The notes beneath the pieces were generated by a model that made no database searches, was not told the origin of the DNA, and saw only the letters and a program-made list of their open reading frames with translations. The position numbers and the translations under genes are program-made. A stretch of 39,069 bases of DNA from Methanobrevibacter sp. (lineage in GTDB: Archaea > Methanobacteriota > Methanobacteria > Methanobacteriales > Methanobacteriaceae), in assembly GCF_017410345.1 (NCBI RefSeq), contig NZ_JAFQQZ010000014.1, positions 1 to 39,069 on the forward strand, given 5' to 3'. This document shows, one piece after another, positions 1 to 39,069 of the stretch. Position 1 is the first letter of the stretch; every line of letters begins with the position of its first letter.

Positions 1-32
1 AAAAAATAAAAAATAAAAAGGGAGGTGAAAAC

Positions 33-323
33 ATGCTAAAAATAGATGAATTCCGAATGGAAATGGAAGAGTCAAAAAGGATCTACACAGAAGAGCTAAG
101 AAAATTCAGCGAAAAATTCGATTTTCTGGGAGATTTCACCATTGTGGAAGAGCCGGACATTGATACAGTTGACTATATCTATCATTTCAACAATCTGAAT
201 GGAACCAGCAAGGAGATCCTAAATTCAGCACGCAATGAAATATATAAGCATATGGTCAGATTTTCAAAATCAAATGGAATCGATGATTTCAGCAGAAATG
301 CTTATATATCCTTTAAGAGGTGA
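33..323 (+). CDS. Small hypothetical protein
   Basis: This 96-residue soluble protein has no recognised family. It is rich in Glu, Lys and Asp, with no signal peptide, membrane segment or cysteine motif. The first 35 residues look helical and may form a short coiled coil. The start is well supported: GGGAGGTGA at 21-29 sits just before ATG 33. Its stop codon lies inside the GGTGAT ribosome binding site of the next, very short frame (328-363), which is the tight spacing expected of an operon. The sequence upstream is outside the window, so its operon may begin earlier. The coding call is solid, the function unknown. Confidence 0.7.
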   Translation: MLKIDEFRMEMEESKRIYTEELRKFSEKFDFLGDFTIVEEPDIDTVDYIYHFNNLNGTSKEILNSARNEIYKHMVRFSKSNGIDDFSRNAYISFKR

Positions 324-327
324 TAGT

Positions 328-363
328 ATGGAAAGAATATTCAAGCAACTTGAATTCCAATAA
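328..363 (+). pseudogene. 11-codon gene stub after a strong ribosome binding site
   Basis: ATG at 328 follows AGAGGTGATAGT, as good a ribosome binding site as those of the intact genes nearby, and it overlaps the stop of the preceding gene. The frame reads MERIFKQLEFQ and then stops at 361. The tandem repeat array begins less than 30 bases later. The simplest reading is the head of a former operon partner whose body was lost. A true 11-residue peptide is possible but cannot be supported. Confidence 0.4.
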
Positions 364-390
364 GCTATTTTTTTAAAACAATTTCAGAAT

Positions 391-987
391 TACGAAATAA
401 TTATAATATTACAAGTCCACCATATCATTGAGATCAAATCATAAATTACGAAACCATTATAATATTACAAAATGATTAAAATATTGACTTAATATCGTAA
501 ATTACGAAGTGACTACAATTTTACAAGTTCACCACAATATTGACATCAAATCATAAATTACGAAATCATTATAATATTACAAAATCACTACAATATTGAC
601 TTAATATCCTAAATTACGAAACCATTATAATATTACAAAATCACTACAATATTGACTTGAAACTGTAAAAAACGAAATGAAAACAATATTACAAGTTCAC
701 TACAATATTGACCTCAAATCGTAAATTACGAAACCATTATAATATTACAAAATGATTAAAATATTGACTTAATATCGTAAATTACGAAATAAATATAATA
801 TTGACCTCAAATTGAAAAATTAAAACTAAAACGTAAATTACGAAATAAATATAATATTAGCCTAATCTCACAAAAAACGAAACCATTATAATATTACAAG
901 TTCACCACAACATTGACCTCAAATCATAAATAACGAAACGACTACAATTTTACAAGTTCACCACAATATTGACCTCAAATCATGAAT
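391..987. repeat. Tandem array of 56-bp units built from three ~19-bp subunits
   Basis: The landmark TACG (or AACG) falls at 391, 447, 503, 559, 615, 671, 727, 783, 839, 876 and 932: exact 56-bp steps except one 37-bp step. Units 447 and 727 are identical over 56 bp, while others differ at scattered positions. Each unit divides as 19 + 19 + 18 bp. The first two subunits match at 15 of 19 positions in unit 615. The short unit at 839 keeps the first and third subunits and lacks the middle one. Dyads sit in or between subunits: TAATATTA, CAATATTG, and TCGTAAATTACGA at unit junctions. There is no invariant repeat with unique spacers, so this is not CRISPR. Most of the gap 364-1151 is this array; no gene is visible in it. 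A protein-binding or nucleoprotein site is plausible by inference. Confidence 0.9.
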
Positions 988-1070
988 AGCTAAAGATAAT
1001 TTCTTGTTTGTGGAATGATGAATGAATTTTTTTATTGTTATATCATTATTATATGAAAACTAAATAGATA

Positions 1071-1080
1071 TTTATAAATA
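1071..1080 (+). promoter_or_regulatory. TATA box of the HEAT-repeat gene
   Basis: TTTATAAATA, about 70-80 bases before the start at 1152, fits an archaeal TATA box. It would put transcription start near 1100 and leave a leader of about 50 bases ending in GGTGAT. It lies just beyond the repeat array, so array-bound protein could affect this promoter. The call rests on sequence alone. Confidence 0.4.
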
Positions 1081-1151
1081 CATTCATAAACAAACTCCCA
1101 TTTAAGTAGTTAATGCTAAAAAAGACTAGAGAATAGTTATTAGGTGATAGG

Positions 1152-2213
1152 ATGGGCTTATTTGACAAACTAAAAAAGAATAAGTGGGATGATAAAGACC
1201 CACAGGTAAGAATGGAAGGTATTGAAGAACTTCTAAACAGCGATAAAAAGGATGAGGATAAACAGAAAATTCTAAGAGGAATTGCAGAAAATGATCCAGA
1301 CAGTGACATAAGGATAATGGCTGTCCAAAATCTGGATATACCACGGCTATTTGAAGAGATTATCCTGAATGATCCTGACTGGAAAGTAAGAATGGCTGCA
1401 GTTGAAGGACTAAAAAAAGATATAATCTACTTTAGAGAAGAATTTGCAGACGAAGAAGCTTATGTGGACCATTACGATGTCAATAAGGAATATATAGATT
1501 TCCTTGAGGAGGTAGGACAAAACGATGAAAGCAGTGAAGTGAGGGACGCTGCAAATAAGATTGTCAATGACCCGTATTTAAACAAAAACGCATCAGATAA
1601 AATGCAAGGCCTTCAAAAGAGTGATATCAGGAAGATCAGCTACACTGTCGTTGACGTTTCCAAGAACACTGAAAGGAATATTGTCCTGACTCAAAATGAT
1701 AATTTAGAATACACTTATGAAGCAGAATCCGTCAAGGAACTATTGGATTGCTGCTTTGGCGGTGACATAATCACAATCACCTATGACAACTCCAGCGGAA
1801 TCAACAATGAGAATCATATGATAGTGGATTACAATGTCCTAGACAAGCAAGTTCCTTTCCCTAATAAGATACCTATAGATGGAACCAATTTTGATAGAAT
1901 CATAACTTATGAGAACATAGATGCCCAAAACTTTACAGAGAGCGCCTCCCTATCCGAAAGTGACAAGGCCTACAATCAGATGGTGATACCTCTTGTAAAG
2001 GCATGCCTATACAGCAAGAACCGAATGTTTTCAGTTGCGGTTGGTGATGAGATAAGATTAAGTGAAATGGATTTCGAAGGAGGAGTTCCAGACCTATCCG
2101 AAGCCATGTCAAATCTGACAAAGGATCTCAAATTCAAAGTCAAGAAAATCGAATTCATATGCAGAAAGGTAAATGAACTCCCTAAGTCAGATAACATGAC
2201 TCTCTATAGGTAA
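1152..2213 (+). CDS. HEAT-repeat domain protein
   Basis: 353 residues, probably cytoplasmic. The N-terminal half (about residues 10-140) reads as HEAT-like helical repeats, with phrases such as DPQVRMEGIEEL, DSDIRIMAVQNL, DWKVRMAAVEGL and SSEVRDAANKIV; such repeats usually bind protein partners. The C-terminal 200 residues look alpha/beta and are not recognised: no catalytic motif, signal peptide or membrane segment is evident. The start has GGTGATAGG directly before ATG. It stands after the 56-bp array and 77 bases before the zinc-ribbon gene on the same strand, so the two may be co-transcribed. The HEAT call is fairly sure, the role unknown. Confidence 0.75.
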   Translation: MGLFDKLKKNKWDDKDPQVRMEGIEELLNSDKKDEDKQKILRGIAENDPDSDIRIMAVQNLDIPRLFEEIILNDPDWKVRMAAVEGLKKDIIYFREEFADEEAYVDHYDVNKEYIDFLEEVGQNDESSEVRDAANKIVNDPYLNKNASDKMQGLQKSDIRKISYTVVDVSKNTERNIVLTQNDNLEYTYEAESVKELLDCCFGGDIITITYDNSSGINNENHMIVDYNVLDKQVPFPNKIPIDGTNFDRIITYENIDAQNFTESASLSESDKAYNQMVIPLVKACLYSKNRMFSVAVGDEIRLSEMDFEGGVPDLSEAMSNLTKDLKFKVKKIEFICRKVNELPKSDNMTLYR

Positions 2214-2290
2214 TAGAATTAACTCACCTACCCTGAAAACATGAGCATCTACATCCTGAAATAATTAAAAATCAAGTGAAGGGGTAAAAA

Positions 2291-2929
2291 ATGAACTACT
2301 GCTATAACTGTGGAGCCAAGCTGATAGGGCGTGATCAAAAGTTCTGCATAAAATGCGGAACCAGATTAGTTGAACACGAAGAGAAATACAAGCACTATCT
2401 AAAGGAATCCCACAGGAAATACAATAAACTGGAAGGGGAAAGCTACAATGAATATCTCCAAAGAATCAACTCACCTCTAAAGGATGTGGAATCCGTAAGC
2501 GCGGATGAGATTGAAGAGGAAAACATATCTTATACCACCAAGGCTGAAGATGAAGAGGAATATTATTACCCCATTGAAGATGATGAACCATATTATGAGC
2601 CATCACCATATGACGATTACGAAGATGAAGATGAAGATGAAGATGATGACCAATACCACAAAGAGGTAATCGTCGAGGGAATGTTCGGCAAGCCATCAGT
2701 GTCCACAGAAGGAAATTATATAGTGGAAGGAATGTATGGAAGACCTAAATACTATATCGATGGAGACATAATCAGGGAAAAGAACCAATTCGGAAGACCT
2801 GTCTATCATATTGATGGAAACTATATAAGGGAAGGAATGTATGGAAGACCTAAGTACTATATCGATGGTGACCTAATCAAGGAGAACAATCAGTTTGGTA
2901 GGGTAGTTGGTAGAAGAAGAAGGTATTAA
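2291..2929 (+). CDS. Zinc-ribbon protein with acidic linker and YIDG repeats
   Basis: 212 residues in three parts. Residues 4-22 hold a zinc ribbon with two CxxC pairs (CYNC and CIKC). Residues about 75-120 are very acidic, with runs of Glu and Asp. From about residue 125 come roughly four to five copies of a 16-17 residue repeat of the form EGMYGRPKYYIDGDII, alternating with a variant containing QFGRP. The repeat resembles the 4-fold beta flower type (G-x-x-V/Y-x-x-I-D-G), a small beta propeller-like fold. No membrane segment is present. The protein ends in a basic RRRRY tail. GGGGT precedes the ATG. The function is unknown; an adaptor or sensing role is only a guess. Confidence 0.75.
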   Translation: MNYCYNCGAKLIGRDQKFCIKCGTRLVEHEEKYKHYLKESHRKYNKLEGESYNEYLQRINSPLKDVESVSADEIEEENISYTTKAEDEEEYYYPIEDDEPYYEPSPYDDYEDEDEDEDDDQYHKEVIVEGMFGKPSVSTEGNYIVEGMYGRPKYYIDGDIIREKNQFGRPVYHIDGNYIREGMYGRPKYYIDGDLIKENNQFGRVVGRRRRY

Positions 2930-3078
2930 CTATACATGATGTAGATAAAAAATAATATTTTTTAATTTAGATTTAATTAAATTAAATATGGCCTCTATTA
3001 AAATAATAGTAAAATAAATATTATTAATTTAATTAACTGAAAATTGAATAAAATAATAGGATAAAAAATTTGGAAAAA

Positions 3079-5031
3079 CTAATTTATTTCCAACTCTTTT
3101 ATTCCAATACTTTTTAAATATTCATAAGTTCCATCATAAAACTCTTTTAATCTAGTTTTATCGTCATCATCACCTTCAGGGACAAAAATTACCATTCCTC
3201 TACGAGCTCTTGTTAATATAACTCTATATGAATTTATCAAATAGTTTTTACCAGTTAAATTATTATCACTTATTTTATTCCATTTTGTGCCTGAAAATTT
3301 ATAATGCTGAAACTCACCATCTACATATCTAAGATTTGCATCCCAACCTACAATAGAATAATCTATTTCCAATCCTTGAATATCGAATTCAGTTGCAGCA
3401 ATTTCTAAATGATTTGAGCTTCTAATATCATCAGTGTCATTTAAAAACCATGATTCTACATCAATATTATTTTTAACAAATATTCCATCAGGTATTAATC
3501 GTAACCCATTTGACTGTGCTAATAATCCATACCTGACTTCATCAGTTTCTTCAGAAGCAACTTTCTTAATCCATTTTTTAGCATCTTTCAAATTTCTAGT
3601 AATGAATAATGGAAAATCATCATTGAACTCTTTTAATATTCTCCTTGAATTATCCTTATCATTATCTAATAAATATTCTACAAATTTAGGTAAATTTGGA
3701 GCATCTAATGATCTTATTGTACTATAGAGATACAAGCTATCTTCATCATATACCTCTAATTCATTAAATTCTTCATTTAATTGCAAATCTTCTTTTGAAG
3801 CAAAAATATTCCAGTGCGGGTATCTATTTTGTAATGCTTTAAACCATTCACTAATTCCTGCTTCACCTTTATTAATTTCTTGACCTTGACCAACTAAACA
3901 TATAATGACCGCCCAATCTTCTTTGCGATCCATAATACTTATTAAAAATTCAGGTTCAGACATTTCAAAATTAGGTATGCCTTTTTTCCTTTTCATAAAA
4001 TCTGCAGTCTGCTCTTTTGTCCAAGCTCTTTGTGCTTCATCAAAGATTACAATATTTTCATGCTGAGTTAATTCATCATTGATTGCATCATCCCTAAATT
4101 GATGAATTGGTTGTATAAATGAAATAACTTTTAATCTAGCTTCTTTTTTACTGATATTATTTCTTTGATGACTATCCCTTGACAATGCCTCTTGTAAAAC
4201 TCTTACCAAAGGCCCATTACCTGATAAAAATACAGCAGGCTCTTTATTATTAACACTTCTTTTTGTAGCAATATTCAATCCAACCAATGTTTTACCTGCT
4301 CCTGGAACACCTGTCAAAAATATAATGGATTTTTGGTTTAATCTAATAGAATCATCGATAATTCTATCAATAGTATCTTGTGTTTCATCTAAAAACAAGT
4401 CATCAGAACTTCTCTGATGGATATCCTTAACTTCATGAGTTTCATATAATTCTCTTGCAGCTTGTAAAATACTTGGTGTTGGAGCATATTTTGATTTAGA
4501 CCAATTAGTTAAGTCAGCATTTGTTCTATAATCCCTACAAATTTGAGAAATAATATTTGATAAATTGTGTTTATTAGCTTTAATAATTCCAAAAATATCA
4601 TTTTCATCTTTTTCAAAATGATTTTCTATAGTGTCTGCTTCAGTTGCAACAAGAATTGGTACAAGAATTTTATCTCTACTTTCAAAATGATAATTCTTTA
4701 AAATTTTTATATAATTGTCTAATTGATCAATATCTGCTTTTTTATATTCTTCTTCCCAAACCTTAAATTCTATAATAAAAACTAATCCATCAATTAAAAG
4801 AACGTTGTCTATTATTGCCCCCATTCTTGGTATTTTATATTCAAATATAATGTTTCCAGAAAGAAAAGGAGATAACTGGTCTTTTAAAATTTTTATTTGA
4901 TCAATCCATGCATTTTTTTGAAGATCATTTAATTCATAAAATTCGTAATTCTTAGTTAATTCACCTAAAATAAAATTTGAATCATCATTTTTGAAATTTT
5001 CTATAGAGTTTTCATAACCAAATTTTGCCAT
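3079..5031 (-). CDS. PD-(D/E)XK nuclease fused to superfamily 1 helicase (DUF2075 type)
   Basis: 650 residues. The N-terminal part carries a nuclease-like core: D75 after RMGAI, then E88-x-K90 in IIEFK, followed by a QLDNY helix typical of PD-(D/E)XK folds. The C-terminal part is a P-loop helicase of the DUF2075/Schlafen-group-3-like type. It has Walker A GVPGAGKT (241-248), Walker B IFDEAQRAW (DEAQ at 331-334), a conserved GQGQEINKGEAG segment and a terminal ILTRARRGM motif VI. GGGTGAT precedes the ATG. The gene stands alone, is AT-richer than its housekeeping neighbours, and ends in a convergent-type gap. Such fusions are often found among phage defence genes, but no partner gene is seen. 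A role in nucleic-acid processing or defence is inferred. Confidence 0.8.
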   Translation of the reverse strand: MAKFGYENSIENFKNDDSNFILGELTKNYEFYELNDLQKNAWIDQIKILKDQLSPFLSGNIIFEYKIPRMGAIIDNVLLIDGLVFIIEFKVWEEEYKKADIDQLDNYIKILKNYHFESRDKILVPILVATEADTIENHFEKDENDIFGIIKANKHNLSNIISQICRDYRTNADLTNWSKSKYAPTPSILQAARELYETHEVKDIHQRSSDDLFLDETQDTIDRIIDDSIRLNQKSIIFLTGVPGAGKTLVGLNIATKRSVNNKEPAVFLSGNGPLVRVLQEALSRDSHQRNNISKKEARLKVISFIQPIHQFRDDAINDELTQHENIVIFDEAQRAWTKEQTADFMKRKKGIPNFEMSEPEFLISIMDRKEDWAVIICLVGQGQEINKGEAGISEWFKALQNRYPHWNIFASKEDLQLNEEFNELEVYDEDSLYLYSTIRSLDAPNLPKFVEYLLDNDKDNSRRILKEFNDDFPLFITRNLKDAKKWIKKVASEETDEVRYGLLAQSNGLRLIPDGIFVKNNIDVESWFLNDTDDIRSSNHLEIAATEFDIQGLEIDYSIVGWDANLRYVDGEFQHYKFSGTKWNKISDNNLTGKNYLINSYRVILTRARRGMVIFVPEGDDDDKTRLKEFYDGTYEYLKSIGIKELEIN

Positions 5032-5135
5032 TATATCACCCTATCTTTACAATAAGAATATTATAAAAAAATTAGTTAGAATTGAAATATTTAATATATA
5101 GTTTAATATTTATAAAATATAAAATTTTTTCATAA

Positions 5136-5155
5136 ATAGTTTTATATAGTAAACT
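5136..5155 (-). promoter_or_regulatory. 20-bp motif shared with the HEPN cassette upstream region
   Basis: ATAGTTTTATATAGTAAACT occurs here and, identically, at 14050-14069. Read on the minus strand it contains TATATAAA, a good archaeal TATA box, flanked by AGTTT/AAACT arms. It lies about 105 bases before the nuclease-helicase start at 5031. It could be a promoter core, an operator, or both. Confidence 0.45.
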
Positions 5156-5252
5156 CGTATAAAAAATTGTTAAAATAAAAATAGAACTTTAAAATAAATT
5201 TAAAAAAGAATTAAAGAATTATTAGAAAAAAAGAGACAAATAATAAAAAAAA

Positions 5253-5738
5253 TTAATTTAAGCTATCCAAAATAACCCCTACAGGACTATCCTCTAAATC
5301 CACATCTAAAGGACCCTTATAATTGATCACAATCAGCTCCTCACCATTGTCACAGAAATACAAAATTCCCCTTTGATACTCCTGATTGTACCAATTCTCC
5401 TCTATATCAAAATCCCCTTTGGTGTAATTGGTCCGATATGTGAAGTCATACATTGACTTTTCAAGGGAATACCTCAATACATCCCTATCCGTATCATGAT
5501 CCATAGCTGAAATGGAAATTGTATGATATCTATCACTCTCAAGGAGAACAAAGTTATCGGATTGATTTGCAATATGATATCCATCTGGAATGGTAAAATT
5601 AGTATTTAACTCAGTAGGATTGGTCTGAAAGCTAGAAATAGCTAAAACACTACAAAATAAGATTAGTATCAAACCAACTATAATAAAAATTTTTTTATTC
5701 ATGTTATCAAAAAAAGAAAAGGGAATAGATGTCTCCAT
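5253..5738 (-). CDS. Secreted or membrane-anchored small protein, paralogue 4 of 4
   Basis: Up to 161 residues, last of four tandem related genes. ATG 5738 directly follows the stop codon of the preceding gene, but by comparison with its paralogues the natural start is probably the ATG at 5702, giving MNKKIFIIVGLILILF, a signal or anchor segment. Neither ATG has a clear ribosome binding site, so coupled reinitiation from the upstream gene is likely. The mature part carries the family pattern: F-x-IPDGYHIANQSDN near the start, a run of beta-type sequence, then GDFDIEENWYNQEYQRGILYFCDNGEELIVI. The family has no function I can name. It probably works at the cell surface. Confidence 0.65.
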   Translation of the reverse strand: METSIPFSFFDNMNKKIFIIVGLILILFCSVLAISSFQTNPTELNTNFTIPDGYHIANQSDNFVLLESDRYHTISISAMDHDTDRDVLRYSLEKSMYDFTYRTNYTKGDFDIEENWYNQEYQRGILYFCDNGEELIVINYKGPLDVDLEDSPVGVILDSLN

Positions 5739-6200
5739 CTATTCTAAAGAACTAACAACCTGATAAGCAGGATTGTCATCTGCTTGAGGAAGATCCTCTG
5801 AGTCAGGTATTCCAAGAGCCACTAGAACAGGAGTTCCTGATCCGTCATCACAGATATACATGTATCCTTTAGTGTCCATATAGCTGTAAGTGGATTGGTC
5901 CACATTGAAGCTTCCTGATTCAAAGCTAGTCTCATCTGCAAACTTGCATCCCTGATTGTCAAGAAGTGACTTGAAGATGTCAAGGTCGCTTACTGAATCC
6001 AAAGCATATACAATTACGGAATGGTCATCATCAGCTTCAAATGCCAACATGTTGTCAGCCTCATCAGCAATCTGATAACCCTCAGGTATGTCAAATGTAT
6101 AGTCTCCCAATGAAGCATAGTCGTCTTCAGCTGCAATGGCTGTCATGCTTCCTACCAATATCAAAAGCATCAAGCTTAAAAATATGTATTTAAATCTCAT
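5739..6200 (-). CDS. Secreted small protein, paralogue 3 of 4
   Basis: 153 residues. The N-terminus MRFKYIFLSLMLLILVGSMTA is a signal peptide ending at AIAAED. The exported part follows the family pattern: DYTFDIPEGYQIADEADN, a middle VIVYALDSVSDL strand region, then GSFNVDQSTYSYMDTKGYMYI and CDDGSG. It is strongly acidic. GGTGAT lies just before the ATG. It abuts the next paralogue downstream without a gap. There is no lipobox and no C-terminal anchor, so the product is probably released or held non-covalently in the wall. The function is unknown. Confidence 0.75.
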   Translation of the reverse strand: MRFKYIFLSLMLLILVGSMTAIAAEDDYASLGDYTFDIPEGYQIADEADNMLAFEADDDHSVIVYALDSVSDLDIFKSLLDNQGCKFADETSFESGSFNVDQSTYSYMDTKGYMYICDDGSGTPVLVALGIPDSEDLPQADDNPAYQVVSSLE

Positions 6201-6269
6201 TTTTTATCACCTAAAACATTTTTCTTTTTATTATATAAAAATTTATTAAATCTTAATCTACAATTCAAT

Positions 6270-6317
6270 GAAAAGAGTTTTGGTCAAGGTTTTACGAGCG
6301 AAGCGAGTAAAAGCTTG
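6270..6317 (-). other. Stop-adjacent stem-loop element, copy 1
   Basis: It begins one base after the stop codon of the gene ending at 6319. Read on the minus strand: CAAGCTTTTA, a variable hairpin core (ACTCGCTTCGCTCGT), AAAACCTTGACC, AAAACTCTTTTC. The outer arms CAAG-TTTT and AAAA-CTTG pair around the core. The 24-base block on one side and the 10-base block on the other are identical to copy 2 at 8826-8875, while the core differs. It may act as a transcript-end or stability element, or be a small dispersed repeat. Confidence 0.7.
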
Positions 6318-6318
6318 A

Positions 6319-6783
6319 TTAATAATTATCCTGCAAGGAACTTATAAGCTCCAATATAAGCTTATCCTTGCCATCTGGGAAATCGTCCTCATTCAAGAAG
6401 CTATGAAGGATGTAAACGCGGTCATCTCCATTATCACAAGCGAAGTACAATCCTATAAAATCCTGATATGTAAAACTTGTCTCATTCACATGATAGATTC
6501 CCCTTTGATAAGTGTCAAATGTGCCATTGAATTCATATCCTGCACGTTCATACATGCCAAAAAGCTTATCCGGATCTGTATCCCTAACCATTATGACAAT
6601 GGTCTGATTCTTATCTGAACTTTCCAAAAATGCATACTGGTTGGTTATATTGATGATTTCAAAGTCTTCAGGTACGGTAAAGACCTTATCTCCAATTATT
6701 CCAACATCATCAGATTCCGCAGCTGAAACATTGGATGCCAATACCAGAACCATCAGGAACAAAAACAAAATCTTGTATTTCAT
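6319..6783 (-). CDS. Secreted small protein, paralogue 2 of 4
   Basis: 154 residues. MKYKILFLFLMVLVLASNVSAAES is a clear signal peptide with likely cleavage after SAA. The mature part keeps the family landmarks: GDKVFTVPEDFEIINITNQY, then the IVIMVRDTDPDKL strand region, then GIYHVNETSFTYQDFIGLYFACDNGDDRVYI. GGGGAGT stands before the ATG, with 25 bases to the preceding paralogue. The stop codon is followed at once by the stem-loop element at 6270-6317, which may end this transcript and separate it from the two downstream paralogues. No function is known to me. Confidence 0.75.
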   Translation of the reverse strand: MKYKILFLFLMVLVLASNVSAAESDDVGIIGDKVFTVPEDFEIINITNQYAFLESSDKNQTIVIMVRDTDPDKLFGMYERAGYEFNGTFDTYQRGIYHVNETSFTYQDFIGLYFACDNGDDRVYILHSFLNEDDFPDGKDKLILELISSLQDNY

Positions 6784-6808
6784 TTTCTTACTCCCCTAAT
6801 ATTAAAGA

Positions 6809-7276
6809 TCATTTCTTCTCCATTGAATCCAAGATGTCATTTACATCGAAGTCAGGAGCGTCCATGAAGTATTCGTCCTCACCTGCAGTTCCATGGGTGA
6901 CTACAAGCTTGTCGTCCCCATCCTCACAGATGTACAGGAATCCGTAATATGCATCCTTGAAGTTATAGGTATATTCAGTCACATTGAAGATTCCCTTTGT
7001 TGAATTTCCTTCCTTCTCCAATTCATACCCTTGAGAGGTGAGCCTTTTCAATATCTCCTCATTGTCCATCTTTTCCTTGACGTCTGTTATGGAAAGGGAG
7101 TAGTATTGAACGGAATCCTCCAAAAGGATCACATCATCGCTCTGGTTTGTAATGTTATAGTCTTCAGGGATTGTGAAGCTGTAATCCCCAATTGTCGCAT
7201 CTTCAGCTGAAATGGCTGAAATGCTGCATGCCAAGATTAAAACCATTAAGCATAAGAACAAATATTTAAATTTCAT
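6809..7276 (-). CDS. Secreted small protein, paralogue 1 of 4
   Basis: 155 residues, first gene of the four. I chose ATG 7276 because the in-frame GTG at 7285 lies inside the GGTGAC ribosome binding site. MKFKYLFLCLMVLILACSISA is the signal peptide, cut near ISAEDA. The mature part has YSFTIPEDYNITNQSDD, then SLSITDVKEKMDNEEIL, then GIFNVTEYTYNFKDAYYGF and LYICEDGDDKLVVTHG, all matched in its paralogues. The upstream gap (7277-7691) carries two 16-bp palindromes that may control this operon. The products are probably extracellular or wall-associated; the role is unknown. Confidence 0.75.
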   Translation of the reverse strand: MKFKYLFLCLMVLILACSISAISAEDATIGDYSFTIPEDYNITNQSDDVILLEDSVQYYSLSITDVKEKMDNEEILKRLTSQGYELEKEGNSTKGIFNVTEYTYNFKDAYYGFLYICEDGDDKLVVTHGTAGEDEYFMDAPDFDVNDILDSMEKK

Positions 7277-7365
7277 TATGGTCACCTAATAATATTTTTT
7301 AAAAATTAGATATAAATAATTTTATTTTTGATTATTTGGTTTAAAAAAAATAAAAAAATAAGTTA

Positions 7366-7444
7366 ATATGATTAAAATAATATGATTGAGATTCGACTTG
7401 TACAAGAAACTAGATTTTTGGAGATTGCATTATTTTAATCATAT
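7366..7444. repeat. 16-bp inverted repeat enclosing a 10-bp palindrome
   Basis: ATATGATTAAAATAAT (7366-7381) and its exact reverse complement ATTATTTTAATCATAT (7429-7444) flank 47 bases that contain the palindrome CTTGTACAAG (about 7397-7406). The arms can extend inward with a few more pairs. The element lies in a 415-base gap that shows no gene. It could be a small RNA or leader hairpin, or a miniature mobile-element remnant. Confidence 0.6.
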
Positions 7445-7541
7445 CGTGTTTGTGTGTTATGATTTGTGTTTTCGAGCGATATAAAAATTGGTTAAAAAAA
7501 AGAAATTTTAGAAATGATTAAAATTTCTTCCTTAGAAAAAA

Positions 7542-7589
7542 TATAACAATTGTTATAATTCTCTATACTATAATATAACTATTGTTATA
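7542..7589. promoter_or_regulatory. Two palindromic operator-like sites 32 bp apart
   Basis: TATAACAATTGTTATA at 7542-7557 is a perfect 16-bp palindrome. TATAACTATTGTTATA at 7574-7589 is the same with one changed base. Their spacing is 32 bp, about three turns of helix, so dimers bound to both would face the same side. They lie 266 bases and more before the first secreted paralogue. This layout suits a dimeric repressor; the regulator is not identified. Confidence 0.55.
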
Positions 7590-7635
7590 TATAAACTTTT
7601 CCATAAAAAGCAGATAAGAATTTCAATCCAATTGG

Positions 7636-7657
7636 AATATTGATGTCAAATCGTAAA
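7636..7657 (+). repeat. Single partial copy of the 56-bp array subunit
   Basis: These 22 bases (starting AATATTGATGTCAAATCG) match the second/third-subunit junction of the 56-bp units at 20 of 22 positions. It is the only related piece noticed outside the array in this window, 6.6 kb away. It ends 34 bases from the broken nuclease gene. Confidence 0.5.
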
Positions 7658-7691
7658 AGCAAAATTGTTTAAAAAAAATAATTAATTGTTC

Positions 7692-8561
7692 TTATTCGTT
7701 AACTATCTTTTCAATGTCTTCCAATGTGCAACCTTCGCTGATCATCTTTTTTATAGAAGATTTTAATTCAGACATTCCTTTAACTCTACCTTCCTCTATA
7801 CCTTCACCATGCCATTTTTCATAGCAGTACTGTTGAATTACTTCTACAACACCTGGGCTTAAATTTCCAAAATCCATATAATCACCAAAAAATCTTAAAA
7901 ACTCATCCTTTCCGTACCAAGTTTGAAAATAATTTAAATAAATATTTAAAATTTCATTAAGCTTCTCTGTGGACAAATTTTCAATTTCATTTAACAGCCA
8001 TATGCATTCCACCAAAACTTTCCTCTTATGCTTAATGTCTATAATTGGCAAAAGCTTTAGTGCAACTATATCAGTCCCAATTAACTTTTCTTTATTCTTT
8101 ATTTTTGATTTTAAAGTATTTAAAGTTTTATTTTGGTCTTTAGCGGTTAACGATATGACAAATATATAAAACTGGTTTAATAAATTAGTTTTAAACCTAA
8201 TGATATGATTTCGTTCTTCCTTTAGGCTAACAATAAAGATATAAACCGGTTTCTTAAAATCTTCGGCCAGTTTAGATGAATACCTTAAACATTTCAATAT
8301 CACATCAAGAGTGATATCCTGTGATTCGAATTCAAGATCCACAATTACATTTTCATTGGTGGAAACTGGAAAATCTGTCAGGCTTTTTCTTAAATCCCCG
8401 CCGATATGCTCTCCGGAAAGTTTTTCCTTGAAAGTGAATGGAATGCCTAAATATTCAAAAAAATCATCTACATCTTCATTTGCGATCAGCTTAAAGCTGC
8501 CATCATAAATTTGATGGACAATCTTATCACAACCTATATTTTTTTAATCCCATAAAACCAT
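7692..8561 (-). pseudogene. Rpn-like PD-(D/E)XK nuclease, broken by an early stop
   Basis: The reading frame is continuous from 8543 to 7692 and encodes a protein of about 284 residues beginning KNIGCDKIVHQIYDGSFKL. There is no usable ATG, GTG or TTG before GTG 8342, which lies within the catalytic core (NENVIVDLEFES). In the same frame further upstream, ATG 8561 gives M-V-L-W-D and then TAA at 8546-8544. Alternatively, dropping one base from the run of seven A's at 8539-8545 (six rather than seven) would join ATG 8553 to the frame. So the gene carries either a nonsense mutation or a homopolymer slip. The C-terminus (EGIEEGRVKGMSELKSSIKK) resembles the tail of Rpn/PDDEXK_2 recombination-promoting nucleases. 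Family assignment is moderate, the disruption clear. Confidence 0.65.
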
Positions 8562-8825
8562 GGGATTTAAACATTCATGAATGTATGTACTTAATTTTAT
8601 TTTTAATGATATATATAGTCTTTGTTAAATCAAAAAAGAATTTTACAACCTTAAATCAATATTTTAAGCATTTAAAATATTTTAAAATTAGAGTAATATT
8701 TTAATAAGAATAGAAAAAACGATCAGAAATCAATATTATAATTGATATGGAAATTAAAAAATAGTGATTTGAAATTATGCAAAAAAATAATCAAAAAAAG
8801 TAAAAACAATTTCACTAAAAGTAGT
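8562..8825. other. AT-rich gap without a gene
   Basis: No coding frame or RNA gene is visible. A 14-bp perfect palindrome, ACATTCATGAATGT, lies at 8571-8584, just upstream of the broken nuclease gene, and could be an operator for it. The rest is low-complexity A/T sequence between two minus-strand genes. Confidence 0.5.
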
Positions 8826-8875
8826 GAAAAGAGTTTTGGTCAAGGTTTTGCGCCCCGAAGGGGCGTAAAAGCTTG
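8826..8875 (-). other. Stop-adjacent stem-loop element, copy 2
   Basis: It begins one base after the TAG of the histone gene. The minus strand reads CAAGCTTTTA, then a GC-rich hairpin CGCCCCTTCGGGGCG with a UUCG-type loop, then AAAACCTTGACC and a T/C-rich tail. The flanks are identical to copy 1 (6270-6317). In both copies the spacing to the stop codon is one base. The GC-rich stem would be very stable in RNA and may define the 3' end of histone mRNA. Confidence 0.7.
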
Positions 8876-8876
8876 G

Positions 8877-9080
8877 CTATAATTCGTTAATAGCTAATTC
8901 AATGTCTTCAGCTTTAACGGTTTTACGTTTTGCTAATGCAGCGAATTTGATAGCTTTTTTAGCAACTTTTGCTGCTTCTTCTTCCATGTATGCACTTAAT
9001 GCTTTTTTAGCGTCTTCGCTTACTCTTTCAGCACCAGCTTCTTTAATGATTCTTCCAATAGGAGCTACAGGAATTGCCAT
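8877..9080 (-). CDS. Archaeal histone (HMf family)
   Basis: 67 residues: MAIPVAPIGRIIKEAGAERV and then a standard three-helix histone fold, ending VKAEDIELAINEL. The R-x-I-K-x-AG-A-x-R-V start, the central SEDAKKALSAYMEEEA helix and the KRKTVKAEDI loop are all typical. Histone dimers wrap DNA into chromatin and stack along it. The length matches the family (66-69 residues). ATG 9080 is chosen because it fits the family and GGAG lies nine bases before it; a longer frame from 9146 is spurious. The gene has a TATA box near 9250 and a leader of about 140 bases, and a stable stem-loop just after the stop. Confidence 0.97.
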   Translation of the reverse strand: MAIPVAPIGRIIKEAGAERVSEDAKKALSAYMEEEAAKVAKKAIKFAALAKRKTVKAEDIELAINEL

Positions 9081-9636
9081 AAATATCATTCTCCATAATT
9101 TTTTATTTGAAAATACATACTTATTACTAATGCAATATTTTTTCAATATTATTAGTGAAAGTCCGTTTATATCTGGTATTTTTAAAAAATACTAGCTAAA
9201 CAAGCTTTTTTTCATAAGTACTATATTATCTTATAATTTACTAGTATATAAAGGTTTCTAAAAAATAGCTCATATAACGCCTTTAATTTGCAAAATAGGA
9301 TATATTTGAATATGAAATTTGAATTAATTAATTGTAATGATTTATAATTAAAAAACATAAACTATAAAAAGTACAAATGAAATTCTAAGTATTTATAAAA
9401 GAAATAAAAATATAGTTTGCATAATTTGAAATTAAACAAAAATAAAATTTTATTTTTCATTAGTTGAATTTGAATAAAAAAATTTCAATTTTTTAACAAT
9501 TCAAATATATGTGAAAATTCAAGAATATCGATTAACATTATATAGAAATAAAACTAAAATAAATGTAGAAAAACAATTAACAGAAACTTTAGCTTATGAA
9601 AATATTTTCTTAAAAAAAAGAATTAGGAAGAATTAT
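9081..9636. promoter_or_regulatory. Divergent promoter region of histone and hisG
   Basis: On the minus strand TTTATATACTA (9243-9253) is a strong TATA box for the histone gene, predicting a start near 9220 and a leader of about 140 bases. That leader contains a hairpin GTATTTTT/AAAATAC (about 9176-9193) and ACTAAT/ATTAGT arms (about 9130-9160). On the plus strand ATTATATAG (about 9537-9545) could serve hisG. The frame open before hisG (from 9511) is Lys-rich and not part of the HisG family. No other gene is seen. Confidence 0.5.
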
Positions 9637-10500
9637 ATGAAACTTAAAATAGCGGTGCCGTCAAAGGGCAGAATAAGCGATCCTGCAGTGAAGATATTGG
9701 AAAAGGCAGGACTCGGTCTAAAGGACAGCACAAACAGGAAATTATTCTCACAAACCTATAATGAAGATATAGATGTAATGTTTGCACGTGCTGCAGACAT
9801 ACCTGAATTCGTGGATGAGGGAATCTGTGATATGGGAATCACAGGATACGACCTCATAGAAGAAAATGACGTTGATGTTGAAATACTTCTTGACCTTCAG
9901 TTCGGAGCAACCAAATTGGTTCTTGCATCACCGGATGACAGTCCAATAATATCAAAGGAAGACCTTAAGGACGGAATGACAATAGCTACAGAATTCCCAA
10001 ATCTCACAAGGAAATACCTGGAAGAGAACAATCTGGACATCAAAATAGTCAAGCTTACAGGATCAACTGAAATAGCTCCATTCATTGGAATAGCCGATGC
10101 CATAACAGACCTTACAAGCACAGGTACCACATTGAACATGAACCACTTGAAGATTGTGGATACAATACTTGAAAGCTCAATTAAGCTAATAGCCAACAAG
10201 GATTCATATGAGAATAAGAAAAACCTTGTAGAAGCTGTAAGCACATCAATCCAAGGTGTGCTTGAAGCAGGAAGGAAAAAGCTTGTCATGATGAACGTAG
10301 CCAAAAAGGACCTTTGTGAAGTCCAGAAGGTCATGCCTGCAATGAGCGGGCCAACAGTGTCTGAAGTCTTATCATCTGAAGAGACCGTGGCAGTTCAGGC
10401 AGTAGTTGGAGAGGATGAAGTATTTGAGCTTGTAAACAAGCTTAGAAATGCAGGTGCACGTGACATATTAGTGGTTCCAATAGAAAGGATCATTCAATAA
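9637..10500 (+). CDS. hisG: ATP phosphoribosyltransferase, long form
   Basis: 287 residues. HisG condenses ATP with PRPP in the first step of histidine biosynthesis, in the cytoplasm, and is feedback-inhibited by histidine. The protein begins MKLKIAVPSKGRISDPAVK as in the family. It holds the periplasmic-binding-like catalytic lobes with FARAADIPEFVDEGICDMGITGYD, and DAITDLTSTGTTL, the PRPP-binding loop, near residue 160. The last 75 residues form the ACT-like regulatory domain of the long form (MPAMSGPTVSEVL), so no HisZ partner is needed. The start was chosen by family fit and the GGAAG site before ATG 9637. It is a single gene, not part of a his operon here, and is followed by a terminator. 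Confidence 0.95.
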   Translation: MKLKIAVPSKGRISDPAVKILEKAGLGLKDSTNRKLFSQTYNEDIDVMFARAADIPEFVDEGICDMGITGYDLIEENDVDVEILLDLQFGATKLVLASPDDSPIISKEDLKDGMTIATEFPNLTRKYLEENNLDIKIVKLTGSTEIAPFIGIADAITDLTSTGTTLNMNHLKIVDTILESSIKLIANKDSYENKKNLVEAVSTSIQGVLEAGRKKLVMMNVAKKDLCEVQKVMPAMSGPTVSEVLSSEETVAVQAVVGEDEVFELVNKLRNAGARDILVVPIERIIQ

Positions 10501-10516
10501 TTAAAAGCAATTTGAA

Positions 10517-10554
10517 AGAATTATTCTTATAAATAATTCTTATTCTCTTTTTTT
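10517..10554 (+). terminator. Hairpin and T-tract after hisG
   Basis: AGAATTATT (10517-10525) pairs with AATAATTCT (10532-10540) over a six-base loop, followed by T-rich sequence ending in seven T's at 10548-10554. The start of the next gene follows ten bases later. Confidence 0.6.
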
Positions 10555-10563
10555 AGTGATTAA

Positions 10564-11373
10564 ATGAAGTTCTTAAGATTCAAAAACAAGGTAGACAGTC
10601 TAAACGAAGACAAATCAATCAAATCAGGATTCCTGGACGATGAAAACAAGGTAGTCGAACTTAAGGGAGACATCCTGGACTATCACAACAAGGACATCAA
10701 AACAATTCTAGAAAACATTGTGGAAACACACAGTCTAGAGGATATTGAAATAGAAGCGCCAACAAATCCATCCAAGATAGTCTGCATAGGCCTCAACTAC
10801 AAGGACCATGCAAAGGAAATGAATGAGGAACTCCCTGACAGGCCTACCATATTCATAAAGCCATCCACCACAGTAAACAGAACAGACAATATCATAATCT
10901 ATCCGAAGATATCAAGTAGAATCGACTACGAAGGGGAGCTTGCTGCAGTGATTGGAAAGACAACAAAGCAAGTCAGCCCGGAAGAGGCAAGCGAATGCAT
11001 CTTCGGATACACAATAATAAATGATGTCACTGCAAGGGACTTCACCCTTGGGGATGGCCAGTGGACAAGAGGAAAGAGCTGTGACGGATTCGCCCCAATA
11101 GGGCCTTTCATCGAAACAGAACTTGACCCATTGAATCAAAAGATAAGAACAAAGGTAAATGGAGAAATCAAGCAGAACTCAAGCACTTCACAGATGATCT
11201 TCTCACCACAGGAAATCCTATCCTATGTCAGCCAGACAATGACCTTCAATCCGGGAGACATAATAGCTACCGGAACTCCTCCTGGCGTAGGACCTATGGA
11301 AGCCGATTCAATCGTTGAAATTACAATTGAGGACATAGGAACATTGAAGAACTATCTAATCAAAGAAGAGTAA
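10564..11373 (+). CDS. Fumarylacetoacetate hydrolase family protein
   Basis: 269 residues. An N-terminal region of about 70 residues precedes the FAH fold, which begins with KIVCIGLNYKDHAKEMNEE. Metal ligands are recognisable: the YEGELAAVIG motif (two Glu) and the later NDVTARD Asp. The C-terminal part has the family landmarks SCDGFAPIGPFI, MIFSPQEILSYVS and PGDIIATGTPPGVGP. Members act as C-C bond hydrolases, decarboxylases or tautomerases on oxo-acids such as oxaloacetate or fumarylpyruvate; the substrate cannot be read from sequence. It follows hisG by 63 bases with a terminator between, so it probably has its own promoter. The family call is firm, the reaction open. Confidence 0.9.
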   Translation: MKFLRFKNKVDSLNEDKSIKSGFLDDENKVVELKGDILDYHNKDIKTILENIVETHSLEDIEIEAPTNPSKIVCIGLNYKDHAKEMNEELPDRPTIFIKPSTTVNRTDNIIIYPKISSRIDYEGELAAVIGKTTKQVSPEEASECIFGYTIINDVTARDFTLGDGQWTRGKSCDGFAPIGPFIETELDPLNQKIRTKVNGEIKQNSSTSQMIFSPQEILSYVSQTMTFNPGDIIATGTPPGVGPMEADSIVEITIEDIGTLKNYLIKEE

Positions 11374-11429
11374 AATTAATAAATAAATCGATAAACTTAT
11401 TATAATAATAAAAAAAATATATATAATTG

Positions 11430-11456
11430 AATATCCTTTATATAAAAAAGGATATT
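11430..11456. promoter_or_regulatory. 10-bp inverted repeat over the promoter of the mini membrane genes
   Basis: AATATCCTTT (11430-11439) and AAAGGATATT (11447-11456) form an exact inverted repeat with a seven-base A/T centre that itself resembles a TATA box. It ends eight bases before the GAGGTGA of the first small gene. It could be an operator overlapping the promoter, or a leader hairpin hiding the ribosome binding site. Confidence 0.5.
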
Positions 11457-11474
11457 TAAAAAAGAGGTGAAAAA

Positions 11475-11636
11475 ATGCAACTTAATAAAGTATGTATTAT
11501 AGCAATCGTATTGTTCTTAATCTTTGCTATCTTGAAATGGTTAGCGTACTTCGGTTGGAAATTATTCATTTTAGGAATAATCATATCAATCATTGTCGCA
11601 GTTGTCGGATGGTTCAAAGGAGACGAATTGCTTTAA
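11475..11636 (+). CDS. Mini membrane protein A (53 residues)
   Basis: The 53-residue product has two hydrophobic segments (about 6-20 and 28-46) joined by the loop LKWLAYFGWK, and a short charged tail KGDELL. The strong site GAGGTGA sits five bases before the ATG, which argues for real translation. It shares the pattern LKW-x4-G-x-K-x-FI-x-GI with the next small gene, so the two are paralogues. No family is recognised. The likely location is the cytoplasmic membrane. The tiny size and the inverted repeat over its promoter suggest regulated expression. Confidence 0.75.
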   Translation: MQLNKVCIIAIVLFLIFAILKWLAYFGWKLFILGIIISIIVAVVGWFKGDELL

Positions 11637-11671
11637 ATGTTTTTTGATATGCTATTAAAAAGGGTGAAACA

Positions 11672-11815
11672 ATGATTTGGACTCTAATAATAATAGCAAT
11701 CCTATTGATGATAATATTCGGCCTATTGAAATGGATGATGAAGATAGGCATGAAAATATTCATTATAGGAATCCTTGTATTCATCATTCTCGCATTGATG
11801 GGATACATATTATAA
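11672..11815 (+). CDS. Mini membrane protein B (47 residues)
   Basis: The 47-residue product is nearly all hydrophobic, with two membrane segments around a central LLKWMMKIGMKIF loop and no tail. AGGGTGA lies six bases before the ATG. It is 35 bases after protein A on the same strand and is evidently its duplicate, so both are probably on one transcript. The function is unknown; pairs of such size can be membrane channels, small-subunit partners or type I-like toxins, but nothing here decides between these. Confidence 0.72.
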   Translation: MIWTLIIIAILLMIIFGLLKWMMKIGMKIFIIGILVFIILALMGYIL

Positions 11816-11825
11816 AAAACTTTAA

Positions 11826-12803
<978 letters not shown>

Positions 12804-12808
12804 TTATT

Positions 12809-13192
12809 TCATTTACTTTTTTTATTCATTTTTAAGTTTTTTAACAAACCAACTATTTCATGAAAAATCTCTTCAGTCCCTTCAACGTTTTTTAAGAAAA
12901 ATTTATTATTATAATCTGCGAAATTCCTATATTTCCTCATTTTTCTCAGATTTTCACCCAAACTCTTCTCACTTCCATAAGATTTTTCTAATTCATTTAT
13001 TAAAAAAGAATGCCCATCATTAGAAGGAACCGTTTTATGATGGTTTTCCTCATAATAATTCTTAACTAAACCAAAAGCGGCATAATAAAAACGGCCTACA
13101 GCAGAACGCTGATATTCTTCCTTTTCGGAAATATTTTTCATGCAAAGACCGACATCATAAAATTTTTCCCAATAAAAGTCATAAAAGCACAT
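12809..13192 (-). CDS. HEPN-domain protein (UPF0332-like)
   Basis: 127 residues, all helical. Two HEPN hallmarks are visible: RSAVGRFYYAAFGLVKNYYEE in the first half and LRKMRKYRNFADY in the second, the R-N-x-A-D-Y form seen in UPF0332-like HEPN proteins in place of the R-x4-6-H nuclease motif. HEPN proteins are often RNases and the toxin part of toxin-antitoxin or abortive-infection pairs. Its start lies inside the end of the preceding gene (14-base overlap), implying coupled translation as third gene of a cassette. It converges on pyrB with only five bases between the stop codons. No MNT nucleotidyltransferase partner is present; the partner would be the duplicated gene upstream. Toxin activity is inferred. 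Confidence 0.65.
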   Translation of the reverse strand: MCFYDFYWEKFYDVGLCMKNISEKEEYQRSAVGRFYYAAFGLVKNYYEENHHKTVPSNDGHSFLINELEKSYGSEKSLGENLRKMRKYRNFADYNNKFFLKNVEGTEEIFHEIVGLLKNLKMNKKSK

Positions 13193-13523
13193 CCACTAAA
13201 AGCAAACGTTTAACTTTACAATTAGAAACTTTCAAATCATCTATCTCTCTTTCCAAATCATATAATTTTTTACGATTATTTTTATATTCCCTTTCATCTC
13301 CTTTAATAAATATCATCAAATCTTCAAAACTTTTTATTTCAGGATCTGGAGCATATAATAAGGAATAAGAACAATTGGGAAAATAAGATTTAAGCAATGG
13401 ATAAACCTTTTCCAACAGTTCTAACAATCCATTATTTGAACTAATAAAATTAATGATTTCTTCTAGATTAATTAACTTAAAATTGTCTAAAACACAATCT
13501 CTTTTATTTTCTTCTATCAACAT
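13179..13523 (-). CDS. HEPN-cassette partner protein 2 (duplicate)
   Basis: 114 residues from ATG 13523, chosen because GTGAT lies just before it and the product then aligns end to end with its neighbour. It is acidic with alternating short helices: DCVLDNFKLINLEEIINFI, NGLLELLEKVYPLLKSYFPN, SYSLLYAPDPEIKSFEDLM, and an ending DLEREIDDLKVSNCKVKRLLL. There is no catalytic motif, no DNA-binding helix-turn-helix and no nucleotidyltransferase signature. DNA identity with the next gene is high, for example over the stretch near 13220-13260, pointing to a recent tandem duplication. As the upstream partner of a HEPN gene, it may be an antitoxin or immunity protein, but this is inference. Confidence 0.6.
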   Translation of the reverse strand: MLIEENKRDCVLDNFKLINLEEIINFISSNNGLLELLEKVYPLLKSYFPNCSYSLLYAPDPEIKSFEDLMIFIKGDEREYKNNRKKLYDLEREIDDLKVSNCKVKRLLLVDVLL

Positions 13524-13542
13524 AATATCACTTTTTATCAAA

Positions 13543-13893
13543 TCATATATCAACTAAAAGCAATGGTTTAACATTGCAATTAGAAACTTTCAAATCATCT
13601 ATTTCCTTTTCTAAATCTCTTAATCTCAAGCAATCCTCATCATAAAAATCCTCATCACCATTGATAAATAACATCAAATGTTCAAGATTTAAAATTTCAG
13701 GGTCAATTGAATATAATAAGCAATAGGAATATTTTGGAAAATATTTCCTTACTAAAGGATATGACTTTTCAATCAATTCCAAAAGTCCGTTATGCTCATC
13801 AATAAAATTGATTATCTCATCACGGTTCACCAACTTGAAATTGTCCAATACACACCCCTTGTTATCTTCTAAAACATTCTCTTGAATTAGCAA
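13543..13893 (-). CDS. HEPN-cassette partner protein 1 (duplicate)
   Basis: 116 residues, starting at TTG 13893 behind a good GGTGAT. It matches partner 2 along its length: GCVLDNFKLVNRDEIINFI, NGLLELIEKSYPLVRKYFPK, SYCLLYSIDPEILNLEHLM and the ending EIDDLKVSNCNVKPLLLVD. The C-terminal third is predicted helical and charged. It is the first gene of the three-gene cassette; only 19 bases separate it from partner 2. Its upstream region contains a TATA-bearing 20-bp motif also present before the nuclease-helicase gene. No known family is recognised. Two diverging copies could bind different targets or buffer the dose. Confidence 0.6.
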   Translation of the reverse strand: MLIQENVLEDNKGCVLDNFKLVNRDEIINFIDEHNGLLELIEKSYPLVRKYFPKYSYCLLYSIDPEILNLEHLMLFINGDEDFYDEDCLRLRDLEKEIDDLKVSNCNVKPLLLVDI

Positions 13894-14049
13894 AAAATCA
13901 CCTATTTTAAAAATTGATTAAAATTTTTTATTTCCTAATTAACTCTATAAAAAAAGTTATATTTAAAGTTAACTAAATTTAAAGTCTGTTTTAACAAAAT
14001 TAAATCAATTTTATAAGACAAAAGTAAAATTAGAGTGATTTTAACAGAT

Positions 14050-14069
14050 ATAGTTTTATATAGTAAACT
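14050..14069 (-). promoter_or_regulatory. 20-bp motif shared with the nuclease-helicase upstream region
   Basis: The same 20 bases as at 5136-5155, ATAGTTTTATATAGTAAACT, lie 157 bases before the HEPN cassette start. The minus strand holds TATATAAA. The flanking sequences of the two copies differ, so this is a shared short motif rather than a longer repeat. Confidence 0.45.
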
Positions 14070-14170
14070 ATGGTGAAATTGAAAAATTATAATGAAATAA
14101 AAAAAGTATAATTATATTGAAAAAAATAGAAAAAGAGAAAAATTTATGGACTGAAGTCCATAAAATCAAA

Positions 14171-16465
14171 TTATTCATTGCTCTTCAATGATTCAACCAT
14201 ATTCACTTTCTTAATCTTTCTTGAAAATGCCAGATTGACAAGAACGGAAAGTCCGAAGGTAATCACAAAGCTCAACACGAAGTTCCATAGGTAAATGTTG
14301 ATTGGGAAGCAATAGTCATCACCTGTTGAACCCATCATGACAGATATCAAAAGATAAGCTCCAGGAATTGCCAGAATGAATCCAATGGTTGAGAACCATA
14401 GGTTTTGAGTAAGCAAAAGTCTTCTCAAGCTTTTTGAATTGAATCCAAGAACCTTCAATGTTGCAAGCTCCCTTTGAATCTCAGTGAATGACAATAGTCC
14501 CAAATTGTATAGAACAACAACTGCCAGGACAATTGCGAATGTGGTGAGAACACTGACCATCATGTCCATAGGCTCGGTCATGATGCTCCATCCGCTTCTG
14601 ATGTCCTCCATTGTTGTGATGCTGCTTACACCAGTGTGATTCTTGCTGACCTTCTCTTTAGTCAGAACAACATTAGCACTGTAGTTGTAGTCATCCCCAC
14701 CTTCCTTGTCGAATGTCTTTGGAGACATTATCAGTCCTTGGCCGAAAGGAATTGAATAGGTTTCTGTAATCTCGGAATCGATCCATTTAGGATTTCCTGC
14801 AACATGCCATCTGACCTTATCTCCGACATTGACTCCAAGTACTTCAGCCATCCTGTCTGAAATTGCTATGCCGTCAGGGTCAATGGTTATATAATTCCTA
14901 TTGCTGTCTGTAACCTTATAGTACTCCGATTCATTCATGACAGTAAGGGTTCCTGTCTTCTTGGTTCCCTTATACTTGAGTTCGATGGCCTCTTCCATCA
15001 TGCCCTCACCATTTGTCTCCTCCAATACGTGGTCCAATTGGGCATCGGTGATGTTCTCATCCAAGATCAGCTTGGAATTGTAGTTGTAGATTTGATTGTA
15101 TTGCCAATCCTCAACATCATTGATTGAATCCACCATTCCAAATGCGGACATGACAAGAAGCGCACATGCGAATACGCCGAAGACGCTCATGATTGCTCTG
15201 ATCTTATTCCTTTTTGCGTCCCTATAGTTCCATCTTTCATTGAAGCTGAACTTCTTCCAGACCTTTGTCTTTTCAATTAATCCAGAACTAACAAGCTTTG
15301 GAGCCTTAGGCCTTATTGTCTCTGCAGGATTCTCCTCGCTGATTCCCTTAACGGAAATGTAGCTCACCAATACGGCAAAAATGACCATCATTGCAGCCAC
15401 TGCAAAGAAGCTTATGTCCCATGAAGGTCCCCAGCTTGGAAGTGAATATGTTGCAGACATGGTCGGATAGAACAGATATGGAATTGTCAAAGGTCCCAAT
15501 ACAAGCCCTATGATTGAACCGGCCAGGGTCAGGACAAATCCATAGGAGAGATAATGAAGAATGATTGACCTGTTGCCATAACCCATCGCTTTTAAGGTAC
15601 CTATCTGCATCCTTTGGGAGGAGATCACACGGGACATGGTTGTAACCAAAGTCAGAAGTGATACCAGCACAAATATTGATGGGAATATTCCTGCAAACAT
15701 CTGATGCTGTGATATCTCATCATCCAATGTCTTCAATCCGACATTTGTGTCATGGCCTCCATACTGGACATATGCCTTCTGGCCCAATGTCTCCTCAAGG
15801 TCTGACTTGAAGTCCTTCTCATCCAATTCCTCATATGCATCCAAGGCAATCCTATTGTATTTGACTTCAAAATCGGCTCCTTTGGCAGGCATGTATGCAA
15901 ATCCCACTTGGGAGAAGTCAGGAAGCAGACTGCCTTCCTGAATGTAATAGACATATTCAGGGGAGTACATTATTCCCCTCACTGTTTTGGAGACTTCCTT
16001 TCCATCGAATTTCAGGGTGATCTTGTCTCCAACATCCAAGTCACGGCCGTCTGAAAATCTCTTGTCAATCCAGATTCCGTCCTCATCATCTTCATCAAAA
16101 TCCTTGCCTTTGAAAAGATAGAACTTGGATATGTTCTGCTTTCCTTCAACAATATGCAATGTGATATCAGGGTCTGAAGAGTAGTTGGCAACTGTTTCAA
16201 CCACCATCTCACGTTGGGCATCCTTGATCTGGTCCATGCCCTTAATTTCGGAAAATACGTCCTCGTCTATTTCCTCTCCATAGATCCATCCGTCAGCAAG
16301 GTTTGTATCTTCAAAATAATGAGTTGAAACGTCAACTATTCCTGCAGCCTCACCTGCGATTCCTGTAAATGCAAACACTCCTATGAGAGCCATTAAAAAA
16401 ATGGATATGAATTGGGCCTTATGATCCTTAAAGTCCCTGAGCATTTTCCTAAACAACATCTTCAT
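14171..16465 (-). CDS. ABC transporter permease with two FtsX domains (MacB-type)
   Basis: 764 residues. An N-terminal membrane helix (about 18-38) is followed by a large extracellular domain (about 40-255), then a three-helix FtsX block (about 260-370). A second helix (about 425-445), a second outer domain and a final three-helix FtsX block (about 640-755) follow. This duplicated plan is usual for long DUF214/FtsX-type permeases that couple ATP hydrolysis to movement of lipids, peptides or drugs across or out of the membrane. GTGAT precedes the ATG. It lies 121 bases behind the ATPase gene on the same strand. The substrate is unknown; no lipoprotein or peptide cargo gene is adjacent. Confidence 0.88.
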   Translation of the reverse strand: MKMLFRKMLRDFKDHKAQFISIFLMALIGVFAFTGIAGEAAGIVDVSTHYFEDTNLADGWIYGEEIDEDVFSEIKGMDQIKDAQREMVVETVANYSSDPDITLHIVEGKQNISKFYLFKGKDFDEDDEDGIWIDKRFSDGRDLDVGDKITLKFDGKEVSKTVRGIMYSPEYVYYIQEGSLLPDFSQVGFAYMPAKGADFEVKYNRIALDAYEELDEKDFKSDLEETLGQKAYVQYGGHDTNVGLKTLDDEISQHQMFAGIFPSIFVLVSLLTLVTTMSRVISSQRMQIGTLKAMGYGNRSIILHYLSYGFVLTLAGSIIGLVLGPLTIPYLFYPTMSATYSLPSWGPSWDISFFAVAAMMVIFAVLVSYISVKGISEENPAETIRPKAPKLVSSGLIEKTKVWKKFSFNERWNYRDAKRNKIRAIMSVFGVFACALLVMSAFGMVDSINDVEDWQYNQIYNYNSKLILDENITDAQLDHVLEETNGEGMMEEAIELKYKGTKKTGTLTVMNESEYYKVTDSNRNYITIDPDGIAISDRMAEVLGVNVGDKVRWHVAGNPKWIDSEITETYSIPFGQGLIMSPKTFDKEGGDDYNYSANVVLTKEKVSKNHTGVSSITTMEDIRSGWSIMTEPMDMMVSVLTTFAIVLAVVVLYNLGLLSFTEIQRELATLKVLGFNSKSLRRLLLTQNLWFSTIGFILAIPGAYLLISVMMGSTGDDYCFPINIYLWNFVLSFVITFGLSVLVNLAFSRKIKKVNMVESLKSNE

Positions 16466-16586
16466 ATTATCACTTCTGGTTCTGCATTCGCATTTACATT
16501 ATAAAAAAAATTAATAATTATTTTCAATTAATATAAAAAAAATAAATTCTATTCATTAAATCAAATTAAAAAGAATTCAAAAAATT

Positions 16587-17291
16587 CTACCATTCGATAA
16601 GATTGACATCCAATGGATTCTCATTGATTGTTACACTTTCAATCCTACCGTTCTTGATTCTAATCAGCTTGTCAGCCGCATCAGCCAATTTTGAGTTGTG
16701 GGTTACAATCACCACAGTGGTGTCCTTCTTATGGCACATCTCCTGCAACAATGAAAGAATCAGGACACCTGTATTTGAATCAAGAGCTCCTGTCGGCTCG
16801 TCACATAAGAGCATTGCAGGCTCCTTTGCCAATGCCCTTGCAATGGATACCCTTTGCTGTTCACCACCAGACAATTGGGCAGGGAACTGGTTTCCATGAC
16901 CGCTGAGGCCAACGGATTCAAGAATCCTGTCGCCATCAATGTCAACGTCGGTGATGTCCTTCATCAGCTCAACGTTTTCCTTAGCTGTAAGGTTTGGAAT
17001 CAGGTTATAGAACTGGAAGATGAAGCCAACGCTTTTGGCCCTGTATTTGGTCATTTCATCATCATTGAAATCAACGATGTTCTGTCCGTCAACAATTATC
17101 TTTCCGCTTGTGGCGCTGTCCAATCCCCCAAGAAGGTTCAGCAATGTGGATTTTCCTGCACCGGATGGTCCCAATATAACAACAAATTCACCTTTATCTA
17201 TCTTTAGGCTTAAATTGTCCAAAGCCCTAAGCTCATGCTCTCCGCTCTTATAGATTCTGGAAACGTTTTCAAATTCTATCATTGTTGTCAT
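16587..17291 (-). CDS. ABC transporter ATP-binding protein (LolD/MacB-type)
   Basis: 234 residues. Walker A GPSGAGKS (about 42-49), Q-loop FQFYNLIPNLTA, signature LSGGEQQRVSIARAL, Walker B MLLCDEPTGALD and the switch histidine in VIVTHNS are all intact. The sequence is typical of the LolD/MacB/FtsE exporter class. GGGAGG lies seven bases before ATG 17291. It is the first gene of a two-gene operon with the FtsX-type permease. Its 5' region contains a 48-bp direct repeat and, further out, a perfect 16-bp palindrome, so expression is probably regulated. Confidence 0.95.
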   Translation of the reverse strand: MTTMIEFENVSRIYKSGEHELRALDNLSLKIDKGEFVVILGPSGAGKSTLLNLLGGLDSATSGKIIVDGQNIVDFNDDEMTKYRAKSVGFIFQFYNLIPNLTAKENVELMKDITDVDIDGDRILESVGLSGHGNQFPAQLSGGEQQRVSIARALAKEPAMLLCDEPTGALDSNTGVLILSLLQEMCHKKDTTVVIVTHNSKLADAADKLIRIKNGRIESVTINENPLDVNLIEW

Positions 17292-17313
17292 TTTTGAACC
17301 TCCCTTAAATAAA

Positions 17314-17409
17314 TTAAATTATTATAAAAGTTTTATACCTATTTCTTTAAATCGTGAATTATTAAATTATTATAAAAATTTTTACCTATTTTCTTAAAAT
17401 CTGATTATC
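17314..17409. repeat. Two direct 48-bp copies upstream of the ABC operon
   Basis: The block at 17314-17361 is repeated at 17362-17409, both beginning TTAAATTATTATAAAA and containing TACCTATTT. The copies differ mainly in the second half. A partial third trace follows. They lie 23-118 bases before the ABC ATPase start and include TATA-like sequence, so they may duplicate a promoter or regulator site. Confidence 0.55.
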
Positions 17410-17510
17410 AAATCATTATATGAATTATTTATAAAAAAATAAGATAATAAATATTGTCATTGGTTAAGTAATCTTAATAAAGATTTATATGTTGTTCATC
17501 ATATATAATA

Positions 17511-17526
17511 TTTAGGTATACCTAAA
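17511..17526. promoter_or_regulatory. Perfect 16-bp palindrome, DtxR/MntR-like operator
   Basis: TTTAGGTATACCTAAA reads the same on both strands. TTAGG...CCTAA arms resemble operators of DtxR/MntR-family metal-responsive repressors. It sits between the divergent ABC operon and the membrane phosphatase gene, next to an ATATATAAT stretch (about 17500-17509) that can serve as a TATA box. Which gene it controls cannot be told; it may control both. The rest of the 17292-17685 gap shows no gene. Confidence 0.5.
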
Positions 17527-17685
17527 TTATAATTATCAAAAAATGAAATTGAAAATAATGCCTTAAACTTAATCAAATTAACTATAGAACATTTTAATAG
17601 AATAATATTAAAATATAAGGATATATATCAATATTCATAAGAATTAAATTAATTTGATTTGAAATTAGATTAAAAAAATAATTAA

Positions 17686-19968
17686 ATGGGTTTTTACATG
17701 GCAAGCACAGTAAAGGAAGACTTGAAGGAACTGATCAAATTCGTCATCTATATAATTCTAGAGGTGGCCATATTCTTTTCAGTCACCAATGTCCTTGGTG
17801 GAATAAGCTTGCCCAACTTTGAAACCGCATTTCTTGTCATAGCGCTTTTATCATTGGTGAATGCCCTATTATGGCCTCTTTTAAGCTATTTTTCACTTAG
17901 ATTTGTTGTATTGACACTTGGTTTTGGAACATTCCTCATCGACGGAATACTCCTCTACATCATAAGCCTCTTCATACCTGGGGTCCACATAAGTGGAATA
18001 GCCCTCTATACAATTCCTCTTTTCATTGGACTGGTATCCTCTTTCCTTTCACTTATCTTAAATATCGACGATGACAAAAGCTATTATCAAAACGTTTTGG
18101 AAAAGGAAATGAAGTCACTCTACAAGGAATCAAATGATAAGGAAGGTTTCATCTTCCTTGAAATAGACGGCCTGTCCTACAATACATTAAGGAAGGCATT
18201 GGAAAGGGGAGACATGCCCACCCTATCAAAATGGATAGAGGATGGAAATCATAGGCTTACAAGGTGGGAAACCGACCTTTCAAGCCAGACATCATCTTCA
18301 CAGGCAGGAATACTCCATGGAAACAATAGCAATATTCCAGCATTCCGTTGGCTTGAAAAGGACAACGGCAACACTATTATCTCATCAAATGGAATGGAAA
18401 ACTCAGAAATCATCGAAAAGAGAATATCAAATGGAATGGGCCTCCTTTCAAATAAGGGCGCAAGCAGAAGCAACCTGTTTTCAGGAGATGCCGAAGACCA
18501 CATCCTGACTTTCAGCAATCTGACAAAATCCGCAAGCATAAAGACAACAAGCTGGTACTATATATATTCAAGGCCTTATGTGATTACCAGAATCCTCATA
18601 CTGTTCATTGCCGACATATTCATGGAAGTGATTTCAAGAATAAGGCAACTCTTCTTAAACGTTCAGCCTCGTCTCAAATGGAGAGGATTTGCATATTACA
18701 TCGCCCGTGCAGGAACAAATGTGGCCATGAGGGAGGCAACAACATATACAATAATCGGAGACATCTTTGCAGGCCATTACAATGCCATCTATGCAACATA
18801 TATGGGCTATGATGAAATAGCTCACCATAGCGGAGTGGAGGATTATGATGCATTCTATGCCCTAAGGCAGATTGACAAACAGTTCAGACGTATAGAAAAG
18901 GCAATAGAAAAATCCGAAAGGGATTATAACTTAATAATCCTATCAGATCACGGCCAGACAAATGGAATCACATTCAAGCAGAAATATGAAATAAGCCTGA
19001 ATGACCTGGTCAGCGAGCTCTTGCCAGACAACATCAGCATTCACGGCATATTGCACTCCAATGATGACTATTTCAGAAGTAAATATTCATTGGACACATA
19101 TCTTGAAGAGGGTGTGGAAAGGATAGACACCAGAATTGACAGCACTAAGGAAAGAATCGATACAAGAGTCGACAATGCAAAGGAAAAGATAGGAAACACA
19201 AGGGAAAGGATAGACACCAGAGTGGACACCGCAAAGGAAAGGATAGATGCAAACATTGGAATCCATCCATTGGAAAGGCTTTCAAACATAAAGGACAAGA
19301 CCAAGATTTCAGAATACGTGGAAAAGCTCAAAAGAGACAATAGCTTCTTCAGTGACGATGAGTCATTCAGCGACAAGCTGAACAGCATTTCAACAGACTT
19401 GGACCTAAAGATCAGATTCTCAAAGAAGACCACAGTCAGTGATGAGACCGCACAGGCAATAGTCCTTGCATCAGGGAATTTGGGATTGGTCTATTTTACA
19501 GATTGGTCCAACAGAATGACATATGAACAGATTGAAGATGCATTTCCTGGACTCTTGAAGGCATTAGCCCATCATGATGGAATAGGATTTGTTTTGGTGA
19601 AATCCAATATGTATGGCTCAATAGTATTTTCAGATGATAATGTATTCTATCTTGAAAGCGAAGAGTATTATGGAGAGCATTTCCTTGACAAGTTCGGTGA
19701 AAACATAATCAGGAAACTCAAGAGAACAGACAGCTTTGAACACGTTCCAGACATTCTTGTAAACAGTGCCTATGACCTTGAAAACGATGAGGTCTATGCA
19801 TTTGAGGAACTGATCGGAAGCCATGGGGGAGCCGGTGGAAATCAGCAGTACCCATTTATCCTATATCCCTGCAATTGGGAATTGGAAGAAGAAATATTCG
19901 GTGCTGAAAATGTTCATGGATTCTTTAAGCGTGAAATGGAAAAGTCATGGAATGATGAAAACAAGTAA
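17686..19968 (+). CDS. Holin-4_2/YvlD-like membrane domain fused to an alkaline phosphatase-superfamily enzyme
   Basis: 760 residues. Residues about 15-128 form four membrane helices of the phage_holin_4_2/YvlD type. The remainder is an alkaline-phosphatase-superfamily domain: FLEIDGL (metal Asp 161), a Thr/Ser nucleophile in SQTSSSQAG (about 202), MGYDEIAHH (Asp 376, His 380), LSDHGQT (Asp 421, His 422) and a late SHGGAGGN. Between about 478 and 524 is a charged helical insert of repeats such as ERIDTRVDTAKERID. A hydrophobic stretch near 297-313 may contact the membrane. The start could be ATG 17686 or ATG 17698 (MASTVKEDL); neither has a clear ribosome binding site. It may hydrolyse or transfer phosphate groups of lipids or wall polymers; the substrate is unknown. 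Confidence 0.85.
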   Translation: MGFYMASTVKEDLKELIKFVIYIILEVAIFFSVTNVLGGISLPNFETAFLVIALLSLVNALLWPLLSYFSLRFVVLTLGFGTFLIDGILLYIISLFIPGVHISGIALYTIPLFIGLVSSFLSLILNIDDDKSYYQNVLEKEMKSLYKESNDKEGFIFLEIDGLSYNTLRKALERGDMPTLSKWIEDGNHRLTRWETDLSSQTSSSQAGILHGNNSNIPAFRWLEKDNGNTIISSNGMENSEIIEKRISNGMGLLSNKGASRSNLFSGDAEDHILTFSNLTKSASIKTTSWYYIYSRPYVITRILILFIADIFMEVISRIRQLFLNVQPRLKWRGFAYYIARAGTNVAMREATTYTIIGDIFAGHYNAIYATYMGYDEIAHHSGVEDYDAFYALRQIDKQFRRIEKAIEKSERDYNLIILSDHGQTNGITFKQKYEISLNDLVSELLPDNISIHGILHSNDDYFRSKYSLDTYLEEGVERIDTRIDSTKERIDTRVDNAKEKIGNTRERIDTRVDTAKERIDANIGIHPLERLSNIKDKTKISEYVEKLKRDNSFFSDDESFSDKLNSISTDLDLKIRFSKKTTVSDETAQAIVLASGNLGLVYFTDWSNRMTYEQIEDAFPGLLKALAHHDGIGFVLVKSNMYGSIVFSDDNVFYLESEEYYGEHFLDKFGENIIRKLKRTDSFEHVPDILVNSAYDLENDEVYAFEELIGSHGGAGGNQQYPFILYPCNWELEEEIFGAENVHGFFKREMEKSWNDENK

Positions 19969-20063
19969 CTAAATCTAATGGAAAAGTAACGAAATAAAAA
20001 GAAATCATAAAGTAAAATAAATAAGTCATGGAAAGATAAAAAACAGCTATTTTTAAACCATGA

Positions 20064-21404
20064 CTATATGAAACTCAACAAACCTAAAGACACCACTATC
20101 AAAATCAAGGTAGATATTGAATCTGTAAGGCTTGTAGACAGTGGAATCACAATATTGTCCGGATCAAGTCCTCTTCTATATGAGATTGTGGATATGTAGA
20201 ATACCACAAGGAGCATAATCAATATCAATATCATACCTGCCATCAGGCTTATGAGGATTGAATGAAGGAATCCGACACCAATGTTATTGAATGCTATGGT
20301 AGAGGATTCAGCCAAAAATCCAATCAAAGGATACATCACAATGGCTAAGGTAATAATGGCTATGAAGTTTTCCATAGTGTGCTTCTTAGGCTTCAAGACC
20401 GGGTCGATAAGACCGGAGTGAAGACCGGAAGACAGTCTTGCACCTAATATGCTTACCAATCCTCCACTTTCACCAGAGAACAATGGAACCAATGTAAGTA
20501 GTGTTTGGTTCTTAAGCAATGTGCTGAGTGAATTGTTCAATATTCCACCTGCCACGGTTCCCAATATGGAACAGAAGAACAATACTGGAGTGGATTGCCT
20601 TACAATGTGCCTTACCTCATTTTCAGCTGTGTATCCTGAAATAAGTGAGACCAATGTAATCAAAATCACCAAGGCAAAGAGCGCCATCTTCACATACGGA
20701 TGGAAACCTACAAAGTTCACTATCAAAACGCTTAATATGATTGCAGGCAAGGTGAAGAAGTCTCCTACCGCTGCAATGAAAGGTGTTGTGATATTGTCTG
20801 GATCCCAGCCCCCTTCAAAGCTCTTGAGGGAAATGAACATGGTAATCGGAAGCATGATTATTGTTGATATCAATCCTGCAATGAAGGAGATGAGGACAAA
20901 GTCAAAGATGCTTATGCTCTCGAAATTGAATACTATACAGATTATCTTTGCAATCACTGCAAGCAATACTGAAAGGACCATAGTCAATATCAATGAGGCT
21001 GTGATGTTCTCATCCAGAAGGTCGGACCTCTTGAATTCAGGGGATATGGTACCGATGTGGAGATGAGTGCTCAATCTTGAACCGAATGATCCGAAGATGT
21101 TTCCCCTCATTCCAATGGCTCCTGGAATGATTACCATAAGGCCTGGATAGGTCTTAAGGAAGAACTCCATATTCCCTAAGATGATACCTGCACACAAGTC
21201 ACCTACAGCACAGATGGAAAGTGCTATGAGGCTTTCCTTCAAAACAGAATCAGTATCAGCCAAGAATTCCCTAATATAGCTTACAAAACGTGCAGGCAAT
21301 GAGACTATGTACTTTATGCCATTGAATAAAAATAGAATAAAGCTAACAACTAAGCTGATAAGAGATTCCCCAAATTGACGTATCATCTTCATTAGACTTT
21401 TCAA
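20064..21404 (-). CDS. MgtE-like (SLC41-type) divalent cation transporter
   Basis: About 446 residues. There are two homologous MgtE membrane domains. The first carries GAIGMRGNIFGSFGSRLSTH and GGWDPDNITTPFIAAVGD; the second carries FSGESGGLVSILGARLSSG and RGLDPDNIVIPLSTSLTD. Each has five or so membrane helices, and the DPDN-x-x-x-P motif lines the ion path. The cytoplasmic N and CBS domains of bacterial MgtE are absent, as in SLC41-like archaeal forms. TTG 21404 is preferred because AGGAGGTGA lies just before it and covers the alternative GTG at 21413. The gene directly downstream of the PhoU-TrkA_C gene suggests a regulated Mg or other divalent cation carrier. Confidence 0.9.
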   Translation of the reverse strand: MKSLMKMIRQFGESLISLVVSFILFLFNGIKYIVSLPARFVSYIREFLADTDSVLKESLIALSICAVGDLCAGIILGNMEFFLKTYPGLMVIIPGAIGMRGNIFGSFGSRLSTHLHIGTISPEFKRSDLLDENITASLILTMVLSVLLAVIAKIICIVFNFESISIFDFVLISFIAGLISTIIMLPITMFISLKSFEGGWDPDNITTPFIAAVGDFFTLPAIILSVLIVNFVGFHPYVKMALFALVILITLVSLISGYTAENEVRHIVRQSTPVLFFCSILGTVAGGILNNSLSTLLKNQTLLTLVPLFSGESGGLVSILGARLSSGLHSGLIDPVLKPKKHTMENFIAIITLAIVMYPLIGFLAESSTIAFNNIGVGFLHSILISLMAGMILILIMLLVVFYISTISYRRGLDPDNIVIPLSTSLTDSISTLILIVVSLGLLSFI

Positions 21405-21547
21405 CCGGTTCACCTCCTATCATCATAGTGTCACATCCATACATATTAAATAAATAATTTAATTGAAAGTAAATTCGTATAAACTCTAAATACCAATAAC
21501 CAATAGATAACAAATACTATAAACTACAATTAATCAATTGAATGAAA

Positions 21548-22156
21548 TTAATCGTCATCAATAAATTCTTCAATGTTTCCTAAATCCTCTAAATGCATTT
21601 CTCCATCCGCTAACTTTTCAATGATTTCAGTTCCTGTTTCAGAACCTTTGGCAATCAAGACGTCTCCAGCAAGGATAACGGTGTTCTTGTCAGGGCCGTA
21701 GATCCAGGAATCTCCACGTCTGATGGAGATGATTCTCATACCGGTACGGTTTAGGAGCAACAAGTCTCCTAAAGACTGGTTTGCCAATACGGAACTGTCC
21801 TCAACATTCACACGGATAATGTTCTTTTCGGATTCTTCCATAACCATCTTGAATACTGGGTGTGGCTCGAATCCTTTCAATGTCAAGTCAGCCAAATCCT
21901 TTGCGGCATTACCCATGGATTCGGCAGCTTCCGCAATCTCAAGCAAGGTAGTCAATTTCTCTGCATCCTCAAGTGAACGTGCAGCCACAAGAGATTGCTT
22001 CTTGATTTCATAATTCATGCTGTTAAGCCTGTTTTCAAGGGTCAATACCTCTTCTGCAGCTGCCTTGTTGTTGAAGAGAACCGCAGAATAAGCTAAATCA
22101 ACCATCAATTCCGACATATCTTTCATTTCAATTAAAATATCTTTTACACTTGGCAT
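21548..22156 (-). CDS. PhoU-like plus TrkA_C (RCK_C) regulatory protein
   Basis: 202 residues. Residues about 5-110 are helical and PhoU-like ([20 protein letters not shown], then [15 protein letters not shown]). Residues about 112-190 form a TrkA_C domain with the usual pattern [33 protein letters not shown]. The acidic tail ends EEFIDDD. Proteins of this plan bind ligands, often nucleotides, and gate cation transport. It lies 143 bases upstream of the MgtE-like gene on the same strand and is the probable cytoplasmic regulator of that carrier. No catalytic residues are apparent. Confidence 0.88.
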
Positions 22157-22297
22157 TTTAAAAACCTTCTAAATTTTAATATGTAATAAATAAGTATGAT
22201 TTCAAGCTATTTCCTAATAGCTAATATCTAAAGTTTAACTAAATTTTAACTATTCATTGTCAATAGCTAATATTTAAAAATATAAATTAATTAATCA

Positions 22298-23431
22298 TTA
22301 TTTTAAAGTCTTAAGCAAACATTCACGTCTCAATTTCAATAATTCAATGTGCTTGGACTTCAAGTCATCCTTGTCTTCAAGGATTTTTCCCAATCCTTTT
22401 CTGATTGCCTTGCATGGCTCTTCCAAATGAATCCAGTCACAGTGCTGACAACTCCAAACATCCTTATCCTTAATCCATTCGCCGCCGGTTACACCATCAG
22501 CACATGGATAGAAAGGACAGTAGCAGAAATCGCATGCCTCCAATGTCTTATGGCAAGGAAGATACTCACAGTCATAGTCAAGGCCCTTAGGGGTTTCATC
22601 CTTAAGATATCTTTCAAAGAAGTCAATATTCTGTGAAATGAACTTAGGCTCGACTATATAATCTGATGAAGTGACCATGTAATCTTCCAATTCATGAGTC
22701 AGCCTGTTTCCAATGACCAAAGAGCTGCCCTCTTCAAGGCTCTCCTCATCAATGTCCTTGAACTTGCAGATTTCATATGAATAATCATCCCTTACAATTC
22801 CAGAGAGCAATTCATCGTTGAACTTAACTACAATCTTCTTCAGCTTTTTGAAATTTTCACCGACTGGATTGTGAATGAACAATACAAGATTGCTCTTTAA
22901 GGCAAATCTGATCTTATTCCTGAGTTCCCTATCTGATGAGATTGGATTGTTCAAGTCAATGGCTACAAGATCATTGAAGGGAGCCCCCAAAACAGCTGAG
23001 CTATAATCTATTGGAGATACGGCCGGATAGATTTTCAATTCAAGATTGTTGTATTTTGAAGTGATTTGAATCAAAAGATTGGCTATTCCAAAGATCTTTG
23101 TGCCGTTTGAGCATATTATTGATACATTATTATCAGAAGATTTGGAAACCGCCAGTTCTATTTTGGAATACTTTTCATTGAGTCTGGAATAGACATCTGC
23201 CTCAATTTCAATAGACTCTGATTCATCCAAGTCAATGCCTGCAGTATCCCTATCTTCAACAGACTCAATCTCATCCAAGCAAATGATTTCCTTACCTTTT
23301 AAATATGTATCCAAATCTGACATGTCGATATTGTCATAATTGACTATGACATCAGATTCGATTATGGCATTGAATGCATTGATAGTAAGGTTTCCTATGT
23401 CAGAACCCATATTAATAAGATTAATCATCAT
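22298..23431 (-). CDS. CbiH-like tetrapyrrole methylase relative with cysteine-rich C-terminal domain
   Basis: 377 residues. The N-terminal 240 residues follow the tetrapyrrole methylase plan (INLINMGSDIGNLTINAFNAIIESDVIVNYD), but the glycine-rich start GxGPG is replaced by MGSDIG and the usual GDPGIYG loop by CSNGTKIFG. Methyl transfer may therefore be lost or changed. The C-terminal part (about 295-355) is a cysteine-rich small domain: LPCHKTLEACDFCYCPFYPC, GGEWIKDKDVWSCQHCDWIH. Its Cys and His could bind a metal or Fe-S cluster. GGTGAT stands before two adjacent ATG codons (23431, 23428). A role in cobamide or another tetrapyrrole route is likely; cbiB lies 14 kb away in this window. Confidence 0.75.
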   Translation of the reverse strand: MMINLINMGSDIGNLTINAFNAIIESDVIVNYDNIDMSDLDTYLKGKEIICLDEIESVEDRDTAGIDLDESESIEIEADVYSRLNEKYSKIELAVSKSSDNNVSIICSNGTKIFGIANLLIQITSKYNNLELKIYPAVSPIDYSSAVLGAPFNDLVAIDLNNPISSDRELRNKIRFALKSNLVLFIHNPVGENFKKLKKIVVKFNDELLSGIVRDDYSYEICKFKDIDEESLEEGSSLVIGNRLTHELEDYMVTSSDYIVEPKFISQNIDFFERYLKDETPKGLDYDCEYLPCHKTLEACDFCYCPFYPCADGVTGGEWIKDKDVWSCQHCDWIHLEEPCKAIRKGLGKILEDKDDLKSKHIELLKLRRECLLKTLK

Positions 23432-23520
23432 ATCACCTTTCTAAGGAGTGTTTTTTTCTATAATCTTGTATTTTAAGAAATCATAATAACAATTAAAAAT
23501 CATTAGCAATAGCTAAAAAA

Positions 23521-24345
23521 TTAAAATAAATTGAATAAAGGCACTAATAAGCCAGTGGATTCAGTAGAACCTCCACTAGAGCCTCCACCAGATGAGGAAC
23601 CACCTGAAGAAGAGCCGCCGCCAGATGAGGAACCTCCACTGGAAGAACCTCCACTAGAGCCTCCACCAGATGAGGAGCTTGATCCTGAATCGGATGAGCT
23701 GGAACTGCTTGATGAGGAACTGCTCGAACTTGAGCTGCTAGAGCTGGAACTGCTTGATGAGGAACTGCTGGAACTTGACTTAGATTTTGAGCTTGAAGAC
23801 TTTGATGTTGAGTTGAAGTCATCATCCAAGATGGTATAACTGTTATCGTTTGCATCAAATATTTTCAAGATTGAATCTATCTGCAAGGTGTCCAATTTAA
23901 CCTCAAGACCATTAATGGTATGTTCAGCAGTGGCTGTAGCAATAATCTTATAATCCGGTTCGCCATTGATTATGATTGAACCTGATTTTCCTTTAGGCTT
24001 GGAATATCCAAAAGCGATAACAGTGACATTGAACTCATCCTTATCCATATCGTCAACTGTAGTTATGGTCATGTTTTCCACATTGACACCATCAACATCT
24101 GCCACTTCGGATAGCTTGTCAGCCAATTCATATTTATTTGTAACATTTACATTGTCCGGATCCTTGATGAGCAATCCGCCAACATTGTCAGGACTGAACA
24201 CTGAAGTAACAGTGCTGACCTGCATATCTATTAATTCTGCTGGATCAGGAACTTCTCCAGTCGCTAAAGTATAGGAACTGAATAGCCCTATTTCAAAAAA
24301 TACAATAAATAACAATAGTATAAGTATTATTCTTGAAATTTTCAT
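23521..24345 (-). CDS. Secreted protein with poly-serine and Ser-Gly tail
   Basis: 274 residues. MKISRIILILLLFIVFFEIG is a signal or anchor helix. Residues about 35-175 form a globular domain with strands such as VENMTITTVDDMDKDEFNVTVIAFG and SIIINGEPDYKIIATATAEH; the family is not recognised. From about 180 a serine-rich stretch of some 40 residues is followed by SGGSSSGGG-type repeats to about 262, then a short hydrophobic end (GLLVPLFNLF). Serine codons are mixed, so the tract is kept by selection rather than by simple slippage. Such tails commonly act as flexible, often glycosylated, linkers at the cell surface. Confidence 0.75.
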   Translation of the reverse strand: MKISRIILILLLFIVFFEIGLFSSYTLATGEVPDPAELIDMQVSTVTSVFSPDNVGGLLIKDPDNVNVTNKYELADKLSEVADVDGVNVENMTITTVDDMDKDEFNVTVIAFGYSKPKGKSGSIIINGEPDYKIIATATAEHTINGLEVKLDTLQIDSILKIFDANDNSYTILDDDFNSTSKSSSSKSKSSSSSSSSSSSSSSSSSSSSSSSSSSSSSDSGSSSSSGGGSSGGSSSGGSSSGGGSSSGGSSSGGGSSGGSTESTGLLVPLFNLF

Positions 24346-24690
24346 TTTATATACCTTTTTGAATTAATTCTTAAATCATCTTTTTATAAGCAATCTTTTT
24401 TCAAATGTCTTTTCACAAATTCATACTTTTCATAGGCTTCAATTAACTTTAAATGTGACGAAGACATATAGTTAGTATCTTATAATAATATAGTTTATAT
24501 TATTTTTATATAATAAAATTATCGAAAAATCATGCAATATAGATTATTTTATTAACTAATAAGAAGATAATATAATTAGAGACTTTAAATCAAAATATAT
24601 TCGAATGTAATGGAACTGTTTCAATTAGTGAAATGCTAGAAAAAATTCATCTGGAATTTACTAATGATAAAAAAAATGAAGAGGATTAAA
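24346..24690. other. Divergent intergenic region before polB
   Basis: No clear gene. An 18-codon frame (24633-24689, MLEKIHLEF and on) ends just before the polB ATG, its stop overlapping the spacer; it has no good ribosome binding site and is probably chance. Several TATA-like A/T runs lie at about 24485-24515. No strong inverted repeat was noticed. Confidence 0.4.
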
Positions 24691-26436
24691 ATGACTGCTG
24701 AAATTCTAATTAAATTTGCAAGGAAAGGGATAATATTATCTCCAGAGGCTTATGATTTAATCAAAAACTCTAAAAATCCTATAAATTTAAGTTCAGAAAT
24801 AATCGTGAAACTGAAAAGCGGAAATTATTCCAAAGAGATGGTTCCAGTTGATGTAGAAACGTTGAAAAGAATGGAAGGGATTGACTTAGGCATAAGTCCT
24901 AAAGTGGAAGAGTCTCCAAAGCCTCAAACAAAAGCTACAGAAACAATGGCTTCAAAAAGCGAAGAAAAAGCAATAGAGCCTAATAAACCAGAGATAGAGG
25001 AAAAAGAAATAGAACTTGATAAGCCTAAGACTGAAGAAAATGACATAGACCTCAATAAACCAAAGATAGAGGAAAAACCAAAGGAAACTCCAAAGCCAAA
25101 TACGGCCTATCTAAGTGAAGATGTAGTCAGAATCAAAGAGGCTGAAGTTTCAAAGGATGTTGAAATAAAATACAAAAGAAACCTTACAGAATCAAAAGTC
25201 AAGTTCGACAAATTCAAGGTGCTCAAGGATACAAGCAACAAATCCTACACCAGCGGTGAAATCGGAAACCTGATCGAATACTTCCAAAACAGATATAAGA
25301 AATTATCCGGCATACTGTCAAAAAGGCCTGAGCTAAGGGCCTGGCAGAAGATCAATGAAATCACCGATGACCAGACTGACTTGAACCTGATTGTTATGAT
25401 TACAGACATCAGGACAACCAAGAACGGCCATTATCTCATTGAAGTGGAAGATGACACAGGTTCAATGCCGATTCTTGTAAGCAAGGACAATGAGGAGCTT
25501 TACAGAGCTGCAAATAACCTGATGAGAGATGAGGTCATTGGAGTGATTGCACAGAAAAGGGCAGGCCAAGGCGAGAATAGATTGGCGATATGTCAAAACA
25601 TCATAGATCCTGGAGTTCCAAGAAAGGACAGGAAGGAAGTTGATTTCGGTACTGTATTCACATCAGACATTCACATTGGAAGCTCAACATTCCTAGAGGA
25701 TGCATTTGTAAGATTTATCAGATGGCTGAATGGTGACTTTGGAAATGAAGAGCAAAGGGAAATGGCAAACAATGTCAAGTACATGATTGTCGGCGGAGAC
25801 ATTGTGGATGGAATAGGAATCTATCCAAACCAGGACAAGGAACTGGCAATCAAGGATATCACACTCCAATACGATGAGGCCGCACGTTTGCTTGGTGACG
25901 TTAGAAGCGACATCAAGATCATCATCACTCCTGGAAACCACGATGCCTCAAGAGTGGCAGAGCCTCAGCCTGCTGTTCCTGAAAAGTATGCAAAGTCATT
26001 ATACAAATTGAATAATGTGGAATTCCTCTCAAATCCAAGTATGGTAAGCCTTGATGGCCTTGAAGTCCTGATTTACCATGGAAGGGGAATTGACGATATG
26101 GTGATGGGTTCCAATGATTTCTCACACGAAAGAAATGACCTTGTAATGAGGGAATTCCTGAACAAAAGGCATTTGGCTCCATTGTATGGAGACAAGACCC
26201 CTCTTGCTTCAGAGCTTGAGGACCATCTGGTCATCGATAAGGTTCCGGACGTATTGCATACAGGCCATGTTCACATCAATACCTATACAAACTATAATGG
26301 AATTCACTGCATAAACTCAGGGACTTTCCAGACTCAGACTGAGTTCCAGAAGATCTATAACATTGTGCCTACACCTGCAATTGTTCCTATCATTGATGTA
26401 GGTGGAGTCTATAAGCCATTGGATTTCAATAAATAG
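24691..26436 (+). CDS. polB: DNA polymerase D (polymerase II) small subunit, DP1
   Basis: 581 residues from ATG 24691; GAGG lies just before it and the protein then begins [24 protein letters not shown]1 is the 3'-5' proofreading exonuclease and partner of the DP2 polymerase subunit in euryarchaeal replication. The order is an N-terminal helical domain, a long acidic/Pro linker with repeated KPKIEEK-type phrases (about 80-145), an OB fold (about 230-310), and a calcineurin-like phosphoesterase domain with the metal motifs [27 protein letters not shown] and TGHVH. All ligand positions appear intact. The linker repeats are longer and more acidic than the core requires. No DP2 gene is in the window. 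Confidence 0.95.
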
Positions 26437-26511
26437 ATTGAATTAAAGTAAATTGATAATGCTTAATAAATGATTGTTTTATAGCCTATTATACTTATTT
26501 TGGATGATAAT

Positions 26512-27093
26512 ATGAAAGATGAAATTGTAAGATCCGTTGTGGAAATGTCAGCATATGTCTTTGAAAGAGGATTGGTTTCAGGAAAGGCCGGAAATGTAAG
26601 CGCAAGATTCAAAGGCCAGACCGGTGATATAGTGGCCATAACACCAACCCTTAAGTCTCTTGCTGACTTGGATGAAAAGGACATTGTGCTTGTGAATGAA
26701 AATGGTGAGGTATTGAGCAAAGGAAAGCCTTCATCTGAAGTTGAAATGCATCTGGCAATTTACAGGGAAAAGCCGGAAGTCAATGGAATCGCACATACCC
26801 ACTCACCATATGCAACAGGATTTGCATTTTCAAACAAAAGAATCAAGCGTCTTGAAGGATTTGGGGCAATAAAGTCAGAATACCTGAAGGACATTGAATA
26901 CTTCAAGCCAGGAAGCAAGGAATTGGCCGATGCTGCAAGTGAAGCCCTAAAGAGTGAGGATGCAATCATATTGAAAAATCATGGAGTCATAGCAACCGGC
27001 GAGACAGTTCAGGAAGCGGCAGCTCTTGTTGAATTCGTTGAGGAAATAGCTAAAACTCAATTTGTGACCCATGTATTGAATTCCATAGAGTAG
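26512..27093 (+). CDS. Class II aldolase (L-fuculose-phosphate aldolase-like)
   Basis: 193 residues from ATG 26512, preferred over TTG 26500 because GGATGAT lies just before it. The fold signature is intact: GLVSGKAGNVSAR near the start, VAITPT, KPSSEVEMHLAIY, the zinc ligands in HTHSPYATG and a later NHG (ILKNHGVIATG). Family members cleave sugar phosphates to dihydroxyacetone phosphate and an aldehyde. In methanogens a homologue has been linked to lactaldehyde formation for coenzyme F420, so that is a reasonable guess here. It lies 75 bases after polB and may share its transcript. Confidence 0.88.
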   Translation: MKDEIVRSVVEMSAYVFERGLVSGKAGNVSARFKGQTGDIVAITPTLKSLADLDEKDIVLVNENGEVLSKGKPSSEVEMHLAIYREKPEVNGIAHTHSPYATGFAFSNKRIKRLEGFGAIKSEYLKDIEYFKPGSKELADAASEALKSEDAIILKNHGVIATGETVQEAAALVEFVEEIAKTQFVTHVLNSIE

Positions 27094-27147
27094 AAAATGA
27101 AATTAAATTTATAAACTTAAAGTATGAATCAATTATCGTTATAAAGG

Positions 27148-27156
27148 TTTATATAC
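27148..27156 (+). promoter_or_regulatory. TATA box close to the trmO start
   Basis: TTTATATAC lies 22-30 bases before ATG 27178, the distance normally separating an archaeal TATA box from the transcription start. Transcription would then begin at or next to the start codon, giving a leaderless mRNA. Confidence 0.5.
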
Positions 27157-27177
27157 ATCAAAAATAAATATGATAGT

Positions 27178-27669
27178 ATGAAAATCGAATTTGAAATTAT
27201 TGGAACAATTCATTCCCCATTTACAGAGTTAGAGGGAATGCCAATCCAACCAACTGGTGCAAAAGGAATTAAAGGAAAAATATGTCTTAAAGATGAATTC
27301 AAGCCTGGGTTAAAGGATATTGAAGGCTTTTCACATCTAATACTCATCTATCACTTGCATAAGACAAATGGAAATGCGCTTGAAGTGAAGCCATTCATGG
27401 ACAACAGCACACATGGAGTATTTGCAACAAGATCTCCAAAAAGGCCTAACAACATCGGAATGAGCACTGTAAAACTGGACAAGGTAGAAAATGATATATT
27501 ATACATTTCCAATGTGGACATATTGGATGGAACACCTCTTCTTGACATCAAGCCATACGTTCCTCAGCTATTTGAAGACACCTTGGTCGATGACATAAAG
27601 ATAGGCTGGTTTGAGACCAAGCATCAAAAGGCAAAAAGCCAAAAGGCAGACGATAGATTCTTCAAATAA
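27178..27669 (+). CDS. trmO: TrmO-type tRNA methyltransferase (UPF0066)
   Basis: 163 residues. TrmO methylates N6-threonylcarbamoyladenosine at position 37 of some tRNAs, using S-adenosylmethionine. The protein has IGTIHSPFTELEGMPIQPTGA at the start, GFSHLILIYHLH, the family signature HGVFATRSPKRPNNIGMS (about 80-97) and the ending motif LLDIKPYVPQ. The length agrees with the short archaeal form. A strong TATA box stands about 25 bases before the ATG and no clear ribosome binding site is present, suggesting a leaderless transcript. A terminator hairpin overlaps the stop codon. Confidence 0.92.
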   Translation: MKIEFEIIGTIHSPFTELEGMPIQPTGAKGIKGKICLKDEFKPGLKDIEGFSHLILIYHLHKTNGNALEVKPFMDNSTHGVFATRSPKRPNNIGMSTVKLDKVENDILYISNVDILDGTPLLDIKPYVPQLFEDTLVDDIKIGWFETKHQKAKSQKADDRFFK

Positions 27670-27686
27670 TCTATCATTCTTTTTTA
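27652..27686 (+). terminator. Hairpin and T-tract overlapping the trmO stop
   Basis: GATAGATT (27652-27659) pairs with AATCTATC (27668-27675), with the stop codon inside the structure, followed by ATTCTTTTTT. The T-rich run fits archaeal termination. Confidence 0.55.
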
Positions 27687-27728
27687 TAAAGAACAAAATA
27701 AGACACTAAAAAATATAATCATTATCAA

Positions 27729-29663
27729 TTAAAGACTATAATCTCCATCATCCTTATAGTCATCCTTGTTTTTGCTTCTATATCCTAATGCAATGATTAA
27801 TATTACAAGAGCAACAGCAAAGACTGCAAGCAATTGACTGTTTTTAGCTGTTGGAGGAGTATTTTGCTCCTTTAAAATCTCATAAGCCTTTCCTTCAGAT
27901 GCACTGCCACCACCATTTTCACCAGAGTCTCCAGTTCCCTGATTGGATTGGCCGGACAAATCTCCTACACTAACTCCACTACCAGTAAAATTACCTTCAC
28001 CACTTCCTGAACCGTTTGATGAACCTGAACCACTTCCTGTGCCATTTCCAAGAGATTGAGGATTTATACCGTCCTTATTGGATTTTTTAACATCCACATC
28101 AGGATTTTGTTCTGAATCTGATTTTTTCTGGACTTCCTTATCTATAGTTATATTGAAGGTATGTCCGCTAATGTTGATGGTAACAACGCTTCCTGCAGGA
28201 AGGGATGATAAGTCAAAATTGAAGCGTCCATCTTCCCCTACCTCTGCAGAACCGTAGTCCTTTCCATCGATGATGACATTATCAATTGTAAATGATCCCG
28301 CTCCAGCAACAGTTTTTCCATCATACAACTGGCCGAATATTCCCTTTCCATCTGAAGAGAATCCCATTGACAATGTCTTCAATTCATCAGCAGTTATCGC
28401 CCTTCCAAATACCATAGGGCATATGTGGCCTATCGCATAGTTGCCGTCATTGTCAAAATACCAGTTTGCTCCAATGTTTACCGGCGGGTGTGACATGGTA
28501 CTCTTTGCATCCCAGACCTCGTTCATTCCTATGGAATTGTATGAGAAATCTAGATTATGCCATTCCACAGATCTGTAATTGTCTCCAAAGACAATGGCTG
28601 CACCTACATTATCATCATCAATATATGTTCCAAATACTTTTTTTGCAAACATGAGGGTGTTTTTTGTCATTTTGTCGCTATTTGTCAATGAATTTGCATA
28701 GACATTGACGACATTGCTTGAAATGTTATTGTACATAATGACATTTTTTGTGGTGAATCCTTCCATTCTAAGTCCTGAAACCCCATTTTTAGTTATGTTG
28801 TTCCGTAAGATGTTATTGGATTTGGCATTCTTCAAAAGAACTCCGTCCAAACCGTTTTTGGAAACAAGATTCCTTGTGATGTTGTTGCGATTGACATTCT
28901 CAAGGACAATTCCAGTATTCCTGTTTTGCTGAATCCTATTGGAGATTATCCTTGTCTTGTTGACATTGTTCAATACAATCCCATCATAAGCCTTAGTTAA
29001 AATATTGTTCTTGATTGTATTGGATTTGGAATTCTTCAAATAAATCCCTGCCTTCTTGCCGCCAGAAATATTATTATTCAATATACTGATGCTTGAACCT
29101 CCTTCAACCATTATCCCATAGTCTGAATTGCCAGTCAAGCTAAGCCCCTTAATGACTGATCCGCTAGCTAATTTAGTGAAATAAAAGCCAAATGTATTGG
29201 CGAGCCCCATTTGATTGGCTTTATTGCTCACGGAACCTGATGTATGAAGAATTGAACTTTTTGCAGAAACAATGTTCAATCTCTTGTTTACAACTATTGA
29301 GATATTATTGTACTCCCTGTCATTGAATTGGATAGTGTCTCCGCTTTTAGAATTATCGAAGATACTTTGTATCTCATCGTTGGTGGAATCGGAAGAGATC
29401 TTATGGATTGAACTTGTCGATATTACATTCTTTTCAGATTTATCTGAAGTATCTAATTCAAGAGTATTCTCTTTATTAAGAACATATTCTGAATTTAAAA
29501 TCTCATTTGACTGTAATATGGTATTAGAATTAGAATTATCCATATCAAAACTATCTGAAGCTGATACAGAGCTAATTAAACTAAAAATTAAAATAATTAG
29601 AAAAATAACTAATAAAAATTGATTATTTTTCAAATTATCAAGTATATTTTCTTCAAAATTCAT
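27729..29663 (-). CDS. Surface adhesin-like protein, beta-helix with C-terminal membrane anchor
   Basis: 644 residues. After a short basic lead, residues about 15-35 (FLLVIFLIILIFSLISSVSA) form the signal peptide. Residues about 150-330 contain many parallel beta-helix turns (SNTIKNNILTKAYDGIVLNN, NNITRNLVSKNGLDGVLL), as in NosD/PbH1 proteins that often bind polysaccharide. A following domain (about 345-500) includes WYFDNDGNYAIGH and an Ig-like stretch. A Ser/Gly/Asn-rich linker (about 530-600) leads to a membrane helix LLAVFAVALVILIIALGY and a charged tail. It is thus anchored at its C-terminus and displayed outside. GGTATT precedes the ATG. It is divergent from another adhesin-like gene. 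Confidence 0.85.
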   Translation of the reverse strand: MNFEENILDNLKNNQFLLVIFLIILIFSLISSVSASDSFDMDNSNSNTILQSNEILNSEYVLNKENTLELDTSDKSEKNVISTSSIHKISSDSTNDEIQSIFDNSKSGDTIQFNDREYNNISIVVNKRLNIVSAKSSILHTSGSVSNKANQMGLANTFGFYFTKLASGSVIKGLSLTGNSDYGIMVEGGSSISILNNNISGGKKAGIYLKNSKSNTIKNNILTKAYDGIVLNNVNKTRIISNRIQQNRNTGIVLENVNRNNITRNLVSKNGLDGVLLKNAKSNNILRNNITKNGVSGLRMEGFTTKNVIMYNNISSNVVNVYANSLTNSDKMTKNTLMFAKKVFGTYIDDDNVGAAIVFGDNYRSVEWHNLDFSYNSIGMNEVWDAKSTMSHPPVNIGANWYFDNDGNYAIGHICPMVFGRAITADELKTLSMGFSSDGKGIFGQLYDGKTVAGAGSFTIDNVIIDGKDYGSAEVGEDGRFNFDLSSLPAGSVVTINISGHTFNITIDKEVQKKSDSEQNPDVDVKKSNKDGINPQSLGNGTGSGSGSSNGSGSGEGNFTGSGVSVGDLSGQSNQGTGDSGENGGGSASEGKAYEILKEQNTPPTAKNSQLLAVFAVALVILIIALGYRSKNKDDYKDDGDYSL

Positions 29664-30092
29664 AATACCATTCCAGAATTAAATATTTTTTAAAAATAAC
29701 TCATTAAATATGAAATTTTATAAAATTTTGTTCATTAAAAAAAATAATATAACAATGTTGTAAAAAGATATATATTTAATTTTATAAATTATCATCTATT
29801 TAAATCTTTACATAAAGACATTTTGTTTTTATTAAGTAAAAAAAATGTTTATTAACTATTGTTATTAATTTTAATAAAATAATAAAGATTTAAATAAAAT
29901 AATTTAGAAAACATATATTCAAGATACAAAGTGTTATGAAATTCATATCGTGTATCTAAAAAATAATTTATATTATTTTTTTTAAAAAAATAAATATTAA
30001 ATCAAGTTAATTTTTGATAATTTTGTATATTTATTTTTTATTTTTAAAATTAAATGAATATTTTATTTATTAAATAATAAAAGGAGATTTTT
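29664..30092. other. AT-rich divergent region between two adhesin-like genes
   Basis: No gene is visible. An A/T-only palindrome at 29713-29728, containing TTTTATAAAA, is probably the TATA box of the minus-strand adhesin gene. At 29854-29865 AACTATTGTTAT repeats 12 bases of the second palindromic site at 7574-7589, which may be chance. A GGAG ribosome binding site lies just before 30093. Confidence 0.4.
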
Positions 30093-31798
30093 ATGAATAA
30101 AAAGATATTACTTATTGCAGCATTGGTCCTTATGACTATTGTTTCACTTGGAGCAGTATCTGCAGCAGATGACGTTGCCATAGACGATATAACTGCCGAT
30201 TCAGGTGATGCTGTCATAACTGATGGTGACGAAGGAGGAGAGACTCCTCAAACTACCACAATGCCTATTACTCCAGAAGATGACATTGAAGATATTCAAG
30301 ATTATTTCAAATATGGTATAGAAGACAATACTGTGATTGAATTCGAACCTGGAACATATAATGTAGGTAGTCAAGGACTAAAAATCAACAAAACAATAAT
30401 GACACTAGAACAAGATGTAGATGAAGAAGGAAATCCTGTCATGAAAGAGGTCTACACTCCAGTGACCTTAAACAACATTGTAATTCATGGTAATGGCGCT
30501 ACCATCATAGGTAAGTTCCCAATGTCAGCAAATTCCAACTATTTTGATGGAATTTTCGAAGTGGACAATGTAAATGGATTAACCATTAGCGGATTCAACT
30601 TCATAGTTGACGGTACATATAATCAAGTTACCCCAAAAACTCCATCCTGTCTTATTATCTACAACACAACAAATGCTATAATTGAAGACAATAATATTAC
30701 TGGTGGACGTTTCGGTCTTTACTTAGGAAGCAAATTCGCTGATCCTAACTACGATGCAATTGTAAGATACAACACCATTTACAATGCACAAGACATGGGT
30801 ATCATTTCATTCGGTTCCCCTCGCAGCCACATCTACAACAATACAGTCATCAATCCTGCAAACCATGGTATTGACGTAAGACACGGTTCAGGTCCTAACT
30901 GTATTGTGGAAAACAACACAATCATCGGTGCAAGGGAAGGTATCTACCTCATGACAGTGCAGGCCACAAAGCTATCGGAAACATTCTCAGCAATTGTGAT
31001 ATAGGTATTACCTGCTACGGATCTTCAAACATCTTCTGTGATGAAAACAAATTCTTAAACCAAACCAAAATCGGATACTTGCTTTCAAGTGGATACAGCA
31101 ACATCCAAATCGGTGAAAACAACGATTACTCAGGTTTAGTATGGATAGGTATGCCACCTACATTCACTTACAACATCGTTAAGGCTGACAACACTTATGT
31201 TGGTGCAACAAACGGTACCTTCAGTCAAGTTACCCCTAGTGAAACCGCTATCAATGCTAGCGCTTTAACCACTATTGCAAAAACCAATAAAAACTTAGTA
31301 TTTACCTTATATGACTCAAAAGGTAATGCGTTGGCTAACAAGACTGTAAGCGTTACCCTTAATGGTAAAACCACTAATGTAACTACCAACGCTGACGGTA
31401 AAGCCACAATCAAAACCAACTTTGCGGCAGCAGGAACCTACTACTACAGTCTCAACTTCCTTGGTGACGACACCGGATGCAAAGCTTCCTTTGCTACTGT
31501 AAAAGTGACTGTAAACAAACAAGCGGTCAAAGCCACCTTTGCTAAAAAGACCTTTAAGGTAAAAGCCACCAAGAAAATCAGCTTCACTCTTAAAGACGCT
31601 AGCGGCAAAGCTTTAGCAAGCAAAAAAATTACCTTTAAAGTAAACAAAAAGACATACACTGCTAAAACCAACTCCAAAGGTGTTGCAACTGTAAAAATTG
31701 TTATCAAGAAAAAAGGCAAATACACTGCAACCGCTAAATTTGCAGGAGACAGCGCTTACAAAGCTATCAGCAAAAAAGCATATATAACTGTAAAATAA
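30093..31798 (+). pseudogene. Adhesin-like protein (beta-helix plus Ig-like domains), one-base frameshift
   Basis: The first frame (30093-31004) encodes a signal peptide MNKKILLIAALVLMTIVSLG and beta-helix turns such as NVNGLTISGFNFIVDG, NATNAIIEDNNITGG-like phrases and HIYNNTVINPANHGIDVRH. At about 30951 the reading moves: the sequence after EGIYL continues in another frame as HDSAGHKAIGNILSNCDIG, which matches the fold, and stays open to 31798. Adding one base (CTCATGAC to CTCCATGAC) would restore a single protein of about 568 residues. The C-terminal part has bacterial Ig-like repeats (SVTLNGKTTNVTTNADGKAT; ITFKVNKKTYTAKTNSKGVA) rich in lysine, with no membrane anchor. Lys-rich Ig tails are common in Methanobrevibacter adhesin-like proteins. 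It may be a true mutation or a read error. Confidence 0.8.
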
Positions 31799-31810
31799 GT
31801 TTAAAAAATG

Positions 31811-31853
31811 GATTTTTGAGCATTCTCAAAAATCTTCATTTCTTTTTTTTTTT
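31811..31853 (+). terminator. Strong hairpin and T-tract after the adhesin-like gene
   Basis: GATTTTTGAG (31811-31820) pairs perfectly with CTCAAAAATC (31825-31834) over a four-base loop, followed by TTCATTTC and eleven T's. It begins 12 bases after the stop codon, which supports the whole 30093-31798 region being one transcription unit. Confidence 0.75.
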
Positions 31854-31947
31854 AATATTTTAACCAATTGAAAAAATATTTTAAAAAATAATATTGTTTC
31901 AGATTTAACGAATTATATTTTTATCAATAAAAAAAGATAGAGAAAAA

Positions 31948-32280
31948 TCATTCCTCTACCATAATCAGCTTGCCATTGGAATCCTGATATACCTTACCCA
32001 TTTCAGTATATCCCTGACCGGATTTATTGCTTATATCGGGAGTTTCATTCAATTGCTGACCTTGATCCACTTCACTTACTTCACTCATCTGTTGCATGAC
32101 ATTCTGCTTTTCCTCTTGGGTCATGTCAGAGAATATGACTCCCTGCATATTCCAGGAAATCACCAAAAAAACCAAAAGACCCACTGCAATCACCAGCATT
32201 GCATCCACAAGATTTGCGGTTCCTGCCATAGGATCTTCACTGTCTTCAGACAATCTCTTTCCACCTTGACGACGTACCAC
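31948..32280 (-). CDS. DUF2149-like single-pass membrane protein, ExbD-position partner
   Basis: 110 residues from GTG 32280. The GTG at 32289 overlaps the GGTGAT ribosome binding site, so the later GTG is preferred. The order is a basic N-terminus with RRQGGKR, the short conserved DPMAGTANLVDAMLVIAVGL, one membrane helix (about 25-45) and an outer Gln/Glu-rich tail. An acidic residue (Asp in NLVDAML) at the start of the helix recalls the proton-carrying Asp of ExbD/TolR/MotB. It lies 54 bases behind the TolQ-like gene. It is probably the second subunit of a proton-driven motor or channel; this family has no known biochemical function. Confidence 0.8.
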   Translation of the reverse strand: MVRRQGGKRLSEDSEDPMAGTANLVDAMLVIAVGLLVFLVISWNMQGVIFSDMTQEEKQNVMQQMSEVSEVDQGQQLNETPDISNKSGQGYTEMGKVYQDSNGKLIMVEE

Positions 32281-32334
32281 ATTAATCACCTAAAAAATTG
32301 ATTGGAAATTTAGATAAAAATAAATCATTATAGA

Positions 32335-32997
32335 TTATTTCCCTCTCATTTCATCCTCTTTCTTCAATCTGTCCAATACGGTATCTGCCAAAGCATCCAA
32401 ATTGGAAAGATACTGTTCATACCATCGTCTGCGAATCTTTCCTGCCACATAAGCTACAGCACCTGCACCAATACCTACAACAGTAGTGTCAAAAGCCACT
32501 ATGATTGCACTTGCAAGAGTGTTTACATCTCCACTTCCAAGTGCGGCAAGACCAGGACCCATTGGAATCAAGGTACCCATCAAACCAAGGGTAGGACCGA
32601 TCTTGGTTACAATGTCTGTCTTTTGAAGGTTTTTCTCAATCTTGTCCTGTTCCTCTTCAAAAAGCTTTCTTGCAAGAGCACGTCTGGTATCTTCACGCAA
32701 GTCTTTCGCTCTTGCAATTTCCATCAATACAACCTTTTGGGCATGCTGTATAGGAGCATTCTTTATAATATCCTGAAGATCATTCACATCACAATTAGCT
32801 ATCCTGTAAATCAGCTCCCTGATTAATTTAACAGGGACTTTCTTGTGAGATGAGTATTCTGAGATAAGGCTTCCAATAATATATACAGCGAAGACTGCAA
32901 AAGCCAATAGAAATATGATTACAGGTATCTGCAAACTCTGAGCAATAACATTCAATGCGGAAGTTAACAAATCGCTTCCTGGAATTATTGTTACCAT
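32335..32997 (-). CDS. MotA/TolQ/ExbB proton channel family protein
   Basis: 220 residues. Three membrane helices (about 22-45, 128-155, 165-190) surround a cytoplasmic helical domain (about 55-125), as in ExbB/TolQ. The signature lies in KIGPTLGLMGTLIPMGPGLAALGSGDVNTLASAIIVAFDTTVVGIGAGA. GGTGAT stands three bases before the ATG. In bacteria such channels use proton flow to drive TonB-type uptake or motors. Archaea lack an outer membrane, so this one must energise something else, perhaps a wall-spanning or surface transport protein together with the DUF2149 and DUF2162 neighbours. Confidence 0.92.
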   Translation of the reverse strand: MVTIIPGSDLLTSALNVIAQSLQIPVIIFLLAFAVFAVYIIGSLISEYSSHKKVPVKLIRELIYRIANCDVNDLQDIIKNAPIQHAQKVVLMEIARAKDLREDTRRALARKLFEEEQDKIEKNLQKTDIVTKIGPTLGLMGTLIPMGPGLAALGSGDVNTLASAIIVAFDTTVVGIGAGAVAYVAGKIRRRWYEQYLSNLDALADTVLDRLKKEDEMRGK

Positions 32998-33052
32998 TTA
33001 ATCACCAAATAATAAACAATTAATTTTGAAATTTTAAAAAAAATTTTGTTTC

Positions 33053-33769
33053 TTAACTGAAATCAATTAAAAAATCATTTTTTCTAGAAGCCATGACTCC
33101 TATAATTATAATTGCAATGGCTAGTCCAAAACTTATGGCCATTGAACTTAATGAAGGAATAGTAATGGATCTCATTGACTGATTGAATACCTGAATTATG
33201 TTAGGAATCAATATGGAAGACAATAGGAAATAAATCCCCAAAAAGAGCATGAAGTTTCCAATGACGATTGGATAAGGCTTTTTAAGGAACTTAACTATTA
33301 AATTGGATGCAAAATATCCTATGATAATCACCAGCACCATTGCCACAGCAACATATTTGCTCAAGGAAAAGGCACCCAACCCAACTGTAGGAGCAGCCAT
33401 GATGATGCTTGCCAAAATGGACCCGAAATAGCATGGGCAAGGAGCAACCAATATCATTCTTGTGGTTCTCATAGTGTTCCTTTCATGCTTTTTCCACTCT
33501 TTTATTGTATATATCCCTGCAAAAATCATTATGACGGCCATTATCAGGAATAAGATAGAGTTGTATGAATTTATAAAATCAGTTATTTGGTTTGTGTATA
33601 GGGAAGCTATAGTTGACAAAAGCATGATTCCTCCACCATAACCTAAAGCAAGAAGAGCTAATTTTTTCTTTGATAAATTAGCTAAGCCACTGGCTATTCC
33701 CAATTTGGTTCCAAATAGGATAACAGCTGCAAAAACACCTACTTGCCATAATGCACTCAATATTTCCAT
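33053..33769 (-). CDS. DUF2162-like multi-pass membrane protein, putative transporter
   Basis: 238 residues with about seven membrane helices and short loops. VAPCPCYFGSILASIIMAAPTVGLGAF holds a CPC motif in a membrane-embedded segment, likely to bind a metal ion or take part in redox. The helices at the start (TKLGIASGLANLSKKKLALLALGYGGG) and the end are hydrophobic with few charges. GGTG precedes the ATG. It is the first gene of the set with the TolQ-like and DUF2149-like genes, 55 bases apart, all on one strand. Conserved grouping of these three families in methanogens is my recollection; the transported substrate, perhaps a metal or cobamide, is not known. Confidence 0.8.
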   Translation of the reverse strand: MEILSALWQVGVFAAVILFGTKLGIASGLANLSKKKLALLALGYGGGIMLLSTIASLYTNQITDFINSYNSILFLIMAVIMIFAGIYTIKEWKKHERNTMRTTRMILVAPCPCYFGSILASIIMAAPTVGLGAFSLSKYVAVAMVLVIIIGYFASNLIVKFLKKPYPIVIGNFMLFLGIYFLLSSILIPNIIQVFNQSMRSITIPSLSSMAISFGLAIAIIIIGVMASRKNDFLIDFS

Positions 33770-33968
33770 AATACACCAAAAAATAATTTTAATTGAATTC
33801 AGTGATTCAATAATTTAAAAAAATATATGTGTTATAATTTATGTAATACGATATATAAATATGTTCTTATCAATAAAGCAAAAAAGTTATTTTTTTAGAT
33901 ATATTTAAAAAAAAAGTATGTATAAAGGTTTATTTTATATGAAATAAAGTAGTATTCAATGTTAAAAT

Positions 33969-34475
33969 TTAACTGATTTTAACAAATACCTTATTCTTGC
34001 TTTCAGACTTTCTGGAAAACACAAGATCATAATCAATGATCTCATCATCTTCAGTCATTTTTACAGGTGCATCAGAGAGGGAATATTCTCCAATCTGCTT
34101 ACCATTCATATGGCTTATGTCCTTGATTACCTGATTGATGACGGACAATTCATCTTCATTCAAATCGATTGAAGGCTCAGTTACTGAAAAATACCTGTTC
34201 ATCACCTTTCCGCAAGGCAATCTTCTTTTTCCCAATCTCACATTATTCTCCTCCACCAGTTCCTCTATGGCTGATTCGAAGTGAATTGGAACAGGGCCTC
34301 TTTCCATCTTTCTGTAACTTTCATTTGTTATGGATTTCTTATGAAGCTCATAATGGTTGAAGTCTGAAAAATACAATAGCTTATGGAGGACTGTCCTTCC
34401 AACAGTGTTTCTAAAACCGCATTTATATATGATGTAATGCAAGACCATCTTGAACTTTTCTTCCATGAACTCCAT
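33969..34475 (-). CDS. Panacea-domain (DUF4065, SocA-like) protein without visible toxin partner
   Basis: About 168 residues from ATG 34475, with GGATGGT before it; ATG 34484 and TTG 34505 are less likely. The domain is recognised by KMVLHYIIYKCG, VGRTVLHKLLYFSDFNHYELH, then SYRKMERGPVPIHFESAIEELVEEN: the usual order of helices in Panacea/SocA proteins, which act as antitoxins or chaperones for proteins to be degraded. Toxin genes normally lie next to it, but the neighbours are a DUF2162 gene downstream and a UPF0147 gene upstream on the other strand. It therefore appears as an orphan. The tail has several basic residues (SRKSESKNKVFVKIS). Confidence 0.75.
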   Translation of the reverse strand: MEFMEEKFKMVLHYIIYKCGFRNTVGRTVLHKLLYFSDFNHYELHKKSITNESYRKMERGPVPIHFESAIEELVEENNVRLGKRRLPCGKVMNRYFSVTEPSIDLNEDELSVINQVIKDISHMNGKQIGEYSLSDAPVKMTEDDEIIDYDLVFSRKSESKNKVFVKIS

Positions 34476-34701
34476 TTGAACCATCCCTTGAATTAAAATA
34501 AGCAATTATTATTAAACCAATATATAATCTTATTTTATCCATTTTAATATAAATCATTTCTTATTTTACTAACAATATGGCATAAATATATATACTTTGA
34601 AAATTATATTTTATATTGTTATAGACTATTTACTTTTTTTGAAACTGATTTATGCTTACTAGATGATATTTTCAAAAATTGATGAATAGGGAGGAATAAT
34701 T

Positions 34702-34956
34702 ATGGTAGAAGAAACTTTTGAAGAAGTATCCGCAATTTTAAAACACATTATGGAAAACCCAAGCGTACCACGTAACATCAGAAGAGCTGCAGATGAGTCT
34801 TTCCAAACCTTGAATGATGAAAGCGAAGACCCAACTGTAAGAGCAAGCGCTGTAATATTGAAGTTAGATGAAATCAGCAACGATCCAAACATCCCAGTTC
34901 ATGCAAGAACCTTGATTTGGGAAATCTTATCCAAATTGGAAGCTACAACCGTATAG
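34702..34956 (+). CDS. UPF0147 family protein
   Basis: 84 residues, all helical and acidic: [45 protein letters not shown], then [20 protein letters not shown]. The length and landmarks fit the archaeal UPF0147 family exactly. The function is unknown; the two helical repeats of the form P-x-x-x-R suggest a HEAT-like hairpin pair that binds a partner. GGGAGG lies about ten bases before the ATG, and AAATATATATAC (about 34584-34595) is the probable TATA box. It is followed by three T-tracts and stands alone. Confidence 0.9.
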
Positions 34957-34963
34957 CTTTACT

Positions 34964-35005
34964 CTTTTTTTATTTATTACTTTTTTTACTTTTTTTCAAT
35001 CTTTT
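34964..35005 (+). terminator. Repeated T-tracts after the UPF0147 gene
   Basis: Three runs of six to eight T's at about 34965, 34981 and 34991 and no hairpin, the T-rich type of archaeal terminator. Confidence 0.55.
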
Positions 35006-35194
35006 GTAATACTCTTTTTAAATGATAATTTATCACTATTTTTCATGACCTTTAAAATTTTCAAATCAATTATCTTTGATATCATTGCCTCTATTTCCAT
35101 TAGGTCTGATTTTAGAAAACCTAGACATGCATTTCAAGTGTAAAATTATGAAAGTTAAACATTAATTTATTGATTTTTACAAAAATCAAAAACC

Positions 35195-35202
35195 TTTATA
35201 AG
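35195..35202 (+). promoter_or_regulatory. TATA box of the HIRAN-like gene
   Basis: TTTATAAG preceded by AAAAACC. It lies about 52-59 bases before ATG 35254, predicting a leader of roughly 30 bases. A small inverted repeat (GATTTTT/AAAAATC, 35172-35187) precedes it. Confidence 0.5.
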
Positions 35203-35253
35203 TAACGGTATCCATAATATATTTAACTTACTATTTTTATTGGGGTGAAATGT

Positions 35254-35619
35254 ATGAACGAAGAAAAAAACAATGAAAAATATGTATCTATAATCTGTTT
35301 TAACCAATTTCATGGAAAGAAGATATTCAAGATTGGTTCTATTCTAAAGCTTATCAAGGAGCCGGACAACAGTCACGATGGGGAAGCCATTCGTGTTGAA
35401 ATGAGATATGCCGGCAAGGTCGGATACCTGGCAAACAGTACGCAAACCGTCGTTAGAGGTACCATGAGTTCCGGAAGGGTTTATGACAAGATCGATGATG
35501 AGGACGCCTATGCTATCGTGAAATTCATTTCCCATCAGAATGTCATAGCTAAAATCATCGAAAAAGATAAGCTTGAGGAACTTAAAAAAGATCCTGAAAA
35601 CGATGTAAACTACATCTAA
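35254..35619 (+). CDS. HIRAN-like domain protein
   Basis: 121 residues. The start at ATG 35254 is chosen because GGGGTGA lies before it and covers the alternative GTG at 35245. The core reads VSIICFNQFHGKKIFKIGS, LIKEPDNSHDGEAIRVEM, RYAGKVGYLANST, the pattern of HIRAN domains (an E-P-x-N-x-x-D-x-x-A-I-x-V motif followed by G-Y-L). HIRAN domains bind DNA 3' ends in helicases such as HLTF; here the domain stands alone with an acidic C-terminal tail. It lies 87 bases before the ARPP-1 gene on the same strand. A DNA-binding or targeting role is inferred. Confidence 0.72.
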   Translation: MNEEKNNEKYVSIICFNQFHGKKIFKIGSILKLIKEPDNSHDGEAIRVEMRYAGKVGYLANSTQTVVRGTMSSGRVYDKIDDEDAYAIVKFISHQNVIAKIIEKDKLEELKKDPENDVNYI

Positions 35620-35706
35620 TTATTTTAATCAAAATAAGAGTTATAAATAATCAATGAAATATTAGTTTTAATAGTATAAAACAATCTATAGTCTTGGGGT
35701 GATAAT

Positions 35707-36711
35707 GTGGAAGAATCAAAGAAAAATAATGAAATAAATGATGTGAATGAGGACTTAAGCCTCATTCAAAACACTGCATTCATTGACATAAACGGAACAA
35801 AAATAGCCATTGAGCTTTTGGACAGCCAGAAGTATGAAAATGTTGAGGCTATTCCAATCAAAACAGATGCATTTGGGAAAAAGGATTTCCTTACATTGAA
35901 AAAGGGATATGAGATGAACCTCGTTGAAATCAAGGAACTTGAAAATTCAACTGTAGGCACTGTCTCATGCAGGAATGATGCTGTAACTCCACTTATACTA
36001 ATCGATGGGGATGAGATTACAGGTGCGATGCAAAACCGTATCATAAACGACAGTCTCCTCATTCCAGCCAAATCAAGGATAAACATTCCAGTTAGCTGCA
36101 CTGAACACGGAAGATGGCATACCAAAGGTGAAGGGGAAGCAAGCAGAACTTTCAAGCCATCATTGTATTCTGCAAATCACAGTACCAGAAGCAGAAAGTC
36201 AAGGGCTTCCTACGAAGAACGTGACTACCAAGGTGACGTCTGGGATTCAATCAGTGAATTCGAATCCAGAGCCAATTTCAGATCCGTTACCAGCGCATTG
36301 AATGACAGCTATGAAAACCTTAAGGAAAAGCAGAATGACTATCTGAAACAGTTCCATATTGAAGAAGGACAGAATGGAGTCATCTTCATTGTAAACGGTG
36401 AAATGAAGGGATTGGAACTCTTCTATAATCACAGCATCTACAGGGAATATCATGAAAAGCTATGCAGAAGCTATATCATAGAGGCTGTTGTTGAAAAGAA
36501 ATCCGTAGACAACATTGACAGATTGGAACTCACTAAGACCTTGGAAGACATTTCACTTTCCGAGCTCAAGTCCAAAAAATCAATCGGCCTTGGAGATAAT
36601 CTTAAGCTATCAAATGATTTCGGATCAGGTTCAGCCCTCGTATGGGAGGATGAATTGATTCACATGACCTTCTTCAAGGATTACAATAAGGATGTAGAAA
36701 TCATAATTTAA
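35707..36711 (+). CDS. ARPP-1 domain protein
   Basis: 334 residues starting at GTG 35707, with GGGGTGAT just before. The central section VTPLILIDGDEITGAMQNRIINDSLLIPA and then SRINIPVSCTEHGRWH is the signature of ARPP-1, a domain named for its association with ADP-ribosylglycohydrolase and rhodanese-phosphatase genes. A charged linker (about 165-200) and a long helical, acidic second half follow, including HIEEGQNGVIFIVNGEMKG. There is no membrane segment. ARPP-1 has been proposed to take part in nucleotide or NAD-related pathways, but the reaction is unknown. It forms a same-strand set with the HIRAN-like and acidic genes. Confidence 0.8.
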   Translation: MEESKKNNEINDVNEDLSLIQNTAFIDINGTKIAIELLDSQKYENVEAIPIKTDAFGKKDFLTLKKGYEMNLVEIKELENSTVGTVSCRNDAVTPLILIDGDEITGAMQNRIINDSLLIPAKSRINIPVSCTEHGRWHTKGEGEASRTFKPSLYSANHSTRSRKSRASYEERDYQGDVWDSISEFESRANFRSVTSALNDSYENLKEKQNDYLKQFHIEEGQNGVIFIVNGEMKGLELFYNHSIYREYHEKLCRSYIIEAVVEKKSVDNIDRLELTKTLEDISLSELKSKKSIGLGDNLKLSNDFGSGSALVWEDELIHMTFFKDYNKDVEIII

Positions 36712-36871
36712 CTGCATTCATTATTTATTTTTTATTTTTTTATTATTATCAAAGCTCTTTTTACATCAAAACAGTCCACCTAAAGTAATATCCTTTTACA
36801 CCATACTCTTTTATCTTTAAATCACTAAAAATCATCAAAATCTATAAAATCTTTAAATGGAGGAGATAATA

Positions 36872-37294
36872 ATGTTTACTCGCGAAGAGCAAATTATGCA
36901 TGATAGAATGATCGAATCCTTTTTGGACATCGAAGGGGAAGAACTTGAAGGAAAAGACATAAGGGAAATAATATGGTCTTGGCTTAACTGGATGGAGGCT
37001 AGATACAAAGCCACCCATGTACATAACTTTTGCTATGCAATAATAGACTGTGACCATGGTGGAATTGTGACTATGATTCCAGAGGAAGTCCCTGATGCAA
37101 AGGAAAAGATCAAGGAGCAGTGTGAAAATCTCAATAATAAAAATGATTCTTCGGAAGAAAAGAGAGAAGATTCCAATAAGCAGGAAGAAAGCAATCCTAT
37201 GATCAATCTCAATGAAGTCACCGATGCATATCTCAATATGGATGATGAATCCTTCATCGATTTCCTGATGAATCATGCTCAGAAAGAAAAATAA
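36872..37294 (+). CDS. Acidic hypothetical protein
   Basis: 140 residues from ATG 36872, behind the strong GGAGGAGATAAT. The first 75 residues are structured: MIESFLDIEGEELEGKDIRE, WSWLNWMEARYKATHVHNFCY, then a short strand region AIIDCDHGGIVTMIP. The rest is very acidic with many Glu, Lys and Asn, ending in an FIDFLMNHA helix. No known family, metal site or membrane segment was recognised. It follows the ARPP-1 gene by 160 bases on the same strand and converges with cbiB. The function is unknown. Confidence 0.7.
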   Translation: MFTREEQIMHDRMIESFLDIEGEELEGKDIREIIWSWLNWMEARYKATHVHNFCYAIIDCDHGGIVTMIPEEVPDAKEKIKEQCENLNNKNDSSEEKREDSNKQEESNPMINLNEVTDAYLNMDDESFIDFLMNHAQKEK

Positions 37295-37342
37295 GTAAAG
37301 TAGAATCAAAAATAAATGAAAAAATAGAAAGTAATAATTCTT

Positions 37343-38368
37343 CTACAACATGAGAAGAATCAAGTCCATAAACACGAAAAAGAAAAAGAGTGTAATCAAA
37401 AAGATGGCGAGTCTTGCAATGTCGATTGCCTTGTCAATGCATTCAACCTTAATCGGATGAAGATTATCGCCTAAAGTGTAGACTCCTTCCTTTTCAAGTT
37501 GAATGTTCAATGCTCCTGCCACAGTTGCCATTGTGTATCCTGAATTCGGACTGTCACAGTTTCTTGCATCCCTTCCCATTATGTAATAGGCCCCTCTCCA
37601 ATTGAGGCCTAAAAAGGCAGCTGAAATTATTATCAGAAATCCGGATATTCTTGCAGGAATGTAATTCAATATGTCATCCAAATGAGCAGGCACATAACCA
37701 ATATTGTAAAGCTCGTCGGTCTTGTATCCAAGCATGGAATCCATGGTGTCAACTACCCTATGGATCAATGCTGCAAGCAAAGCCAATATCACCACATCAA
37801 AGTCATTCAATCCAAGGAGCATTCCAGCTATTCCAACGATTGAATAATAGAAAATAGTGGAAACATATGAATCAGGAATATTCTCTGTCAATGTTTCAAT
37901 CACTGCAGATATGACATGCTCCTTATTCAATTCACTTGTTTTTCTGCTTACCAGATAGCTTACAGCCTGACGTGCCTTATTCAGGTTATTGTTCTTCAGG
38001 TCCCTTTCCACATCACGTGCTGAATCCAAGAGCAACTTGACAGAAAATGTAGAGGACAATAATAATAAAGCTGCAAGCTTGAATAGATAGATCATTCCAT
38101 CATTAAGGTAAAGGAAATGCTTTATTAGAATCATTGGCACTAAAACTATCAAGGAGGAAACCGCTATTACACATATTGATATTATTAATCCTGAGACTTT
38201 ATTATCATATTTAATCAAGTATTTCTTGAAAAAGCTTATGATATTTCCAATCCATACAACAGGATGTATTTTAGTTGGGAATTCTCCTATCAACAAATCA
38301 AATGCCAGTGCAAACAGCAATATTGTAAGCAGCATGTAAATTGAATTTGAGTAAAGTTCAGTTATCAT
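37343..38368 (-). CDS. cbiB: Adenosylcobinamide-phosphate synthase
   Basis: 341 residues. CbiB (CobD) attaches the aminopropanol arm to cobyrinate amide in cobamide synthesis and is a membrane protein. It has about eight hydrophobic segments. Landmarks are FDLLIGEFPTKIHPVVWIG, ARQAVSYLVSR, PDSYVSTIFYYSIVG and RDARNCDSPNSGYTMATVAGALNIQLEKEGVYTLGD. There is no ribosome binding site before the ATG. TTATATATAG lies about 27 bases before it, so the mRNA is probably leaderless. Methanogens need cobamide for methyltransfer. No other cob gene is adjacent; the CbiH-like gene lies 14 kb away. Confidence 0.93.
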   Translation of the reverse strand: MITELYSNSIYMLLTILLFALAFDLLIGEFPTKIHPVVWIGNIISFFKKYLIKYDNKVSGLIISICVIAVSSLIVLVPMILIKHFLYLNDGMIYLFKLAALLLLSSTFSVKLLLDSARDVERDLKNNNLNKARQAVSYLVSRKTSELNKEHVISAVIETLTENIPDSYVSTIFYYSIVGIAGMLLGLNDFDVVILALLAALIHRVVDTMDSMLGYKTDELYNIGYVPAHLDDILNYIPARISGFLIIISAAFLGLNWRGAYYIMGRDARNCDSPNSGYTMATVAGALNIQLEKEGVYTLGDNLHPIKVECIDKAIDIARLAIFLITLFFFFVFMDLILLML

Positions 38369-38497
38369 TAAAATTAAATATATTAGCCAACTATATATAA
38401 TTTATTGATTAACAACTAATTAAAAAATAATAAATAAATTATTTAATGATTAATTGATAAACTAAACGAATTACAATTTTATTAATGGATGATATTT

Positions 38498-38965
38498 ATG
38501 GCAATTGATGAAGAACAAGTAAGAAACTGGTTGATGGAAGAGGATTTGATCCGTGAAAAGATTTATGATGAAAACGCTAATTTCCATTATATTATTAATT
38601 TCCCAAACAATAATGCAATGGATATAATCAATCCTAAAGCAAAGGAAGATGTCTTAATCATTGGCTGTGCAACAGAAGTTTCCCAGGAAGAGCAGAACAT
38701 TATCAAAAATAGTCCTAAAAATGTCAATCAGGAATTCATATGGAAAATAAGATTTTCATTGAATGAAATGCTTCTTGATTTTGAATTGGAACATCCGAAT
38801 GATCAATTGACCAGATTCATCATAACAGAAGACATTTTTGAAGATGGGCTCTCAAAACATGTTCTTATAAAGTCAATAAAGAAAGTATTCAAAGGAAAGC
38901 TTCAATGTATCTGGATTCTTGGTAAGACATATGGATCCATTCAGAATAATAACATTCCTGAATAA
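38498..38965 (+). CDS. DUF2299-like protein
   Basis: 155 residues from ATG 38498, preferred over ATG 38489 because GGATGAT lies before it. The sequence begins AIDEEQVRNWLMEEDLIREK and continues through FHYIINFPNNNAMDIINPK, DVLIIGCATEVSQEEQ, then WKIRFSLNEMLLDFELEHP, as in the archaeal DUF2299 family. It has a mixed alpha/beta fold and no membrane or catalytic motif. The structure of this kind of protein resembles type III secretion chaperones in some analyses, but no role is known. It is a single gene, divergent from cbiB. Confidence 0.78.
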   Translation: MAIDEEQVRNWLMEEDLIREKIYDENANFHYIINFPNNNAMDIINPKAKEDVLIIGCATEVSQEEQNIIKNSPKNVNQEFIWKIRFSLNEMLLDFELEHPNDQLTRFIITEDIFEDGLSKHVLIKSIKKVFKGKLQCIWILGKTYGSIQNNNIPE

Positions 38966-39069
38966 ATAGAAGTCATATATGGATTTGCAAAATTTTCTCT
39001 GTGTGGGTTTGGATATGCAACCATTACTTTATCTTCTATATACTTCATTGGGTTAATAGCAAAATTCTT

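Follow-up and report, generated by a model that had tools for sequence, protein, structure and literature searches.

Near the start of the window, the 39,069-bp stretch of DNA that was analyzed here, lies a tandem array which is a long, degenerate member of a family of 19-bp ladders; it has a 19-19-18 rhythm and is the longest local example. Judged by pattern searches, the ~19-bp subunit of the array is part of a dispersed family restricted to Methanobrevibacter. We consider it probable that the array is an over-long version of the upstream ladders specific to this genus, and that it would serve as a cooperative protein-binding array controlling transcription. A search of the open-access literature, with subscription journals mostly outside its scope, returned no description of a 19-bp ladder, and within that literature the exactly 19-bp-stepped ladder is a previously undescribed element.

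The array and its counterpart in a sister species

The window stands at the start of contig G000:C14 (39 kb), part of a 1.84-Mb Methanobrevibacter-type genome. The 56-bp phase of the array, claimed in an earlier note on this DNA, was recovered in three ways. The anchors (391, 447, 503, 559, 615, 671, 727, 783, 839, 876, 932, and 988) are separated by 11 steps, 10 of 56 bp and 1 of 37 bp (839 to 876); TRF returned periods of 56 (388-802 and 868-988) and 168; and the autocorrelation of 381-800, compared with dinucleotide shuffles, was high at lags 56 (z = 18.6), 112 (z = 18.1), and 168 (z = 17.4). At short lags the same comparison gave z values of 5.4 (lag 19), 4.3 (lag 37), and -0.1 (lag 18). 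Every third subunit is 18 bp long, which makes the unit 56 bp and not 57.

In the consensus, subunit 1 agrees with subunit 2 at 14 of 19 positions; the earlier note had counted 15 of 19 for unit 615. The 37-bp step had been read as the loss of a single middle subunit, and this reading stands, unit 839-875 being subunit 1 plus subunit 3. One point is to be corrected: the unit before it, 783-838, is also abnormal, with 52-64% identity to the other units and the same subunit order as unit 313 of the G016 array described below. Units 447 and 727 were again found to be identical at all 56 bp, the units in between being 71-91% like them. In its own genome the array was alone of its kind by BLAST (the next match was 57 bp long, E = 2e-6); it is therefore not generic low-complexity AT sequence, a possibility that the earlier note had wished to see checked genome-wide.

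Table 1. Features of the window, with related peptide loci elsewhere
Feature	Position	Strand	Remarks
96-aa ORF upstream of array, no assigned function	33..323	+	contig starts at base 1
Main array	391..987	+	~31 subunits, 18-19 bp each, grouped in 56-bp units (19+19+18); 56-bp consensus TACGAAATCATTATAATAT-TACAAGTTCACTACAATAT-TGACTTCAAATCGTAAAT (three subunits)
Ladder pattern CAATWTNACNNNNTNANNNCAATWT (19-bp step), exact matches in array	516..540, 684..708, 945..969	+	
Odd 56-bp unit, subunit order 1-3-3'	783..838	+	common to the G016 array
37-bp unit without middle subunit	839..875	+	37-bp units at corresponding place in G016
Conserved promoter block	1048..1120	+	TATA-like TTTATAAATA at 1071-1080; 90% identical in G016
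HEAT-repeat protein gene downstream of array	1152..2213	+	Pfam HEAT E = 6e-10
Rpn-like (PD-(D/E)XK-type) gene behind second ladder	7680..8507	-	profile search
Short degenerate ladder, second in window	8639..8737	-	AATATT-like cores at 8737, 8700, 8681, 8663, 8644
Third short 19-bp repeat, TGAAATTGAAAAAGTATAA, 2.7 copies	14074..14124		intergenic; TRF
Hydrophobic peptide loci	L002 1682-1756; L054 5248; L056; L058; L160; L193; L194; L214	+ (L002)	L002 copy: G000:C42:6255-6332

Among the 60 relatives searched, one strong match was found, a colinear array in a genome of the same genus (G016:C32:28756-29298), which was also the only one of the 18 same-genus relatives to give a long BLAST match. The G016 array has the same orientation and a similar length, keeps the 56-bp phase, and shows the abnormal 1-3-3' unit and, after it, 37-bp units, arranged as in the window, and the region around both arrays is largely syntenic (histone, hisG, FAH, pyrB). 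Because the phase, the odd units, their order, and the synteny are in common, the two arrays are orthologous, and the odd units are old and not the product of a recent deletion. Several G016 units share letters specific to that species, which argues for homogenization between units; together with the identity of units 447 and 727, this supports the copying between units that had been suspected.

The surroundings of the two arrays are partly different. The window array is flanked by the 96-aa ORF, for which Pfam gave no match above the cut-off, and by the HEAT-repeat gene, both on the + strand. The TATA-like box of the latter lies at ~80 bp and the gene itself at ~165 bp past the end of the array. 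The G016 ortholog is bounded on both sides by gene 3' ends: a gene for a secreted protein and one for a zinc-ribbon protein converge on it, with no TATA-like box found between them, while the HEAT promoter block is kept in G016 with no array upstream. It follows that the relation between array and HEAT gene is neither old nor fixed and that this array does not belong to any one promoter. In the window genome the HEAT gene is a candidate target, which the array may control.

Two further features of the region were observed. Four tandem paralogs encoding secreted proteins of ~155 aa occupy 5253-7285 (-) of the window; 12 of the 19 genomes in the genus encode relatives, and such relatives adjoin the array in G016. 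The intergenic stretch 7351-7607 is 76% conserved in G016 (L016 5132-5436) without an obvious ORF, and possibly represents a non-coding RNA.

A family of ladders with a strict 19-bp step

Weak BLAST matches of the array pointed to other places where CAATWT-type cores follow one another at ~19 bp in short runs. We counted such runs in G011, a genome in a single contig of 2,937,203 bp with cdc6-1 at its start (putatively M. ruminantium M1), where a three-core pattern at an exact 19-bp step had 67 matches versus 1 in the backwards control. The two-core pattern (core CAATWTNAC...T.A...CAATWT, exact 19-bp step) had 146 matches in G011 and 5 in the window genome, where the control gave 1; three of the five are exact matches inside the array. 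Across 139 genomes of the family there were ~700 two-core matches (summed table), nearly all in the genus of the window and one other genus (g5), versus ~7 in the backwards control and 6 when the pattern was re-spaced to a 20-bp step. In a GTDB-based collection of 257 Gb, all 28 stretches matching the three-core pattern came from Methanobrevibacter. More than 30 ladder loci are carried by G011 (genes outside the window were called by heuristic scripts), and three of its ladders (873667-873932, 77867-78151, and 2734079-2734325), as well as L220 72-210 of G006, form 57-bp higher-order repeats of three 19-bp units each, parallel to the 56-bp unit of the window.

Pairs of units found with a matrix in 600 kb of G011 lay 19, 38, 57, and 76 bp apart and at essentially no other distance, and almost no pairs were obtained from the reversed sequence; for the core alone, the counts were 61 pairs at 19 bp, 9 at 18, and 6 at 20. 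Adjacent 13-bp linkers had a mean identity of 62%, against 58% for random pairs, and none were identical. Being near-random, the linkers argue against the ladders being fresh duplications, and since neutral copies so diverged should have gained length changes, the spacing looks selected. A core held at exactly 19 bp across Methanobrevibacter while the linkers drift lends good indirect support to the regular ladder of protein sites that the earlier note had envisaged.

Other statistics were weaker: exact-pattern ladders are few in the window genome, and tests without a motif gave little signal in it. Simple counts of CAATWT pairs in 433 kb of this genome showed no excess at 18-19 bp, lag spectra from exact k-mers or plain identity had too much noise in 80%-AT DNA, and a strict regular expression for a promoter-proximal unit found almost nothing. 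A windowed lag test of the own genome ranked lag 19 first, with neighboring lags also high, and nine regions upstream of Rpn-like genes gave z = 4.4 at lag 19 but z = 4.7 at lag 30. Scored with the G011 unit matrix, the array reached a total that was marginal over shuffles; its link to the family is carried by the exact-pattern matches.

The window contains a second ladder, short and degenerate, whose core steps, read directly from the sequence, are 37, 19, 18, and 19. It is followed by a TATA-like box, AACAAAGACTATATATA, at 8617-8612 (-) and has a weak BLAST match to the array (8642-8685); its lag-19 score in 38-bp windows was not high on its own.

Ladders, promoters, and the genes behind them

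The intergenic regions that hold the 34 G011 ladders are divergent in 13 cases, tandem in 20, and convergent in 1, the expectation from intergenic bases being 21% divergent, 69% tandem, and 10% convergent; in other Methanobrevibacter MAGs the ladders were divergent (13), tandem (10), convergent (2), or at contig edges (9). For G011 and the MAGs together, strict TATA-like words were oriented outward, with the ladder upstream of the TATA, 35 times versus 20 times inward. Many of the distances to these words were tight (18-21 bp on one side in the MAGs, 28-30 bp on the other side in G011), and at several MAG loci a box, CTTTTATTTCAAACAAAAA-CTATATTTA, came directly after the ladder. The orientation of the cores with respect to the gene was mixed (12 same and 8 opposite among the G011 tandem cases). 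Location upstream of genes points to transcription control and away from origin or centromere roles.

The number of cores differed at orthologous promoters: that of a pilin-like gene has at least 2 cores in G000 C46 versus 9 to 12 units at G011 318377, and that of a TctA-like membrane protein has 2 in G017 and 16 in G011. A ladder accompanies the promoter of a 25-aa peptide in G000, G004, G011 (twice), and G017. At gatA-type and hemD-type promoters, compared in two MAGs each, the cores persist and the linkers change.

Rpn-like genes were over-represented behind ladders, with 7 of 10 G011 profile matches lying directly behind one, the profile itself having been built from ladder-adjacent genes. 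The name is based on weak TIGR01784 matches (E = 0.0016 and 0.005 in Pfam/NCBIfam searches) and an IEFQ motif in common. The Rpn-like gene behind the second window ladder matched a ladder-preceded G011 gene with a phmmer E value of 2e-14 and has one in-frame stop within the matched stretch. Another Rpn-like PD-(D/E)XK-type gene, at G000:C18:25998-26849, is likewise unseen by Pfam, and an isolated ladder-like fragment, AATATTGATGTCAAATCGTAAAAGCAAAATTG, lies at 7630-7665 of the window, with the secreted-protein cluster on one side and the Rpn-like gene on the other. Ladder-adjacent genes also gave matches to Panacea, to RhuM, and, weakly, to Bro-N. By eye, window 33969-34505 (-) is a relative of a SocA/Panacea-type protein that stands behind a ladder in MAG locus L078.

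Ladder-adjacent loci further include a family of hydrophobic peptides of 25-40 aa (e.g., MKREEKDVLRIFLEVIKIVILMLKD and MKFDRNEIITILLELVKIIILMIKD), which resemble type I toxin-like peptides. Eight genomes of the genus contain clear members by profile search (E below 1e-4), and the genes have a conserved leader, TTGAAGGTTTTTATTGCTTAAATAAAAATA, between the TATA and the ribosome-binding site. The 19-bp ladder was present at all five copies in G011 and at those in G000 C42, G004, and G017, the G004 ladder consisting of only two cores exactly 19 bp apart; it was weak or absent at the copies in G008, G015, G016, G000 C45, and G007.

From the spacing and placement of the ladders we infer protein binding and its cooperativity, and the following course of events is proposed. 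Each ~19-bp subunit (core CAATWTTAC or AATATTGA-type) would be one site for the same putative DNA-binding protein, and neighboring molecules would pack side by side at the fixed 19-bp step. Such packing would create a cooperative nucleoprotein stretch beside the TATA boxes and so set promoter output. The ladder would grow or shrink as units are gained or lost in tandem or converted, its copy number thus tuning the response. An effect on transcription is likewise presumed, as is continued action of the window array on a promoter. Repression appears the more likely direction of this putative effect, over activation, because many of the target genes look toxic or mobile.

A bolder proposal, which we put forward tentatively, is that a lineage-specific protein polymerizing at a strict 19-bp step silences or gates a regulon of risky genes; ladder length would be a setting that evolution can adjust, and the window array its longest local form. 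The regulon would comprise the Rpn-like nucleases, the toxin-like hydrophobic peptides, Panacea/RhuM/Bro-N-type genes, and surface genes. Should the reading as a cooperative array hold, the ladders would represent an undescribed architecture of transcription control common to dominant gut and rumen methanogens, with a ready diagnostic (the core at a 19-bp step) and a defined list of target promoters. Orthologous genes would supply natural series of copy number, and the very small hydrophobic peptides would be a family linked to the ladders; the binding protein could be found by affinity purification, and the regulon could be tested.

Competing explanations and known systems

The serious rival at the array locus, although in our judgment rather unlikely, is a neutral satellite, that is, an old regulatory ladder left without its promoter, which slippage and unequal exchange then amplified and which persists as a 56-bp tandem repeat without function. 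The homogenization of units within each species would suit such an origin, as would the different genes that flank the array in G000 and G016 and the unique long satellites reported earlier to be scattered in M. ruminantium (PMC6749651). It accords poorly with the fact that two species have preserved the array, odd units included, with its colinearity, its orientation, and roughly its length, and with a subunit step and core that match Methanobrevibacter ladders which look selected.

It is improbable that the array is a chromosome-organizing site of centromere-, nucleoid-, or insulator-like type, at which a 600-bp ladder would nucleate a large nucleoprotein body with a role away from promoters. 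Its unusual length, the single long copy in the genome, and the convergent neighbors in G016 agree with such a role, but subunits of this kind occur near promoters at tens of places per relative genome, and a long match in 1 of 18 same-genus relatives is a poor fit to an essential segregation site. No ParABS, SegAB, or plasmid rep gene was found among the neighbors of the array (a HEAT protein, a zinc-ribbon protein, a Schlafen-type helicase, and the 96-aa ORF), the left side being bounded by the contig end, and nothing in the data points to the centromere-like role that the earlier note had listed.

A CRISPR-like, coding-repeat, or structured-RNA element is very improbable. Tandem 56-bp units could suggest one, and some 57-bp ladders in relatives do give long open frames, but each 56-bp unit shifts the frame, and whole units repeat, with no constant repeat set apart by unique spacers, in agreement with the earlier remark that the array does not look like CRISPR. 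No cas genes were noticed among the ORFs of the window; scans with Rfam and for tRNAs returned no relevant match, the one Rfam match being sub-threshold and outside the array. Cdc6-bound origins carry repeated boxes, and the repeats of the array are AT-rich as well. Nevertheless, the chance that it is a replication origin with Orc1/Cdc6 boxes is negligible, and a role as main origin is ruled out by the place and sequence of the true oriC, since cdc6-1 with upstream TTTTACACTTGAAA boxes lies on another contig (C23), this box is absent from the array, and the oriC of M. ruminantium is directly upstream of cdc6-1 (PMC2812497).

Regarded as putative sites for a transcription regulator, the ladders resemble the tandem operators of archaeal and bacterial transcription factors, in which fixed-step sites stand beside the core promoter and vary in number; they differ in a rigid 19-bp step kept over up to 15-30 sites and throughout Methanobrevibacter, the binding protein itself being putative. 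The iterons of plasmid origins and partition sites, with repeats of ~19-22 bp, are close in repeat size and are direct repeats bound side by side, as the ladders putatively are, whereas the ladders are chromosomal, lie at dozens of dispersed loci beside promoters, and have no adjoining replication or partition gene. The origin recognition boxes of archaea (mini-ORB TTTACACTTGAAA of Methanobacteriales) are also AT-rich repeated boxes, but the sequence and place of the ladders are different and the true oriC is elsewhere. Long-period tandem repeats are shared, finally, with the non-coding satellites of Methanobrevibacter, of which 36 unique long-repeat examples in M. ruminantium were called mutually unrelated (PMC6749651); unlike these, the 19-bp ladder links more than 30 loci of G011 to one another.
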